Origin: Thalassovita autumnalis
GTDB lineage: Bacteria; Pseudomonadota; Alphaproteobacteria; Rhodobacterales; Rhodobacteraceae
Assembly: GCF_001458255.1 (NCBI RefSeq)
Contig: NZ_CYSB01000010.1
Location: forward strand, 1 to 64,000
DNA: 64,000 nt
Reading direction: 5' to 3'
Shown here: positions 1 to 64,000 of the stretch, piece after piece
Numbering within the stretch: position 1 is the first letter of the stretch
Layout of the letters: each line of letters starts with the position of its first letter
Notes under the pieces: model-generated
What the model was told of the DNA's origin: nothing
Databases searched by the model: none
The model's input: only the letters and a program-made list of their open reading frames with translations
Translations under genes and position numbers: made by a program

Positions 1-486
1 GAGATCGCAGACCGACCGGTACGGCGCAGATCACTGAAATAACCTATAGCTGTGATGCCTAGATGGCTGTATTTGGATCAACCCTGCGTATGAACTGGCG
101 GTCAGTCCGTTGTCACCGCTGCGACAATCGCTGAGCAAACTCACTGTATTTCACCGAATCGCTGTGAAGCAAATGGGTAGCAACCAGTTTGAGGCGACCA
201 CTGCGCGTCTTTGTGTACTTCGACTTAAGGTATTGTAATGCAGTAGTTTTACGGGTTAGCGAGCCGCATCTTCCTAAATCCGTGTCAATTCTGCACCGAT
301 TTTCCCCCCTCACAAACAAGACACCTTTCCCTTCACGTAAAGAAACACCGAAAACGGACGTAGTTAACAATGTCGATCAATCTGCCGAGAAGAGTGGATG
401 GTCTATTTGTTGCAGGATGGAGTGTGAGTGGGGTGGCCTCTGGGGTCAGAGGTTTCGCGTATAGGTGAGAATTGGGGACGATCCAC
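1..486. other. Non-coding leader upstream of the giant surface-protein gene
   Basis: No convincing gene is seen on either strand; short open frames here have no RBS or recognisable product. The stretch is clearly more AT-rich than the following coding region and probably holds the promoter and 5' UTR of the DUF11 gene. No operator or hairpin could be assigned with confidence. The first bases could belong to the 3' flank of a gene outside the window. Confidence 0.5.
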
Positions 487-3400
487 GTGAGAGCGTGGAG
501 TGATAAACGGGCAAATATGAAGACTTTGGGTAAGGCCCTGCGCAAGCTCTGCGCAGGTGGGGCTGATCTGCGGATCGGTGCGATTGTTATGGTATTGGGG
601 GTTGGCTTTGGGGCTTTGGTTCCCAATCAAGCGAAGGCACAAGACGTCGACTGGGTTTTGAACCTGGAAGACACGGGCTATGACCCGACGCCGGCAGGTG
701 GTCTGATTTCCTACAGCTTGTCGATCTCCAACAGCGGTCTGGATTCCATAACAGCGACCTCAGTGGATCTGACAATCCCTGCCAACAGCCAGTTTGCCGG
801 GATGACCGGCGATATGGGGCCCTGTCTGCCAGCGACAGCGACGGGCCCAGCCGTGGTGCGCTGCGATGTGCCGGCATTGGCCGGAGAGGGCAGCGTGGCA
901 GCGCAGGTTAACATCCTGTCTGAGGTGATGGGCAACCTGTCCCTGTCCGCTGCAATCACAGATTCCACCGACGCACCGCAGACCGGCAACAACCAGGATA
1001 CAGAAACAACCACGGTCAGCGCAGGTTCGGATCTGGGTGTCACACTCAGCGGCCCAACAACCGCGGCTTCTGGCAGCGTGGTGACTTACAGTTTTGTGGT
1101 CACAAACAATGGCCCCAATACGCTTAGCACAGCGGCGTTGCAGTTCCCGACCACCAGCGGCTTGGTGGATGTGACCCCGCCGGCAGGCTGTTCTGCCGGG
1201 GCGGGTGGCTTTGACTGTACAATTACGGGGCCTCTGTCCCTTGGCGCGAGCCGCAGTTTTGACTTTACCGGCCAGATTTCAGCCGCCTCAGGCTCGACGA
1301 TTTCACCGCTTGGCAGTGTCCATACTGCGGATCCGCTGGATCCGATTGATGGCAATGATACTGATACGATCGACACCTCCGTGACCTCTGGAAGCGACAT
1401 CCGGATCAGCAAGTCCCGTTCGCCAAATGGCAACCTGCTGGTTGGGGACACGGTCAGTTTTACCCTGTCTTCCAGCTACACAGGTGACAGCCCGACGGGA
1501 TTGCAGATCCTCGACACATTGCCGGTGAACTACCAAATTGACAGCGTTGTGCCTGATGGGGGCAGCGACTGGGTTTGCGGTTTTATGGGCCAAGTTGTGA
1601 CCTGTGACATGACTGATGGAACGGTCGCTGGGTCAAATGTGGACCTTGGTGATGTGACGGTGAATGTGACCGTTGTGTCCGAAGGCACTGCGCAGAACAC
1701 CGCAAGGATTTCATCTGCCTCCCCCCTGGATCCGGACCTGAGCAACAACAGCGACAGTGACAGCGAAGCGACGATTGTTGAGCCGTTCATCGATCTGGAT
1801 GCCAATAAAACGGGTCCGTTCCCGGCCCTTGGTGTTGTTGGCAACACCTATGAGTTTACGCTGAACGCGCGCAACCGGGGCAACACTGATTTCTGGGGCA
1901 CCGTGATTTTAACAGACAGTCTGCCGGCTGGGCTGCGCTACTCTGGCTATCGCGGTAACGGTTGGTCCTGTAGCCCTGCAGCGCCTGTGGACGGTCCCAA
2001 CGATGTGACCTGTAGCCGAACCTACACCGAGGCGAGCCCGCTGCCTGAAAACAGCACGACGCCCGATCTGATCCTGGAAACCGAAACACTGGCGGAAGGC
2101 GATGCCACCAACGTGGTTACTGTCTCTTCACCCGACGCCAACCTTGTCGATCAGATTGCCAGCAACGATACCGCGTCGGTCACGCTAAGCGTCTATCAGA
2201 CAGCAGTTTCGGCGGATATTACTGTGCAGAAGTCGGCTACTTTGGCATCCCTGCAAGCTGGCGAGGTGCAGACCTTCACTATCGAAGTGATCAACCCAGA
2301 TGCCTTTACCGCGACGGATGTTGAGGTCACGGATGACCTGACCGGCCTAATCAACAATGCGGTTGGTGCCACCGGCGCGGGAGTTGTGGGCTTCAGCATC
2401 ACAGCCAACGCAGCCTCTGGCGTGACCTGTGACACGGATACAGTTTTGGGCGGAACTTCGCGCCAGCTCTCCTGTGACATCGTCAGCTTGCCCCAATGTA
2501 CGCCCGGCGCAGGCGGGGATTGTCCGATCATCGAGGTGCAGGTGCGCCCGGGCGGCAATGGCGGCAGCCGGACCAATACGGTTGACGTGATTTCGATGGG
2601 TGTGGCGGACGGTGACCTGACCAACAACACGGACAGCGCCAGCTTTACCCTGACACCGCGCGCGGATGTCACCGTCAGCAAAGTTGGCTCGCCCGGATCA
2701 GTGCCGGCAGGTCAGAACCTGACTTATGTGATTTCCGCGATCGTGACCGATGACGGGTTGAGCGCCGCAGATGATGTGACGATCACCGATACGTTGCCGC
2801 ATGGGGTGACCTTTGTTTCAGCTTCGCCCTCGGCGGGCAGCTGTACCACGGTGCCAACCGCGGGCGATGCCATCACCGCGCTGAACGATCAGTTGGTCTG
2901 TGATCTGGGTCGGATCAACAATGGGGCGCAGCACACGGTGACGGTTGTTGTGCGACCAAACCACAGCGCGGGCGCATATCCCCGTACCATCACCAATGCG
3001 GTGTCGGTGGCCACCAGCACGGTGCAGACCGATACCAGCAATGACAGCACCACCGAAACAACCACGGTGACGATCCCGGCGATGGATCTGATCGTGAACA
3101 AGACCGAGGATATTGATCCGGTCGCAGTCGGTCAGGAAACGACCTACACCATCACCGTTGAAAACGGCGGCCCCAGCCATGCCGAAGATGTGGTTGTGAC
3201 TGATACAATGCCGGGGGCGGGCCTGAACTATCAGTCCTATACCGCACCCGGTGGCGTTTGTACGGCCCCGGCGGTGAATGCGGTTGGCGGCACGTTGACC
3301 TGTTCCTATGACCTGATCCCGGCTGGTGAAGTGCGCACCATCACCCTGACGGCGATGGGGGTGACCAAAGGGATCTACGACAACTCGGTCTCGGTCAGCT

Positions 3401-6400
3401 CTTTCGGGGCGGCGTCGCTTTATGACACCAACAGCACCAATGACAGCACCACCGAAGGCACCACCGTGCGCACCCGCGCCGATATGGAGGTGGTCAGCAA
3501 GACCCCCAGCGCGGCTTCGGTCAACCTGCGTGATGACTTCACCTTTGTGATCCGGGTCCGCAACAACGTCGGCCCTCACGTGCCCACCGGCGCCATTCTG
3601 GCTGAGGCGGATGAGGTTGAGGTGGCAGATACCCTGCCCAGCGGGATGGAACTGACTGGCACGCAAAGTGTTGCTGTGGTCAGCGGCTCCATCACGGCCA
3701 GCACCTGTACCGGTGCGGCTGGCGGGACCTCTTTCACCTGTGATCTGGGCACTGTCAGCTCTGGCGGTGAGGTGGACATCACCGTTCCGGTTCAGCTGGT
3801 TTCGGTCAGCAGCCTGCCGCATGTCTTCACCAATACCGCGACGGTCGACAGCTTCTCGCTGGATATGGAGCCGGGTAACAACAGCAATTCAGGCTCGGTC
3901 AGCGTAAACTCCTCGGTTTTGACCGGTCGTTTGTTCCGTGATTTCAATGACGATGGGGGGGTTGACGCGGGCGATACCGGCATCGCAGGCATCACCATGA
4001 CCCTCACCGGCACCTCGTTTGACGGCCAGTCGGTCACGAGGACGGTCACCACAGATGCCAACGGCGATTATCAATTCGACTACGTTCCGCAGGGCACCTA
4101 TCAGGTGAGCCGTGGCAGCGTTTCTGAGGCCTACCTCAACGACGGAACAGACACGCCCGGCACGCTGGGCGGCACCGCACAGAACACCACCGACATTGCA
4201 GCGATCAGCCTGCCTGCAAACACCAGCACCACCGGGTATCTGTTTGCCATGGTGCCACAGGCACGTATCGGCATCGCCAAAGAGGTCACCAATCAGGTGA
4301 TGCGCGCTGATGGGTCCTTTGATGTGACTTTTGGTCTGACGGTTGAGAACTTCAGCCTGGAAGATCTGGAAAACGTCACCGTGACCGACCCGCTGAGCGG
4401 CGCGGCGCCTAATTTTGGCTCCTTGGCGACCTTGGCGGATCCGGCAAACGATCCGATGATTCCGGGCACCTATGTGGTGACCACGGTGCCCAGCAGTGTT
4501 TGCGGTGGGGCACATCCCGGATTTAATGGCAGTGGGGACCCAATCGTCGCCACCGGTATCACCCTGTCTGCAGATACGCAGTGCGTTATAGATTTCACCA
4601 TCCGGGTGCAGCCAACCGTGCCGCTACCTGCGGCGCAGCCTGGTGGCCATCTTTTTGAAAATCAGGCCGAGGTTCAGGGCGATGGCGTTCTTTCGGGCCA
4701 GATCTTCCCGACAAACCCATTGCTGCGCGATCTGTCCGACAATGGCGGCAACCCCGACCGGAATAGCAACGGTCGCGGCAATGACGCGAATGAGGATGAT
4801 CCGACCCCGGTAACCCCGGGCGTGGCCCCAGCGATCGATCTGGTGAAAACCGTTTCGGGTATTCCAACCACACCCCAGGCGGGCGATACGCTGACCTACA
4901 GCTTTACCGTGACCAACACCGGCAACGTGGATCTGAGCGATGTTCAGGTTGTAGATCCGCTGCTGGGTGGCGCGCTTTTGTCGCCGACCATCTCCCTGGC
5001 GATGGGGGCTAATCACAGTTTCACTGAAACCTACGTGCTGACGCAGGTTGATATTGATGCGGGGCAGGTGGTCAACAACGCCGATACCTCAGGCCGTGAT
5101 CCCTATAACACATTGGTTGAGGATGATTCCGGCACCACCACCGGCACGGACGGTCCAACAACAGCGGTGCTGCCGCAGCGGCCCAGCATTGCCTTGGTGA
5201 AAACGGCAGATGTGTCGGGGGTGCAGACCCCGGCGGTCGTGGGCGATCCGATTGTCTATTCCTTCTCGGTTGAAAACACCGGCAACGTGACGCTGAGCGA
5301 TGTGCAGATCAATGACCCCATGTTGGGCGGTGATTTGCTGGTCACACCGCTGAGTCCGCTGACGCTGGCACCGGGGCAGACGGTCAGCACCGCAGTCAGT
5401 GTGACCTATACCCTGACGCAGGCGGATCTGGACGAAGGACAGGTGGTCAATCAGGCCCGTGTCACCGGGACACCGCCCAGCGGGCCGGATGTCTCGGATG
5501 ATTCCGGCACCGCAACCGGCACCGATGATCCAACCGCGTCGCCGGTGACGCAGAATGCTGCGATCACCCTTGAGAAAGAGGCGCAGGATGAAATCTACCG
5601 CACCACGCAGGCTGTCGCTGGTGATCCGCTGACCTATGAGTTCACGGTGACCAACACCGGCAACGTGACCCTGACCAATGTCACGGTCACCGATCCGATG
5701 CCGGGTCTGGTGATCACCAATCCGGTGATCCCGTCGCTGGCACCGGGGGCTGCCAATGCGGTGGTTCTGACAGGCAGCTACCCGTTGCTGCAGGCCGACA
5801 TCGATGCAGGTGAAGTGCCAAACACTGCAACCGTGACCGGTGACTATCTTGATGTCACCGACACGCCGCAGCAGGTCAGCGACACCGACTCGGACCTGGC
5901 GATTGTTGCCGCGATTGAGGCCCTGGCGGAGTTGTTCCCGGCCTTCAGCACAGACGGTGGCACAACCACCTCAATGCTGGCCTCGGACACGGTGCTGGGG
6001 GATCCGGCCACGCTGGCAACTGTGACGATTTCCGTGCTTTCCGAAGATCCGGGCGTGACGCTGGATCCGGCAACTGGGTTGATCACCCTGGCCCCGGGCC
6101 AACCGGCAGGCGCCTATGAGGTGCATTATGAAATCTGCAGCGTCGCCTATCCGGCGATCTGTGACGATGCGGTCGAAACCGTGGTGCAGAACCCGATTGA
6201 ATCGATTGAAGCGGTGAAATCGCAGCTGCTGGTTGACAATGGCGATGTTGTGGATGGCGTTGGGGATCGGGTGGATTACACGATCACCTTGACCAACACC
6301 GGCAACGTGCCACTGACCTCTGTCTCGCTGGTGGACACGCTGACCAGCCGCACCGGAACGCCCCTGTCACTGGATGCCTTGCCAGTTTTTGTCTCTGCCG

Positions 6401-7644
6401 ACCTCGGCTCTGCCGAAGGGCGTTTGGAAATTGGCGAAACGGCCACGTATACCGCCAGCTACACCCTGACGATTCAGTCGGTCACCGAAGGTGGGCTGAT
6501 GAACTCGGTCACCGGGCGCGGCACCTCGGAGTATCCGCCGATGTTCACATCCGCACCACGGGTGGTGACCGATGTCTCAGACGATGACATCGATACCGAC
6601 GGCAACATGGTCGATGACCCGACTGAGCTGATCCTGTCAGCCGTCATTACGGATCAGGGCATGACGATCACCAAAACTACGCCGCGTGGTGTGGTAGAGC
6701 GCGGATCGGTGGTGCCCTACACGATCACCGTTGAGAATGAGAACGTCTTTGTCTCAGGCACGGTCGATATTGTGGATGTGCTGCCGGATGGGCTGTTCTA
6801 CGTCGAAGGCTCCGCCACGCTTGAAGGCGCACCGCATCCTGTTGTCGTGGCCGGTCGGGTGATCACCTGGGATGATGTGCCCCTGCCACCGCTCACCACC
6901 TACACGCTGACCTTGTCAGCGCGGGTCAGCAGCGGTGCAGATGTCGGCGATCACATCAACCGGGCAACGGTCCGCCATCCGGATAACGGTACGCTTCTGG
7001 CCGAAGAAGCCACCGCAACGGTGCGGATCCTGCCCGAACCGGTGTTTGATTGCGGCGACGTGATCGGCAAGGTGTTTGAGGATGAAAACCGGGATGGCTA
7101 CCAGAACGAAGGGGAGACTGGCCTGCCAGCGGCCCGTGTGGTGGGCGTTGACGGCACCATCATCACCACGGATGAGCACGGTCGCTTCCATGTGCCCTGC
7201 GCCATGCTGCCGGCGGATCGTGGATCAAACTTCATCCTGAAACTCGATACCCGGTCCCTGCCTGCGGGCTACCGCGTGACCACGGAGAACCCGCGCGTCA
7301 TTCGCCTGACCCCCGGCAAGATGAGTGAGCTGAACTTTGGCGCTGCGATCACCCGTGTGGTGCGGGTGGACCTGAGCGATGTGGCCTTTGTGAGCGACGC
7401 TGAGGGGCGCAAACGCCTGAGCGAGCCACTGGTCTCTGGGTTGGCGCAGCTGTTGCCACAGATCAAGGCAGAGGCGGTGCATCTGCGGCTGGCTTATCAT
7501 CTGGGGGACACACCAAGCGGTGCCGACAAACGGCGCGCCCGGCAACACATGCAACTGGTGGCACGCCATCTCAGACGGGAATGGCCCAAGATCAGTCAGG
7601 TCAAACTGACGATCGAGCGGACCTTCGTTGAGACCCGGAAATAA
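487..7644 (+). CDS. Giant exported DUF11-repeat surface protein with SdrD-B-like domains
   Basis: About 2385 aa. It begins with a long signal peptide (basic N-region, hydrophobic VMVLGVGFGAL, cleavage after NQAKA). Then come about 14 DUF11/conserved-repeat Ig-like modules of 110-150 aa, each starting with a strand such as DLGVTLSG, ADITVQKS or AIDLVKT, followed by YxFxVTNxG and later a TDTLP/VTDP segment. Two SdrD-B-like modules carry Asp-rich EF-hand-like loops (DFNDDGGVDAGDTG near residue 1150, DENRDGYQNEGETG near 2200). A cadherin-like stretch lies near 1820-1900. The last ~90 residues form a charged OmpA-like remnant. Family knowledge: such proteins are surface stalks or adhesins. Start candidates are TTG 472, GTG 487 and ATG 517; GTG 487 has the best-spaced purine stretch (GGGGAC). 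The next gene follows at once, suggesting an operon. Function is inferred. Confidence 0.85.
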   Translation: MRAWSDKRANMKTLGKALRKLCAGGADLRIGAIVMVLGVGFGALVPNQAKAQDVDWVLNLEDTGYDPTPAGGLISYSLSISNSGLDSITATSVDLTIPANSQFAGMTGDMGPCLPATATGPAVVRCDVPALAGEGSVAAQVNILSEVMGNLSLSAAITDSTDAPQTGNNQDTETTTVSAGSDLGVTLSGPTTAASGSVVTYSFVVTNNGPNTLSTAALQFPTTSGLVDVTPPAGCSAGAGGFDCTITGPLSLGASRSFDFTGQISAASGSTISPLGSVHTADPLDPIDGNDTDTIDTSVTSGSDIRISKSRSPNGNLLVGDTVSFTLSSSYTGDSPTGLQILDTLPVNYQIDSVVPDGGSDWVCGFMGQVVTCDMTDGTVAGSNVDLGDVTVNVTVVSEGTAQNTARISSASPLDPDLSNNSDSDSEATIVEPFIDLDANKTGPFPALGVVGNTYEFTLNARNRGNTDFWGTVILTDSLPAGLRYSGYRGNGWSCSPAAPVDGPNDVTCSRTYTEASPLPENSTTPDLILETETLAEGDATNVVTVSSPDANLVDQIASNDTASVTLSVYQTAVSADITVQKSATLASLQAGEVQTFTIEVINPDAFTATDVEVTDDLTGLINNAVGATGAGVVGFSITANAASGVTCDTDTVLGGTSRQLSCDIVSLPQCTPGAGGDCPIIEVQVRPGGNGGSRTNTVDVISMGVADGDLTNNTDSASFTLTPRADVTVSKVGSPGSVPAGQNLTYVISAIVTDDGLSAADDVTITDTLPHGVTFVSASPSAGSCTTVPTAGDAITALNDQLVCDLGRINNGAQHTVTVVVRPNHSAGAYPRTITNAVSVATSTVQTDTSNDSTTETTTVTIPAMDLIVNKTEDIDPVAVGQETTYTITVENGGPSHAEDVVVTDTMPGAGLNYQSYTAPGGVCTAPAVNAVGGTLTCSYDLIPAGEVRTITLTAMGVTKGIYDNSVSVSSFGAASLYDTNSTNDSTTEGTTVRTRADMEVVSKTPSAASVNLRDDFTFVIRVRNNVGPHVPTGAILAEADEVEVADTLPSGMELTGTQSVAVVSGSITASTCTGAAGGTSFTCDLGTVSSGGEVDITVPVQLVSVSSLPHVFTNTATVDSFSLDMEPGNNSNSGSVSVNSSVLTGRLFRDFNDDGGVDAGDTGIAGITMTLTGTSFDGQSVTRTVTTDANGDYQFDYVPQGTYQVSRGSVSEAYLNDGTDTPGTLGGTAQNTTDIAAISLPANTSTTGYLFAMVPQARIGIAKEVTNQVMRADGSFDVTFGLTVENFSLEDLENVTVTDPLSGAAPNFGSLATLADPANDPMIPGTYVVTTVPSSVCGGAHPGFNGSGDPIVATGITLSADTQCVIDFTIRVQPTVPLPAAQPGGHLFENQAEVQGDGVLSGQIFPTNPLLRDLSDNGGNPDRNSNGRGNDANEDDPTPVTPGVAPAIDLVKTVSGIPTTPQAGDTLTYSFTVTNTGNVDLSDVQVVDPLLGGALLSPTISLAMGANHSFTETYVLTQVDIDAGQVVNNADTSGRDPYNTLVEDDSGTTTGTDGPTTAVLPQRPSIALVKTADVSGVQTPAVVGDPIVYSFSVENTGNVTLSDVQINDPMLGGDLLVTPLSPLTLAPGQTVSTAVSVTYTLTQADLDEGQVVNQARVTGTPPSGPDVSDDSGTATGTDDPTASPVTQNAAITLEKEAQDEIYRTTQAVAGDPLTYEFTVTNTGNVTLTNVTVTDPMPGLVITNPVIPSLAPGAANAVVLTGSYPLLQADIDAGEVPNTATVTGDYLDVTDTPQQVSDTDSDLAIVAAIEALAELFPAFSTDGGTTTSMLASDTVLGDPATLATVTISVLSEDPGVTLDPATGLITLAPGQPAGAYEVHYEICSVAYPAICDDAVETVVQNPIESIEAVKSQLLVDNGDVVDGVGDRVDYTITLTNTGNVPLTSVSLVDTLTSRTGTPLSLDALPVFVSADLGSAEGRLEIGETATYTASYTLTIQSVTEGGLMNSVTGRGTSEYPPMFTSAPRVVTDVSDDDIDTDGNMVDDPTELILSAVITDQGMTITKTTPRGVVERGSVVPYTITVENENVFVSGTVDIVDVLPDGLFYVEGSATLEGAPHPVVVAGRVITWDDVPLPPLTTYTLTLSARVSSGADVGDHINRATVRHPDNGTLLAEEATATVRILPEPVFDCGDVIGKVFEDENRDGYQNEGETGLPAARVVGVDGTIITTDEHGRFHVPCAMLPADRGSNFILKLDTRSLPAGYRVTTENPRVIRLTPGKMSELNFGAAITRVVRVDLSDVAFVSDAEGRKRLSEPLVSGLAQLLPQIKAEAVHLRLAYHLGDTPSGADKRRARQHMQLVARHLRREWPKISQVKLTIERTFVETRK

Positions 7645-7663
7645 GGACAGACTGACGCCTATT

Positions 7664-10600
7664 ATGACTGTTGCCCGTCCGGGCCGCACAACCGCTTTGC
7701 GTTCTTCACTGATGATCGGCACCGCTTTGGTCAGCCTCTGGGGCGCGCCTGTTTGGGCTGAGGACCGTTGTGATGAGGCCTTGGTACCCCAGCCCGAAGG
7801 CTGCGCACGGTCCAACGCCGACATCGTGGTGGATATGCCCGTTGGGGAAAACGCTGAGTTGATCACTACTCGTCCTGAAGGCCGGTTCGAAGAGGTGGGT
7901 TTCTCGATCTCAATCGATGACACCCATGTGGCCGGCAGCGCGCCGCCGCGTGATCCCCGCCGTCCTAACGATATGGTGGCCGAGAAAGCATCGGTTGATA
8001 TCCGGTTTGACGGACTTAATCCGGTGGCGCGCTTGAATGTGTCAACTGCGGATTTGCGCGCGGGCTACCGCGCTGGTGAGGTGGTGACCTTCCGCAGCAG
8101 CGCGAACTACGCCTATTTCATCGACCGGGCTGAGGTGCGCATTCTGGACCGCGCCAACCGGCGTAAGCCTGTGGCGGTGCTGCCGATTTCTTCAAACGGT
8201 CAGGCGGGCTGGTCCATGCCTGAAGGGGGATCGGGCGATTATGCCTATGTGCTGCGGGTCTATGATGCGGCGGGGCGGTTTGATGAAACCCAACCTTTGC
8301 GGCTGACCCGGCTTTCTGGTGATCACGACAGACATGACACCACCGGGCCGGAGCTGGTCGCGGCAGGGGAGGGCGAAGATCGCACCGCCATCCGCAACAT
8401 TCGCATTTCAGGCGGCGAAGTGACAGCACATGGCACATCCCTGCCAGCTGGCGCAGTGGTGGAGGTCATGGGCGCGCAGGTGCCGGTGGATGCCACTGGC
8501 CGGTTTGTCACCAGTCAGATCCTGCCAGAGGGCGAACATCGCATTGATGTGCGCCTAGTGACCGATGGACAGGCTGAGGCCATTCGCCGTGACATTCGGA
8601 TCCCTAAATCAGAACAGTTCTATGTGGTGCTGGCTGACCTGACCATCGGGCGGCGGTTGCGCGATGATCTGGGCGAAGCGGACCCGGATTTCGAACGTAA
8701 CTATGCTGAAGGTCGGCTGGCCTACTACGTCAGTGCCAAACTGGCCTCGGGTTATAAGATCACCTCCTCTGCCGACACGGGCGAAGGGGATTTGGACGGC
8801 ATCTTCCAGCGGTTGAACGAAAAGGATCCGCGCAACGTGCTGCTGCGCCTGGATCCGGAGGATATGTATCCCAGCTATGGCGATGATAGCAGCGCCTATG
8901 ACGATACGCCGTCGCAGGGCCGTGTGTATGTCCGGGTGGAAAAGGGCGGCAGTCGCTTCACCTGGGGTGATTTCGACGCTGAACTGACCGGCAGCCATTT
9001 CCTCAATCAATCCCGCGCTCTCTATGGGGCTGAGGTGCGTTATGCCTCTCCTTTGGTGAACAGCGAAGGGGCACCGAAACTGGCAGCCACCCTTTTTGCC
9101 GCCCAGCCTGATAGCCTGCCACAGCGCGACATCCTGCGTGGCACTGGCGGGTCGGTCTATTTCCTGACCCGTCAGGATATCCTTGGTGGTTCACTGCGGC
9201 TGAGCGTTGAGACGGTTGATCCAGACACCGGCCGGGTGGTGCGCAGCGCCCCCATGCAGGAAGGGCAGGACTACGAAGTGGATCACATGCAGGGTGTCTT
9301 GATCCTGACCGATCCGCTGCCCAGCTCCACAACGGATGGCGGCCTGATCGGTGGCAGCAATGAGTATGACGTCAATCTTGTGGCCCAGTATGAGTACACC
9401 CCGCTGGCGGGTGATCTTGATGGGGCGTCGATTGGTGCACGTGTTGAGGCGCAGCTGACAGACCGCTTGCGCTTGGGCCTGTCGGGCATGTCCGAACAGA
9501 CCGGAGATGCGGATCAACAGGCCGCCGGGGTAGATCTGACCTATCGACTGGGTGAGAACAGCCAGATCCGTGCCGAAGTGGTGGAAAGCCGCGGCGCGGG
9601 CTTTGGCCGGTCGACCTCAGCCACCGGCGGGCTGAGCATCGATACCAGCGGTACACCAAGCAGCGTGAAGGCCCGTGCCTATCGCTTTGAGGCGGACCTG
9701 GATCTGACCGATCTGGGGGCCAAGCGGGAAGGTCAGCTTTACCTATATGCCGAGGGCAAGGAAGCCGGGTTCGCCACCCTCAGCGAAGAGGTGAGTGAGG
9801 ATCAGCAGGTCATCGGCCTGCAGCTTTCGACTGAGCTGAGTGATCGGTTGAGCTTTGGTCTGGATCTGGAGCGGTTTGAGAAAGAAGGCGGCGACGGCCA
9901 CCGTGAAGGGGAGCTGCGCCTGTCCTATCAGCTGAGCGATACCCTGGCGCTGGATCTGGCGCTGGGCCATGAGGATCGCACCGTTGCAGCGGATGCCAGC
10001 AAAACCGGTACTCGCACGGCAGCTGCGGTTAAACTGACGTTCCAGCCTGAGGAGGATCACAGCCTCTATGTCTTCGCTCAGGGCGACCTGGAACGCTCCG
10101 GCGGTCTGGCGCCGGACAATCGCGCCGGCATCGGGTTTTCCAGCCAGCTGACCGAATATCTCAACGCGGATGGCGAAATCTCGGATGGGGACAAGGGCCG
10201 GGGCGCCAAGCTGAACCTGCGCTACGCCGCGACGGCAGATAACGAGGTTTACCTTGGCTACACCTTGGATCCCACGCGGTCCGGCCCCGGCAGCAGCCTG
10301 AGCGGGCGGGACGGCGGCACCTTTACGCTGGGCGGCAGCCACAAAAAGACAGACACGCTGACGGTGACAGCTGAAAACAGTTGGGATCTGTTTGGTGATC
10401 GCCGATCACTGACCCGTGGCTATGGCGTCACTTATACGCCAAATGCCAAATGGACCTTCTCCGGCGCAGTGGAGAGCGGTGAGGTACGGGATGCGGTGAA
10501 CGGCGATTTCAATCGGGATGCCTATTCGCTGGGCCTCGCCTATCAGGATGGCGAAGACCAAAGCGCCCGACTGCGATTGGAGCACCGCGTGGAAGATGGC

Positions 10601-11254
10601 GACGACGCAACGCAGGATGCAGAGACCTGGGCGCTGAGCGGCGGCTATGAGTATAAGGTCAATGATGACTGGCGTTTCCTGGCCAATCTGGATGCCCTTG
10701 TGTCCCGCAATGAAGGCGATAATTTCCGTGACGGCGAATATTTTGAGGCCGCTTTGGGCTATGCCTATCGTCCAGTTATGCATCAGCGGCTGAACATGTT
10801 GCTGCGCTACAGCTACCTGCATGACCTGCCCGGTGTTGATCAGGTCACCGTCACAGGCGACACCGAAGGGCCGCAACAGAAAAGCCATATCTTCTCGGTT
10901 GATGTGGATTACGACCTCAGCCCGAAACTGACGCTTGGGGCCAAATATGGCTATCGTAAGTCGCAACTGCGCGATCGCACCAGCGGGGATGAGAGCACCA
11001 GCACAGCGAATTTGGGCATCCTGCGCCTGGACTGGCATGTGGTGCACAAATGGGATGCGCTGCTGGAGGGCAGGGTGATGCACACCGAGGAAAGCGACCT
11101 GACCGAAACCGGTGCGGTGGCGGGCCTCTACCGTCATCTTGGCAATAATGCGAAGCTGGGTTTTGGCTATGAATGGGGTGAGGTTTCGGATGATATGGCC
11201 GATATCACCTATGAAGGTCGCGGGGCTTTCGTGAACCTGATTGCCAAGTTCTAA
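7664..11254 (+). CDS. Predicted outer-membrane beta-barrel partner of the DUF11 protein
   Basis: About 1196 aa with a signal peptide (LMIGTALVSLWGAPVWA then EDR). Residues ~90-320 read as two Ig-like/Big domains. From ~330 comes a block with LADLTIGRRL, NVLLRLDPEDMYPSYGDDSS and RVYVRVEKGGSRFTWGDF, which I recall as conserved in large DUF11-associated proteins of other proteobacteria. Residues ~560-1196 alternate amphipathic strands (LRLGLSGMSE, QIRAEVVESRG, LSFGLDLERFE, TLGAKYGYRK) and end in an aromatic strand, GAFVNLIAKF, typical of an outer-membrane barrel C-terminus. An in-frame TTG at 7628 would overlap the upstream gene, but ATG 7664 gives a normal signal peptide and a 19-base gap. Co-transcription with the giant protein suggests that it anchors or exports it (inference). 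Confidence 0.78.
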   Translation: MTVARPGRTTALRSSLMIGTALVSLWGAPVWAEDRCDEALVPQPEGCARSNADIVVDMPVGENAELITTRPEGRFEEVGFSISIDDTHVAGSAPPRDPRRPNDMVAEKASVDIRFDGLNPVARLNVSTADLRAGYRAGEVVTFRSSANYAYFIDRAEVRILDRANRRKPVAVLPISSNGQAGWSMPEGGSGDYAYVLRVYDAAGRFDETQPLRLTRLSGDHDRHDTTGPELVAAGEGEDRTAIRNIRISGGEVTAHGTSLPAGAVVEVMGAQVPVDATGRFVTSQILPEGEHRIDVRLVTDGQAEAIRRDIRIPKSEQFYVVLADLTIGRRLRDDLGEADPDFERNYAEGRLAYYVSAKLASGYKITSSADTGEGDLDGIFQRLNEKDPRNVLLRLDPEDMYPSYGDDSSAYDDTPSQGRVYVRVEKGGSRFTWGDFDAELTGSHFLNQSRALYGAEVRYASPLVNSEGAPKLAATLFAAQPDSLPQRDILRGTGGSVYFLTRQDILGGSLRLSVETVDPDTGRVVRSAPMQEGQDYEVDHMQGVLILTDPLPSSTTDGGLIGGSNEYDVNLVAQYEYTPLAGDLDGASIGARVEAQLTDRLRLGLSGMSEQTGDADQQAAGVDLTYRLGENSQIRAEVVESRGAGFGRSTSATGGLSIDTSGTPSSVKARAYRFEADLDLTDLGAKREGQLYLYAEGKEAGFATLSEEVSEDQQVIGLQLSTELSDRLSFGLDLERFEKEGGDGHREGELRLSYQLSDTLALDLALGHEDRTVAADASKTGTRTAAAVKLTFQPEEDHSLYVFAQGDLERSGGLAPDNRAGIGFSSQLTEYLNADGEISDGDKGRGAKLNLRYAATADNEVYLGYTLDPTRSGPGSSLSGRDGGTFTLGGSHKKTDTLTVTAENSWDLFGDRRSLTRGYGVTYTPNAKWTFSGAVESGEVRDAVNGDFNRDAYSLGLAYQDGEDQSARLRLEHRVEDGDDATQDAETWALSGGYEYKVNDDWRFLANLDALVSRNEGDNFRDGEYFEAALGYAYRPVMHQRLNMLLRYSYLHDLPGVDQVTVTGDTEGPQQKSHIFSVDVDYDLSPKLTLGAKYGYRKSQLRDRTSGDESTSTANLGILRLDWHVVHKWDALLEGRVMHTEESDLTETGAVAGLYRHLGNNAKLGFGYEWGEVSDDMADITYEGRGAFVNLIAKF

Positions 11255-11721
11255 GGCGTCTCCGGGCTGGCGAGCGGTATCGTCAGCCCGGATTTCACCC
11301 GCTTCATCACCACATTGGTGCGGAATTTGGCGATATTGGCTTCGTCAAAGAAATGCCGCCGGGTGAACCCCTCATAATCCGCCATGTCCTTGGCTGTCAG
11401 GGTCAGAACAAAGTCTGCCTCCCCGGTGACATAGAAACATTGCATGACCTCAGGCGCCTGCAGCATCCGGGTTTGAAACGCGTCAATCTCACTAGGGCTT
11501 TCTGAACGCAGCGTGACCTCCACCACCAGGGTCAGGCCGCGGCCCAGCTTTTCGGGGTTCAGCACGGCCACCTCAGCCTCAATCACCCCGGACTGACGCA
11601 GCTTGGACAGCCGTTTGCGACAGGCATCCGGTGACAGGCCAACCTGCGCCGACAGCTGTTCTGCGGTTTGGCGGTTGTTTGTTTGCAGGGCGTCCAGCAA
11701 AGCGCGGTCAAACGGGTCCAT
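11251..11721 (-). CDS. Lrp/AsnC family transcriptional regulator
   Basis: 156 aa, normal family length. Residues 1-55 form the AsnC-type HTH (LDALQTNNRQTAEQLSAQVG, SPDACRKRLSKL). Residues 65-150 form the RAM ligand-binding domain, with GEADFVLTLTAKDMADYEGF as its central part. It is transcribed away from the lyase/M24/racemase operon and shares a 165-base control region with it, so it most likely senses an amino acid or related compound and controls that operon and itself (inference). Its 3' end overlaps the barrel gene's stop by 4 bases in convergent orientation. Confidence 0.9.
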   Translation of the reverse strand: MDPFDRALLDALQTNNRQTAEQLSAQVGLSPDACRKRLSKLRQSGVIEAEVAVLNPEKLGRGLTLVVEVTLRSESPSEIDAFQTRMLQAPEVMQCFYVTGEADFVLTLTAKDMADYEGFTRRHFFDEANIAKFRTNVVMKRVKSGLTIPLASPETP

Positions 11722-11764
11722 GATCCGATCCTGTGGTCACTAGCGGGTGATTTCTTCTACCACG

Positions 11765-11800
11765 TCCGATTTTCGGATCAAATAGACCCTGATCGTCGGA
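11765..11800. promoter_or_regulatory. Candidate Lrp/AsnC operator between regulator and catabolic operon
   Basis: A perfect inverted repeat TCCGA-TTT-TCGGA (11765-11777) is followed by a further TCGGA half site at 11796-11800, in the region shared by the divergent AsnC gene and the lyase gene. Repeated half sites suit oligomeric Lrp/AsnC binding. Assignment is by position only. Confidence 0.45.
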
Positions 11801-11886
11801 AAACACGCCCGCATGCGGCGTAGAAATCCGGGAATGCTCCGCCGCTTTTCGCTACGCTGTTTGGGCAATCACAGGAAGGAAACCCG

Positions 11887-12951
11887 ATGCCCCACCACGT
11901 GACCAATCCCTATCGTGGCCAAGACAGTGCCGACCGGTTTGGACCGCTGCGTCCCTCGGCTGAGGTGGAGGCGGTAGAACAGCTTTTGGCATTGTGCCCG
12001 AAACACCGCGAAACCCCGCTGCGGGCGGTTCCGGTGCTGGCGCAGGCTGCGGGTGTTGGTGAGGTTTGGATCAAGGACGAGCGCCAGCGTATGGGGCTGG
12101 GCAGTTTCAAGGCGCTGGGCGCGGCCTACTGTATTGCCCGTGACGCCGCCGCCGCACGTGAAGCCACGCCAGACCTGGCTTGGGAAGAGACCCTGAAAGG
12201 GCGGGCCTATGCCACGGCAAGCGCTGGGAACCACGGGCTGTCACTGGCGGCCGGTGCACGTTTGTTTGGCGCCCGCGCGGTGATCTACCTGGCCGAAACC
12301 GTGCCGGAAGCCTTTGCCGAACGTCTGCGCGGAATAGGGGCTGAGGTCGTTCGGGCCGGCGCGGACTATGAGGCCAGCATGGAGGCCGCCGCCAAAGGAG
12401 CTGAGGCTGACGGGCTGAACCTGTTGTCCGACGGATCCTGGCCCGGCTACACCGAGCGCCCCTACCGGGTGATGGAGGGATATACCCAAATGGCGGCCGA
12501 AGCTGTGGCGCAGATGCCGGAACCCCCGACCGACATTCTGTTGCAAGCCGGTGTTGGCGGGCTGGCGGCTGCAGTTGCCGCCTATGCCCGGCGCGCTTGG
12601 GGGGATGTGCCGCGGATCACGGTGGTGGAACCCGCTTTTGCCCCGGCACTGATCGCGTCGATCGAGGCCGGTAAGCTGGTTGAAACCACCGGCCCCGTGT
12701 CCGAGATGGGGCGCCTGGATTGCAAAACACCCTCGATGGTGGCGCTGGCCGGTCTGGCCCATGATGCAGATGCCTTCTTGACCATCACCGAAGAACAGGC
12801 CGCCGCAGGTGTTGCGACACTGGCTAGCCATGATCTGGCGACCACACCCTCTGGCGGCGCGGGGCTGGCGGCCCTGCTGGCGGGGGTGCCGGGGCTTGGT
12901 AAGGACGCCCGGGTGTTGACCATCCTCAGTGAGGGTCCAGAAGATGGCTGA
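11887..12951 (+). CDS. PLP-dependent diaminopropionate ammonia-lyase-like enzyme
   Basis: 354 aa, fold-type II PLP enzyme. The PLP lysine is in GSFKALGAAYC (~residue 77), the phosphate loop is ASAGNHGLS (~115), and LLQAGVGGLAAAVAAYA (~225) matches the diaminopropionate ammonia-lyase (YgeX-like) family, as does LLSDGSWPGYTERPYRVMEGY before it. Family reaction: 2,3-diaminopropionate to pyruvate plus ammonia. It is about 40 aa shorter than E. coli YgeX. RBS AGGAAGGA lies just upstream of the ATG. First gene of an overlapping trio under a divergent AsnC regulator. A threonine/serine-dehydratase or EutB-like role is the main alternative; substrate is unproven. Confidence 0.78.
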   Translation: MPHHVTNPYRGQDSADRFGPLRPSAEVEAVEQLLALCPKHRETPLRAVPVLAQAAGVGEVWIKDERQRMGLGSFKALGAAYCIARDAAAAREATPDLAWEETLKGRAYATASAGNHGLSLAAGARLFGARAVIYLAETVPEAFAERLRGIGAEVVRAGADYEASMEAAAKGAEADGLNLLSDGSWPGYTERPYRVMEGYTQMAAEAVAQMPEPPTDILLQAGVGGLAAAVAAYARRAWGDVPRITVVEPAFAPALIASIEAGKLVETTGPVSEMGRLDCKTPSMVALAGLAHDADAFLTITEEQAAAGVATLASHDLATTPSGGAGLAALLAGVPGLGKDARVLTILSEGPEDG

Positions 12952-14110
12952 GCGGTCACTGATTTTTCCACGCGCTGAATATGAACGCCGCATCGCCGCC
13001 CTACAGTCCCGCATGGCGGCTGCCGGTCAGGACGCCTTGTTGCTGACCACGGCGGCGGATGTGTTTTACGTCACCGGGTTTCTGACCCGGTTCTGGGAAA
13101 GCCCGGCGCGGCCCTGGTACATGGTGATCCCTGCCACAGGCGCACCTGTTGCGGTTATTCCCGCTATCGGTGCGGATCTGATGGGGCGCTGTTGGATTGA
13201 GGATATCCGCGTCTGGCCCGCCCCCGATCCCCGCGATGATGGCGTGAGCCTTTTGGCGCAAACCCTCAGCGATCTGGTGCCAGAGGGCGGGGCGATTGCG
13301 GTGCCAATGGGGCTGGAAACCCAGCTGCGGGCACCGTTGGCGGATTTCGCCTGTGTGCAGCGCAGGATCGGTGATCGCAAGATCGTGGATGGAACGGACA
13401 CGCTGCAGCGGGTGCGCGAAGTGAAATCAGATCTTGAGGTCGCCGCAATCCGGGAAAGCTGCGCCATTGCGGGCCGGGTTTTTGACCGGGTGCCGGAATT
13501 TGCCCGCGCTGGCGTGCCCTTGTCGCAGGTGTTTCGCGATTTTCAGATCGCCCTGCTGCAAGAGGGTGCTGATTGGGTCAGCTATGTCGCGGGCGGCGCT
13601 GGGCCGGGGGGATATGGCGATGTGATCTCCCCCGCGGATGATCGTCCCCTGCAGGCAGGCGACGTGCTGATGTTGGACACGGGCGCGGTGCGAAACGGCT
13701 ATTTCTGCGACTTTGACCGGAACTATTCGGTTGGCCCCCCCGATGCCGAAACCGCCAAGGCGCAGGAGGCGCTGTGGCAGGCCACTGAGGTTGCCATCAA
13801 GGAGCTGCGCCCAGGTAGGCGCGCCTGTGACGTGCACACGGTTCTGGCCGATGCGCTGACCGATCACGGCACGCAGCCCTTAGGCGGGCGGTTGGGGCAT
13901 GGTCTGGGGGTGACATTGACGGAATGGCCCAGTTTTACCCAGCTTGATGAAACCGAATTGGTGGCAGGTATGGTGTTAACGCTGGAGCCAGGGATTGAGA
14001 TCGCGCCGGGGCGTTGCCTTGTGCACGAAGAAAACATCCTGTTGACTGACCACGGCGCCGAGCTGTTGTCACCGCGGGCGCCACGTCTTTTGCCGGAGCT
14101 GTCGACATGA
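12944..14110 (+). CDS. M24 family metallohydrolase (Xaa-Pro peptidase / creatinase fold)
   Basis: 388 aa with a creatinase-like N-domain (residues 1-155) and an M24 pita-bread domain. All five metal ligands can be read: two Asp in LMLDTGAVRNGYFCDFDRN, His in GHGLGVTLTEWPS, Glu in LTLEPGIEI and Glu in VHEENILLTD. ATG 12944 overlaps the lyase stop by 8 bases (ATGGCTGA); GTG 12929 is an in-frame alternative. The overlap implies translational coupling. In this context it may hydrolyse an amide or cyclic precursor rather than a peptide, as EutD/DoeA does for ectoine (inference). Substrate unknown. Confidence 0.82.
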   Translation: MAERSLIFPRAEYERRIAALQSRMAAAGQDALLLTTAADVFYVTGFLTRFWESPARPWYMVIPATGAPVAVIPAIGADLMGRCWIEDIRVWPAPDPRDDGVSLLAQTLSDLVPEGGAIAVPMGLETQLRAPLADFACVQRRIGDRKIVDGTDTLQRVREVKSDLEVAAIRESCAIAGRVFDRVPEFARAGVPLSQVFRDFQIALLQEGADWVSYVAGGAGPGGYGDVISPADDRPLQAGDVLMLDTGAVRNGYFCDFDRNYSVGPPDAETAKAQEALWQATEVAIKELRPGRRACDVHTVLADALTDHGTQPLGGRLGHGLGVTLTEWPSFTQLDETELVAGMVLTLEPGIEIAPGRCLVHEENILLTDHGAELLSPRAPRLLPELST

Positions 14111-14844
14111 GCCATTTCCCCTATGAACTGGGCCCTGCCATTGGGCATCGGGCCACCCTCGGGCTGGTGGTGTTGCAAAGCGATGAAACCATCGAACAAG
14201 AGGCCGCGCTGTTCAATCAACCGGGGCTGGCGCGCTATGTCAGTCGGGTGCCCAGCGGGGCGGAGGTGACGACCGAGACCCTAAAAGCGATGGAGGCCGA
14301 ACTGCCGCAGGCTGCCGCCCTGTTGCCGCCTTCGGTGTCTTTTGACGTGGTTGGTTACGGCTGTACCTCGGGCAGTATGGCCATTGGGCCAGAACGTGTG
14401 GCCACCCTGATCCAAGGGGCAACAGATGTGGCCTATGTCACCAACCCGTTGACCGCCGGGATCGCGGGTTGTGACGCCTTGGGGGTGAAACGGCTGGCGG
14501 TTCTGACACCCTATATCGACAGCGTCTCACAACCGCTCTGCGGCGCGTTTGAGGCTGCAGGAATTACTGTCAGCGGCCATCTGTCCTTTGGTGAGGAGAG
14601 TGAGGCCAAGGTGGCGCGGATCGCACCCGCCTCCATCGCCGAAGGGGCATTGGCCGTGGGGGCAGGGGATCACGATGCTGTCTTCCTCAGCTGCACTAAC
14701 CTGCAGTGTTTCAGCGTGATCGACAGGCTGGAACAGCAGCTGGGCAAGCCTGTGCTCAGTTCAAACCAAGTGCTGTTCTGGCATATGGCACGTCTGGCAG
14801 GCATCACAGACCTACCCGGTCCAGGGCAACTGTTTCAGCACTAA
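14107..14844 (+). CDS. Asp/Glu racemase-superfamily enzyme (maleate isomerase / EutA-like)
   Basis: 245 aa. Two catalytic-type cysteines lie in VGYGCTSGSMAIG (~residue 82) and FLSCTNLQCFSVID (~200), the arrangement of two-cysteine Asp/Glu racemase-superfamily members such as maleate cis-trans isomerase and the EutA group. Start ATG overlaps the M24 stop as ATGA, making it the third gene of the operon. It could isomerise or racemise an intermediate released by the M24 enzyme; the substrate cannot be read from sequence. It converges on the CHASE hybrid kinase with a 4-base overlap. Confidence 0.75.
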   Translation: MSHFPYELGPAIGHRATLGLVVLQSDETIEQEAALFNQPGLARYVSRVPSGAEVTTETLKAMEAELPQAAALLPPSVSFDVVGYGCTSGSMAIGPERVATLIQGATDVAYVTNPLTAGIAGCDALGVKRLAVLTPYIDSVSQPLCGAFEAAGITVSGHLSFGEESEAKVARIAPASIAEGALAVGAGDHDAVFLSCTNLQCFSVIDRLEQQLGKPVLSSNQVLFWHMARLAGITDLPGPGQLFQH

Positions 14845-17285
14845 AGCCGCGCCATGGTCTCGTGAATGGCACGTTCCAATTCGGCACGCGCTACCGGCTT
14901 GCTAAGCCGGATGTCATCGGGATGCAGCACCGATCCTTCGTGCAGCGGAACATCGGTGTAGCCGGTCATTACGATGGCCGGAAACCCCGGACGGCGTTGG
15001 CGCAGCGCCTCAACCAGCGCGGTGCCCTGCAGGGAACCGGGCATTACGATATCGGTCAGCAACAGATCAAACACCCGCCCCCCGTCAAACAGGGCAAGGG
15101 CTGCGTCGCCATCCTCAGCCGTGGTCACTGCGTGGCCCATCCGGGTCAAGCTACGTTCCAACATGTTCCGCACATCGGGGTCATCCTCGGCCACCAGAAT
15201 GCTCAGCGCGGCGTCTGCGGAGGTGCCCTTTGGGACCATGTCATTGTCTTCTTTGGCGGGCTGAGCGTTCAGTGCCCGAAATATTAACTCGATCTTGGTG
15301 CCTTGACCAAGTTCCGAGGTGACGCGAATGGCGCCGCCGGATTGTGCGATGAAACCATGCACCATCGATAGGCCCAGACCGGATCCCGCGCCGGGGCCTT
15401 TGGTGGTGTAGAAAGGTTCGAAAATCGTTTCCAGCTTGTCTTTGGCAATGCCTTCCCCGGTGTCCTCGAGAGACACAACCACATAGTCACCTGGCGCAAT
15501 ATCCTGCGGCATGGTCGCCACGTCCTGTGCATCAAGGGTCGCCGCTTTGGTCGCGATTGTCAGCACTCCGCCTTCGGGCATTGCATCACGGGCGTTCACC
15601 ATCAAGTTCAGCAAAGCGCTGGCGGTTGAACTGCGGTCCAGCCTCACCAGAGGCAGATCTGGGGTCAGTTCTTTGCGCAGGGTGATTGTGGCCGGCAAGG
15701 TGCGGCCACTCCACCCCTCCAGCTCACGAACGATGTCATTGAGGTTCAACCCTTCCGGATCCAACCGGGCGCGGCGGGCAAAGCTGAGCATCTTTTTGGT
15801 CAGATCATTGCCGCGCTCCGCCGCCAGAATGGCCCCGCGCACAAACTCCAGCCTTTCGTCATCTTCGCGGCCTTCGTCGGTCAGGTCCTCTTCCAGCATT
15901 TCCATATTGCCACGGATCACTGCCAGCATGTTGTTGAAGTCATGAGCCATACCGCCTGTGAGCTGGCCAATGCTTTCCTGTTTTTGGGCCTGACGCATGA
16001 TCTCTGCCTGCTGCTCAAAAGCTTCTTCACGGGCCTGCTGGGCGGTGATGTCGACGACAAAACAGTCCCAGCGTGTCCCTCCCGCTTCTTGGTGGTAGGG
16101 ATGGCCCCAACCTTCCAGCCAACGCGCTGTGCCGTCGCGGGTTGTGGACCGCCAGATGAAATTCCATGTTGATCCCTCCCGACGGGAGCGTTCAACCTCT
16201 TGCTGGAATTCAGGCAGTTTTTCAGAATCAAAGGCGTTCCACAGGATGCCCGGATGATCACAGATCGCCTCGGGGGAGGCATTCCAGATATCGCGGCAGG
16301 CTTCGGTGATGAAATCGATCTTGTCGCGCTGCCCACTTTCCTGGACATAGGTGAAGAACGCCCCGGGGAAGTTGGTGATGAAACTGCTGAGGCGATCATC
16401 GGCCAGTTCCATATCGCGGATGATTTTTTGCCGCGACAGGGCCATGCGGTTTACCAGAAAAAGAGGGACGAGGATGAAAGCCGACAGTAGCAACAGCAGC
16501 AAGCGTTGATAGATCAGGCGATCAGTTGCGGCTGCCCAACCGCCGACAGGCCGGGCGTAAAGCCGCCAAGTGCCTTCGGCGAAATGCACCTCAGCGCTAA
16601 TCGGATCATCGCTGGTCAGCTCTGGCGCGCCGTAAAACAGATCCTGATCCAGCCCGTGATCGTCCAACCGCGCCAGGGCCACCTCAATTTTCTGTTCTGA
16701 ACTGCCCAGTCCAACACGCTCAAGGAAAAGGCCCAGCTCAAAGACTGTGGAGAGGATCCCCTCAAACTCAAAGTCACGCTCATCCACCGCGTAGACGGGG
16801 ACGCGCATAATGAAACCCTTGCCTCCTTGAACCAGATCAACCGGACCAACAAAGGCGATCTGCCCGGTGTCTCGGGCGCGCAGGACGGCGTCCAGTTGGG
16901 CCGGGATCTGTCGGTAATCCACGCCCAAAGCCGCACGATTGGGCTCAACCGGGTGAACCCGCGTGATTACCAGATCCGGGGCCCAGGCGACATTGATCAC
17001 ATCCGCACGCCCTTCGGTTACACCGCGCACCAAGCGCGAAAATTCGTCCTGATCCAGGTCTTCCTCACGGCTGAGCAAGGAGGCCACACCGCGTGTAATC
17101 AAGATGCCACCTTCGATCTGGCTTTCCAGGCGAGCACGCAGGATCTCAGCCTCGGCCTGAACTTCGGACCGTAGATCCGAGCGGTTCACCGAACGGGTCT
17201 GATAATCCAAGCCAAATGCCAAAATGACGACCGCAATGACCGCCAGGGAAAATGGAAGGTAGCTTGTGAAAGGTGATTTTCTCAT
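14841..17285 (-). CDS. CHASE-domain hybrid sensor histidine kinase with C-terminal receiver
   Basis: 814 aa membrane kinase. Order: TM1 (residues 8-25), periplasmic CHASE domain to ~255 (contains VAWAPDLVITRVHPVEPNRA), TM2 (~265-290, LLLLLLSAFILVPLFLV), PAS (~310-425), HisKA with phospho-His in GGMAHDFNNMLAVI (~450), HATPase (N-box LLNLMVNARDAM, G-boxes DTGEGIA and GAGSGLGLSM), receiver (~680-814) with Asp in DLLLTDIVMPG and Lys in RLSKPV. ATG 17285 follows GAGG at good spacing, so I prefer it over an upstream in-frame start at 17330. The CHASE half is clearly similar to that of the kinase at 18166-20247. Signal and output partner unknown. Confidence 0.9.
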   Translation of the reverse strand: MRKSPFTSYLPFSLAVIAVVILAFGLDYQTRSVNRSDLRSEVQAEAEILRARLESQIEGGILITRGVASLLSREEDLDQDEFSRLVRGVTEGRADVINVAWAPDLVITRVHPVEPNRAALGVDYRQIPAQLDAVLRARDTGQIAFVGPVDLVQGGKGFIMRVPVYAVDERDFEFEGILSTVFELGLFLERVGLGSSEQKIEVALARLDDHGLDQDLFYGAPELTSDDPISAEVHFAEGTWRLYARPVGGWAAATDRLIYQRLLLLLLSAFILVPLFLVNRMALSRQKIIRDMELADDRLSSFITNFPGAFFTYVQESGQRDKIDFITEACRDIWNASPEAICDHPGILWNAFDSEKLPEFQQEVERSRREGSTWNFIWRSTTRDGTARWLEGWGHPYHQEAGGTRWDCFVVDITAQQAREEAFEQQAEIMRQAQKQESIGQLTGGMAHDFNNMLAVIRGNMEMLEEDLTDEGREDDERLEFVRGAILAAERGNDLTKKMLSFARRARLDPEGLNLNDIVRELEGWSGRTLPATITLRKELTPDLPLVRLDRSSTASALLNLMVNARDAMPEGGVLTIATKAATLDAQDVATMPQDIAPGDYVVVSLEDTGEGIAKDKLETIFEPFYTTKGPGAGSGLGLSMVHGFIAQSGGAIRVTSELGQGTKIELIFRALNAQPAKEDNDMVPKGTSADAALSILVAEDDPDVRNMLERSLTRMGHAVTTAEDGDAALALFDGGRVFDLLLTDIVMPGSLQGTALVEALRQRRPGFPAIVMTGYTDVPLHEGSVLHPDDIRLSKPVARAELERAIHETMARL

Positions 17286-17506
17286 GATCCTCGGCTCAAA
17301 CACGCATGTGCAGAACGGGTCTAAGCGCAATCAGGGTCATGGCGCTTGTCGCCGTCTCGGAAAGTACTTGGAATCACCTTAGCCGCAAATCCCCCATGAG
17401 TTTAGTCTTTTTGGGCAATCTCTTGTTTTTTGAATATTTCTGTAGCACGTGGGGGCCTTAGGCCGTTGCCTAAAGGTTGAGCGCCCAAACGGAAGTATGC
17501 GCTGAA

Positions 17507-18067
17507 TTAGCCCTCGAAACTCACAGCCAGTGCATCTGGCATAGGGAATTCCTGTAGCGCCCGCGCCCGCGCCTCGACCGACATTTTGCGGGCTGTTTTG
17601 GCAACGATCTTTGCCAGATCGTCGCTGCTGCGGGTGGCTGCGAAATCCTGCAGATACCAGCGGATGAAGGTGAAGCAGATGACATCCTCCAGCGCCTGCA
17701 CTTCGGCGTCTTTCTTGATGCCCTCTTTGCGCAGCAAGACGCCAACACGGGCCTGCGCCTCAGCGTCATATCCGGCATCCGCCATGATCGCCGCCACGCG
17801 TTCACCGTGGCGCCGACCCTGCTCCTTGCGCCAGGCGTAATAGCCAGCTTTGCCTTCGGGGTAGTCCTTGCGGGGCAGAAGCCAGCGCTCAATATGTTGA
17901 CCGCGTGATGCGATCTGCAACACCTCAGAGGCGTCCGGGTAAAGTGCGGTCAGCTCCGCCGTCATGCGTTCCCCATAGAGCAGCGCGGCCGGCTTGCCGT
18001 CTTCCAGCGTTGGATCGGCTGCGTTGGCGGCATCAATCGCGGCAAGTGCGGTGCTGAGGTCGGCCAT
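17507..18067 (-). CDS. DUF4202 family protein
   Basis: 186 aa soluble protein, usual length for DUF4202. Recognisable parts are RMTAELTALYPDASEVLQIA, RGQHIERWLLPRKDYPEGKAGYYAWR and LEDVICFTFIRWYLQDFA. Conserved His and Arg residues (RGQHIERW, RRHGERV) suggest an HD-like helical enzyme or binding fold, but no activity is established. ATG 18067 is preceded by GGGAG; upstream in-frame codons lack an RBS. It lies between two CHASE kinases on the same strand; whether it belongs to their signalling unit is unclear. Confidence 0.75.
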   Translation of the reverse strand: MADLSTALAAIDAANAADPTLEDGKPAALLYGERMTAELTALYPDASEVLQIASRGQHIERWLLPRKDYPEGKAGYYAWRKEQGRRHGERVAAIMADAGYDAEAQARVGVLLRKEGIKKDAEVQALEDVICFTFIRWYLQDFAATRSSDDLAKIVAKTARKMSVEARARALQEFPMPDALAVSFEG

Positions 18068-18165
18068 GAGGTAGCTCCCGTCTTTGGTTGGTGGCGTTCC
18101 CACCATTGAGCGGGATCGCCCCCGATTTGACAAGGGGCATTTGCGGCTACTTTCAGACCAGCGGA

Positions 18166-20247
18166 TCAGGCCAGCGGAATGGTGAAGCTAAAGCAGCTGC
18201 CGTGGCCTTCGCGGCTTTGCAGGGCCATGGTGCCACCGTGCAGTTTCACCAAATTGCGGCTGATCGCCAGCCCAAGACCTGTGCCGCCCTGACGGCGCAG
18301 GTTGGACCCTTCGACCTGGTGGAAGCTGTTGAACACATTGTCTTGTTCATGCAGCGGAATACCGCGGCCTGTATCGATGACAGAAAATCGCAACGCCTCC
18401 CCGACCACCTCGGTTCGGATGGCAATCTCACCGTGATCGGTAAACTTCAGCGCGTTGCCCACCAGATTGAACAGGATCTGTTTCAGGCGGGTTTCGTCGG
18501 CCATCACGGCCACTTCGTCAGCTTCAACCCACAGGTCCAGCCCTTTGGCATCGGCCTGTTGCTGGAACTGATCGACCACATCTTCGATCACCCCGCGCAC
18601 CGGCAGCGTGCTGGGGGAAACCTGCATTTTACCCTCTTCGATCTTGGCGTAGTCGAGGGTTTCTTGAATGAGGTTCAGCAGATGCTGGCCCGAGGCGTCC
18701 ATTTTTGCAGCATAACGGGCCACCACATCCAGCAGCGCCTGTTGCCGGGCCTGCAGATCACCCTCAGATGCCTGTGGATCGGCCAAGGTTTCCGTCAGCG
18801 CCAAGTTGGCGGGCAGGGCTGCGGGATCTTTGAGAAAAGCGTTGTAGCCCAGGATCACCGTCAGCGGCGTGCGCAGCTCATGGGTCATCACGTTCAGGAA
18901 CTCGGTCTTGGCGTGATTGGCAGCTTCTGCCGCCAGTTGCGCCTCTTTCAACGCGGTGATGTCGAGACGGAAGGCAACGGTCCAACCGTCTGCGGTGCGC
19001 CGTTCCGAGGCGCGCAACCAGGTGCCATCGGCCAACAGCTCATCCTGTTCAAAGTCCGCCGCCTGATGCGCCTGCATCCGGTCCGCGATCCAGGCTTCCT
19101 CACGCCCTTCGGCTTGCGGGTAAAGGCCGCTTTTGACGCCGTTGCGCAGCATATCTTCAAACCGCAAGCCGGGGCGCAGCCGGTCACCGGTGCTGCCAAG
19201 GCTGCGGCGGAATTGATCGTTGCTCATGACCAGACGGTCATTTGCATCAAACAGCGCGAAACCATCGGAAATTGCGTTGATCGCCTTGACCAGATTGGTC
19301 TCGGCCGAGGTTTTACGGCGGCTGATTTCAATGAAATACCCGGCAATCAGCAGCGCCAGAACTGTGCACAGAAGCATCCAGAACCGCAGTTGGCGACGTT
19401 CCTCAACATGGCGCGGCCAGCCGCCGGCGGGGCGCACGGCAAGGTCCCATTTGCCCTGCGGCAAGGCCACGTCCAGGCGCACGGCGGCCTGTCCAAACAA
19501 GGCGGCATCGCCATGGATCATCCGGGCAGGGCCCATGTCGCCGGCGGGACGGCGCAGCGCGATATCCAGGTGTTTGCCAGCTTGGGGCACACCCGCAGCG
19601 CGCAGCATCAGGTTCAGGTCCAGCGTGACAGACATGAGCCCCCAGAACCGGCGCATCTCTGCCCCGTTCATGCCGACAAAAATCGGGGTGCGCAGCACCA
19701 GGCCTTGCATGCCATCGCTGAGGGTAACCGGACCATCCAGCACCGTCTGGCCCGAGTGCCGAGCCCGTTCGATGGCCATCATGACGGAGGCATAGTCGCG
19801 GTAGTTCAGGCCAATCAGCGCCTCATTCCCTTGGGCGGGATGGATCTGACCGATCACCAGATCAGGCGCTGCCGCGATCATCTGGATCATCGGATCATCG
19901 CCGGTAACCTGGGTGGCAATCTCATCAAATTGGGTGGCGCTGAGGTCAGGCATGGAGGTGATGGCAGCGGCCATGCCGCGCATCTGCAGATCGCGCGCCA
20001 TGACTTCCCCCTGCAGCTTGGCCCGCAGCGTGTTTGCCTGTTCGCCGATCTCTTCGGTCAGCGCTGCCTGAGCGCGGCCGATTGTGTAGCGTTCCAGCAC
20101 CAGTTCCATCACCGCCATTGAGGCGATCAGGTAGATGTAAATCAGCACATGGGCATTTTCGCCGATCTTGCGCAGCATCCGGCGGGCAGTCGGAAAACTG
20201 GGTAGGCGCAGGCTTGGACGGCGGTGAAACAGCCCCAGATCCGCCAT
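18166..20247 (-). CDS. CHASE-PAS sensor histidine kinase (no receiver)
   Basis: 693 aa. TM1 (~33-55, HVLIYIYLIASMAVMELVL), CHASE domain (~60-270; IAAAPDLVIGQIHPAQGNEAL), TM2 (~285-305, FWMLLCTVLALLIAGYF), PAS (~320-430; ISDGFALFDANDRLVMSND), HisKA with VMTHELRTPLTVILGY, and HATPase with LFNLVGNALKFT and GTGLGLAISRNL. Start: ATG 20247 overlaps the stop of the receiver gene as TGATG, so the two proteins are translationally coupled and probably form a sensor/receiver pair. It lacks its own receiver, unlike its CHASE paralogue at 14841-17285. Confidence 0.88.
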   Translation of the reverse strand: MADLGLFHRRPSLRLPSFPTARRMLRKIGENAHVLIYIYLIASMAVMELVLERYTIGRAQAALTEEIGEQANTLRAKLQGEVMARDLQMRGMAAAITSMPDLSATQFDEIATQVTGDDPMIQMIAAAPDLVIGQIHPAQGNEALIGLNYRDYASVMMAIERARHSGQTVLDGPVTLSDGMQGLVLRTPIFVGMNGAEMRRFWGLMSVTLDLNLMLRAAGVPQAGKHLDIALRRPAGDMGPARMIHGDAALFGQAAVRLDVALPQGKWDLAVRPAGGWPRHVEERRQLRFWMLLCTVLALLIAGYFIEISRRKTSAETNLVKAINAISDGFALFDANDRLVMSNDQFRRSLGSTGDRLRPGLRFEDMLRNGVKSGLYPQAEGREEAWIADRMQAHQAADFEQDELLADGTWLRASERRTADGWTVAFRLDITALKEAQLAAEAANHAKTEFLNVMTHELRTPLTVILGYNAFLKDPAALPANLALTETLADPQASEGDLQARQQALLDVVARYAAKMDASGQHLLNLIQETLDYAKIEEGKMQVSPSTLPVRGVIEDVVDQFQQQADAKGLDLWVEADEVAVMADETRLKQILFNLVGNALKFTDHGEIAIRTEVVGEALRFSVIDTGRGIPLHEQDNVFNSFHQVEGSNLRRQGGTGLGLAISRNLVKLHGGTMALQSREGHGSCFSFTIPLA

Positions 20248-21257
20248 CAGTTCAGCCCCCCAAGGGCGCGGCGGAACAGGCGTTTCCACAGCGATCCAAG
20301 TGCAGGGCGGGGCCGGATCTGTACGGGCGCAGGATCGCTTGGCTCGGCCGCGGCCAAGGCGCGGTCCAACTGGTCCAACGCAGCCGGACCTGACCGCAGG
20401 CCCAGACGCATCTGTGGCGACCCGTTGAGGGCAAGCGGCATAGGCCGCCCGTCATCATATTGCAGCTCCATCGCCTCCAGTCGGTCGCGTATAGGCAGCA
20501 GCAGCTCCTCAGCCTCGGGCAGGCTGTGACCATGTGAGACACAGACAAATCCACCGCGACCGGCATGGGCCACGAAGGTTTCGTAATAGGCAAGGCTTTC
20601 GGCGATCGCCTCAGCCACATCGGCCATGGTGTAATAGTATTCTTCGCTGGAACAACTGTCATACAACCGCTCCACACTCTGGATCCGATAGGCAAAACAG
20701 GCCGAGGCAATCATGCCGCCACGGCCAAGCTGTAGTAGGTAGTTTTCCAGAGCCAGCAGATCTACAACACCTGAGACTTCGGCGATATTGAATGGTGTAG
20801 TGAGCGAAAAGGCGGGCATTTGCACACCGTGCGCCTCAGCCGTGGTGACGTCCTGCGGCATGGTCACCGGGGTGCGACGTTCCTGGTGCAGTTTTTGTGC
20901 GTGATGCAGGCGGGCGCTTAGTTCTTGCGGGTTAAACGGCTTGGTCACATAGTCCGTGGCCCCGGCTGCAAAGCTTTGATCGATGAAGCCACGGTCCGAC
21001 ATGGCGGTGATCATCAAAACAGGCGACTGACCATGGCCCGGCTGATCCCTGAGCCAGCGACACAGGTCGATGCCGGTCATGCCAGGCATCTGAATATCAA
21101 GGAGAAATCCGTCAAAACCTTGCGGTGCCTCGGCGATGAGTTTCATCGCTTCTGCCGCAGATCCTGCCCCGGTCACATCGGGGTATCCAAGCCCCGGAAG
21201 CGTCTCAAGCAACAGCTCCAGGATCATCGGGTCATCATCGACCGCCAGTAGTTTCAT
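20247..21257 (-). CDS. Response regulator with degenerate GGDEF-like output domain
   Basis: 336 aa. Residues 1-120 are a receiver: acidic pocket VDDDPM, phospho-Asp in FDGFLLDIQMPGM, Thr in LMITAMSD, Lys in YVTKPFNPQEL. Residues ~150-290 follow the pattern of a nucleotidyl-cyclase fold (DLLALENYLLQLG at the start, YYTMADVAEAIAESL, then GRGGFVCVSHG where a GGDEF loop would lie), but the catalytic GG(D/E)EF is missing, so no cyclase activity is expected. The C-terminal assignment is inference from residue pattern. It is coupled to the CHASE kinase (stop/start TGATG), which is the likely phosphodonor. No DNA-binding domain. Confidence 0.72.
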   Translation of the reverse strand: MKLLAVDDDPMILELLLETLPGLGYPDVTGAGSAAEAMKLIAEAPQGFDGFLLDIQMPGMTGIDLCRWLRDQPGHGQSPVLMITAMSDRGFIDQSFAAGATDYVTKPFNPQELSARLHHAQKLHQERRTPVTMPQDVTTAEAHGVQMPAFSLTTPFNIAEVSGVVDLLALENYLLQLGRGGMIASACFAYRIQSVERLYDSCSSEEYYYTMADVAEAIAESLAYYETFVAHAGRGGFVCVSHGHSLPEAEELLLPIRDRLEAMELQYDDGRPMPLALNGSPQMRLGLRSGPAALDQLDRALAAAEPSDPAPVQIRPRPALGSLWKRLFRRALGGLN

Positions 21258-21511
21258 GTCCCCGTTTCCTTATCCTTCAGTCCCATCCCCACGGGTCTGC
21301 CCAGGGTGAAATTGGTTAACGAATGTGGCGAGATTTCGTCGGCAATTGCGGAAAATTCACGGCAGAGTGAGCGCCAAACCCTTGCCGTATAGGGGAATTT
21401 TTGTGCTATGCATGGGGAATTGCCAAAAAACACTCGGCTCCGGCGCTGGTTTTGAGACATCCCTGACGGGCAGCTTCTGGGCAAACGAGCAGAAAAAACA
21501 GGAGGCAGACC

Positions 21512-23221
21512 ATGTTGATCCTTTCCTTTGTCGTCCAGCTGATGGGCGCCACGATGCTGCTGCTTTACGCGGTGCGGATGGTGCGGACAGGGATCGAACG
21601 TGCCTTTGGCCCCTCTTTCCGTCGCGTGGTGACGGCCAACACCAACCCGCTGCGCGCGGCCTCAACCGGGCTTGTGATGGCGATCATCCTGCAAAGTTCG
21701 GCCGCGGTGGCACTGCTGGTCGCAGGGTTTGCCGGCACGGGGGCCTTGGGGTTTGCTGCGGGTCTGTCGGTTGTGCTGGGCGCAGATCTAGGATCGGCGC
21801 TGCTGATCCAGGTGCTGTCCTTTGAATTGGAATGGCTGGTGCCGGTGCTGCTGGCGCTGGGTGGTGGTTTCTTCATCAAATCAGACCAGCGCCGTTTGAA
21901 ACAGGCAGGGCGGATCATTCTGGGCATCGCCTTCATCCTGATTTCGCTGCGCTTCCTGCGCGAAACCATGGACCCGATCCGGGACAGTGCCTTCCTGCCA
22001 TCGATTGCCAGCTTTCTGGCCAATGATTTTGTCACGGCCTTTGTGATAGGCGCATTGCTTGCGTGGTTTATGCATTCGTCGGTCGCGGTGATCCTGATGT
22101 GCGTGACCCTTGTTGATATCGGCGCCATCCCGGTGATTGCCGGTGTATCGCTGGTGCTTGGCGCCAACCTTGGTTCGGCGCTGATCCCGATCTGGTTGAC
22201 CCGCAGCCTGTCGCCCACCGCGCGCCGGGTGCCCTTTGCCAACTTCCTGTTGCGCGGCACCGGTGCGATTTTGATGCTGGTTCTGGTCAATCGCCTGCCA
22301 GCGCTGTCCTTCCTGGGCACCGCACAGGCGGCACAGACGCTGATCAACATGCATGTCGCTTTCAACTGTCTGCTGTTGCTGGCCTTGCCCTTCACCCGTT
22401 TTCTTGAGCCGCCCTTGCTGCGGTTCCTGCCGGATGTGCCGGATGAAGACGCTGATCGCCCGCCGGAATTTGTCAGCGTATTGGACGACGCGGCGCTCAG
22501 CACACCGGCGCTGGCGCTTGCCAACCTGAAACGCGAAGTGCTGCGGATGGAACAGGTGCTGGCCAGCATGGCGGCACCGGTGATGGATCTGATGCTGCGG
22601 TATGACAAACAGCGGGCGGGCACGCTGATCGCGCGGGATCGGTTTGTGAATGAGGCGCTGGACGAAATTCGCCGCTACGTCGCTGCCATGCCGCAGGATG
22701 AGATGAGCAAGGCCGACCAGAAAGCCGCGCGTGAACTCACGGAATATGCTATCGCGCTGGAAACCGGTGGGGATCTGGTGGCCAAGGTGCTGCTGCCGCT
22801 TGCCAAACGTCGCGACGCCGAAGGGATCGTGTTCTCGAAGTCTGGCAAAGAGGAACTGACGCAACTGCATGAACGGCTGATGTCCAACATCGGGCTGGCC
22901 TCCAACGTGTTGATCTCAGACGATATTGAGACAGCCCGCCTGCTGCTGGAAGAAAAAAACGAAATGACGCGCGCCGAGCGGTCGAGCCGGAAGAAACATT
23001 TGAAACGGCTGGCCTCGGGCAGTCAGAAAAGCTTTGAATCCAGTGATATTCATCTAGAGGTGCTGCGCGCCATTCGGGAGGTGAACAGCCACGTGGCATC
23101 GGTCTGCTATCCTATCCTTTACCGTGGCGGTCAGCTGCTGGACACGCGCCTGATCGAGGCGCTGGATGTGGATATGACGGATGAGGACGCGCCTGAAAAA
23201 CGGGTTAAGGCGGGGGGCTGA
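21512..23221 (+). CDS. Na/Pi cotransporter family protein
   Basis: 569 aa. The N-terminal ~310 residues carry two inverted NptA/PNaS-type repeats of transmembrane segments with the QSS signature (MAIILQSSAAVALLVAG; second half MHSSVAVILMCVTLV). The C-terminal ~230 residues are a helical PhoU-like cytoplasmic domain (MSKADQKAARELTEYAIALETGGDLV). Family role: sodium-driven phosphate transport. RBS AGGAGG lies 6 bases before ATG 21512. It converges with the GAF hybrid kinase. No Pho box was recognised upstream. Confidence 0.88.
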   Translation: MLILSFVVQLMGATMLLLYAVRMVRTGIERAFGPSFRRVVTANTNPLRAASTGLVMAIILQSSAAVALLVAGFAGTGALGFAAGLSVVLGADLGSALLIQVLSFELEWLVPVLLALGGGFFIKSDQRRLKQAGRIILGIAFILISLRFLRETMDPIRDSAFLPSIASFLANDFVTAFVIGALLAWFMHSSVAVILMCVTLVDIGAIPVIAGVSLVLGANLGSALIPIWLTRSLSPTARRVPFANFLLRGTGAILMLVLVNRLPALSFLGTAQAAQTLINMHVAFNCLLLLALPFTRFLEPPLLRFLPDVPDEDADRPPEFVSVLDDAALSTPALALANLKREVLRMEQVLASMAAPVMDLMLRYDKQRAGTLIARDRFVNEALDEIRRYVAAMPQDEMSKADQKAARELTEYAIALETGGDLVAKVLLPLAKRRDAEGIVFSKSGKEELTQLHERLMSNIGLASNVLISDDIETARLLLEEKNEMTRAERSSRKKHLKRLASGSQKSFESSDIHLEVLRAIREVNSHVASVCYPILYRGGQLLDTRLIEALDVDMTDEDAPEKRVKAGG

Positions 23222-23227
23222 TCCCCG

Positions 23228-25861
<2,634 letters not shown>

Positions 25862-26279
25862 TCTGCTCTGAGGATAAGGGATTTGTCCGCGTTGTTAAGG
25901 GCGTACCGCGTCAATTACACGTCGTAATGGCAAGTTTTGGGTTAAAGTTTCGGCAGTTTCCACTCTCCTTTGGATAGTTTTGGAAAGCTTCGGCCATGTG
26001 GGGCAATTCACGACAGATTTCGCGCAAAACTGATTCGCGTCCATCGCTTTGGTGAGATGCGGAAACTACGGTAGGAAAAGTGGGGCTTTCCTGACCTTTG
26101 ATCCGGTTGGGTCCGGCAGGGCGTGGCCAGGGGGGCTGCCTCCTAAACCGCCACGCTGTGGGGGACCGTCGGGCAGCTCGCGGGGCGCATGGCAGGCGGT
26201 CGCTTTGCCGGGACATGCAAAACGAAAACCACGCGATATGCGTGGCGACTAGCGAAAACATATTTTTCGAGAGGGAATT
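25862..26279. other. Intergenic region between hybrid kinase and tRNA-Ala
   Basis: No gene supported on either strand; the open frames are short and lack RBS. It holds the presumed promoter of the GAF kinase at the left end and the terminator of the tRNA gene at the right end. Confidence 0.5.
26225..26246 (-). terminator. Rho-independent terminator of tRNA-Ala
   Basis: Read on the minus strand: stem CCACGC, loop ATATC, stem GCGTGG, then TTTTCGTTTT. It sits about 35 bases after the tRNA 3' end in the right orientation. Confidence 0.75.
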
Positions 26280-26355
26280 TGGTGGAGCCTAGCGGGATCG
26301 AACCGCTGACCTCCTGCATGCCATGCAGGCGCTCTCCCAGCTGAGCTAAGGCCCC
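26280..26355 (-). tRNA. tRNA-Ala(GGC)
   Basis: 76 nt with encoded CCA. Minus-strand acceptor GGGGCCT pairs with AGGCTCC, including the G3:U70 wobble that is the alanine identity element. The D arm is AGCTCAGCTGGGAGAGC. The anticodon stem is CCTGC/GCAGG with loop ATGGCAT (anticodon GGC). The T arm is GCGGTTCGATCCCGC. All arms pair normally. Confidence 0.97.
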
Positions 26356-26420
26356 AATTTCCCAAGCCTTAGAGGCTTGTGTGGCAGGCTGTGTTAGCCT
26401 GTGCGCCGCTATCTAGAGGC

Positions 26421-26466
26421 TCCTGCGGGTGGGCGCAAGCGGAAAATTCCACCCGCAGGATATTTT
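26421..26466 (+). terminator. Strong terminator-like hairpin next to the FYDLN gene
   Basis: Perfect 12-base inverted repeat TCCTGCGGGTGG / CCACCCGCAGGA with a 16-base loop, followed on the plus strand by TATTTTTT. It starts just after the minus-strand FYDLN stop codon, but the T-run is on the plus strand, and no plus-strand gene precedes it. It may act on both strands or protect an mRNA 3' end. Confidence 0.55.
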
Positions 26467-26787
26467 TTATTCGTCGTCTTCTGCGGGAACGTCAGCCAGT
26501 TCATCCAGCGAAACGTTATCATCATCGTCGTCGTCCAGCAGGTCATCATCCAGCTCAACGTCAACGTTGTCATCTTCCAGCAGATCGCCATCCGAATCCG
26601 AATCGGACGCGGTTGCTTTCTTCGCCGAAGCATCCTCTGCGTCGGCAGAGATCATGCGGCTCTTGGTGGCTTCGGTCTCAACGATGTCGCCAGTGTAGGG
26701 GCTGACGATCGGGTCTTTGTTCAGGTCGTAGAAGCGCTTGCCGGTGGTGGGGCAAACGCGCTTTACACCCCATTCTTCTTTGGGCAT
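26467..26787 (-). CDS. FYDLN acid domain protein (TIGR02300 family)
   Basis: 106 aa. The N-terminus has WGVKRVCPTTGKRFYDLNKDP, the defining alphaproteobacterial motif, then SPYTGDIV; the second half is almost entirely acidic (LLEDDNVDVELDDDLLDDDDD). Family knowledge: a small conserved protein of unknown role, possibly zinc-ribbon derived, though only one cysteine remains here. Starts at ATG 26787. Divergent from the SprT-like peptidase. Confidence 0.9.
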   Translation of the reverse strand: MPKEEWGVKRVCPTTGKRFYDLNKDPIVSPYTGDIVETEATKSRMISADAEDASAKKATASDSDSDGDLLEDDNVDVELDDDLLDDDDDDNVSLDELADVPAEDDE

Positions 26788-26883
26788 CAGGGATCCCTCT
26801 CAATTCACATGGTCTTGTCGACAATCAGGGCCACCTGCCATAACAGGCTTTGCGTGTCAAAGGCTTTAAAGGATAGGCACCCG

Positions 26884-27597
26884 ATGCCCAAGCAGAAAGG
26901 CGACAATGCACCTCATGTTCTGGCCGGTGATCCCCCGGTCGAAGTGCATCTGCGACGTTCGGCGCAGGCGCGCCGACTGTCGCTGCGTGTCTCTGGTCTG
27001 GATGCCAAGGTGACCCTGACCCTGCCCAACGGGGTGGCTGAGCGTCAGGGGCTGGCCTTCGCCGCGGAGAAGGCAGAGTGGCTGCGCCGCCAGATCGCCA
27101 GCCGGCCTGAGGTTGTTGATGTCGGCATTGGCTGTGAACTGCCCATTTACGGTCTGCCGCATCAGGTACTGGCCGGGCAGGGGCGGCGTATTGTGGTGCG
27201 CGATCAGCAGATCCTGGTGCCCGGCAATCCTGAGACCGCCGGGCGCAGATTGGCCGCCTTTCTCAAAGCCTTGGCCCGGGAACAGCTGGCTGCGGCCTCG
27301 GATCGTTATGCGGCAGATCTGAAACGTCCCTATAGCCGGATCTCCCTGCGGGACACCCGGTCGCGCTGGGGGTCGTGTTCCTCGGCTGGGGTGCTGATGT
27401 ATTCTTGGCGGCTGGTGATGGCGCCGATGGAGGTGCTGGAATATGTTGCCGCCCATGAGGTTGCGCATCTGCGGCATATGGATCACTCCGCCGCCTTCTG
27501 GCGTCAGGTTGAGGAGCTTTATGGCGACTACAGCGCAGCCCGGGGCTGGCTGCGCGAAAACGGTTCTGAGCTGCATCGCTATCGCTTTGGCAATTGA
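26884..27597 (+). CDS. SprT/YgjP-type M48-like metallopeptidase
   Basis: 237 aa, DUF45/YgjP-like domain throughout. Zinc motif HEVAHLRHMDHS (HExxH, third His downstream) and the family marker RISLRDTRSRWGSCSS precede it. Family members are predicted zinc proteases of unknown substrate. The reading frame stays open far upstream, but ATG 26884 follows AAAGGA at a workable distance and is where the homologous N-terminus (VHLRRSAQARRLSLRVS) begins; the upstream part overlaps the FYDLN gene antisense and is not coding. Confidence 0.88.
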   Translation: MPKQKGDNAPHVLAGDPPVEVHLRRSAQARRLSLRVSGLDAKVTLTLPNGVAERQGLAFAAEKAEWLRRQIASRPEVVDVGIGCELPIYGLPHQVLAGQGRRIVVRDQQILVPGNPETAGRRLAAFLKALAREQLAAASDRYAADLKRPYSRISLRDTRSRWGSCSSAGVLMYSWRLVMAPMEVLEYVAAHEVAHLRHMDHSAAFWRQVEELYGDYSAARGWLRENGSELHRYRFGN

Positions 27598-27628
27598 GCG
27601 CAGAAAGCCAATTGACCCTGTGTCGATT

Positions 27629-27638
27629 TGTGATCACA
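27629..27638. promoter_or_regulatory. Candidate GntR operator overlapping the regulator's leader
   Basis: Perfect palindrome TGTGATCACA, within TTTGTGATCACATAG, ending 7 bases before the GntR start codon. Its shape (TGTnnnnACA) fits FadR/FCD-type GntR sites, and its position suggests negative autoregulation. Confidence 0.5.
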
Positions 27639-27645
27639 TAGTCCC

Positions 27646-28296
27646 ATGCTGATCAATCCACGCCCCGAAGCCTCACCCTCTTCTGCCCATGATCGTGTCT
27701 ATCGCGGTCTGCGGACCCGAATCATGCATGGGGAGATCGGACCGGGGCAGGCGCTGACCCTGCGCGGGATCGGTAAAGAGTTCGAAGTCTCGATGACACC
27801 GGCGCGTGAGGCGGTGCGCCGTCTGGTGGCTGAGGGCGCGCTGACGCTTTCGACCTCGGGGCGGGTGGCGACGCCCGAGTTGAGCAATGAGCGGATCGAA
27901 GAACTGGCGGCGCTGCGCAGCCTGATTGAGGTTGAGCTGGCCAGCCGTGCGATGCCGCGGGCGCATATGGCGCTGATCGAACGTCTGCAGACCATCAACG
28001 GTGCTATCTCCGAAGCGGTCGCGCACAAAGATGCCGTGGCCTACATCCGCACCAACCTTGAATTTCATCGCACGCTCTATCTGCGGGCGCAGGCCCCGGC
28101 GATGCTGGCCATGGCGGAAACCGTCTGGTTGCAGCTGGGACCAACCATGCGCGCCCTTTATGGTCGGCTGCGCCGCACAGAGCCGCCGCATTTCCATCGC
28201 CTGATCATCGCGGCCCTGCGGGCAGGGGATGAACCGGGGTTGCGGCTGGCGGTGCGCTCTGACGTGACGCAGGGCCTCAAGATGCTGGCCAGCTGA
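27646..28296 (+). CDS. GntR family transcriptional regulator (FCD type)
   Basis: 216 aa. N-terminal winged HTH (residues 15-78; VYRGLRTRIMHGEIGPGQAL, TPAREAVRRLVAEGAL) and an all-helical FCD effector domain (residues ~88-215; LRSLIEVELASRAM, NLEFHRTLYLRA). The conserved histidines in NLEFHRTLY and FHRLIIAAL suggest metal-assisted binding of an organic acid, as known for the family. The target is unknown; neighbours do not point to a pathway. A palindrome just upstream suggests self-control. Confidence 0.9.
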   Translation: MLINPRPEASPSSAHDRVYRGLRTRIMHGEIGPGQALTLRGIGKEFEVSMTPAREAVRRLVAEGALTLSTSGRVATPELSNERIEELAALRSLIEVELASRAMPRAHMALIERLQTINGAISEAVAHKDAVAYIRTNLEFHRTLYLRAQAPAMLAMAETVWLQLGPTMRALYGRLRRTEPPHFHRLIIAALRAGDEPGLRLAVRSDVTQGLKMLAS

Positions 28297-28436
28297 GGTA
28301 AGGCTGGTTGGGGGGCAGGATCAAATGGGATGTTTTCGCTACCATCTGCCCGAGGCCCCAAAAACCGAGTCTTTTCCGTCACGAAACCGTGGGGGCATTG
28401 CCCCGCTCCCTTGTCCGAAAGGGGCTGCGTCTCTAA

Positions 28437-29243
28437 ATGGGCGATATGATGATTAAGCTGCCGTTTAAATCGAAACGCCCACGGGTCGCTGTGGTGCGGA
28501 TGCAGGGTATGATCGCATCAGGTGATCGTGCCCCCCTCAATGATGCCGCCTTGGCACCACTAATTGAGCGCGCGTTCCGCAAAGGGAAACCGCAGGCGGT
28601 GGCCCTGGTGATCAATTCGCCCGGCGGCTCCCCTGTGCAATCTTCGCTGATTGCCGCGCGGGTGCGACGGCTGGCAGCGGAAAAGAAGATCCCGGTACAC
28701 GCATTCGTCGAAGATGTGGCGGCCTCGGGGGGCTATTGGCTGGCCGCGGCCGCTGATGACATCTATGCCGATCCGGCCTCAATCATTGGCTCAATCGGGG
28801 TGATTTCCTCCAGCTTTGGCGCACATGAGTTGCTTAACCGGCACGGCGTTGAACGCAGGGTCTACACCTCAGTCAAATCGAAATCGATGCTGGATCCCTT
28901 CCTGCCGGAAAAGGAAGAAGATGTTGCGCGTCTGAAAGAGATCCTGGGCGACATGCATCAGGTGTTTGAGGGCTACGTCAAGGAGCGCCGTGGCACCAAA
29001 TTGGCGGAAGATCCTGACCTGTTCACCGGACGTATCTGGATGGCTGAGAAAGCGCAGGCGCTGGGGCTGATTGATGGCGTTGGCCATGTGACGCCGAAGC
29101 TGAAAGAGATCTACGGCGACAAGGTGCGCTTCCTGACCTATGGGCGCAAACGTGGGGTCCTGTCGCGCTTTGGCATGTCGCTGGCGCAGGACGCCACCAG
29201 CCTGCTGGAAGAACGCGCCGCATATGCGCGGTTTGGGCTTTGA
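28437..29243 (+). CDS. S49 family serine peptidase (SppA-like), no membrane anchor
   Basis: 268 aa, short SppA/S49 form. The catalytic serine is in EDVAASGGYWLAAAAD (~residue 98); the lysine of the dyad is probably in YTSVKSKSMLDPF (~150). NSPGGSPVQSS is the oxyanion-region motif. No N-terminal membrane segment or signal peptide can be seen, unlike classical signal peptide peptidase. The next two genes start 2 and 3 bases after the preceding stops, so this is the first gene of a three-gene operon. Its substrate could be membrane-protein fragments (family role); this is not shown here. Confidence 0.88.
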   Translation: MGDMMIKLPFKSKRPRVAVVRMQGMIASGDRAPLNDAALAPLIERAFRKGKPQAVALVINSPGGSPVQSSLIAARVRRLAAEKKIPVHAFVEDVAASGGYWLAAAADDIYADPASIIGSIGVISSSFGAHELLNRHGVERRVYTSVKSKSMLDPFLPEKEEDVARLKEILGDMHQVFEGYVKERRGTKLAEDPDLFTGRIWMAEKAQALGLIDGVGHVTPKLKEIYGDKVRFLTYGRKRGVLSRFGMSLAQDATSLLEERAAYARFGL

Positions 29244-29244
29244 T

Positions 29245-29412
29245 ATGCTGTTTAAGATCATCACCTTCTTTTTGATCGGCATGGCAGTTCTGGCGATGTT
29301 CGGCAAAGTGAAAATTCCCGGCCAGAAACGGCTGGCCTCGGCCCGCTGTTCCCGCTGTGGCCGGTTCAAGATCGGCAAGGGCCCGTGCCCCTGCACCAAA
29401 GGAGTGCGCTAA
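29245..29412 (+). CDS. 55 aa membrane protein with C-terminal four-cysteine motif
   Basis: One N-terminal transmembrane helix (LFKIITFFLIGMAVLAMFG), then a basic tail with CSRCGRFKIGKGPCPC, spaced CxxC...CxC like a small zinc ribbon. ATG 29245 lies one base after the S49 stop codon, and its stop is 3 bases before the exchanger start, so it is clearly part of that operon. Function unknown; a membrane-tethered zinc-binding adaptor for the peptidase is conceivable (inference). Confidence 0.75.
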   Translation: MLFKIITFFLIGMAVLAMFGKVKIPGQKRLASARCSRCGRFKIGKGPCPCTKGVR

Positions 29413-29415
29413 GAC

Positions 29416-30363
29416 ATGATGGAATGGCTTTACGCAGCCCTTGGGCTGGTGATCTTGCTGTTGGCGGGGGACGCACTGGTGAAAGGCGCGGTGAATTTGT
29501 CACTGCGCATCGGCATCCCGGCCCTGATTGTCAGCCTGACGGTGGTGGCCTTTGGCACCTCAGCGCCTGAATTGCTGATCTCAATCACCGCCGCGCTGGA
29601 GGACAAGCCGGGGATCACGCTGGGCAACGTCATCGGGTCCAACACCGCCAATGTGTTGCTGGTGCTGGGGGTGCCGGCGCTGATCGCGACGATGCACTCC
29701 GCCCATTGCAACACCAAGATGAGCTATCTGCAGATGGTGTTCGGCAGCCTTTTGTTCATCGGACTTTGTTTCTTCGGCACGTTTACCTTTGTCAGCGGTG
29801 TGGTGTTGCTGGCGGCACTTGCGGCGACGCTGACCTGGGCCTTCTTTCAGGCCAAGGCGCACCGCGCCATGGGCGAAGATGATGATCTGGAAGAACCAGA
29901 AGGCGCGGATCCTGAAATGCGCTGGTGGAAAATCATCACTTACCTTGTGTTGGGTCTGATCGGCCTGCCACTGGGCGCAGACCTGTTGTTGGACAGCGCC
30001 GTGACCATCGCACGCATGTTTGGTATCACGGAAACCGTGATCGGTCTGACCTTGGTGGCCATCGGCACCTCACTGCCAGAACTGGCGACGACCGTGATGG
30101 CAGCGATCCGCAGGCAGGCTGACGTGGCGCTGGGCAATGTCATTGGCTCAAACATGTTCAACCTGCTGGCAGTGATAGGCGTCACCGCAGTGGTCAGTCC
30201 CATTCCGGTTGATCCTGACCTGTTGGAGTTTGACGTTTGGGTCATGCTGGGCGCAACCCTGCTGCTGGTGCCGTTTGTGTTCCTGCGTGCCAATATCACC
30301 CGGATCTGGGGCGTGGTGCTGACAGGGCTTTACGTCACCTATATCTTCACGGTTCTGCACTGA
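29416..30363 (+). CDS. Calcium/sodium antiporter (CaCA family, YrbG-like)
   Basis: 315 aa with about ten membrane segments in two homologous halves. Each half has the alpha-repeat: GTSAPELLISITAALEDKPG with LGNVIGSNTANVLLVLG, and IGTSLPELATTVMAAIRRQ with LGNVIGSNMFNLLAVIG. The acidic residues in PEL are the ion ligands in this family. An acidic cytoplasmic loop (EDDDLEEPEGADPE) separates the halves. Third gene of the S49 operon. Confidence 0.92.
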   Translation: MMEWLYAALGLVILLLAGDALVKGAVNLSLRIGIPALIVSLTVVAFGTSAPELLISITAALEDKPGITLGNVIGSNTANVLLVLGVPALIATMHSAHCNTKMSYLQMVFGSLLFIGLCFFGTFTFVSGVVLLAALAATLTWAFFQAKAHRAMGEDDDLEEPEGADPEMRWWKIITYLVLGLIGLPLGADLLLDSAVTIARMFGITETVIGLTLVAIGTSLPELATTVMAAIRRQADVALGNVIGSNMFNLLAVIGVTAVVSPIPVDPDLLEFDVWVMLGATLLLVPFVFLRANITRIWGVVLTGLYVTYIFTVLH

Positions 30364-30382
30364 TTTATAACGGGAGGGGCCC

Positions 30383-31165
30383 ATGGCAGTTGCATTGGTG
30401 ACCGGCGCGGGCAAGCGTCTGGGGCGCGCGATGGCGCTTTATCTGGCACGTCGTGGCCACGATCTTGCCGTGCATTATGCCAATTCCGCCACTGAGGCGT
30501 CAGAGGTTGTGGCCGAGGTCCGCGCGATGGGGCGGCAGGCTGAGGCCTTTCAGGCCGATCTGTTGGATGAGCCGGCGACCGAAGGGTTGTTCCCGCGCGT
30601 GGCGGCCGCCTTTGACACGCCCGTTACCTGTCTGGTGAACAATGCCTCCGTGTTTGAATATGACCGGCTGGAAACGGCCACCCGCGCCAGCTGGGATCGG
30701 CATTTCAACTCAAACCTTCGGGCGCCCTTTGTGCTGACCCAAGCGATGGCCGCCCAAGTGCCTGAGGCGACGCGGGACGAAAACGGTGAATTGATGCCGC
30801 AGGGTCTGGTGGTGAACATGGTGGATCAGCGCGTGCGCAAGCTGACGCCAGAGTTCATGACCTACACTTTGGCCAAGATGGGGCTGTGGACCTTTACCCA
30901 GACCGCAGCCTTGGGGTTGGCCCCACATGTTCGGGTCAATGCGATCGGCCCCGGCACCACCTTAATTGGTGCGCGGCAAACTCAGGACCACTTTGATGCG
31001 CAACGCCAGCGGTCTATTCTGCAGCGTGGGGCCAATGTCAGCGATATCACTGCTGCGCTTGGATTTTTCCTCGATTCGCCGGCTGTGACGGGGCAGTTGA
31101 TCTGTGCCGATGGTGGTCAGCATCTGGCCTGGCAGACCCCGGATATCATCAATAAGCGCGGCTAG
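30383..31165 (+). CDS. SDR oxidoreductase, pteridine reductase-like
   Basis: 260 aa classical short-chain dehydrogenase. The NADPH motif TGAGKRLGRA fits TGxxxRxG, the signature of pteridine reductases (PTR1/FolM group). NNASVFEYD is the NAG-type motif and YTLAK holds the catalytic Tyr and Lys. C-terminal substrate helix AALGFFLDSPAVTGQ is normal. A role in dihydropterin or dihydrofolate reduction is suggested by the signature only. RBS GGGAGG before ATG. It lies 19 bases after the antiporter and could be co-transcribed. Confidence 0.8.
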   Translation: MAVALVTGAGKRLGRAMALYLARRGHDLAVHYANSATEASEVVAEVRAMGRQAEAFQADLLDEPATEGLFPRVAAAFDTPVTCLVNNASVFEYDRLETATRASWDRHFNSNLRAPFVLTQAMAAQVPEATRDENGELMPQGLVVNMVDQRVRKLTPEFMTYTLAKMGLWTFTQTAALGLAPHVRVNAIGPGTTLIGARQTQDHFDAQRQRSILQRGANVSDITAALGFFLDSPAVTGQLICADGGQHLAWQTPDIINKRG

Positions 31166-31459
31166 AAGGTGAGTCCGTGCCAAAGTTTTGCACGTGGGCC
31201 AGTTTTGTTACGAAGTTGTTACCAAATATTTAACAATTTCAACTACTTGGTAATTTTAAAGAAAAGTATTATTTAATTTCAAATAGTTATAATGTCGCCT
31301 AATTTTTAGGCAAATCAACAAAATCACCCAAAAATAACGAAAAAGCGCGGTTCCCCAAAAGATATCTTCAGAGTTATCCACATAAACCGTGGAAAGCTTT
31401 CCTCTTGCCCCATCGCTCCAAAGATTGCAGCCGGGCAGAGGGAATCATATCTCTGGTCT
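31166..31459. promoter_or_regulatory. AT-rich segment with consensus DnaA box upstream of uvrC
   Basis: The stretch 31200-31375 is strikingly AT-rich for this genome. It has a perfect TTATCCACA at 31374-31382, a GCCTAA-TTT-TTAGGC hairpin (31297-31311) and a TTACCAA/TTGGTAA inverted repeat (31219-31225 and 31247-31253). No gene is seen. It may be the uvrC promoter region with DnaA-dependent control, or a DnaA-binding locus of another kind. Confidence 0.45.
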
Positions 31460-33325
31460 ATGACCGATTCCTCTGCCGATTCTCTGACCGGCCACGCCCT
31501 GATCCAAGACTATCTCAAGACGCTGGACGCTTCGCCCGGCGTCTACCGCATGCTGGATGCGCAGGCGCGGGTTCTCTACGTTGGCAAAGCGCGAAATCTG
31601 CGGGCGCGGGTGTCAAACTACGCCCGACCGGCGGGACATTCGGGGCGCATTGCCCGGATGATTTCGGAAACTGCCTCGATGATGTTTCTGACAACGCAGA
31701 CAGAAACTGAGGCGTTGTTGCTGGAACAGAACCTGATCAAGCAGCTGAAGCCGCGCTACAACGTGCTGCTGCGCGACGATAAATCCTTTCCCAACATTCT
31801 GGTGACGGCAACACATCAGTTCCCGCAGATCACCAAGCATCGTGGCGCCAAGAAATCGAAGGGCCGCTATTACGGTCCCTTTGCCAGCGCTGGCGCGGTC
31901 AACCGAACCCTGAACCAATTGCAGAAGGTGTTCCTGCTGCGGAACTGTTCCGATGCGATGTTTTCCAGCCGCAGCCGGCCCTGTCTGCTCTATCAGATCA
32001 AGCGTTGCTCTGGCCCCTGCGTCGGCAAAATCTCGGCTGAGGATTACGCCGCCTCTGTCAAAGATGCCGAACAGTTCCTGTCAGGCCGGTCCACCGAAAT
32101 TCAGGAAACACTGGCGGCACAGATGATGGAAGCCAGCGAAGCGATGGAGTTTGAGCGCGCCGCCGCCCTGCGGGACCGGATCCGGGCGCTGACGCAGGTG
32201 CAGACGGTGCAGGGGATCAACCCGCGCACCGTGCAAGAGGCCGATATCGTCGCGTTGCATATGGAAAACGGACAGGCCTGTGTGCAGGTCTTCTTTATCC
32301 GGGCGGGACAGAACTGGGGTAACCGTGATTTCTATCCGCGCGTTGGCGTGGATATTGAGGCGCCCGAGGTTTTGGAAGCCTTCCTAGGCCAGTTCTACGA
32401 CAGCAAGGAACCGCCGCGGCAGTTGATCCTGTCGCACCCGATTGATGATCCGGATCTGATGGCCGAAGCCCTTGGGCAGAAGCTGGGGCGCAAGGTGGAA
32501 ATTCTGGTCCCCCAGCGCGGTGAAAAGGCTGAGCTGGTCGACGGGGCGCTTCGCAATGCACGCGAAAGTCTGGCACGTAAAATGTCCGAAAGCGCCACCC
32601 AGACCAAACTGCTGAACGGTCTGGCGGAGGCCTTTGGCCTCGACGCGGCACCGGGGCGGATCGAGGTTTACGACAACTCGCACATCCAAGGCACCAATGC
32701 GGTGGGGGGGATGATTGTCGCGGGGCCCGAAGGCTTCATGAAAAACCAATACCGCAAATTCAACATCAAGGGGGATGATCTGACCCCCGGTGATGACTTC
32801 GGTATGATGAAAGAGGTGCTGACGCGCCGGTTCAAACGCCTGCTGAAAGAGGACCCGGACCGCGACAAGGGCATGTGGCCCGATCTGCTGTTGATCGATG
32901 GTGGCGCCGGTCAGGTGTCTGCGGTGCAGGAGATTATGGAAGAATACGGGGTGGAGGACATTCCGATGGTCGGGGTCGCCAAAGGTGTGGATCGTGATCA
33001 CGGCAAGGAAGAGTTCCATCGTCCCGGCACCCGGCCCTTTGCGCTGCAACGCAATGATCCGGTGCTGTATTTCATCCAACGCATGCGGGATGAGGCGCAT
33101 CGGTTTGCCATCGGGACCCATCGCGCAAAACGCGCCAAATCAATCGGAGCCACCCCCTTGGATGAGGTGCCGGGTGTTGGTGCGACGCGCAAAAGGGCGC
33201 TCTTGGCGCACTTTGGATCTGCCAAAGCGGTGAGTCGAGCAGCCCTTGCAGATTTGCGCGCGGTTGAGGGGATTTCAGACACTTTGGCGCAGACAATTTA
33301 TGACTTTTTCCATGAAAAAGGCTGA
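31460..33325 (+). CDS. uvrC: Excinuclease ABC subunit C
   Basis: 621 aa, full length. Order: GIY-YIG nuclease ([20 protein letters not shown], ~20-105), UVR domain ([20 protein letters not shown], ~215), UvrC RNase H-like nuclease ([31 protein letters not shown]), and a tandem helix-hairpin-helix C-terminus ([20 protein letters not shown]). It makes both incisions in nucleotide excision repair with UvrB. ATG 31460 fits the conserved N-terminus. Confidence 0.97.
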
Positions 33326-33473
33326 TTTACCCGCCTAGGGTTGTGCCGCAACCCATGGGGAACGCTTGCTTTTGTTTTGCCGGCCCTCAATAGTATTGGG
33401 ACTGTTCTGCGGCTTCGGGCAAAGGAACAGGCGCCCAGGCCGCTTCGGATGACGAACACCGAAGGGAGGCGAT

Positions 33474-33968
33474 ATGTCGGGACAATTCCTGCACTACGCC
33501 GCCGTTACGGCGGTGATGAATGTGGCGATCTGGGGGCCGGCTGCATGGGCTGGCCCACAGGATGTGGTACACCTCAGCGGTGACGTGACCGCTGGCACGC
33601 AGAGCGTGAGTATCGCAGATCTCGAAGCGATTGGTCTGGCCGAGGTTGAGACCTTTAATCCGCATGAAGCAAACGCCGATCAGTATGCAGGCGTTTGGCT
33701 AACTGACCTGATCGAAACTTTCGGCACTGGTCAGACGCAAAGTGTCACGCTCACTGCTATTGACCACTATCAGGCGCAGTTTTCACGTCAGGAATGGCAG
33801 GAAATGGAGGTTCTTCTTGCCACACGCGCAAATGGCAAGTTTCTTGAATTTGAAACAAGGGGACCAATGCGTGTGGTCATCGCGGACTATGACGAAACAA
33901 AACGATTACATCAGGAAACAGTGGCTAAATGGGTGTGGATGATCACCGAAATCGAATTCCAAGACTGA
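33474..33968 (+). CDS. Exported protein with Moco-oxidoreductase-like fold, cysteine-free
   Basis: 164 aa. Signal peptide (VTAVMNVAIWGPAAWA then GPQD) and a mature domain resembling the oxidoreductase molybdopterin-binding fold: VSIADLEAIGLAEVET near the start, YAGVWLTDLIETFG in the middle and WVWMITEIEFQD at the end. There is no cysteine anywhere, so the molybdenum ligand of sulfite-oxidase-type enzymes is missing. RBS GGGAGG upstream. The downstream kinase overlaps it by 40 bases, so it is likely a periplasmic binding partner of that sensor (inference) rather than an enzyme. Confidence 0.7.
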   Translation: MSGQFLHYAAVTAVMNVAIWGPAAWAGPQDVVHLSGDVTAGTQSVSIADLEAIGLAEVETFNPHEANADQYAGVWLTDLIETFGTGQTQSVTLTAIDHYQAQFSRQEWQEMEVLLATRANGKFLEFETRGPMRVVIADYDETKRLHQETVAKWVWMITEIEFQD

Positions 33969-36220
33969 TCGGGCTTTCTGCCCCCCGGGTGATTATTCTT
34001 GTTCTCCTAGGCGCCTTGGTGGTTGCAGCGCTTTTTGGGTTTGCGCTGCGTTCTGAAAACCAGGCCCGCAGAACCGCCGAAGACACGATCAGCGCTGTTG
34101 AATCGGCGCGCTACTCTTTCAAGGTGTCTCAGCTGACCCATCGCAGCATGCGTGCCTATGATCAGGCGCAGCTCACGGCGGATCCCGCCAAGTTGACAAT
34201 GGCCAACCATCTGATCCGCGCTGCACTTGGCTTCACCGCCTCGCCCTTTGCGCACAATCAGGAACTGGTGGATGACATGGTGCGTGATCTCAATGAGATT
34301 GAGGCCATCATGCGGGCGGGTGGCCTGGACGCTTCCGTGGACCAGTTGGCGCGGTTGGATCAACTTCTGGCGCTGATTGACCGCAGCACCATCAAATACG
34401 AACAGGTGACGCAGAACCGGTTCCAGTTGCAACTGCACCTGATGGAGACGGTGGAACACCGCAAAGGTGTGATGATACGGGTGGCGTCGGTTTCGATCCT
34501 GGCTGCCCTTGTGATCTGCGCGGTGATTCTGGTTTTCATGCGGGCGGAGCAAATTCAGGCGAACCGGCGGATTGAGGCGGAAACCGCCAGCCAGGCCAAA
34601 TCGGCCTTCCTCGCCAACATGAGCCATGAAATTCGCACCCCGATGAATGGGATCGTGGGCCTGTTGGAATTGCTGAAGCAGTCACCGATGACGGACGCTC
34701 AGCGCCAGATGATCGAAAACATCAACGACTCCGCGTTTTTCCTGCTGCGCATCATCGATGACATTCTGGATGCGGCTAAAATTGATGCCGGCAAAATGCA
34801 GCTGGAGGAACAGCCGTTTAACCTGTTGGAGGCGGTGGAGCGTGCAGCGGAATCTCTGGCGGTGGAGGCACGCAGCAACAATGTGCGTTTTCAGGTTTAT
34901 GTTGATCCTGAGGTGCCGGATTGCGTTTCAGGCGATGCCTTGCGGTTACGCCAGATCTTGCTGAACCTGCTGAGCAACGCCATCAAATTCAGCCGGTCCG
35001 AGGATGGCAAACTGGGCCACGTGCAGCTCTGGGTCTCGGTCGCACGGGATCCTGATCGCCTGCAGTTCCGGGTCATCGACAAGGGCATCGGCATGGAGCC
35101 TGAGGTGATTGAGCGGATCTTTCACCCCTTCAATCAGGGCGAAGAATCCACAACCCGCAAGTTTGGCGGCACCGGTCTGGGGTTGGTGATCACCCGCAAT
35201 CTGGTGGAGCTGATGGGCGGTGTGCTTGAGGTGGAAAGCACACCCAACGATGGCTCAACCTTCACCGTCACCATCCCAAATCTACCCGCCATCTGTGAGG
35301 AGACCTTGCCGGATGTAGAGGGGGTTCACGTCATCTTGCGGATGGATCACCTTAATTTCTCCGCCCGGATGGGGCAAAGCCTTGAGCGCCGCGGCGCCGT
35401 TGTTCATATCGCGGAAAATCGCAGCGACATGGCTGCCCAGATCAAACAGGCCGGGGGCGAGGCCGTTTTAGTTCTGGGGCTGGGCAGCTTTGAAGAAAAT
35501 GCCGAGGAAATGGATGTGCTGCTGCAGGAGCATGCGGATCTGAAAATCATGGTGATGGACCCCGCGCGTGGCAATCCAAAGGGGCTGACCGCCCCGGGGC
35601 TATACGTGTCCTACCGTTATCCGATGCATCACAGCGATCTGGTGCGCGGCATCGCGATGCTCAGCGGCCGTTGGAAGGGTCCAAAACCCGTTGTACAGGC
35701 GCGCCCCGAAGTCTTGGTCCCCGGTGAGCCACCAATGTTGCTGCCACCGCTGCAGATTGAGACGGTTGGCAAAGGAAGCGAGGGGAGGGATGCAGGCCGT
35801 GCGGCCCATGTTCTGGTGATTGAGGACAATCCGCTGAACCTTTCGGTGCTGACGCGCCAGTTGACGGTTCTGGGCGTGAGCTATCAAACCGCCACAAACG
35901 GGCAGGAAGGGCTGGAGCATTGGCGAAAAGGCCAGTTTGACGCCATTCTTACCGATTGCCAGATGCCGGTGATGGACGGGCTCGACATGACGCGCCAGAT
36001 CCGCAGTGAGGAGGCCCAGAGTGGCAGTGCTGCTATTCCCATCCTTGCCATCTCGGCATCAGCCCTGCCGCAGGAGGCAGAGCGTTCCCTGGCGGCGGGC
36101 ATGTCGGACTATCTGACCAAGCCGCTGCAGATCGAAACGCTGGCGCAAAGCCTTCAATCCTGGTTGCCCGGTGCGGTGCCTGAGGGACGCGGGGACCTGA
36201 AAGGTCCTTCCCTAAGCTGA
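33929..36220 (+). CDS. Hybrid sensor histidine kinase with pseudo-receiver and receiver
   Basis: 763 aa. TM1 (~20-40, VIILVLLGALVVAALFGFAL), periplasmic helical domain (~45-185), TM2 (~188-208), HisKA ([19 protein letters not shown], ~230), HATPase (LLNLLSNAIKFS, FGGTGLGLVITRNL), a receiver-like segment without phospho-Asp (~455-590), and a true receiver (~630-750; DAILTDCQMPVMDG). ATG 33929 lies inside the preceding gene, with AGGA 13 bases upstream; GTG 33935 is an alternative. The overlap couples its translation to the exported protein. This pair lies between uvrC and pgsA, which I know as adjacent in relatives. Confidence 0.85.
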   Translation: MGVDDHRNRIPRLIGLSAPRVIILVLLGALVVAALFGFALRSENQARRTAEDTISAVESARYSFKVSQLTHRSMRAYDQAQLTADPAKLTMANHLIRAALGFTASPFAHNQELVDDMVRDLNEIEAIMRAGGLDASVDQLARLDQLLALIDRSTIKYEQVTQNRFQLQLHLMETVEHRKGVMIRVASVSILAALVICAVILVFMRAEQIQANRRIEAETASQAKSAFLANMSHEIRTPMNGIVGLLELLKQSPMTDAQRQMIENINDSAFFLLRIIDDILDAAKIDAGKMQLEEQPFNLLEAVERAAESLAVEARSNNVRFQVYVDPEVPDCVSGDALRLRQILLNLLSNAIKFSRSEDGKLGHVQLWVSVARDPDRLQFRVIDKGIGMEPEVIERIFHPFNQGEESTTRKFGGTGLGLVITRNLVELMGGVLEVESTPNDGSTFTVTIPNLPAICEETLPDVEGVHVILRMDHLNFSARMGQSLERRGAVVHIAENRSDMAAQIKQAGGEAVLVLGLGSFEENAEEMDVLLQEHADLKIMVMDPARGNPKGLTAPGLYVSYRYPMHHSDLVRGIAMLSGRWKGPKPVVQARPEVLVPGEPPMLLPPLQIETVGKGSEGRDAGRAAHVLVIEDNPLNLSVLTRQLTVLGVSYQTATNGQEGLEHWRKGQFDAILTDCQMPVMDGLDMTRQIRSEEAQSGSAAIPILAISASALPQEAERSLAAGMSDYLTKPLQIETLAQSLQSWLPGAVPEGRGDLKGPSLS

Positions 36221-36305
36221 CGCAAGAGGGTCACGTCCGGAACCGTTTTCAAGAAAGGCCGGCGCGCCACTTTCCCCGGCGCACGTCACAGGGTAAGGAT
36301 TGGGC

Positions 36306-36968
36306 ATGACCTGGACGATCCCTAATATCCTGACCGTTGCGCGCCTGTTGGCCGCGCCCGGTGTCGCCGTGATGTTTCTATACTTCACAAGGCCTTACGC
36401 TGACTGGTTTGCCCTCGTGCTGTTTGTCTTGGCGGCGCTCACGGATTGGATTGATGGCTACCTCGCCCGGTCCTGGGGACAGGAAAGCAAGATGGGCGCG
36501 ATGCTGGATCCGATTGCGGACAAGGCCATGGTGGTGATCGCGCTGATGGTGATCGTGGGCTATTCCTCCATGTCACCCTGGCTGGTGCTGCCGGCCACTG
36601 TGATCCTCTTCCGCGAAGTGTTTGTTTCGGGCCTGCGCGAATTCCTTGGCGATACGGCCGGCACGCTGAAAGTGACCAAACTGGCCAAGTGGAAAACCAC
36701 CGCCCAAATGGTGGCCATTGCCCTGCTGTTTGCCCAAGGTGTGTTTGAGCACTACTTCGGCATGAGTGTGCTGGGAATGAACGATGAGATTGTTGCCCAG
36801 ATCCTGTCAGGTGAACTGCCGGATGATCTGGGTCTTGCGTGGAAACTCAGCGGAATGGTTTGGGCTGGCAATGCCGGTCTGGTGCTGTTGTGGGTCGCGG
36901 CGCTTTTGACCTTCATCACCGGGCTGGATTACTTCAACAAGGCGCGGCCGCATCTGAAGGATAATTAA
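36306..36968 (+). CDS. pgsA: CDP-diacylglycerol--glycerol-3-phosphate 3-phosphatidyltransferase
   Basis: 220 aa integral membrane enzyme making phosphatidylglycerol phosphate. The CDP-alcohol phosphotransferase motif is complete: DWIDGYLAR, then SWGQESKM, G, AML, DPIAD, matching D(x)2DG(x)2AR(x)8G(x)3D(x)3D. ATG 36306 follows AAGGA at 6 bases; an in-frame TTG at 36300 is less likely. moaD begins one base after its stop. Confidence 0.95.
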   Translation: MTWTIPNILTVARLLAAPGVAVMFLYFTRPYADWFALVLFVLAALTDWIDGYLARSWGQESKMGAMLDPIADKAMVVIALMVIVGYSSMSPWLVLPATVILFREVFVSGLREFLGDTAGTLKVTKLAKWKTTAQMVAIALLFAQGVFEHYFGMSVLGMNDEIVAQILSGELPDDLGLAWKLSGMVWAGNAGLVLLWVAALLTFITGLDYFNKARPHLKDN

Positions 36969-36969
36969 G

Positions 36970-37215
36970 ATGGATGTGCTTTATTTTGCATGGGTTCGGG
37001 AACGGATCGGTATTCCGCGCGAAACGCTGGACTCTAGCGCCACAACAGTTGGTGAACTGGTCGAAGAGCTGAAAGCGCGTGAAGAACGCTATGCCGCCGC
37101 CTTTGCTGATCTGTCGGCGCTGCGTGTTGCACTGGATCAGGACCTTAGCGATTTTGACGCCTCGCTTGAGGGCGTGCGCGAAGTGGCCTTTTTCCCGCCG
37201 ATGACCGGCGGCTAA
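36970..37215 (+). CDS. moaD: Molybdopterin synthase small subunit MoaD
   Basis: 81 aa ubiquitin-like protein ending in the required Gly-Gly (FFPPMTGG), which is thiocarboxylated to carry sulfur to precursor Z. FAWVRERIG is typical of the N-terminus. Directly behind pgsA and 11 bases before moaE. Confidence 0.95.
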   Translation: MDVLYFAWVRERIGIPRETLDSSATTVGELVEELKAREERYAAAFADLSALRVALDQDLSDFDASLEGVREVAFFPPMTGG

Positions 37216-37226
37216 AGGGGGGCACG

Positions 37227-37670
37227 ATGGACATCCGCGTACAGGAAGCGCCGTTTGATCTGGGCCATGAGGTTGAGGCCTTTACCGATCGCCAGGTCAA
37301 TATGGGCGCGGTGGTCACCTTCACCGGCATCACCCGCGATCTGCCTGGCGCGGGCATGGACCGGATGGAGATGGAACATTACCCCGGCATGACCGAACGG
37401 GCGCTGACCAAAATCGCCGAAGACGCGATGGCGCGCTGGGATCTGGGGGATGTGCTGATCATCCACCGCTACGGCGTGCTGCGCCCACAGGACCGGATCA
37501 TGATGGTCGGCACCGCCTCGCGCCACCGGGCGCATGCCTTTGAGGCGGCTGAGTTCCTGATGGATTACCTGAAATCCCGCGCCCCCTTCTGGAAGAAAGA
37601 GATCACCAAAGACGGGTCTGAGTGGGTTGAGGCCAAAGACGAAGACGAAGCGGCACTGGACCGCTGGTAA
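37227..37670 (+). CDS. moaE: Molybdopterin synthase catalytic subunit MoaE
   Basis: 147 aa. Motifs VVTFTGITRDL, MEMEHYPGMTERAL, IIHRYGVLRPQD and the active-site lysine region FWKKEITKDGSEWVEA are all present. With MoaD it converts precursor Z to molybdopterin. RBS GGGG before ATG 37227. Confidence 0.95.
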   Translation: MDIRVQEAPFDLGHEVEAFTDRQVNMGAVVTFTGITRDLPGAGMDRMEMEHYPGMTERALTKIAEDAMARWDLGDVLIIHRYGVLRPQDRIMMVGTASRHRAHAFEAAEFLMDYLKSRAPFWKKEITKDGSEWVEAKDEDEAALDRW

Positions 37671-37687
37671 CGTCTTTCATCGTTCCT

Positions 37688-37750
37688 AAAATACTCTGGG
37701 GTGAAGCCGTTCAAAAACACTTCTTTTGAACGGCGAGGGGCAACGCCCCT
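37688..37750 (+). repeat. Structured intergenic element, copy 1
   Basis: Box AAATACTCTGGGG (37689-37701), then a perfect 10-base stem CCGTTCAAAA / TTTTGAACGG (37707-37733, 7-base loop), then AGGGGC-AAC-GCCCCT (37736-37750). The same box-hairpin-hairpin plan, with a different first stem, occurs at 43918-43963; a reduced copy is at 41678-41715. This copy lies after moaE and may also act as its terminator. Confidence 0.65.
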
Positions 37751-37782
37751 GCCGCGGAACGGCGTGTTTGCCTTACCTTGCC

Positions 37783-38556
37783 TTACCGTTTCGCATCCCA
37801 GCTTGCCATCAGCGCCCGCGCAGCCTGCGCCAGCATCACCACATCAATCCCCACGGCCAGGAATTGCGCGCCCCATGCGCGGTAAAGATCTGCTGCCTCA
37901 TCCGCCAGTGCCAGAATACCCGCCGCCTTGTCTGAGGCCGCGATTTTGCCCAGACCTGCCTCAATTGCCGCGCGCACCTCGGGGTGTTCGGTCTGCCCCA
38001 ACAGCCCCATGTCGGCGGCCAGATCCGAGGGGCCGATAAACACGCCATCCACACCTTCAACGGCGAGGATTTCATCCAGCGCGTTCATGCCCTTTACAGT
38101 TTCGACCTGCACCAGCAGGCAAATCTGCGCGTTGGCTGTTTGAGCGTAATCCGGGATCGCAGCAAACTGTGAGGCCCGCGCCAGTGCAGCGCCTGAGCCA
38201 CGGATGCCTTCGGGCGGATAACGGCAGGCCCGAACCAACTCGCGCGCCTGTTCCGCGCTTTCAACCATCGGGATCAGCAGGGTCTGCGCCCCGGCATCCA
38301 GCATCTGCTTGATCAGCCATTCATTGCCTACCGGCAGGCGCACAACGGCTTCGGAGTGTTTGCCCTCCAGAACTTGCAGCTGCGCAGTGATTGAATTCAG
38401 GTCATTGGGCGCGTGTTCGCCGTCAATCACCAGCCAGTCAAAGCCTGCAGTTGCCATCAATTCGGTGGGATAGGGATCGGCAAAACCTGCCCAGCAGCCA
38501 ATGACCAGCTCACCCTGTTTCAGGCGCTGTTTGAACATGTTGGTCGGGGCGGGCAT
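37783..38556 (-). CDS. HpcH/HpaI family aldolase
   Basis: 257 aa class II pyruvate-type aldolase. The metal and substrate motifs read LVIDGEHAPNDL, GIRGSGAALARASQF, LVQVETVKGMNAL and VFIGPSDLAADMG. The family cleaves 4-hydroxy-2-oxoheptanedioate or 2-keto-3-deoxyglucarate-type acids into pyruvate plus an aldehyde. ATG 38556 has RBS GAGGAG; an upstream in-frame start lacks one. It is downstream of the aromatic cluster and could clear a ring-cleavage product, but the exact substrate is not readable. Confidence 0.85.
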   Translation of the reverse strand: MPAPTNMFKQRLKQGELVIGCWAGFADPYPTELMATAGFDWLVIDGEHAPNDLNSITAQLQVLEGKHSEAVVRLPVGNEWLIKQMLDAGAQTLLIPMVESAEQARELVRACRYPPEGIRGSGAALARASQFAAIPDYAQTANAQICLLVQVETVKGMNALDEILAVEGVDGVFIGPSDLAADMGLLGQTEHPEVRAAIEAGLGKIAASDKAAGILALADEAADLYRAWGAQFLAVGIDVVMLAQAARALMASWDAKR

Positions 38557-38618
38557 GGGCAGTCTCCTCGGGTCTGCGGGTGTACGTGGCGCAGACAGGA
38601 CCACCTTGCGGAGGGCGG

Positions 38619-38643
38619 GTCAAGCCGGGAAAACCGGCTTGAC
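38619..38643 (-). terminator. Stem-loop after the FAD monooxygenase/DUF2783 pair
   Basis: Perfect 10-base stem GTCAAGCCGG / CCGGCTTGAC with a 5-base loop, 20 bases after the DUF2783 stop. There is no T-run, so it may stabilise the transcript end or attenuate read-through into the aldolase gene rather than terminate fully. Confidence 0.5.
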
Positions 38644-38663
38644 GGTTTGTTAGGGAAGCGGCC

Positions 38664-38870
38664 TTAGCCCGCGTCAATTGCGCCCGTTGTGGCGGCGGCT
38701 TGCAATGCTTCGCGCAGCGTGTCGTTATCCCCGATGTGATTGGCCAGAATGAGGATCAGCCGTGCGTTCAATGCATCGCTCTGCGCTTTGCTGAGGCCGT
38801 CATGTGCGGCCAGCAGATCGGCGTAGAAATTATCGGCATTGCCCAGATTGGCACTGAGGTTCAATGGCAT
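38664..38870 (-). CDS. DUF2783 small protein
   Basis: 68 aa: NLGNADNFYADLLAAHDGLS, LNARLILILANHIGDN and TLREALQAAA match DUF2783, a small helical family that I know as a companion of FAD-dependent aromatic hydroxylases. ATG 38870 lies one base after the monooxygenase stop, so it is translationally linked. Role unknown; a subunit or stabiliser is possible. Confidence 0.8.
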   Translation of the reverse strand: MPLNLSANLGNADNFYADLLAAHDGLSKAQSDALNARLILILANHIGDNDTLREALQAAATTGAIDAG

Positions 38871-38871
38871 C

Positions 38872-40485
38872 TTACTGCTCCTTCCCAATGGCGCGGCGCA
38901 GCGCGGCGCGTAGGGCGGTTTCGCTATAGCCATCCCAGCGGGCGGCCACATGTTGGTCAGGGCGGATCAGATACACCGCCGATTCTGCCAGCCCAAGGTA
39001 ACGGGCCGCCAGATCACTGCCCGGCGGGGCGGCGATGGAGATCACGTCCAGATCCAGCCCGGCCTCTGACAGTGGTGCAGCCACACAGTTCAGGGCCAGA
39101 ATGGTGAAGCGATCCCCCAGCTGATCCAGCAGGTATCCCGAACCCGTGCCCAGATCCGCGTCCGGGCAGGGGCTGCCGGGGCGCGCCCGCGCCGGCGCTT
39201 CGGGCAGGGTATCGGTGCTGTTCAGCGGCGAATAGTCATAGGTGCAAGGCAGCGACAGCCGGCCCGAGTTGACCAGAGGCCGCGCAAAGGCGTGGTGCTC
39301 TGACAGATCCAGCACCGCATCACGGAAAATCCGGCTGATGTCCGACTTGGGCGTGATGAAATCGGTTGAGCGTGAGGAGTTCAGGATGTTTTCATCCGCA
39401 CCCACCACTCGTTCATAGTCATAGCTGTCCAGCAGGTCCTCATCCGCCACGCCGTCGATCACCAGTTTCAGCTTCCAACACAGGTTGTCGGTGTCTTGTA
39501 CGCCTGAATTTGCACCACGCGCCCCAAAGGGGCTGACCTGATGCGCTGAGTCACCGGCGAAGAGCACGCGGCCGTGGCGGAACTTCTCCATCCGGCGGCA
39601 TTGGAAGGTGTAGATCGAGACCCACTCCAACTCGAACTGCACCTCATCGCCCAGCATTGCCTTCAGGCGCGGGATGACGTTTTCGGGCTTTTTCTCTTCT
39701 TCCTTGTCGATGTCCCAGCCCAGCTGCAAGTCAATGCGCCAGACGCCATCGGGTTGTTTGTGCAGCAGCGCCGACTGGCCCTTGTTGAAGGGCGGATCGA
39801 ACCAGAACCAGCGTTCAGTTGGAAACTCGGCGTCCATCACGACGTCCGCGATCAGGAAGTTGTCCTCAAACACCCGTCCAACAAAATCCAGCCCCAGCAT
39901 CCGCCGCGTGGGCGAGCCCGCGCCATCCGCGGCGATCAGCCAGTCGGCCTCCAACGTGTAGCTGCCCTCAGGCGTTTCTACCTCCAGCGCGACGTGATCG
40001 GGATGGGTGCCAATCGCTTCGACCTTGGACTTGCCGCGGATCTCAATCGGTGCGCCCTCAGCCTGCAGGTCGCGGACGCGCTGCACCAGATATTCTTCGA
40101 AGTAATACTGCTGCAGATTGATGAAGGCAGGGCGCTTGTGGCCCTCTTCCGGCAAGAGGTTGAAGTCATAGACCTTGCGGTCGCCAAAGAAGACCTTGCC
40201 AAGGTTCCACTGCACCCCCTTGTCGACCATCGGCTGGCCACAGCCCAGACGGTCTAGGATTTCCAACGGGCGTTTGGCAAAACAGATCGCGCGGCTGCCA
40301 AAGCTGACCTTGTCATTGTCATCCAGAATGACCGCTTCAATCCCCTGTTGGGCCAGATCAATCGCGGCGGCCAGCCCCACGGGGCCTGCGCCAATGATCA
40401 CCACCTTGCGCCGTACGGGCGCGGCGGCATCCTGATCCTCTGACCGCGCATAGGGGTAGAGGGGCACTTCGAATATCTTGTTCAT
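38872..40485 (-). CDS. FAD-dependent aromatic monooxygenase (MhpA-like)
   Basis: 537 aa class A flavoprotein hydroxylase. GxGxxG FAD site is VVIIGAGPVGLAAAIDLAQQ (~28); LIAADGAGSPTRRMLGLDF is the DG motif (~200); FAGDSAHQVSPFGARGANSG is the GD motif (~325). The C-terminal ~100 residues are a thioredoxin-like domain as in phenol and 3-(3-hydroxyphenyl)propionate hydroxylases. ATG 40485 has RBS GAGGAG. In a homogentisate cluster it could hydroxylate a hydroxyphenylacetate-type acid (inference). Confidence 0.85.
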   Translation of the reverse strand: MNKIFEVPLYPYARSEDQDAAAPVRRKVVIIGAGPVGLAAAIDLAQQGIEAVILDDNDKVSFGSRAICFAKRPLEILDRLGCGQPMVDKGVQWNLGKVFFGDRKVYDFNLLPEEGHKRPAFINLQQYYFEEYLVQRVRDLQAEGAPIEIRGKSKVEAIGTHPDHVALEVETPEGSYTLEADWLIAADGAGSPTRRMLGLDFVGRVFEDNFLIADVVMDAEFPTERWFWFDPPFNKGQSALLHKQPDGVWRIDLQLGWDIDKEEEKKPENVIPRLKAMLGDEVQFELEWVSIYTFQCRRMEKFRHGRVLFAGDSAHQVSPFGARGANSGVQDTDNLCWKLKLVIDGVADEDLLDSYDYERVVGADENILNSSRSTDFITPKSDISRIFRDAVLDLSEHHAFARPLVNSGRLSLPCTYDYSPLNSTDTLPEAPARARPGSPCPDADLGTGSGYLLDQLGDRFTILALNCVAAPLSEAGLDLDVISIAAPPGSDLAARYLGLAESAVYLIRPDQHVAARWDGYSETALRAALRRAIGKEQ

Positions 40486-40627
40486 CTTGGTCTCCTCCCG
40501 AGATGGTGCCTGTTCCGTGAGGCACAAAACACTGGTCTGCCGACCTCAACAGGTCGTCAGCGCACTGGAAACGTCGTATGTTTTGCGGTTGGGCGGCACG
40601 ATCTGGATCAAACCGCCCGACACCCGC
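40486..40627 (-). promoter_or_regulatory. Leader of the FAD monooxygenase with three stem-loops
   Basis: Three inverted repeats fit in 142 bases: GGGCGG/CCGCCC (40591-40618), CGACCT-CAAC-AGGTCG (40541-40556) and GTGCC/GGCAC (40506-40525). It may hold a separate promoter or a processing or attenuation site between the MBL gene and the monooxygenase. Confidence 0.35.
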
Positions 40628-41578
40628 TTAACCCTGCAAAGCCTCCCACATTTCCAGATCGCGTTGAGCGGTCCAGATGCGGGGATGTGTGATGCCGCGG
40701 GCCTCGTCATAGGCGCGGGCGACGTTGAAGGGCAGGCAATGCTCATAGATCGCATAGTCCGAAAACTTCGGATCGCATTCGGCACGCACGGCGTCCCAGG
40801 CCTCTTTCAGTGTGCCATTGCGCGCGGCCACACGGGCGGCGGGGCGATAGGTGCTTTCGACAAAATCACGGGTGTTTTCGATCGCTGCATTGACCATCTC
40901 ATGGCCGACCAACGCATCGCCACGGCCTGGTGCAATGGCATCGACGTTATAGGCTTTGATGTTGTCGAGAGTGTTGCCCCAATCTTTGAAATGCCCGTCG
41001 CCACAATAACAGGCCGAGTGGTATTCGACGATATCACCGGTGAACATGACGTTCTGATCCGGCACATGGATCACCGCATCCCCCGCCGTATGGGCGCGGC
41101 CCAGATGTTTGATATCCACCCGGCGGCTGCCAAGGAACACGGTCATCGAGTCTGAGAAGGTGGTGGTCGGCCAGGTCAGGCCGGGGATGCTCTCATGGCC
41201 TTCAAACAGACGGGGGAAGCGCTGAAATTCGCTGTCCCAATCCTCTTGCCCACGTTCGACAACCATCGAGCGCGCGGTGTCGGACATGATGATGTTCTGC
41301 ACCCCAAAGGCCGAAGCCCCCAAAACCCGTACCGCGTGATAATGCGTTAGCACCACATGGGTGATCGGCTTGTCCGTGACCGAGCGCACACATTCAATGA
41401 CCTTATTGGCCAGACGCGGGGTCGCCTGAGCCTCCACGATCATGACGCTGTCATCCCCGATGATGACGCCCGAGTTTGGGTCGCCCTCGGCGGTGAAGGC
41501 ATAAAGCCCTTCGCCCACTTCGGTGAAGCTGATGGTTTTTTCTGCCATGTCGCCTTGCGAGGCAAATGCCTTGGCCAT
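40628..41578 (-). CDS. MBL-fold protein with altered metal motif (HYHAVR)
   Basis: 316 aa metallo-beta-lactamase fold. Where the family has HxHxDH, this has VVLTHYHAVRVLGAS: the two first histidines are kept, but Asp-His is replaced by Val-Arg. The third His (GRAHTAGD) and the bridging Asp (MFTGDIVE) remain. The site may bind only one metal, or the activity may differ. ATG 41578 has RBS AGGAGG. It is in the aromatic cluster between fahA and the FAD monooxygenase. Possible roles are a thioesterase or lactonase; substrate unknown. Confidence 0.82.
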   Translation of the reverse strand: MAKAFASQGDMAEKTISFTEVGEGLYAFTAEGDPNSGVIIGDDSVMIVEAQATPRLANKVIECVRSVTDKPITHVVLTHYHAVRVLGASAFGVQNIIMSDTARSMVVERGQEDWDSEFQRFPRLFEGHESIPGLTWPTTTFSDSMTVFLGSRRVDIKHLGRAHTAGDAVIHVPDQNVMFTGDIVEYHSACYCGDGHFKDWGNTLDNIKAYNVDAIAPGRGDALVGHEMVNAAIENTRDFVESTYRPAARVAARNGTLKEAWDAVRAECDPKFSDYAIYEHCLPFNVARAYDEARGITHPRIWTAQRDLEMWEALQG

Positions 41579-41677
41579 GGGGTGTCCTCCTTGGGGTTTG
41601 CTGCCTTTCCTGACGCTTGAAGGTTGCCTCACGGATGCAGTGTGTGAAGCGGCGTCGCAGCGGTTTTCATATGCGGT

Positions 41678-41715
41678 GCCAGAGGCAAGTTAGGATGCCT
41701 CCGGCGGGAGTATTT
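41678..41715 (-). repeat. Structured intergenic element, copy 3 (reduced)
   Basis: Minus strand: AAATACTCCC followed at once by GCCGGAGGCA-TCCTAACT-TGCCTCTGGC, a 10-base stem with one G-U pair. It lacks the second GGGGC-AAC-GCCCC hairpin of copies 1 and 2. It lies after fahA; a further small hairpin (41722-41738) overlaps the fahA stop. Confidence 0.5.
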
Positions 41716-41732
41716 CGGGAACGCTGAAAGGA

Positions 41733-42989
41733 TCAGCGTTTGTAAGGATCAGCCAGCGCCGGCAGCAGGGTGCCGCTGCAAGTGCCGAAGCCGATCTGGT
41801 ATCCGTCACCTTTGGCGGCGCCTTTCAGGGTCAGCGTATCGCCGTCCTCGATAAAGCTGCGGGTCAGACCTTGGGCGATCTCCAGCGGCTCCTTGCCGCC
41901 CCAGCTAAGCTCAAGGAGCGATCCGCGTTCGTCTTTGGTTGGGCCGGAAATGGTGCCGGAGCCCAGAAGGTCGCCGACATTCATCGCGCAGCCCGAGGTG
42001 GTGTGATGAGCAAACTGCTGCGCGGCCGAGTAATACATCCGGCTGTAGTTTGTGCGCGCAATGGTGTGCTCTTGGCCACCCTCAGCCTGCAGGCTGACCG
42101 CCAGATCGATGTCATAAAGCATTGGCGTCGGTTCCGCCAAATAGGGCAGCAGATCCTTTTCGCGTTCCGGCGTGGTGGTGCGGAAGGGCTCCAGCGCCGC
42201 TTTGGTCACGATCCAGGGGCTGATCGAGGTGGCGGTTGCCTTTGCCTGGAACGGGCCCAGCGGCTGGTATTCCCAGGCCTGAATGTCACGCGCCGACCAG
42301 TCGTTCAGCAGCACATAGCCAAAGATCGCATCATCCGCTTCTTGCACTGTGATCGGGCCATCGGTGTTCTTCCCAACAATGGCGCCCATTTCCAACTCGA
42401 TGTCGAAGCGCGCACAGGGGGCAAAGCGCGGCATCTCATCGTTCGGGCCTTTCAGCTGGCCCCAGGGGCGGCGAATGTCAGTGCCCGAAACCACCACCGA
42501 GGAGGCGCGGCCGTTATAGCCGATTGGGATATGCAGCCAGTTTGGCGGCAGCGCGTTTTCAGGGCCACGGAACATGGTGCCGACGTTGAAGGCGTGGTGT
42601 TTGCCCGCGTAGAAATCGGTGTATTCGCTGACGAGGAAGGGCATGTGCATCACCGCATCCGCCTGCGCCACCAGCATGGGTTCCACAGCCGCACGTTCGC
42701 CGCTGTTTTCTGCCAGCAGTTGGATCAGCCGCGCGCGCAGGGCATCCCAGGCCTCGGGGCCCAGTTCCATCACCTCATTCCAGAACGGCACGTCCAGCAC
42801 CGGATCTTCGGCCAGTTCCACCAGACCGGCCTCTTCCGCAGCGGCAAGATCCAGGATCATGTCGCCAATGGCCACACCACAGCGCGGCTCTTCCTCACCG
42901 GTGGAGAAGACGCCATAGGGCAGGTTGTTCAGGGGGAATTGGCTGTCAGCGCTATTGGCGGAGGCCACCCAGCTTTTCATCAGAGTCAT
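41733..42989 (-). CDS. fahA: Fumarylacetoacetase
   Basis: 418 aa, full length. SH3-like N-domain (1-115) and the FAH catalytic fold: DFYAGKHHAFNVGTMFRG, with the metal and catalytic residues in YTDFYAGKHHA, ARFDIELEMGAIVG and YVLLNDWSARDIQAWEY; C-terminal LLGSGTISGPTKDERGSLLEL. It hydrolyses fumarylacetoacetate to fumarate and acetoacetate, the last step of homogentisate breakdown. ATG 42989 has RBS AAGGA. It is 9 bases behind the MBL gene in one operon. Confidence 0.96.
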   Translation of the reverse strand: MTLMKSWVASANSADSQFPLNNLPYGVFSTGEEEPRCGVAIGDMILDLAAAEEAGLVELAEDPVLDVPFWNEVMELGPEAWDALRARLIQLLAENSGERAAVEPMLVAQADAVMHMPFLVSEYTDFYAGKHHAFNVGTMFRGPENALPPNWLHIPIGYNGRASSVVVSGTDIRRPWGQLKGPNDEMPRFAPCARFDIELEMGAIVGKNTDGPITVQEADDAIFGYVLLNDWSARDIQAWEYQPLGPFQAKATATSISPWIVTKAALEPFRTTTPEREKDLLPYLAEPTPMLYDIDLAVSLQAEGGQEHTIARTNYSRMYYSAAQQFAHHTTSGCAMNVGDLLGSGTISGPTKDERGSLLELSWGGKEPLEIAQGLTRSFIEDGDTLTLKGAAKGDGYQIGFGTCSGTLLPALADPYKR

Positions 42990-42998
42990 TGCGTTTCC

Positions 42999-43859
42999 TT
43001 ACGTATCTAGCGAAATGGCCATCCCGTCGGTCCCTATGAACAAGGGGCCTGACCATCCGCGGCGGGTTTCGTCCCGCCAGTGGGTCTCAGTGAAATTCGG
43101 GTCGTCACAGGGGACGAGGTGATTGAGCGCCAGCTGTTTCACACCGGCCTCTTGGGCGATGCGGCCAACCTGATCGGCAGGGGCATGACTGCGTTCAAGG
43201 TGGATGCGCAACCGGTCATCGCCGTTGCCAACACGGGCACAGAGTGCCTCAATGCCGGCGGACAGCATCGCCTCATGCACCAAAATGTCAGCGCCTTCGG
43301 CAAAAGGCACCATTTCAGGGATCGGCGCGGTGTCGCCTGAGATCACAGCGCTGCAGGTGCCGCCGTCAAACCGCAGGGCAAAACTATCCTCGATCGGCGG
43401 ATGTGCGTTGCGCAGCACCTTCATGGTCAAAGGTCCCAGCGCCTGCGCGCCCTCGGCAATCACCGAAATCTCCGCCAGCGGTGCCAGTTCGGGCCGTCCC
43501 TCATCGCGCAAACGCAGTGAGATGTCGAACTCCATTGAGGCGAGAAATCCCTGCCAATAGCGATCCAGACCGTCCGGCCCGATCACCGGAACGGGCTTGT
43601 TCAAACCGGCGGTCCAGGCGGTGTGGAACAGTGGTCCCAGCTCCAGGTAGTGGTCTGAATGCAGATGGGTGATAACAATCGCGTCCAAATCAGTCAGCGC
43701 CACACCGGCGTCACACAGCCCCCGGGTGCAGCCCAGACCTGCGTCCACCAACACGGTGAATCCGTCAATCTGCACGAGGGAGGAGGTCGGCATTCTTGTG
43801 CCCGGCCGGATTGCCGGCCCGCCTTTGGTGCCCAGAAGGACCACACGGTTCTCGCTCAT
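42999..43859 (-). CDS. MBL-fold metallo-hydrolase (RNase Z-like family)
   Basis: 286 aa with a complete dinuclear metal site: ITHLHSDHYLELG (HxHxDH), AHPPIEDSFALRF, SGDTAPIP and the C-terminal His in ALNHLVP. This small-molecule or RNase Z-like subgroup differs from the altered MBL protein of the same cluster. ATG 43859 is preceded by AAGG; an upstream in-frame GTG at 43877 is less likely. It sits between hmgA and fahA, where maleylacetoacetate isomerase is often found; its substrate is unknown. Confidence 0.85.
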   Translation of the reverse strand: MSENRVVLLGTKGGPAIRPGTRMPTSSLVQIDGFTVLVDAGLGCTRGLCDAGVALTDLDAIVITHLHSDHYLELGPLFHTAWTAGLNKPVPVIGPDGLDRYWQGFLASMEFDISLRLRDEGRPELAPLAEISVIAEGAQALGPLTMKVLRNAHPPIEDSFALRFDGGTCSAVISGDTAPIPEMVPFAEGADILVHEAMLSAGIEALCARVGNGDDRLRIHLERSHAPADQVGRIAQEAGVKQLALNHLVPCDDPNFTETHWRDETRRGWSGPLFIGTDGMAISLDT

Positions 43860-43917
43860 CTCATTCACCTTATTCACGAAATGTGCCTTCGTGATTCCCT
43901 GCTATTCATCTTGTCGG

Positions 43918-43963
43918 AAATACTCTGGGGGAATTGGCCAAAGGCCAAGGGGGCAACGCCCCC
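43918..43963 (+). repeat. Structured intergenic element, copy 2
   Basis: Box AAATACTCTGGGG (43918-43930), stem TTGGCC-AAA-GGCCAA (43934-43948) and stem GGGGGC-AAC-GCCCCC (43949-43963). Same layout as copy 1, but with an unrelated first stem, so structure rather than sequence is kept. It lies between the hmgA stop and the MBL gene, opposite to their direction. Confidence 0.65.
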
Positions 43964-43988
43964 CTGACCCCATAACGCATTCCAAACG

Positions 43989-45350
43989 TCACTTTTTGCC
44001 GGGCGTGCCGTCGAACTTCTTCTCCAGATCGGACCAGCAGTCGATGTAATCGTCCTGCAGCGGCGCCTCATTGGCGGCAAAACCGGTCAGGTGCTGCGGG
44101 AAGCGGGTCTCGAACATGAAGGACATGGTGTTATCCAGTTTCTCCGGCTGAAGATCCGCGTTGGACGCGCCCTCAAAGGCGTTTTTGTCCGGCCCATGGG
44201 GGATCATCATATTGTGCAGCGACATGCCACCGGGGATGAAGCCCTGCGGTTTGGCGTCATACTGGCCGTAGATGTTGCCCATCAGCTCGGACATGATGTT
44301 CTTGTGATACCACGGCGGGCGGAAGGTATCTTCCATCACCATCCAGCGTTCACGGAACAGCACAAAGTCGATGTTGGCGGTGCCCGGCACACCCGAGGGC
44401 GCAGTCAGCACGGTGAAGATTGACGGATCGGGGTGGTCAAACAGGATCGAACCGACCGGGCAGTAGGTGGTCAGATCGTATTTCACCGGGGCGTAGTTGC
44501 CGTGCCAGGCGACCACATCCAGCGGCGAATGGCCGATCTTGGTTTCGTGGAACTGGCCGCACCATTTGATCGTCACGGTCGAAGGCGCTTCGCGGTCCTC
44601 AAAGGCGGCCACCGGCGATTTGAAATCGCGGCGGTTGGCCATGCAGTTGGCGCCGATCGGGCCACGGCCGGGCAGTTCAAACTTCTGACCATAGTTTTCG
44701 CAGACAAAGCCGCGGCAGGGGCCTTCCAGCACCTCAACACGATAGAGCAGGCCACGCGGCAGGATGGCGATTTCCTGCGGGGCCAGATCGATGATTCCCA
44801 GCTCGGTGCAGAATCGCAGGCGGCCTTCTTGCGGCACCACCAGCAGTTCAGAATCAGCCGAGAAGAAGTAGCTGTCCACCATCGACTCGGTCACCAGATA
44901 GATGTGGCTTGCCATGCCGACCTGGGTGTTCACATCCCCGGCGGTGGTCATGGTGCGCATGCCGGTCAGCCAGGTCAGGCCCTGCTCACCCATCGGCACC
45001 GGATCCCAGCGATACTGCCCAAGGGAGATTACATCCGGGTCCACATGCGGCGCGGATTTCCAGTAAGGAAGATCGATTTTTTCGTAACGATGCGAATGCT
45101 TTACGCTGGGGCGAATACGGTAGCACCAGGTCCGTTCGTTCTGATGGCTGGGCGCGGTGAAGGCAGTGCCGGACAGCTGTTCACCATAGAGGCCATAGTT
45201 ACACTTCTGCGGGCTGTTCATCCCCTGCGGCAGGGCGCCGGGCAGGGCCTCGGTCTCAAAGTCGTTGCCGAAACCGGGCATATAGCCGGGGGTGGTGCCC
45301 TCGGCGTTGGTGGCTTGGGTAAAGCTGTGGGGGTGGGCTTGCTTGTTCAT
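43989..45350 (-). CDS. hmgA: Homogentisate 1,2-dioxygenase
   Basis: 453 aa. Cupin-type iron dioxygenase with [17 protein letters not shown] at the start, [20 protein letters not shown] mid-way, [16 protein letters not shown] and the C-terminal [17 protein letters not shown] with the iron-binding His region before it. It opens homogentisate to maleylacetoacetate. It is first gene of the catabolic array and divergent from the MarR regulator, with a palindrome in between. RBS GGAGGAG lies just before ATG 45350. Confidence 0.97.
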
Positions 45351-45375
45351 GGCGGCTCCTCCTTTTCGCTTGCTT

Positions 45376-45403
45376 TGTTAATAGTTGTTTTTGTAACTAA
45401 CAA
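45376..45403. promoter_or_regulatory. Candidate MarR operator between hmgA and its regulator
   Basis: Inverted repeat TAGTT-GTTTTTGT-AACTA (45382-45399), extended outward as TTGTTA...AACAA, in the 69-base divergent region. The AT-rich palindrome, unlike its surroundings, fits a MarR dimer site controlling both directions. Confidence 0.6.
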
Positions 45404-45419
45404 CGGGAGAGGACGTGAA

Positions 45420-45857
45420 ATGTCGCAAAAAACTGACTTCGATTTACAGAATTTCCTGCCCTACCTTTTAAACCAGGCAGCCGAGGAAAGCAGCCTTGCG
45501 TTTCAAAAGGTCTATAAAGACCGATACGGCATGCTGCGCACGGAATGGCGGGTGCTGTTTCATCTGGGGATCTATGGTCGCATGTCGGCCAAGGAAATTG
45601 GCCAACGGTCCAAGATGCATAAAACCAAGATCAGTCGCGCCGTCGCCCGGCTGGAGGAACGCCGGTTTCTGACCCGTCAGGCCTCGGAGGAAGATCGCAG
45701 GCTGGAATATCTGCAGCTGACCCAGCAGGGACAGGCCGCCTATCGCGATTTGCTGGAGGTGGCCGAACGATATGACAGTCAGCTGACCGCAGCCCTCACC
45801 CCGGAAGAGGTGGTTGGGCTACGTGCGTTGCTTCGCAAATTAGCTGGAATGGGCTAG
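45420..45857 (+). CDS. MarR family transcriptional regulator of the homogentisate cluster
   Basis: 145 aa winged-helix repressor. HTH and wing: MSAKEIGQRSKMHKTKISRA, RLEERRFLTRQASEEDRRLEYLQLT. The N- and C-terminal helices (LNQAAEESSLAFQKVY; LTPEEVVGLRALLRKLAG) form the dimer. ATG 45420 follows GGGAGAGGA; the frame stays open far upstream across hmgA, but that part is antisense and non-coding. It probably represses hmgA and downstream genes until an aromatic acid binds (inference). Confidence 0.92.
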   Translation: MSQKTDFDLQNFLPYLLNQAAEESSLAFQKVYKDRYGMLRTEWRVLFHLGIYGRMSAKEIGQRSKMHKTKISRAVARLEERRFLTRQASEEDRRLEYLQLTQQGQAAYRDLLEVAERYDSQLTAALTPEEVVGLRALLRKLAGMG

Positions 45858-45876
45858 CGCCCAGCTTTGGGCCGGA

Positions 45877-46686
45877 TCAGAAGTCCGGCTCAACCCCCGG
45901 CAGGTTCACCGCCTTGATCAGATCGCGCAGCTCCTGACGGGCTGCCACGTTGGAAATGTTGAGGCTGGAAATCCCGATGTCCTTCAGGTCCAGCAGGGTC
46001 AGACCGCGCGGGAACAGCTCGCGGAAGATGACGCGTTCGTTAAAGCCAGGGGCCACGCGGAAGCCGATGCGCTTGGCCAGATCGTCCAGCGCCTTGCCCA
46101 TCTTTTCCTTGTTCACCATGTTCTGCGCGCCCAGACGGTTGCGCAGCACGATCCAGTCGATCGGCTTCAGCCCGGCCTGCGCCCGCAGCTGCCGCGCGTT
46201 CCAGACCATTTCTGAATAAACCGACGGGCCTTGGATTTTCTTGCCCTCGCCGTCGATCTTGGCCAGCAGATCAAAGTCCACAAAGCTGTCGTTCAGCGGG
46301 GTGATCAGCGTGTCGGCCAGCGAATGCGCAACTTGGCTCAGCCGGGTGTGCGACCCGGGGCAATCGATCATGATGAAGTCATGATCGGGTTCAAGCGAAG
46401 CGATGGCCGCGGACAGGCGGTGGTCATAGGGGTTTTCACCCGGCTTCAGATCACTTTGGTCGATCTGCGGCAGCTCGTGGTAATTCGGTGTCGGCAGATC
46501 CAGCCCGGCCTTCTCCATGAAGGCTTGGCGGTTCTCAACATAGCGGCCAAAGCTTTTCTGCCTCAGGTCCAGGTCCAGCACGCCCACACGTTTGCCCATC
46601 CGGGCCAGGGCGGTTGCGATATGCATCGACACGGTGGATTTGCCTGCGCCGCCCTTTTCGTTGCCGACGACAATGATATGCGCCAT
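45877..46686 (-). CDS. mipZ: MipZ-like division plane positioning ATPase
   Basis: 269 aa ParA/MinD ATPase. Deviant Walker A GGAGKSTVSMHIA (~11-23), Walker A' VLDLDLRQKSFGRYVENR, and Walker B FIMIDCPGSHTRLS. In alphaproteobacteria MipZ binds ParB near the pole and inhibits FtsZ, setting the division site. The R-rich and acidic positions and length match MipZ rather than ParA. Single gene, convergent with the MarR gene. Confidence 0.9.
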   Translation of the reverse strand: MAHIIVVGNEKGGAGKSTVSMHIATALARMGKRVGVLDLDLRQKSFGRYVENRQAFMEKAGLDLPTPNYHELPQIDQSDLKPGENPYDHRLSAAIASLEPDHDFIMIDCPGSHTRLSQVAHSLADTLITPLNDSFVDFDLLAKIDGEGKKIQGPSVYSEMVWNARQLRAQAGLKPIDWIVLRNRLGAQNMVNKEKMGKALDDLAKRIGFRVAPGFNERVIFRELFPRGLTLLDLKDIGISSLNISNVAARQELRDLIKAVNLPGVEPDF

Positions 46687-46921
46687 GGAGTTCTGTCCCT
46701 ATACCTGCCTTGTTCCGGCTCATTGCCCACAGGATATTGTGGGCTTGGCCAATTGCAAAGCCTTGTTGCTGTCTTTGGACTGTCTGAATGGCATCTGTTG
46801 CAGAAATATGGAAGGGGGCGCGGGTGATTTCGCCCCCTGCCTTGGTGCTGGGATTTGGTTTCGATGCCGGTTAGTCTTGTCCCCTTGTTCGTGGGTGCAT
46901 TCTGCTGACGCATATAGGGCA

Positions 46922-46951
46922 ACAAAAAACCCCGCTCAATGGCGGGGTTTT
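46922..46951 (-). terminator. Rho-independent terminator after rpmE
   Basis: Minus strand: AAAACCCCGC, loop CATTGA, GCGGGGTTTT, then TT. A perfect 10-base stem with a T-run about 25 bases after the rpmE stop codon; ends the rplS-rpmE transcript. Confidence 0.9.
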
Positions 46952-46974
46952 CCGTATCAAATCGTTGGTAAAGC

Positions 46975-47196
46975 TTAGAAGCCCAGACCAGCGTATTTGT
47001 TTTTGAACTTCGACACGCGGCCGCCGGCGTCCAGCAGGCGGGCACCGCCACCGGTCCAAGCCGGGTGTACGGTGGGGTCGATGTCCAGCGCCAGAGTGTC
47101 GCCTTCGTTGCCCCAGGTCGAGCGCATCTTGATGATGGTGCCGTCGGTCATCTTCACGTCGATGAAGTGGTAGTCGGGATGGGTATCTGCTTTCAT
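46975..47196 (-). CDS. rpmE: 50S ribosomal protein L31 (zinc-free form)
   Basis: 73 aa. [20 protein letters not shown] and [11 protein letters not shown] are diagnostic. The CxxC pairs of zinc-binding L31 are absent (no cysteine at all), so this is the C-minus form. It follows rplS by 11 bases and is closed by a strong terminator. Confidence 0.95.
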
Positions 47197-47207
47197 AGAT
47201 CCGCTCC

Positions 47208-47588
47208 TTACGCTTTAGCCTTGGGGGCTTTGTAGTTGGTGACTTCTGCGATACGTGCGGATTTACCACGACGCGAGCGCAGGTAGTACAGTTTCGAGCG
47301 ACGCACGCGGCCACGACGGATCACGGTGATCGAGTCGATGTTGGTCGAGTGCAGCGGGAATACACGTTCCACACCTTCGCCGAAAGAAATCTTGCGAACG
47401 GTGAACGAACCGGCAATGCCGACGCCGTTTTTACGGCTGATGCAAACGCCTTCGTAGTTCTGAACACGCGAGCGGGTGCCTTCGGTCACTTTGTAGCCGA
47501 CACGGATGGTGTCACCGGCTTTGAAGTCGGGGATGTCTTTCCCCAGGGCGGCAACTTGTTCCGCCTCGAGCTGTGCGATCAGGTCCAT
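47208..47588 (-). CDS. rplS: 50S ribosomal protein L19
   Basis: 126 aa. [39 protein letters not shown] and [19 protein letters not shown] are L19 hallmarks. It lies at the 30S/50S interface. Forms an operon with rpmE. trmD, which usually adjoins it, is 1.8 kb upstream, with two unrelated genes between. Confidence 0.97.
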
Positions 47589-47864
47589 ATGACCATCTCC
47601 TATGATTGCTTGCGGTTGGCCCGCAAAGGTGAGTGCCGTCCCGAGAGCTCTTGGTCTTCGACCGGGTCCGCCGCAGCGCCCGCCAGAGGTCAGTTCGTTT
47701 TCTTATTTGCTGTAAGTCAGGTCCGAAGTGAGGCCGAAGAAGCACTCAGGAGCATATCCCACAGGTCCACAGACCGATTCCGGCCGTAGACGGGCGGTGT
47801 ATAGGGGCAGCCCGCGCTGGGATCAAGCGCTATTCGGGCCGCCCCACCCTAAAAAACAGGGGGA
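47589..47864 (-). promoter_or_regulatory. Long leader region upstream of rplS
   Basis: 276 bases without a gene. It must hold the rplS-rpmE promoter, since the former operon partners are displaced. Short inverted stretches are present, but no known ribosomal leader could be identified. Confidence 0.35.
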
Positions 47865-48200
47865 TCAGGCGGTCTGATCGTCGATCTTGGCGTCAGGGGC
47901 GTTTTTCTTGACTGACTCGATGCCGTTGTCGCGGCCCGAGGTGCTCTCATAGCTTTCCGAGGTGCCGATGACCTGGCCGTTGGTGGCCTTCAGGTTAAAC
48001 ATATGTTTGCCCGATTTGGTCTCTTTGCGTTCATAGCGCGCATCTTCGGGGGCGTTTTTCATCACCGAGGCGATGCCGTTTTCGCAGCTGGCTTTCTGCT
48101 TGTAGCCTTCCGAGGCCAGAATGATCTCGCCGTTGCCTGCTTTCAGACGGAAGCGGTATTCACCCGCTTTGTCTTCATAGATTTCAAATTTGCCTGCCAT
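47865..48200 (-). CDS. YegP-like DUF1508 protein, two repeats
   Basis: 111 aa made of two DUF1508 repeats: GKFEIYEDKAGEYRFRLKAG with NGEIILASEGYKQKASCENG, and KSGKHMFNLKAT with NGQVIGTSESYESTSGRDNG; each ends in GI(A/E)SVxKNAP. A small soluble family without known function. ATG 48200 is chosen over an in-frame codon 18 bases upstream because GGAG lies before it, at slightly long distance. Divergent from the alpha/beta hydrolase. Confidence 0.88.
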   Translation of the reverse strand: MAGKFEIYEDKAGEYRFRLKAGNGEIILASEGYKQKASCENGIASVMKNAPEDARYERKETKSGKHMFNLKATNGQVIGTSESYESTSGRDNGIESVKKNAPDAKIDDQTA

Positions 48201-48380
48201 GAGGGTCTGTCTCCTCAAAAATCGTCGCGCGTTGCGGCGCTACAAATAGTGCTATGGTTGCGAGATTGCGGCAAAATCCGATGCAGATCAACAGCGTTGC
48301 GGGTGCCGCTAGGGTCAGCTTGACAGGGGGCTGGTCCGCCCGGCTAACTGACGGCGCATTGATTTTGATCGGGATATGTT

Positions 48381-49346
48381 ATGCGGATTTTGAAACGGAC
48401 GGCTGTGGCCCTGATCTTATTGGTGGGTGCTGCAGGGATTGGATATGCGCTGGCCGCGCGCCTGGCCCCAAAAGCAACGGCCGGCTATTTGGTGGCAACG
48501 CTCCGGGCGGTTTCTGGCCTTGAGGTGGCGGAGGCCGAAATCACCGTCAATTCCGATCCCTATCAGGTGGGCTACCTCGACAGTGGGGATGGCGCCGGGC
48601 TGCCGGTGGTCTTGCTGCATGGCGTTTTTGCCCGCAAGGAGCATTGGATCGATTTTTCCCGCCAGATCTCATCCGATCGTCGGGTGATTGCGCCGGATCT
48701 GCCGGGGTTTGGGGACAATGCGCTGATGCAGCCCGCGCTTTATGCCTATGAGCAGCAGGCGGAACATGTCATCGCCTTCCTTGATGCGCTTGGGCTGTAT
48801 CAGGTGCATCTGGGCGCCAATTCCATGGGTGGGCAGATCGCAGGCCATATTGCCACGCGCTATCCTGAGCGGGTTGCCTCCGTCGCCTTCATCGGCAGCC
48901 CGGTTGGCGTGCCCACCGATCCGCCAAGTGAGATGGAACAGGCGATAGCAGCTGGCAACGCGCCACTTCTGGTGCAGAGCGAAGCGGATTTTGAGGCCCG
49001 GATGGAATGGCTGTTCCCCAAGGCACCCTTCATGCCCGCACCAGTTCTGCAAACATGGGCCAAGGCTGAGGCGGCACAGGCTGAGGCCAACGCGGCCATC
49101 TGGCAGCAGCTGTGGCAGACGGAAAACCCGCCCCTGATTGAGCTGGCCCCGGATATCGCGCAACCCAGTCTGGTGATCTGGTGCAAGGAGGACCGCGTCT
49201 TCCACCCCAAAGGGGCGAAGCTGCTGCAAGAAGCACTGCCCAACGGGCAGGCCGACGCACCGCGCAACTGTGGCCATCTGCCGATGCTCGACAAGCCGGG
49301 GCCGTCAGGCAAAATCTACGCTGCGTTTCTGGCGGAGTTGCCCTGA
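48381..49346 (+). CDS. Alpha/beta hydrolase, membrane-anchored
   Basis: 321 aa. N-terminal signal anchor (VALILLVGAAGIGYALAARL), then an alpha/beta hydrolase: oxyanion LLHGVFARKEHW, nucleophile GANSMGGQIAGH (Ser ~153), acid in IWCKEDRVF, His in NCGHLPML. A cap domain lies at ~195-250. The family is broad (esterase or lipase-like); no substrate can be named. It lies between the displaced rplS and trmD on the opposite strand, so it is an insertion into the ribosomal cluster. Confidence 0.85.
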   Translation: MRILKRTAVALILLVGAAGIGYALAARLAPKATAGYLVATLRAVSGLEVAEAEITVNSDPYQVGYLDSGDGAGLPVVLLHGVFARKEHWIDFSRQISSDRRVIAPDLPGFGDNALMQPALYAYEQQAEHVIAFLDALGLYQVHLGANSMGGQIAGHIATRYPERVASVAFIGSPVGVPTDPPSEMEQAIAAGNAPLLVQSEADFEARMEWLFPKAPFMPAPVLQTWAKAEAAQAEANAAIWQQLWQTENPPLIELAPDIAQPSLVIWCKEDRVFHPKGAKLLQEALPNGQADAPRNCGHLPMLDKPGPSGKIYAAFLAELP

Positions 49347-49352
49347 GGCGGC

Positions 49353-50162
49353 TCAGCCCTTTTTGTTGGTGAGGTAGCGTTCCCACATGTCGGGGCGGCG
49401 CTCTTGGGTGATTTTTTCACCCATCTCATGTCGCCATTCGTCCACCTTGCCGTGGTGGCCTGACATCAGAACCTCTGGGATTTCGCGCCCCATCCATTGT
49501 GCAGGGCGGGTGTATTGCGGATGTTCCAGCAGGCCGTTGGAATGGCTTTCATCCTCAATGCTTTCTGCATTGCCCAGCACATCTGGCAGCAGCCGCACCG
49601 TGGCATCCAGCATCGCCTGGGCCGCAATCTCACCCCCGGTCAGGACAAAATCGCCCAGTGACACCTCTTGGATCTGGTAGTGATCCAGCACCCGCTGATC
49701 GACACCTTCGAACCGGCCACACAGCAGTGTGACGCCATCACAGTCCGCCCATTGGCGTGCCATCGCCTGATCAAACCGACGCCCGCGCGGCGACAGGTAG
49801 ACCAAGGGCCAGCGCCCGCGTGCGCCCTGCATGGTCTGTTCAATTGCATTGCCCAGAACATCAGGCCGCAGCACCATGCCGGCGCCGCCGCCTGCGGGCG
49901 TGTCATCCACGTTGCGATGTTTGCCAACGCCGAAGTCACGCAAATTGGTGGTTTCCAGCTGCCACTTGCCATCGCGCAGGGCGCGGCCGGTCAGACTTTC
50001 GCCCAAAACACCGGGGAAGGCATCCGGGAACAGGGTGATGATGCGCGCCGTCCAGACGCCAGCAAGGCGCGGATTGTGCTGCATCAGCTCCTGCGGTTTG
50101 AAGCTGGGCCGGATCGACAGGCGGCCGTGGGACTTGGGCTTTGGTTCGGGTGTATCGCTCAT
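49353..50162 (-). CDS. trmD: tRNA (guanine-N1)-methyltransferase (m1G37)
   Basis: 269 aa SPOUT enzyme. Core: ARIITLFPDAFPGVLGESLTG, PAGGGAGMVLRPDVL, YLSPRGRRFDQAMARQ, LLCGRFEGVDQRVLDHY and the knot SLGDFVLTGGEIAAQAML. It has about 40 extra N-terminal residues compared with E. coli TrmD, so the true start may lie inside (ATG at MQHNPR). It methylates G37 to prevent frameshifting. Confidence 0.95.
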   Translation of the reverse strand: MSDTPEPKPKSHGRLSIRPSFKPQELMQHNPRLAGVWTARIITLFPDAFPGVLGESLTGRALRDGKWQLETTNLRDFGVGKHRNVDDTPAGGGAGMVLRPDVLGNAIEQTMQGARGRWPLVYLSPRGRRFDQAMARQWADCDGVTLLCGRFEGVDQRVLDHYQIQEVSLGDFVLTGGEIAAQAMLDATVRLLPDVLGNAESIEDESHSNGLLEHPQYTRPAQWMGREIPEVLMSGHHGKVDEWRHEMGEKITQERRPDMWERYLTNKKG

Positions 50163-50252
50163 GCTGCGCTCTTACCCTGAGGGGTGGGGCCGGGGCAATC
50201 CCGACATCTGACCCAGCAGGTGCCGAAGATTGCCCTTGGGCTCAGCGGATCT

Positions 50253-50855
50253 TTAGGCGGCCGCGCGTTCGCCCAACTTGTGGGCGGCATCCAACCAGCC
50301 CTCAATCTTGGCGGGTTTGGCCGTGCGGACCGAGCCAAACTGCACAACGCGGCGCGGTTTGATCCCAACGAAGCCTAGAACCTGATTGCTGATCACCCGA
50401 CGCCCCGGTTTGCGATAAAGCAGCCGGTCCAGCAGCGGCGGCGTATCGGAGGTGATGATCACATCGCCGGTCTTGCCCTCCAGCAGTTTGTTCCACTGCA
50501 GGCTTTTGGGACCTTTGTATTTAAAGGCAAAACCGGGCAGCAGGGCGCGGTCCAGCACCGATTTCATCCGCCCCGGCATCGCGCCCCACCAGTAGGGGTA
50601 GACGATCAGCACGTGATCGGCCCAGGTCATATTGTCCTGCCAGTTTTTCAGGTCCGGCTCCAGCTCCAGCCGCTTGCCGTCATAGCCGGCGAAAGCGCGG
50701 TCATCAAAATCCATATTCGCCAGGTTCATCCGTCGTACTTCGCTGCCAGCGGCGCGCGCTGCGGCCTCATAGCGGTCAGCAAGCGCGTCACACAAGCTGC
50801 TTTGTGCGGGGTGTCCGACCCAGATGAAAATGCGTTTTGCTTGTGAGGTTGTCAT
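50253..50855 (-). CDS. NAD(P)H-dependent flavodoxin-fold oxidoreductase
   Basis: 200 aa. Flavodoxin-like fold of the NQO/KefF/MdaB type: FIWVGHPAQSSLCDALADRY (FMN phosphate site), VLIVYPYWWGAMPGRMKSVLDR (the WWG motif), and SDTPPLL. The family reduces quinones or electrophiles. ATG 50855 is the likely start. It is divergent from a TetR regulator 107 bases away, which probably controls it. Confidence 0.85.
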   Translation of the reverse strand: MTTSQAKRIFIWVGHPAQSSLCDALADRYEAAARAAGSEVRRMNLANMDFDDRAFAGYDGKRLELEPDLKNWQDNMTWADHVLIVYPYWWGAMPGRMKSVLDRALLPGFAFKYKGPKSLQWNKLLEGKTGDVIITSDTPPLLDRLLYRKPGRRVISNQVLGFVGIKPRRVVQFGSVRTAKPAKIEGWLDAAHKLGERAAA

Positions 50856-50880
50856 GACTTGTCCATCCAATCCTAAAAGG

Positions 50881-50922
50881 TGATAAATGCTCACATTTGA
50901 TAACGTGACATATGATCATGTT
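50881..50922. promoter_or_regulatory. Shared control region of the reductase/TetR pair
   Basis: AT-rich divergent spacer with imperfect dyads: TCAC-N10-GTGA (50891-50908) and ACAT-N6-ATGT (50908-50921), plus TGATAA twice. One of these may be the TetR operator. Confidence 0.35.
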
Positions 50923-50962
50923 TATGGCAGAGTCAAGAACGCAATTGAGAAAAGGAAATTCC

Positions 50963-51610
50963 GTGCCCGAAGATGCCGCCATTCAGCAGATCCTGCCGCG
51001 TAAGGAACCGGTGCAGGAGCGCAGCCGGAAACGGTTTGAACGGATCCTTGAGGAGGCCACCGGCCTGATCGACGCGCAGGGGGTGGATGCGGTCGCGATG
51101 AAGGAGATTGCGGCGGCAGCCGAAATCTCAATTGCCTCGCTTTATCAGTACTTTCCCGACAAGGCTGCGATCATCGCAACGCTGGCGGACCGCTTCTACC
51201 GCGAAGGTCAGACCTGCGTTCAATCGCTCTTTGCGACCGTTGCGGATGCCGCCTCTTTTGAGGCCGCGATGTTGGAAATGGTCGACAGCTACTATGGTTG
51301 TTTTTTGGAAATGCCCGGCGCCTTTGCGATCTGGCAGGCCACACAGGCCGACCGGCGGCTGCAGCTATTGGATGAGGAGGATTGCGCACTCCACGTCCAA
51401 ACCGTGCAGGCGGCGATGCTGCGCACACACCCTGACGCCGATTCGCAATGGGTGGCGGAGGCCGAGGTGATGGCGAAGCTATTCGTTGGGGCCATTGCCG
51501 GTGCGGTGCGTGCGGCTGTTGCACTGCCCGAGGATGAAGCGCGCGATCTGCTGAACCTGTGCAAAACCCGCATGTTGCGCCCGGCGATCCGCGCCAGTCT
51601 TGCTGCTTAA
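50963..51610 (+). CDS. TetR family transcriptional regulator
   Basis: 215 aa. HTH: VDAVAMKEIAAAAEISIASLYQYFPDKAAII (residues ~38-68, shortened here in the reading), followed by a helical effector domain. GTG 50963 is chosen since AAAGGA stands 6 bases before it; ATG codons at 50912, 50918 and 50924 are in frame but lack an RBS and would lie in the operator region. Likely represses the divergent flavodoxin-fold reductase. The effector is unknown. Confidence 0.88.
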   Translation: MPEDAAIQQILPRKEPVQERSRKRFERILEEATGLIDAQGVDAVAMKEIAAAAEISIASLYQYFPDKAAIIATLADRFYREGQTCVQSLFATVADAASFEAAMLEMVDSYYGCFLEMPGAFAIWQATQADRRLQLLDEEDCALHVQTVQAAMLRTHPDADSQWVAEAEVMAKLFVGAIAGAVRAAVALPEDEARDLLNLCKTRMLRPAIRASLAA

Positions 51611-52419
51611 TCGCTGCCTTTTTGCTGCTTCAGCAGGGCTGCCTTCTGCGCCTTCAGCGTATCCCGGCTGAGGCCTTGGCGGTTCAACTGCAAAAAGATC
51701 CTGCGCAGGTCCTCTGACTGGCCGGTGTTCTGCGGTTCAGCCGGTGGCAGCGATGCCACCACGTCAGCGGGCACCCTCATCAGTTCCAGGATCATCGCGG
51801 CAGGCCCTTGGTGGTGATCGGCATAGTCTTCTAGCGCGCGAATATGCACCGGGGTTGGCGCCAGCGCCTTAGCGATCTTTTCGGCGTCTTTCTTCAGGTC
51901 GAAATTCGGGGGGAACAGATCCGAAAACCGCATCAGATCATCGCGCAGGTGGGTGGAGCGCAGTTGATGCCCATGGACAGACCGCAGCCAGCTGTCGCGG
52001 TCGCGCACTGAGTAGAGAAACTGCAGATCCATATAGTTGCCAAACCGGCGCTCCAGCCCGGCGCGTATATCCCGGGCCAGCATCCGGGCGGCGGGGTTGA
52101 TATCTGTCAGGATCTCACCGTCCAGCCCACGGTGCCCGGGCATGATGCCTGCATAGTTTTCGCGGCTGATGACGATATTTCCATCCTCAGGCAGATCCGC
52201 AACAAAGCGGTTAAACCCCCGCCGAAAGGCACGGCGGCTGTCCTCGGTCAGGTGACGGCCAAATTCACGTGCCAAAGCGCCAGTGTCCCGCAGGCTATTG
52301 GGGCCGAAATAGTGAAAATACGGGCTTAGATCCTGCTGCACGCGGGCCAATTGGGCCTGCAGGCTGGTGGTGCCGGTTTTGTAAAATCCGGCATGGATCA
52401 GAATGCGCCGCCTGCTCAT
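51607..52419 (-). CDS. Sulfotransferase-like P-loop protein
   Basis: 270 aa. The N-terminus ILIHAGFYKTGTTSLQAQLA is the PAPS-binding 5'-phosphosulfate loop type (KTGTTSLQ) of sulfotransferases, and IVISRENYAGIMPG with FLYSVRDRDSWLRS resembles the 3'-phosphate site. Otherwise the sequence is not recognised; acceptor unknown. It follows rimM by 9 bases on the same strand and converges with the TetR gene (4-base overlap). It separates rimM from trmD. Confidence 0.72.
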   Translation of the reverse strand: MSRRRILIHAGFYKTGTTSLQAQLARVQQDLSPYFHYFGPNSLRDTGALAREFGRHLTEDSRRAFRRGFNRFVADLPEDGNIVISRENYAGIMPGHRGLDGEILTDINPAARMLARDIRAGLERRFGNYMDLQFLYSVRDRDSWLRSVHGHQLRSTHLRDDLMRFSDLFPPNFDLKKDAEKIAKALAPTPVHIRALEDYADHHQGPAAMILELMRVPADVVASLPPAEPQNTGQSEDLRRIFLQLNRQGLSRDTLKAQKAALLKQQKGSD

Positions 52420-52428
52420 CGATCGGGA

Positions 52429-52947
52429 TTATTCCGGGAACAGCCCCTCAGGCGGATCCGCGATGATGCGGCCAGAGGTCAGATCGACCGTCGGCACCGC
52501 AGCCAGGGTGAAGGGCAGCAGCACCGTGGTTTTCAGCCCCGGCCCGTGGATTTCCAGCAGATCACCGGCGCCGTGGTTCTGCACCGCCTTGACCACGCCC
52601 AGTTTGGTGCCGCCAGTATCAAACACCTCCAGCCCCATCAGATCGGTGTGGTAATATTCATCATCCGGCAGCGACGGCAGGCGATCGCGCGGCACGTAGA
52701 GCTTCACCCCTTTCAGGGCGTCGGCCTCTTCTTTGGTGGTGACATCTGACAGGCGCACCGACAGGCCGTTTTTGATCGTGTTAACGATGCCCACTTCAAA
52801 ACTGCGGCTGCCATCTTCGGTGGTCAGCGGATTGTAATCGGCAATCGCGTCTGGTTCCGCGGTAAAACTTTTCAGCCGCACCTCGCCGCGCACCCCGAAG
52901 GCACCAGCGATGGAGGCCACACAGATCAGATCGTCAGTTTCACTCAT
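52429..52947 (-). CDS. rimM: Ribosome maturation factor RimM
   Basis: 172 aa. RimM N-domain ([21 protein letters not shown]) and PRC-barrel C-domain ([26 protein letters not shown]-type [15 protein letters not shown]). It binds S19 and helps 30S head maturation. ATG 52947 with AGGTGA nearby is preferred over an upstream in-frame codon. Confidence 0.95.
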
Positions 52948-53031
52948 GGTATCACCTAGGAAGCGGCAGGGCGTTTCCCCGTTGATAACGCCTTGGGCGG
53001 GCAGGGGCAATTCGCCAGTGTGACCGCAGGG

Positions 53032-53661
53032 TCAGCGGGTCTCGATGGGCAGTTGCCCGCGGCGATCTTCCCAGCCTTTGCGTTCCAGCTCAGGGGTGTC
53101 GCTGTCTTCGGCGGGGTAGCCAACACAGAGATAGCCCACCAGACGCCAGTCCTGGGGCACATCCAAATCCCGGCTCAACTGGTCCGGATCAAGGATGGAA
53201 ACCCAGCCCATGCCGATCCCGCGGGCACGGGCGGCCAGCCAGAACAGGTTGATCGCCGAAACCACGGAATACCGCCGCATTTCCGGCATGGTGCCAGCCC
53301 CAAGGCCTGACCCCTTTTCGGTGCTTTCGTCGCAGTAGACCGCCAGCTGCACCGGCGCGTCCTGCATGCCCGAGAGTTTCAGCTGCGCATAAAGCGCGGC
53401 CTTTTCATCGCCATAGCCGGCCAGCGCATCGGCATTGGCGGATTGATAATTCTTTAATGCAGCAGCGCGCGCTGCAGCGCTTTCGATCCGGATCACCCGC
53501 CAGGGTTCCGACAGCCCAACAGAAGGGGCCTTCAAAAACGCGTCGAGGCACTGCGTGAGCAGTGCCTCGTCAACAGGATCTTTACGGAAGTGACGCACAT
53601 CGCGCCGCCACCGCATGAGATCGTCCAGATCGCGCTGGAATGTTTCTGGGAAGACCCGCAT
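53032..53661 (-). CDS. bluB: 5,6-dimethylbenzimidazole synthase BluB
   Basis: 209 aa nitroreductase-fold protein. WRRDVRHFRKDPVDE, LDAFLKAPSVGLSEPWRVI, MRRYSVVSAINLFWLAAR, GMGWVSILDPDQL and the C-terminal ELERKGWEDRR are BluB features (no NAD(P)H-dependent nitroreductase motif). It cuts FMN oxidatively to give the lower ligand of vitamin B12. No other cobalamin gene or cobalamin riboswitch is seen nearby; it sits alone between rpsP and rimM. Confidence 0.88.
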   Translation of the reverse strand: MRVFPETFQRDLDDLMRWRRDVRHFRKDPVDEALLTQCLDAFLKAPSVGLSEPWRVIRIESAAARAAALKNYQSANADALAGYGDEKAALYAQLKLSGMQDAPVQLAVYCDESTEKGSGLGAGTMPEMRRYSVVSAINLFWLAARARGIGMGWVSILDPDQLSRDLDVPQDWRLVGYLCVGYPAEDSDTPELERKGWEDRRGQLPIETR

Positions 53662-53683
53662 CCCAGCGCTCCCTGTCTGTTAC

Positions 53684-54049
53684 TTACTCTTCAGCAGCGG
53701 CTTCGGCAGCTTCAGCTGCTTTGGCGGCTTTTTCTTCAGCGCGCTCCTGAGCTTTCTTGCCGGGTACGGCTTTCTCAGGGTTGTTACGCTCTTTCTTGGC
53801 CAGAACGCCTGCGGCTTCCAGGAAGCGCGACACACGGTCGGACGGCTGAGCGCCCTGGTCCAGCCAGTACTGAACGCGTTCCATGTTCAGCTTTACGCGC
53901 TCTTCGCTGTCTTTCGGCAGCAGCGGGTTGTAGGTGCCCAGTTTCTCGATGAAACGGCCGTCACGCGGCATGCGCGAGTCAGCGGCAACAACGCGGTAGA
54001 AAGGACGTTTTTTCGAACCACCACGGGCCAGACGGATTTTCATTGCCAT
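53684..54049 (-). CDS. rpsP: 30S ribosomal protein S16
   Basis: 121 aa. [31 protein letters not shown] and [15 protein letters not shown] are diagnostic. It has a Lys/Ala/Glu-rich C-terminal extension ([15 protein letters not shown]), common in alphaproteobacteria. Confidence 0.97.
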
Positions 54050-54131
54050 TGTTAGATCTCCTTTAGATGGCGTGTGCCGGCTGAGCCGGCAATTCGTTTT
54101 CCAGTTGCTTCCCCTGAGGGAGGAGGCGGGG

Positions 54132-54428
54132 TTACTCCTGGTGTTTTTTGTGGTGCTGAATGACTTCAGCGATGATGAAGTTCAGGAACTTCTTGGCGAA
54201 ATCGGGGTCCAGGTCGGCCCGGTCTGCCAGATCTTCAAGCCGTGCGATCTGCTTGGCCTCACGGGCCGGATCGGACGGGGGAAGGTCATGTGCCGCTTTC
54301 AGCTTGCCCACGGCCTGGGTGTGCTTGAAGCGCTCCCCCAGGGTGTAAACAAGGATGGCGTCCAAACGGTCGATGCTTTCGCGGTGCTCTTTCAGCAGCT
54401 CCGCAGCGCGGGAAACAGCGTCAGTCAA
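54132..54428 (-). CDS. Chorismate mutase (AroQ class)
   Basis: 98 aa all-helical AroQ fold: [38 protein letters not shown] and [17 protein letters not shown] contain the Arg/Lys/Glu active-site pattern. Converts chorismate to prephenate. It starts with TTG 54428: AAAGGA is 7 bases upstream, and no ATG is available in frame. The start lies within the last codons of the GNAT gene (8-base overlap), so translation is probably coupled. Confidence 0.88.
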
Positions 54429-55023
54429 GGGCGAATCCTTTCGGTTTGAACAGCGGGTCGGCGTAGTTGGCGATTTCCATCTCAATGCCGTGGCTCAGCT
54501 GGCTGCCTGCCAGTTGGTCTGCGGTGGGATGGCGGTAAACGATGTCATGGCCGTCGACGGTGGCGGCGCCTTGGTCCTTTTCAGCGCCCAGACGTTCGGC
54601 CAGGCGGATCGAATCCAGATTTTTAGGGTCGATGTAGGACACCGCAGTGGTCCACCCCATGTTGGAATAGAGGTAGTTACGCACCGCATGGGTGGCTTCC
54701 AGCGCGTAGCCGTGACCGGCCACTTCGGGCCAGATGATCCAGGCCAGCTCGGCCTCAGGCCATTTGGCGGGTTTCCAGCCACCGGCCATGCCCAATGTCT
54801 TGCCGCTGTCGCGGTCATAGATCACCCACATGCCATAGCCGCGGATCTGCCAATGGCCGATCTCTGCTGCATAAAGCATCCAGGTTTCATAATCGTTCAG
54901 CGGGCCACCCATGAAACGGGCGCGGTAGCTGGTGAAGGTCGACTTGAAGCTGGGGTAAGCCTCGGGCGTTGGGCCACGCAGGACTAAGCGCTGGGTTTCC
55001 AGAACAGGGATTTCAACTGGCAT
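54421..55023 (-). CDS. GNAT acetyltransferase 1 (RimJ/RimL type)
   Basis: 200 aa. IPVLETQRLVLRGPTPEAYP opens the fold as in all RimJ/RimL-like enzymes; the acetyl-CoA region is IWPEVAGHGYALEATHAVRN, and DPKNLDSIRLAERLGAEKD is the C-terminal motif. Start ATG 55023 overlaps the stop of GNAT 2 as TGATG. Substrate unknown. Last and most diverged of four tandem paralogues. Confidence 0.88.
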   Translation of the reverse strand: MPVEIPVLETQRLVLRGPTPEAYPSFKSTFTSYRARFMGGPLNDYETWMLYAAEIGHWQIRGYGMWVIYDRDSGKTLGMAGGWKPAKWPEAELAWIIWPEVAGHGYALEATHAVRNYLYSNMGWTTAVSYIDPKNLDSIRLAERLGAEKDQGAATVDGHDIVYRHPTADQLAGSQLSHGIEMEIANYADPLFKPKGFALD

Positions 55024-55544
55024 CAGCTTACCCCCCATTTTGCATGGCGGTAGATCCGCACCGGATGGCCTGAGATGTCACCATCCCGTTCAAAGCGCGC
55101 GCCCAGCCGTTCGGCCAAGGCGATCGAGCGGGTGTTGCCCGCATCGATATGGCTGATTGGCGCGGTGATGCCCCAGGTGGCGGCGGCGTGTTCGCGCACC
55201 TTCTGCGCCGCTTCAAAGGCATAGCCTTTTCCCTCGGCCGCCTCATAAAGGTTCCAGCCCAGTTCCGGTTCGCTCCAGCCTTCGGCCTCAACAATGCCCG
55301 TGCCACCAACGACCGTGCCGGTGGTTTTTTCTTCCAGCATGTAAAAGCCGTAGCCTTTGATCACCCACTGACCGATCATTGAGGTCAGCTTGCGCCAGGT
55401 GTCCAGACGGCTCAGCGGGCCACCGATGAATTGCGCACGTTCACTGCCCCAGAAGGCAATCAAGCCTTCCAGATCCCGTTCCTGCGGCTGGCGCAGGATC
55501 AAACGCTCGGTTTCGAGCGCTGGGATGGGCAGATCAAAGCTCAT
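55023..55544 (-). CDS. GNAT acetyltransferase 2 (RimJ/RimL type)
   Basis: 173 aa: IPALETERLILRQPQERDLE, GWNLYEAAEGKGYAFEAAQK (acetyl-CoA site) and DAGNTRSIALAERLGARFER. Its start overlaps the stop of GNAT 3 as ATGA. Same family and strand as its three neighbours; substrate unknown. Confidence 0.88.
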   Translation of the reverse strand: MSFDLPIPALETERLILRQPQERDLEGLIAFWGSERAQFIGGPLSRLDTWRKLTSMIGQWVIKGYGFYMLEEKTTGTVVGGTGIVEAEGWSEPELGWNLYEAAEGKGYAFEAAQKVREHAAATWGITAPISHIDAGNTRSIALAERLGARFERDGDISGHPVRIYRHAKWGVS

Positions 55545-56086
55545 GCATAGCTCTCCATGCCGCCATCGGCGATATCGGCCGGGGCCATGTGGCGCCAGAT
55601 TTCCACGTCGCCAAAACGGACATGGTTGAAGACACCATCCTGTTTGGCACCCATCCGCTGCGCCACTTTGCGTGAGGCATGGTTTTCCGGGGCGACCAGC
55701 GAAATTGCGGTCTGCCAGCCCAGAACGTCATAGGCATAGCTGCGGGCGGCCAGCGCCGCCTCGGTTGCGTAGCCCTTGCGGCCAAAGCCATCAAACAGGT
55801 CCCAGCCAATTTCTGCCTCGGGCCAGCCTTCGGGGTTCCACAAGCCGACCATGCCGCAGGGCTTGCCGGTTTCTTTTTCCACCAGGGTCCAGCGGCCATA
55901 GCCCATCAGGTTCCAGTGGCCGGCTTCCAACGCAAGGTGGCGCCAGACCTGATCCGGGGCCATTTGGCCACCGACATAACGGGCGCGCTCAGAATCGTAG
56001 AAGGCGCAGAGCGGCTCAAAATCCTCAATCGAAGGCGCGCGCAGGATCAGTCGTTCGGTTTCCAGGGTGGGAATGGTCACATTCAT
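55541..56086 (-). CDS. GNAT acetyltransferase 3 (RimJ/RimL type)
   Basis: 181 aa: IPTLETERLILRAPSIEDFE, GWDLFDGFGRKGYATEAALA (acetyl-CoA site) and APENHASRKVAQRMGAKQD. Start overlaps the GNAT 4 stop as ATGA. It is most like GNAT 2, consistent with tandem duplication. Substrate unknown. Confidence 0.88.
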   Translation of the reverse strand: MNVTIPTLETERLILRAPSIEDFEPLCAFYDSERARYVGGQMAPDQVWRHLALEAGHWNLMGYGRWTLVEKETGKPCGMVGLWNPEGWPEAEIGWDLFDGFGRKGYATEAALAARSYAYDVLGWQTAISLVAPENHASRKVAQRMGAKQDGVFNHVRFGDVEIWRHMAPADIADGGMESYA

Positions 56087-56673
56087 GACAGCGGACCTTT
56101 CGAAACAACGGGGGCATGACGCCAGATCTGGGTGTCGGCGTCGCTGGCGGCCACATCCAGATGGGCGCCCAGACGTTCAGCCAGACGGGCCGAGCGGGTG
56201 TTGGCAGGATCAACGCAGCTGACCAGCACCGGCAGGTGCAGATCGCGCAGGGCAAAATCACGCGCGGCGGCTGCGGCTTCGGTGGCATAGCCCTGACCTT
56301 CACCCGCTTCGGTGAACAGGTAGCCCAGTTCCGGCTCCTGATCGCTATATTCCATGCCGACCAGCACAAAGCCCAACAGCGCCTCATCCGAACGCCGTTC
56401 CACCGCCCAAAGGCCGGTGCCGCGCAGCAGCCAGCCCGCCACATACTGTGAGAAGTCCAAGAGCGCCGCTTCGCGGTCAAACGGGCCATCCAGCCCTTCG
56501 GCACGGTCGCCCATCAGGATCTCGGCATAGGCCGGGAAATCGGCAAGGGTTGGCGCGCGCAGGGTCAGCCGTTGGGTGACCAGCTCAGGCACAAGCTGAG
56601 AGAAGCGGCCCGCAAGGGTCGCTGCAGGCTCCGAAATCGGGGCCTCCCAGGGATATGCCTGAATGTTGCTCAC
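56083..56673 (-). CDS. GNAT acetyltransferase 4 (RimJ/RimL type)
   Basis: 196 aa: VPELVTQRLTLRAPTLADFP, GYLFTEAGEGQGYATEAAAA (acetyl-CoA site) and DPANTRSARLAERLGAHLD. It begins with GTG 56673, immediately after the ffh stop codon, so its expression is tied to ffh. First of the four tandem paralogues in transcription order. Confidence 0.87.
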   Translation of the reverse strand: MSNIQAYPWEAPISEPAATLAGRFSQLVPELVTQRLTLRAPTLADFPAYAEILMGDRAEGLDGPFDREAALLDFSQYVAGWLLRGTGLWAVERRSDEALLGFVLVGMEYSDQEPELGYLFTEAGEGQGYATEAAAAARDFALRDLHLPVLVSCVDPANTRSARLAERLGAHLDVAASDADTQIWRHAPVVSKGPLS

Positions 56674-58206
56674 TTATTTCTTCTTTCCGAAACCAGAGAG
56701 GCCGCCGGGCAATCCGCCCATGCCACCCAGACCCGGCAGACCGCCGGGCAGGCCTTTGCCGCCTCCCATGGCTTTGGCGGCCGCTTCCAGGGCTTTCGGG
56801 TCCAGCTGGCTGGGGTCCATGCCGCCCATCGCGGCCATATCAGCCGGTGAGGCACCTTTGCCCATCAGGCCCTTCATGGCCTGTTTCATCATCTTGCCTT
56901 TGCCCATTTTTCCCATCTTCTTCATCATGTCCGCCATCTGGCGGTGCATCTTCAGAAGTTTGTTCAGGTCGCTGACCTGCTGGCCGGCACCGGCGGCAAT
57001 CCGTTTTTTGCGGCTGGCCTGCAGCAGGGCGGGGTTGGCGCGTTCTTTCTTGGTCATCGACTGGATCAGCGCGATCTGGCGCTGGATCACCTTGTCGTCC
57101 ATACCGGCGTCCTGCACCTGCTTGGCCATTTTGCCCATGCCGGGCATCATGCCCATGATGCCTTCCATGCCGCCCATCTTGAGCATCTGTTCCAGCTGCA
57201 TCTTCAGGTCGTTCATGTTGAACTGACCTTTGGTGAAGCGCTTCATCATCCGCTCGGCCTGTTCGGCCTCGATGGTTTCCTGCGCCTTTTCCACCAGGGC
57301 AACGATGTCGCCCATGCCAAGGATACGGCCCGCGATCCGGTCCGGCTCGAAGGTTTCGAGCGCGTCCATCTTTTCGCCAAGACCGACGTATTTGATTGGC
57401 TTGCCAGTCACGGCACGCATTGACAGGGCAGCACCGCCGCGGCCGTCACCGTCCATCCGGGTCAGGACAACGCCGGAGATGCCGATCTTGTTGTCGAACT
57501 CCTCGGCCACCTCAACGGCGACCTGACCGGTCAGACCGTCAACCACCAAGAGGGTTTCGCGCGGGCTGACAACGTCACGAACGTCCTCAACCTCTTTCAT
57601 CAGCACTTCGTCGATCTGCAAACGGCCCGCGGTGTCCAGCATGTAGACGTCATAGCCGCCCATGGTGGCCTGCTGTTTGGCGCGTTTGGCGATATCAACC
57701 GGGGTCTGGCCCGGCACGATCGGTAGGGTGTCCACACCGATCTGCTGACCCAGAACGGCCAGCTGATCCATCGCTGCCGGGCGATAAACGTCAAGCGAGG
57801 CCAAGAGCACGCGCTTGCCGTCTTTCTCTTTCAGACGTTTGGCCAGCTTACCGGTGGTGGTGGTTTTACCCGAGCCCTGCAGGCCGACCATCAGAATCGG
57901 GGCAGGCGGGTTGTCGACCTTCAGCGCGCCGGGATCGCCTTCGCCGCGCAATACATCGATCAGCGCGTCATGCACGATCTTCACGACCTGCTGGCCGGGG
58001 GTCACCGATTTGGTCACGGCCTGACCAGTTGCCTGTTCCTGCACCTTCTTGACGAAGTCACGGGCCACCGGCAGCGAAACGTCCGCTTCCAGCAGGGCCA
58101 CACGCACTTCGCGCAGGGCGGTTTTGACGTCCTCTTCGGACAGCGCGCCCTGTTTTGTCAGACGATCAAAGACACCGCCAAGGCGTTCAGATAGATTTTC
58201 AAACAT
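56674..58206 (-). CDS. ffh: Signal recognition particle protein Ffh
   Basis: 510 aa. N-domain (FENLSERLGGVFDRLTKQG), GTPase G-domain (GLQGSGKTTTTGKLAKRL, DTAGRLQIDE, LTRMDGDGRGGAAL) and methionine-rich M-domain that binds SRP RNA and signal sequences (many MGKM and GGM repeats). ATG 58206 has RBS AGGAG; an upstream in-frame start is unlikely. Heads the ffh-GNAT-chorismate mutase-rpsP array. The last ~60 residues are unusually rich in Gly and Met. Confidence 0.97.
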   Translation of the reverse strand: MFENLSERLGGVFDRLTKQGALSEEDVKTALREVRVALLEADVSLPVARDFVKKVQEQATGQAVTKSVTPGQQVVKIVHDALIDVLRGEGDPGALKVDNPPAPILMVGLQGSGKTTTTGKLAKRLKEKDGKRVLLASLDVYRPAAMDQLAVLGQQIGVDTLPIVPGQTPVDIAKRAKQQATMGGYDVYMLDTAGRLQIDEVLMKEVEDVRDVVSPRETLLVVDGLTGQVAVEVAEEFDNKIGISGVVLTRMDGDGRGGAALSMRAVTGKPIKYVGLGEKMDALETFEPDRIAGRILGMGDIVALVEKAQETIEAEQAERMMKRFTKGQFNMNDLKMQLEQMLKMGGMEGIMGMMPGMGKMAKQVQDAGMDDKVIQRQIALIQSMTKKERANPALLQASRKKRIAAGAGQQVSDLNKLLKMHRQMADMMKKMGKMGKGKMMKQAMKGLMGKGASPADMAAMGGMDPSQLDPKALEAAAKAMGGGKGLPGGLPGLGGMGGLPGGLSGFGKKK

Positions 58207-58329
58207 TGGCGCCGCTCCTAACTTCAGCACATTTCCGATGTCCTACAGGTAGGTAGAACAGCCCCATAAGCCAATGTCCCCCGTGGGCGAAACTCGCTGA
58301 CGGGGGGCGATCCTTGCAAAGGCGAAGGA

Positions 58330-58353
58330 CCGGAAGACAATTGGGGCTTCCGG
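58330..58353. other. Stem-loop in the region upstream of ffh
   Basis: Perfect CCGGAAG / CTTCCGG stem with a 10-base loop, between ffh and the membrane-protein gene. There is no T-run on either side; role unclear. Confidence 0.3.
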
Positions 58354-58440
58354 ATGTTGGGTTGGGCGATACGCCGATTGCAGGGCAGAGTCAAGCGCCG
58401 TAGGGGTTTGACCTGCTTTTGGCGGTCTAAACCTGCGTGC

Positions 58441-59640
58441 TCAGCGTGCCGCCATGCGTTGGTTCAGCCGCCACAGCCCCCAGGCCAGCGGAACCGCGGC
58501 CAGACCACCAATGACATAGGCCAGTGGCTCATCGGCAAAGGTCTCAAAGAACTGGGTGTAGGCATGGATCGCGGCAAAGGTCATGGCCGTGTTGAACAGC
58601 CCGCGGATATTGCGATGGGCCGCCCAGAAAATCATGGCAACCAGCGCAACCGCCCAGAGGATCGAATAGACATCATCCGAAATGCGGGTGGCCTGATCGT
58701 AAAAGGCATCACGCGCCGCGCGGTAGGCGGCCCACTGGGCGTCATTGTCACCGGCGTCGGCAAAATCAAAGAAGTCCGGGCCCCAGAGGTGCTCCCCAAT
58801 GACATCCCCCCAAAGCGATCCGACCAGCGCACACATATTGGCCACAACAAAGGCCAGCACCGCCGCGATCCGTGCATGGCGCGCTGTGCGTTCTGTGCTG
58901 CGCTGCGCCAATAGGACACAGCCCGCGATCAGCAGTCCCATCTGCAGGATCGAAAGGGTCGGCTCGGGTGAGTAAAACACATAGATTGCGTGGAAATAGC
59001 CAGATCCCGTGTCCAGCGCCTGGGCAAAGGGCACGATGGCAATGGCGGTGATCAGCCGTATGTCGGTGTGCCACCCTGTCAGCGCCAGCAGCACCGCCGC
59101 ATAAAGGAAAAACAGCGCTTTGATCCCGCCGAACAGATCCGCCTGTTCCAGCAAGAGGGCAAAGCCCCCGATATGCAGGGTAACCCCGGTCAGCAGCAGC
59201 GCCGTCAGCACAAAGCCTGCTTTTGGCGCGGGTAGTGACAATCGCCAGGCGCAGAGGCCCGCGATGCCGGCACCGGCCAGGGCAAAGGCCCAGCCGGCGA
59301 TGTCTTCGGCCTTGTCTATCAGCTCCACCGTGCCGCCACCGATCAACATGCCGGCCCCGATCAGCGCGGATGCATTACCAAACATCCGGTAGGTGTCGCC
59401 ATCACGTGACAGCACCCAAAGACCGGCTGCCAGCATCAGGCCGCCCAGCACCGCAACGGCAAAGGCATCGGCCAGCCAGAATATGAACCCGCCGGTGGCC
59501 GCCAGAATGCCGAAACACAGCACCGCGTTGACGGCCATGGTCACCATGGCATCGCGGGCGCGGGCCTCAATCTCGCGGGCTTGGTCGGGGGTGATGATCT
59601 GGTCAGCAACCAGTTGTTTGGTGTCGGCAACGGCGAACAT
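58441..59640 (-). CDS. Multi-pass membrane protein (DUF2157-like)
   Basis: 399 aa with about ten hydrophobic segments (for example AVNAVLCFGILAATGGFIFWLAD and VLGGLMLAAGLWVLS). The N-terminus LVADQIITPDQAREIEARAR resembles the short soluble helix before the first segment in DUF2157-type proteins. Likely cytoplasmic-membrane protein; function not recognised. ATG 59640 follows GGAT; an in-frame start further upstream has no support. Confidence 0.65.
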   Translation of the reverse strand: MFAVADTKQLVADQIITPDQAREIEARARDAMVTMAVNAVLCFGILAATGGFIFWLADAFAVAVLGGLMLAAGLWVLSRDGDTYRMFGNASALIGAGMLIGGGTVELIDKAEDIAGWAFALAGAGIAGLCAWRLSLPAPKAGFVLTALLLTGVTLHIGGFALLLEQADLFGGIKALFFLYAAVLLALTGWHTDIRLITAIAIVPFAQALDTGSGYFHAIYVFYSPEPTLSILQMGLLIAGCVLLAQRSTERTARHARIAAVLAFVVANMCALVGSLWGDVIGEHLWGPDFFDFADAGDNDAQWAAYRAARDAFYDQATRISDDVYSILWAVALVAMIFWAAHRNIRGLFNTAMTFAAIHAYTQFFETFADEPLAYVIGGLAAVPLAWGLWRLNQRMAAR

Positions 59641-59737
59641 GATGAAATCCAATGTGTAAAAGCACCCATCACAGGGCACGGCGCCAGCATAGGCGCGCCA
59701 GGCTGGATTTCAAAATGATTGGTTAATTATTGGGCAG

Positions 59738-60808
59738 TCAGCCCGAAACGGTTATCCCGATTTTGCCCACATGGGCCTTTTTCAGGAATGCCTCCTGCGC
59801 GGCCCTCAGCTCTGCCAGCGGGTAGGTCATCGCCACGGTCGGCTTGATCTCCCCCTGTTCGATGTAGCGCACCAGATCGCTGAAAACGCTGTCCGCCTGC
59901 TGGGTGCAGCCAAAGAATGTCAGGTCCTTGAGGTAAAGCGTGCGCAGATCCAGATCCACAATCGGCCCGGCAATGGCACCGGACACGGCGTAGCGCCCAC
60001 TGGGGCGCAGTGCATCCAGCAGACGCGGCCAGCTGTCGCCCCCCACCAAATCCAAAACCACGTCAAAGCTGTTCTCTGCCAGAGCCGCGTCACGGTTCAG
60101 TGTTTCATCCGCGCCGAGATCGCGCAGCGCCTCAGCCTTGCTGGCGCTGGTCACAGCGGTCACATGGGCACCGCGCCGTTTCGCCAGTTGGATCGCCGCC
60201 GAACCCACGCCGCCTGAAGCCCCGGTGATCAGCACCCGCTCGGCACCAAGGCCCGCGCGTTGGATCATCCCCTCGGCCGTGGAAAAGGCGCAGGGGAAGC
60301 TGGCCAGTTCCACATCGCTGAGGTGGGAGGTGATCCGCACCGCATCATGGCTGCGGATGGTGGTGTATTCAGCAAACCCCCCGTCGCGTTCGGATCCAAA
60401 GGTGATCAACGGAAGGTCAGGGTCGTTGGGGCCGGGCCTGTGCATGGCGCGGATCAACACGCGTTCGCCCACCCGCGCCTCCGACACCTCAGCGCCGACC
60501 GCCACGATGCGGCCACAGCAGTCTGCCCCTTGGATACGCGGGAACTGCAACGCCCCTGACCAGCCACCATCGGCATCGGCGGCTGCGCCAAACCCATCGG
60601 TGCCTGAGGCGGTATCGCCCTCAACCGATTTGGAATACCAGCCGATGCGGGTGTTGATATCTGTGTTGTTCACCGCCGCGGCGCCCACCTGCACCAGCAC
60701 CTCATCCGGGCGGGGCTGCGGCACCGGCAGATCCTCGCGCCACTCCAGACAATCCATTCCCCCATGCGCGGTGAGAACCATGGCTTTCATCGTTTTGGGC
60801 AGGGACAT
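59738..60808 (-). CDS. Zinc-type alcohol dehydrogenase/quinone oxidoreductase (MDR)
   Basis: 356 aa medium-chain reductase. GroES-like N-domain (VLVQVGAAAVNNTDINTRIG, PRIQGADCCGRIVAVG) and Rossmann domain (VLITGASGGVGSAAIQLAKR) with NADPH preference likely from the SASK segment. The structural zinc Cys cluster is missing, as in quinone reductase-like members. ATG 60808 has RBS GGAGG. It is divergent from a TetR regulator with two operators between. Confidence 0.87.
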   Translation of the reverse strand: MSLPKTMKAMVLTAHGGMDCLEWREDLPVPQPRPDEVLVQVGAAAVNNTDINTRIGWYSKSVEGDTASGTDGFGAAADADGGWSGALQFPRIQGADCCGRIVAVGAEVSEARVGERVLIRAMHRPGPNDPDLPLITFGSERDGGFAEYTTIRSHDAVRITSHLSDVELASFPCAFSTAEGMIQRAGLGAERVLITGASGGVGSAAIQLAKRRGAHVTAVTSASKAEALRDLGADETLNRDAALAENSFDVVLDLVGGDSWPRLLDALRPSGRYAVSGAIAGPIVDLDLRTLYLKDLTFFGCTQQADSVFSDLVRYIEQGEIKPTVAMTYPLAELRAAQEAFLKKAHVGKIGITVSG

Positions 60809-60840
60809 TGCGGCCTCCGGTCTGTGGGGTGCTAGCTGAG

Positions 60841-60886
60841 GTAGAGCGATCACTTTACCTTTGCATGGGTAGAGCGTTCACTCTAC
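60841..60886. promoter_or_regulatory. Two tandem TetR operators
   Basis: GTAGAGCGATCACTTTAC (60841-60858) and GTAGAGCGTTCACTCTAC (60869-60886) are 16/18 identical, start 28 bases apart, and the second is a perfect GTAGAG/CTCTAC dyad. They lie in the 88-base space between the divergent MDR and TetR genes, and should cover both promoters. Confidence 0.8.
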
Positions 60887-60896
60887 ATCTGTCAAT

Positions 60897-61454
60897 ATGT
60901 CAGACACGCCCAACCAAACTGCACAGAAAATCGCTGCCGGATTAGAGCAGGCTTTTGCAAAACATGGTTTTGCTGAACCAAATGTCGAGGTTTTGCGCGA
61001 TGCGGCCGGGGTTAGTCTGCGCACGCTTTACAAATACATGCCGTCCCGATCGGACATGGTACTGGCCGCGTTGGAGCATCGCCATCAGCGGTATCTGAAC
61101 CACATGTTTTCCGCCTTGCCTGGGGGGGCAGGGGACGCGGCAACAGGTCCCGCTGTGTTTGCCGAACTGTTGCGGCGCGTCGGTCAGTGGATGGTTGAGG
61201 AGGCTTCACATGGCTGCCTGTTCCACGCCGCGGTTGCAGCGGCGCCGACGGATCAGGCCCTTCAAAGTCTCTTGCAGCGACACAAGGCTGAGGTCGCCGG
61301 CAAAGCGGCCAGCGCCGTAGGGCTGCCGGATCAAAGCGCCGCCCTTTTGATGATCTTTGAAGGGGTCACGCAATGCTGGCCCTTGCAGGGGCAGGCTACC
61401 TTGCGCACAGCGCAGGCGCTGGGCCGGGGGCTGTTCGCGGCTGAACTGGCTTAA
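60897..61454 (+). CDS. TetR family transcriptional regulator
   Basis: 185 aa. HTH FAEPNVEVLRDAAGVSLRTL with YKYMPSRSDMVLAAL (residues ~20-55); the rest is a helical ligand domain with WMVEEASHGCLFHAAVA and a C-terminal QGQATLRTAQALGRGLF helix. It lies 11 bases after the second operator and likely represses itself and the MDR gene. Converges with the serine hydrolase gene (4-base overlap). Confidence 0.9.
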   Translation: MSDTPNQTAQKIAAGLEQAFAKHGFAEPNVEVLRDAAGVSLRTLYKYMPSRSDMVLAALEHRHQRYLNHMFSALPGGAGDAATGPAVFAELLRRVGQWMVEEASHGCLFHAAVAAAPTDQALQSLLQRHKAEVAGKAASAVGLPDQSAALLMIFEGVTQCWPLQGQATLRTAQALGRGLFAAELA

Positions 61455-62545
61455 GCCTTTAACGGTACGGCACGAGTTGTATCGGTGGCGGTGAAATACC
61501 CCTGCGCCTGTTTCGGCTGATCAGACAGGTCCAGTTTGATGCTGCCCCAAAGGTTTCCCGCGATACCGTTGTTTGACAGGACCGCGCAGGCCTGCGCCCG
61601 CTCCGCGCAGATATAAAGCCCGCAGGTGGACCCGGCGGTGCCGCCTGAATGAAACAGAAACCCGGGTGCGGCGGGGTCATAGTTGATCGAAATCCAGCCC
61701 CAGGCCTGCGCCATGGGTTGAAAGCTGCCCTTTTTGCCTAGCCCCACAAGCGGTGTGGAAGACCGTGCAATGGCACGGTCCAGCGGGGTGCTGGAACTGC
61801 TGAACGCATGGATCACCCGGTCTGAGAACAGCGCCAGATCGCGCCCCGTTGATTTCAGGCATCCAGCGCCTGCCAAGGCTTCAAACACCCAAGGGTTCAC
61901 CGGCTTGCCCTTGGGCAGCCGTGGCGTGGCAAATCGCGTCAAGTGCTCAGGGCTAAGCTGGTCTGTGGTGTCTTGCAGGCCTAGCGGGGCGATCACCCGT
62001 TCTGTCAGCAGATCCACAAAGGGGCGTCCGGTCTGCATCGCCAGCGCCTCCCCCAGCAGACCATACCCTAGGTTGGAATAGGCATGGCGCGGCGTGGCAC
62101 CGGGATCTTTGCCCGACCAGTTGCGAAACCAGTCCAACAACTCGGCGCGCGCAAAGCTTGCATAGGGGCCGTCCGCTGACTGGTTCAGCACCGCCTTCCA
62201 CAAGGGCTTGTAGTAATTCGGCAACCCACTGGTGTGGGAGGTCAGGCGTTCCGGCGTGATCCACTCGGGCACCACGCCCAGATCCGGTGCCATCTCGCGC
62301 AGGGGCGCTTGCGGATCAACCTTGCCCTCTTCGATCATCAGGCATAGCAAAATCGCGGTGAACACCTTGGTGATGGACCCAATCTCATAAATCACATCTT
62401 CGGGCGCGACCCCGGCCAAGGGCACGCCCGCTTGCTGATAGGCGGCCTGTCCACCAGCAAAACGGACCCCCGTCACAGTGTGCTTGGGGCCGGTATAGGT
62501 GTTCATCATGGCCGTCAGGCGTTCAGTCTGTGGATGTATCGTCAT
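61451..62545 (-). CDS. Serine hydrolase, beta-lactamase (class C)/esterase family
   Basis: 364 aa. SxxK in YEIGSITKVFTAILL (Ser ~57), YxN in AYSNLGYGLLGEAL and the third motif HSGGTAGS near the C-terminus. No signal peptide is evident, so a cytoplasmic esterase or peptidase is more likely than a resistance beta-lactamase. Start is uncertain: ATG 62545 is used; GTG 62569 is possible, and neither has a clear RBS. Confidence 0.83.
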   Translation of the reverse strand: MTIHPQTERLTAMMNTYTGPKHTVTGVRFAGGQAAYQQAGVPLAGVAPEDVIYEIGSITKVFTAILLCLMIEEGKVDPQAPLREMAPDLGVVPEWITPERLTSHTSGLPNYYKPLWKAVLNQSADGPYASFARAELLDWFRNWSGKDPGATPRHAYSNLGYGLLGEALAMQTGRPFVDLLTERVIAPLGLQDTTDQLSPEHLTRFATPRLPKGKPVNPWVFEALAGAGCLKSTGRDLALFSDRVIHAFSSSSTPLDRAIARSSTPLVGLGKKGSFQPMAQAWGWISINYDPAAPGFLFHSGGTAGSTCGLYICAERAQACAVLSNNGIAGNLWGSIKLDLSDQPKQAQGYFTATDTTRAVPLKA

Positions 62546-62681
62546 AGCGGGCACACGGTTTGCTTTCACTGACGAACAATGGGGAGCGTGGTGGCGAATT
62601 TCCAGAGTGGCCCCAGCAGATAACCGTCAAATACCTCAAGTGCGACGCCCAAAGGCCCCTTTAGCTGAGGCGCCCCAATGC

Positions 62682-62717
62682 AAAAAAGCCCCCGACGCGA
62701 AGGTCAGGGGCTTTTGA
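62682..62717 (-). terminator. Rho-independent terminator after azoR
   Basis: Minus strand: AAAAGCCCC, TGACCTTCGCGTC as loop with a short inner stem, GGGGGCTTTTTT. A strong hairpin with a T-run about 25 bases after the azoR stop codon. Confidence 0.85.
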
Positions 62718-62741
62718 CAGTCGTGGAGTGGCGCGTGGGGA

Positions 62742-63338
62742 TCAGGCCGCCAGTTCCGCGATATGTGCGTTGGCCGCTTTCAGCGAGGCCTCGGCATCGA
62801 TGGCGCCTTTGTCTGCGACGACAAACTGAACATCGGTGATGCCGATAAAGCCCAGAACATGGCGCAAGTAGCCCGAGGCAAAGTCATAATCCGACCCAAA
62901 GGCTGTGCCGCCCGAGGTATAGGCGATGATCGCACGGGTGTTTTTGATCAGGCCCTCGGGGCCATTTTCCGTGTAGCTGAAGGTGACGCCAGCGCGGGCA
63001 ACGTGGTCAATCCAGGCTTTCAGCTGGCTTGGCGCGGAGAAGTTGTAGACGGGCAGGCCAATCACAACGGTATCGGCCTCTTTCAACTCGGCAACCAGCG
63101 TGTCTGCCAGATCGGCCGCGTCGTTCTGGTCTGCGGTGCGGGCATCCGCAGGGGTGTTCACGGCTGCCAGCCAGGCGCCGTCAATCTGGCCCAGATGGGT
63201 GGCCGCCAGATCGCGATAGGTCACTTCTGTGTCAGCGTGGCTGGATTGCAGCTTTTCGACGATCGCGCGGGTCAGCCCTTTGGAGACCGAATTGTCTGCA
63301 GTGATGGCTGAGTCGATGTGGAGAACTTTATGGGTCAT
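62742..63338 (-). CDS. azoR: FMN-dependent NADH-azoreductase
   Basis: 198 aa flavodoxin-like fold. VLHIDSAITADNSVSKGLTR (FMN phosphate site), VIGLPVYNFSAPSQLKAWID and IIAYTSGGTAFGSDYD match AzoR. The family reduces azo and quinone compounds with NADH. ATG 63338 is preceded by AGGA; the frame stays open 61 codons upstream without an RBS. Divergent from the LysR gene. Confidence 0.93.
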   Translation of the reverse strand: MTHKVLHIDSAITADNSVSKGLTRAIVEKLQSSHADTEVTYRDLAATHLGQIDGAWLAAVNTPADARTADQNDAADLADTLVAELKEADTVVIGLPVYNFSAPSQLKAWIDHVARAGVTFSYTENGPEGLIKNTRAIIAYTSGGTAFGSDYDFASGYLRHVLGFIGITDVQFVVADKGAIDAEASLKAANAHIAELAA

Positions 63339-63404
63339 TGTCTTATTCCTCAGAGTGGTGGGGTGGTGCTGTGGTTTGTCTGGAACGCAATTTAGCTCTT
63401 GCAC

Positions 63405-63450
63405 ATTCGAACACAATTTGCGTAATTCGACATAAAGTGTGATAATTTGC
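63405..63450. promoter_or_regulatory. Candidate control region of azoR/lysR
   Basis: An AT-rich spacer carries ATTCGA twice (63405-63410, 63425-63430) and AATTTGC twice (63415-63421, 63444-63450). Such paired half sites suit a LysR tetramer, but no clear T-N11-A dyad was picked out. Confidence 0.35.
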
Positions 63451-63513
63451 ACATATGGGCGAGCCTGGCCACAGACGGCCCTTCGCCGATCATTGAGCAT
63501 TAGGGCAGGTGAT

Positions 63514-64000
63514 ATGGACAACTGGGATGAGGTGCGGACCGCCTATCAGGTGGCCAGAATGGGAACCGTCAGCGGGGCGGCAGAAATCCTGGGCGTGCAC
63601 CACGCCACGGTGATCCGTCACATCGACGCGCTTGAGGGGCGTTTGGGCGTCAAACTGTTCCAACGCCATGCGCGCGGCTATACCCCAACCGAGGCAGGCA
63701 CCGATCTGATGCGGGTGGCCCAGACCACCGACGAACAGCTCAGCCAGCTGGCCAGCCGTGTCAAAGGGCAGGGCAATGATGTCTCAGGTGAATTGGTGAT
63801 CACCTCGCTGGCGGGCCTCTCCGGCCTGTTGATGCCAGCGTTAGCAGATTTTCAGGAAAAATACCCTGAGGTAATTCTGCGCTTCCTGACTGGGGACCGA
63901 TTGTTCCGCCTGGAATATGGTGAGGCGCATGTGGCGATCCGTGCAGGACGCGCGCCAGAAGAGCCTGACAATGTTGTGCAGCCGCTGATGTCGCAGGGGT
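63514..64000 (+). CDS. LysR family transcriptional regulator (truncated by window end)
   Basis: First 162 residues only; no stop codon within the window. HTH of LysR type: YQVARMGTVSGAAEILGVHH, ATVIRHIDALEGRLGVKLFQ, then the linker and beginning of the substrate-binding domain (LVITSLAGLSGLLMPALADF). ATG 63514 is preceded by AGGGCAGG. Likely controls azoR, from which it is divergent. Confidence 0.88.
   Translation, partial: MDNWDEVRTAYQVARMGTVSGAAEILGVHHATVIRHIDALEGRLGVKLFQRHARGYTPTEAGTDLMRVAQTTDEQLSQLASRVKGQGNDVSGELVITSLAGLSGLLMPALADFQEKYPEVILRFLTGDRLFRLEYGEAHVAIRAGRAPEEPDNVVQPLMSQG

Follow-up and report, generated by a model that had tools for sequence, protein, structure and literature searches.

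How very long DUF11 (CLIPPER) adhesins are exported and held at the surface of Gram-negative bacteria is, to our knowledge, not settled. In two-partner secretion (type Vb), neighbouring genes supply a large protein for export and its cognate barrel, and type Ve proteins combine Ig domains, a barrel and a peptidoglycan-binding domain. Among the CLIPPER adhesins, B9T28_05395 of Acinetobacter silvestris carries an "OmpA-like anchoring domain" at its end (PMC12617251), and the accessible portion of that paper makes no mention of a partner barrel for these adhesins. In the type IX system, the available part of one account places type B CTD proteins on PorP-like barrels, with SprB bound to SprF (PMC9143113).

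The locus considered here lies in a window of 64,000 nucleotides, the whole stretch of Thalassovita autumnalis DNA that was analysed. An earlier note had singled out a giant DUF11 stalk gene followed at once by a barrel gene as a possible surface display system; the pair is real, and the coordinates given for it are correct. We consider it likely that the two genes encode one outer-membrane display unit, in which the stalk would stand outside the cell with its C-terminus docked at the barrel, the latter serving as its anchor and most likely also as its exporter. The locus contains the following features:

517..7644, + strand: stalk gene, encoding a 2375-aa exported DUF11/CLIPPER repeat protein, intact in a close relative
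517..639, + strand: Sec signal peptide predicted for the stalk at residues 1-41, cut between AKA and QD (by eye)
682..6999, + strand: DUF11/DUF7507 repeat region, with 14 DUF11 stretches by Pfam and 14 by our own HMM
3928..4119, + strand: first SdrD_B-like module (residues 1138-1201, Pfam)
7033..7350, + strand: "SB", the C-terminal SdrD_B-like domain (residues about 2173-2278)
7351..7635, + strand: "OT" tail, a putative OmpA-type domain, divergent and lacking the usual peptidoglycan-binding loop
7645..7663, + strand: intergenic gap of 19 nt, in which a Shine-Dalgarno-like AAGGA (by eye) overlaps the stalk stop codon
7664..11254, + strand: barrel gene, encoding a 1196-aa exported protein from ATG 7664
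7664..7759, + strand: signal peptide predicted by eye for the barrel protein (residues 1-32)
7892..8653, + strand: "BN", an N-terminal beta-rich region (residues about 77-330)
8681..9433, + strand: PSYGDDSS...WGDF...RGTGGSVYFL block (residues about 340-590)
9434..11251, + strand: candidate outer-membrane beta-barrel (residues about 590-1196, with Phe at the end)

The stalk reading frame is open from position 472, and its start is likely ATG 517 (2375 aa) rather than the GTG at 487 that the earlier note had used (2385 aa); a Sec-type signal peptide, recognised by eye, follows the ATG. The claimed architecture of about 14 DUF11 modules and two SdrD-B-like modules is borne out by Pfam, which detects 14 DUF11 stretches (E 3e-110), DUF7507 (E 7.5e-106) and 2 SdrD_B stretches, the repeats beginning at about residue 56. 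NCBIfam likewise reports DUF11-type repeats (E 1.8e-77), together with isopeptide-forming fimbrial domains (E 2.8e-24), and, of the Lys-Asp-Asn triad of intramolecular isopeptide bonds, the consensus Lys column is filled in 7 and the Asp column in 11 of the 13 aligned window repeats. All 12 of the DUF11 matches in the genome fall inside this one stalk. No translocator or RTX family was found on the stalk by Pfam at E <= 1, as the earlier note had maintained, and no adhesive Pfam family scored above its cut-off as a candidate distal adhesive domain.

In the tail that ends the stalk, the SB domain shows higher conservation across relatives than the repeats do, and it occurs either next to the barrel or in one chain with it. 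The last part, OT, had been described as OmpA-like, and this holds in part: it is probably a divergent OmpA-type domain, and it lacks the usual peptidoglycan loop. In OmpA domains, that loop carries the motif G-H-T-D ... N-x-x-L-x-x-x-R, which is present in the true OmpA domains of our comparison alignment; in OT, aligned to these, the pattern is absent and the loop is shortened. A profile of 33 OT sequences matched four OmpA sets with probabilities of 23-67% and outscored every one of 30 column-shuffles in each of three sets, and a profile of 16 sequences reached an OmpA probability of only 11.6%. In a single-sequence AlphaFold2 model of the stalk tail alone, OT shows a beta-alpha-beta-alpha-beta order (pLDDT about 56-79), and pLDDT is mostly above 50 in no more than roughly the final 80 residues; a fold search with this model against the PDB returned no match at E <= 0.001. 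No further OmpA domain besides OT was found in the window locus.

Downstream, the 1196-aa reading frame from ATG 7664 and the PSYGDDSS / YVRVEKGGSRFTWGDF block quoted for it were both found as described. The word "barrel" stands for a candidate fold, predicted from barrel-like sequence features only. Residues 580-1196 contain 36 segments of alternating hydrophobicity against a mean of 19.6 in shuffles (sd 3.1, maximum 29; n = 200), and residues 330-580 are not outstanding (10 against 7.9, maximum 12). BN, presumed soluble, also shows 12 such segments against 7.3 in shuffles (maximum 12), so alternation is not specific for a barrel. Several Pfam barrel families match the 580-1196 region weakly, among them Autotransporter (PF03797) at 19.4 bits, below its cut-off of 26, and the C-terminal Phe is invariant in 17 of 17 aligned close relatives; it is absent in the distant fused relatives. 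AlphaFold2 with a two-row alignment (the window and L002) was uninformative (pLDDT 28.7), PDB sequence searches for solved relatives gave chance-like matches only (best E 0.65), and the phage collection searched held no match. A scan of genome contigs returned a single relative, because that scan requires exact short motifs. One could read the 1196-aa protein as a secreted or periplasmic beta-rich scaffold with no membrane barrel, given that no barrel family is matched confidently, that structure prediction says little and that BN alternates too; we regard this as highly improbable in view of the strong alternation combined with weak matches to several barrel families over residues 580-1196 and of the invariant terminal Phe in close relatives. 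These features suggest, instead, a large outer-membrane beta-barrel.

There is strong support for the pair as a dedicated two-component unit, as the stalk or its tail adjoins the barrel or is fused to it wherever a long locus could be read: in all 18 such loci from 150 genomes of the same family (the window included), in each of 22 additional long loci found across 348 Pseudomonadota genomes, and in 23 of 23 plasmid records from proteobacteria and cyanobacteria. The marine roseobacter Sulfitobacter guttiformis is among the carriers of the pair (pSG53). The neighbour counts leave out, as context, 14 weak or distant matches and a contig-end piece in one genome (G109). Conversely, a strong stalk tail (E < 1e-50) occurs in 17 genomes of the family and is accompanied by the barrel in every one, G109 showing it only as that piece. 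Barrels commonly lacking a DUF11 neighbour were thus not seen; the exceptions are one truncated barrel standing alone (L002) and two small remnants. Fusions, which the earlier note had proposed to count, exist in one locus (L098) and in 16 distant loci. The single chain of L098 consists of repeats, then SdrD_B, an OT-like stretch, BN and the barrel, the stalk tail running straight into BN and the junction lacking a signal peptide. On the barrel tree, built without a row cut by a contig end (L046), fused and split forms have interchanged at least 3 times, each change forced by well-supported branches, and a 67-row version including that row gave 4 changes. The unit extends through alpha-, beta- and gammaproteobacteria and cyanobacteria, and we found no description of the pairing in the literature. 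This distribution also bears on the idea that the barrel is a pore for other cargo, such as a polysaccharide or a nutrient, with the stalk co-regulated and never in contact. Several such barrels are named TonB-dependent receptor in database records, yet the window's barrel carries no TonB-receptor or plug family (Pfam, E <= 1), and a stalk that never touched the barrel would hardly account for the fusions or for the adjacency seen in all intact loci that could be read, which leaves this idea very improbable.

Between the window and a same-genus relative (91.7% identity over 17.2 kb), both reading frames are intact, with no indel in the 3571 codons of stalk and barrel, and both genes are under purifying selection (dN/dS 0.096 for the stalk and 0.079 for the barrel). 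Within the barrel gene, constraint is strongest in the PSYGDDSS block (0.017 over residues 330-590). The SdrD_B domain (0.119) and OT (0.228) are not specially constrained between these close relatives, compared with 0.096 for the whole stalk. In a mirror-tree comparison of 43 loci (42 for the repeats), correlation with barrel distances was 0.80 for the SdrD_B tail, 0.82 for the last DUF11 and 0.48 for the first DUF11. In the 24-locus same-family subset, where mean identity is 63% for SdrD_B, 37% for the last DUF11 and 27% for the first, the corresponding values were 0.58, 0.81 and 0.57; within the family, the SdrD_B tail and the first DUF11 thus follow the barrel about equally well.

In 22 loci, of which those that could be named are beta- or gammaproteobacterial, the unit includes a true, peptidoglycan-binding OmpA domain, and this membership is new here. 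The domain occurs in four arrangements: at the end of the stalk, at the start of the barrel, within a fusion, or in the next gene. The search profile was made from nine domains of the window's own genome, and all 22 loci pass the Pfam cut-off, 20 on re-test and two (L093 and L123) in an earlier scan; in L092, the domain was unlisted in the whole-protein Pfam scan, and the N-terminal piece scored 35.7 bits against a cut-off of 27.2. In the window's family, only a degenerate OmpA relative was found. By their known function, the OmpA domains that neighbour the stalk tail sit in the periplasm, and in two cyanobacterial loci the upstream partner is short enough for the periplasm (541-542 aa, with one recognised repeat); both observations would suit a stalk that is itself periplasmic, a spacer or tether from the barrel to the peptidoglycan. 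At the size usual for DUF11 domains, which sets the expected chain length, the 14 repeats of the window, and up to 31 in complete relatives, would form a chain too long for this, exceeding the width of the periplasm. DUF11 is, moreover, described in the accessible portion of PMC12617251 as a surface stalk domain, and we judge a periplasmic stalk extremely unlikely.

The display unit that we favour would work as follows. Sec would carry both proteins into the periplasm, where the 1196-aa protein would go on to form a large outer-membrane barrel with BN on its periplasmic side. The DUF11 chain would then lie outside the cell, N-terminus distal, as a putative adhesive fibre, its SdrD-B/OmpA-type tail remaining at the base and docking on the barrel from the periplasmic side. 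Besides anchoring the stalk, the barrel would most likely let it pass to the outside, and a true OmpA domain, which many relatives have at this junction or next to it, would tie the base to the peptidoglycan. The principal competitor, which we hold to be rather unlikely, makes the barrel an anchor only: another outer-membrane exporter would deliver the stalk, which would then bind the barrel, as SprB does SprF. This has the type B CTD proteins as a described analogue, and it fits a constant C-terminal domain next to a dedicated barrel. It sits poorly with fusions that put stalk and barrel in a single chain, with a stalk carrying no type IX CTD family (Pfam, E <= 1), and with a genome in which no ShlB-type exporter was found at E <= 1, in a search whose controls matched only below the cut-off. 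A search of the genome for SprA_N gave no match, nor any for its control. A possible likeness of the PSYGDDSS block to SprA motifs was supported by no search.

Compared with known systems, the locus shares individual traits with several. As in type Vb, adjacent genes encode a large exported protein and a barrel, but the stalk has no TPS domain and the barrel no ShlB or POTRA family at E <= 1. The fused relatives resemble type Va autotransporters in carrying repeats and barrel in one chain; the window has two chains and a PF03797 match below the cut-off, L098 and the distant fused relatives use the present barrel, and the candidate barrel appears far longer than a 12-strand barrel needs. The repeats precede the barrel in the fusions, the reverse of the order in type Ve inverse autotransporters. 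No DUF560 was found on the barrel at E <= 1 (Pfam), which argues against the T11SS (Slam), and RTX membership is opposed by the lack of any RTX family on the stalk at the same threshold. Databases label the barrel's relatives variously as TonB-dependent receptor, OmpA family protein or hypothetical protein, annotations that a dedicated stalk barrel would correct; the plug and receptor families of the first label were not found on the window's barrel at E <= 1. A surface adhesin on a dedicated barrel recalls the type IX type-B CTD adhesins with PorP/SprF, as presented in the available part of PMC9143113, but no CTD family on the stalk and no PorP/SprF family on the barrel were found by Pfam at E <= 1. 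The accessible portions of the T11SS, DUF3233, Brucella antigen and Vibrio literature do not describe the pair (PMC12282271, PMC3206015, PMC6304850, PMC8877628, PMC10868097). With the CLIPPER fibrillar adhesins, the window's stalk shares tandem DUF11/DUF7507 repeats behind a signal peptide, and it differs from B9T28_05395 in that its putative OmpA-type domain is degenerate and a distal adhesive domain was not found. It is possible, if somewhat doubtful, that these loci form an undescribed display pathway of alpha-, beta- and gammaproteobacteria and cyanobacteria, in which three exchangeable modules, a CLIPPER stalk, a large barrel unrelated to known exporters and an OmpA peptidoglycan anchor, are variously fused or split and the barrel itself exports the stalk. 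On that reading, the barrel may also assemble a fibre from subunits in those distant loci that carry several short secreted DUF11 proteins, as a pilus usher does but with unrelated parts. With a dedicated barrel following such stalks in at least two phyla, natural fusions and a frequent peptidoglycan anchor, the question becomes testable with two or three genes, and the persistence of the pair across distant bacteria suggests a mode of surface attachment for long adhesive fibres that has received little study.

The giant DUF11 repeat protein (the stalk) and the candidate outer-membrane barrel protein encoded directly behind it (the barrel) form a unit that is real, conserved, and widely spread, and in many relatives an OmpA module is its unexpected third part. 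The genome carrying this pair measures 4.36 Mb, and the window, the initial 64 kb of its contig C10, contains the following features:

517-7644 (+): stalk gene, open from 472 with a likely ATG at 517, 2375 aa
7033-7350 (+): SdrD_B-like domain of the stalk
7351-7635 (+): OT, the putative OmpA-type tail of the stalk
7664-11254 (+): barrel gene, ATG at 7664 after a 19-nt gap, 1196 aa, own signal peptide
11251-11721 (-): 156-aa ORF, Lrp/AsnC-like regulator (named by eye), convergent with the barrel gene and overlapping its end by 4 nt

By eye, the stalk begins with a signal peptide of the Sec type; it contains DUF11 (14 stretches), DUF7507, and SdrD_B (two stretches) according to Pfam, as well as isopeptide-forming domains according to NCBIfam.

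The earlier note had proposed that the two genes work as a pair, and three surveys bear this out. Across 150 genomes of the window's family, a set that includes the genome under study, 21 had a barrel match, with 19 long matches in 17 genomes, and at all 18 long loci with a readable neighborhood (G139 stops at a contig edge) a stalk lies immediately upstream on the same strand. A stalk-tail alignment search matched 25 of these 150 genomes, and the barrel was present in 17 of the 17 with a strong match (E < 1e-50), although in one of them, G109, it is only a piece at a contig end. A barrel-profile search matched 46 of 348 Pseudomonadota genomes, and a partner was found at 22/22 long matches new beyond the same-family search (20 upstream, one in reversed order in G309, and one fused in G346); the neighborhoods of 14 weak or distant matches stand outside these counts, and some of the matched genomes, such as G476 and G478, are closely related to each other and hence not independent. 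At the G309 locus (L121 3-14180), the barrel precedes a 3505-aa stalk. Finally, the partner accompanies the barrel in 23/23 records of a plasmid collection: in 22, the coordinates put a stalk tail within ~1.2 kb of the barrel or in one ORF with it, and in the 23rd, from a cyanobacterium, a repeat-SdrD_B ORF overlaps the barrel ORF. Carriers include Sinorhizobium, Phyllobacterium, Sulfitobacter, Roseivivax, Eleftheria, Vibrio campbellii, Acinetobacter haemolyticus, and Synechococcus, and the public labels of the barrel relatives in plasmid records H1-H22 range from TonB-dependent receptor, OmpA family protein, and DUF11 protein to hypothetical protein. At loci L018, L131, L132, and L136, some minus-strand matches were left unturned, and coordinates there refer to the opposite strand.

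Natural fusions, which the earlier note had suggested looking for, do occur. Of 19 distant loci (one from the stalk-tail search), 16 have a single ORF that joins a DUF11 repeat to the barrel, two have two genes, and one is cut by a contig end. Locus L098 lies at a contig start, so that its N-terminus is cut; its single chain comprises four repeats, SdrD_B, an OT-like stretch (by eye), the barrel protein's N-terminal beta-rich region (BN), and the barrel, the OT-like stretch running directly into BN with no signal peptide between. A tree built from 66 barrel blocks requires three changes between the fused and split states, all three forced by well-supported branches; the changes may represent one gain and two losses. 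This tree omits one contig-cut row, with which an earlier tree counted four changes. In some distant loci, several short proteins lie upstream of the fused protein; most of them show a signal peptide (by eye) and one DUF11 domain near the C-terminus, and they are possibly subunits of a fiber (L119 4624-12396, L108 3316-11207, L120 2567-10247, L116 3676-12584, L126 4951-14415).

A true OmpA domain (PF00691; profile and Pfam) accompanies the unit in 22 loci, a minority of all loci read, in four arrangements:

At the stalk C-terminus, the position of OT in the window: L099-L102, L107
In an N-terminal extension of the barrel protein: L092, L093, L095, L097, L123
As the next gene: L104-L106, L111, L112, L124, L126
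Within a fusion, between repeat and barrel: L109, L110, L116, L146, L147

Three of these loci are beta- or gammaproteobacterial and the others also fall outside the window's class; the same profile found no such domain in the window's family. In an alphaproteobacterial plasmid record from Croceibacterium, the tail-bearing gene is labeled OmpA family protein, a database label only. The window's OT, for its part, seems to be a diverged relative of the OmpA domain. Its profile of 33 sequences matched four OmpA sets at 23-67% probability (11.6% with only 16 sequences); column-shuffles served as a control for three of the sets, and in each of these OT outscored all 30. An SdrD_B control stayed below 1%. 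OT has lost the diagnostic peptidoglycan loop, and the OmpA-like tail described in the earlier note is partly borne out.

Only one of eight same-genus relatives searched has the barrel, so the unit is patchy. This relative's stalk-barrel locus shares 91.7% DNA identity with the window across 17.2 kb, with no indel in 3571 codons, and dN/dS is 0.096 for the stalk and 0.079 for the barrel, with a minimum of 0.017 in the barrel's PSYGDDSS block and a maximum of 0.228 in OT. Three loci are exceptions to the pairing. A Paracoccus solventivorans locus (L002 10001-12652) encodes a truncated 883-aa barrel, its first ~320 residues absent and no stalk in its 10-kb flanks, which is apparently a decayed copy. 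A 70-aa remnant of the barrel C-terminus (L145 7884-8096) and a 245-aa stalk-tail remnant (L144 6983-7720) suggest that the unit is decaying in some genomes.

By HMM, apparently complete two-gene stalks hold 7 to 31 repeats (L127, truncated at its start, has 36), and every two-gene stalk counted has the SdrD_B tail, whatever the repeat number; two cyanobacterial partners measure merely 541-542 aa, with one recognised repeat each. Across 43 loci (42 for repeats), correlation with barrel distances was 0.80 for SdrD_B, 0.82 for the last DUF11, and 0.48 for the first. Among 24 same-family loci, where SdrD_B identity is 63%, the values were 0.58, 0.81, and 0.57, so that the last repeat, and not SdrD_B, stands out there. 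Much of this correlation could be explained by shared descent alone. The overall pattern fits a stalk that has its base at the C-terminus and changes fast at its outer end.

As for the fold, residues 580-1196 of the barrel protein contain 36 alternating segments vs 19.6 in 200 shuffles (sd 3.1, maximum 29), and weak Pfam matches to BBP2, OMP_b-brl, and Autotransporter fall there; the only family above its cut-off, barely, is DUF7840 (27.1 bits, cut-off 27). BN alternates too (12 segments vs 7.3, maximum 12). For residues 330-580, the count stays within the range of the shuffles. The C-terminal Phe is invariant in 17 aligned close relatives, and distant fused relatives end in another residue. 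AlphaFold2 gave no usable model of the protein, and a PDB sequence search found no relative. A very rough guess by eye would give the candidate barrel 26-34 strands.

The fusions and OmpA domains place the stalk tail and the barrel N-terminus on one side of the membrane, and the N-terminus of an outer-membrane barrel is normally periplasmic. Most likely, both proteins would cross via Sec, the barrel would insert into the outer membrane, and the stalk tail would remain at its periplasmic mouth while the repeats stand outside the cell. In line with the earlier note, Pfam revealed neither an RTX or autotransporter translocator nor any other exporter signature on the stalk at E <= 1, and a search of the genome returned no ShlB exporter, which favors the barrel as gate and anchor. 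Whether the candidate barrel performs the export step, beyond anchoring, we rate at about even odds. Genomics lends good support to a display role for the unit, with a candidate barrel fold and putative export.

In an open-access library, which includes no bioRxiv preprints and only a minority of subscription papers, we found no description of the stalk-barrel pair. Fibrillar adhesins in general are treated in PMC9210967 and PMC8286594. DUF11 has been named CLIPPER, and one domain has been solved; it belongs to an Acinetobacter adhesin that carries an OmpA-like anchor (PMC12617251). Unlike our unit, that adhesin has no barrel partner mentioned in the sections covered. The nearest mechanism is that of SprB, which was found bound to SprF (PMC9143113).
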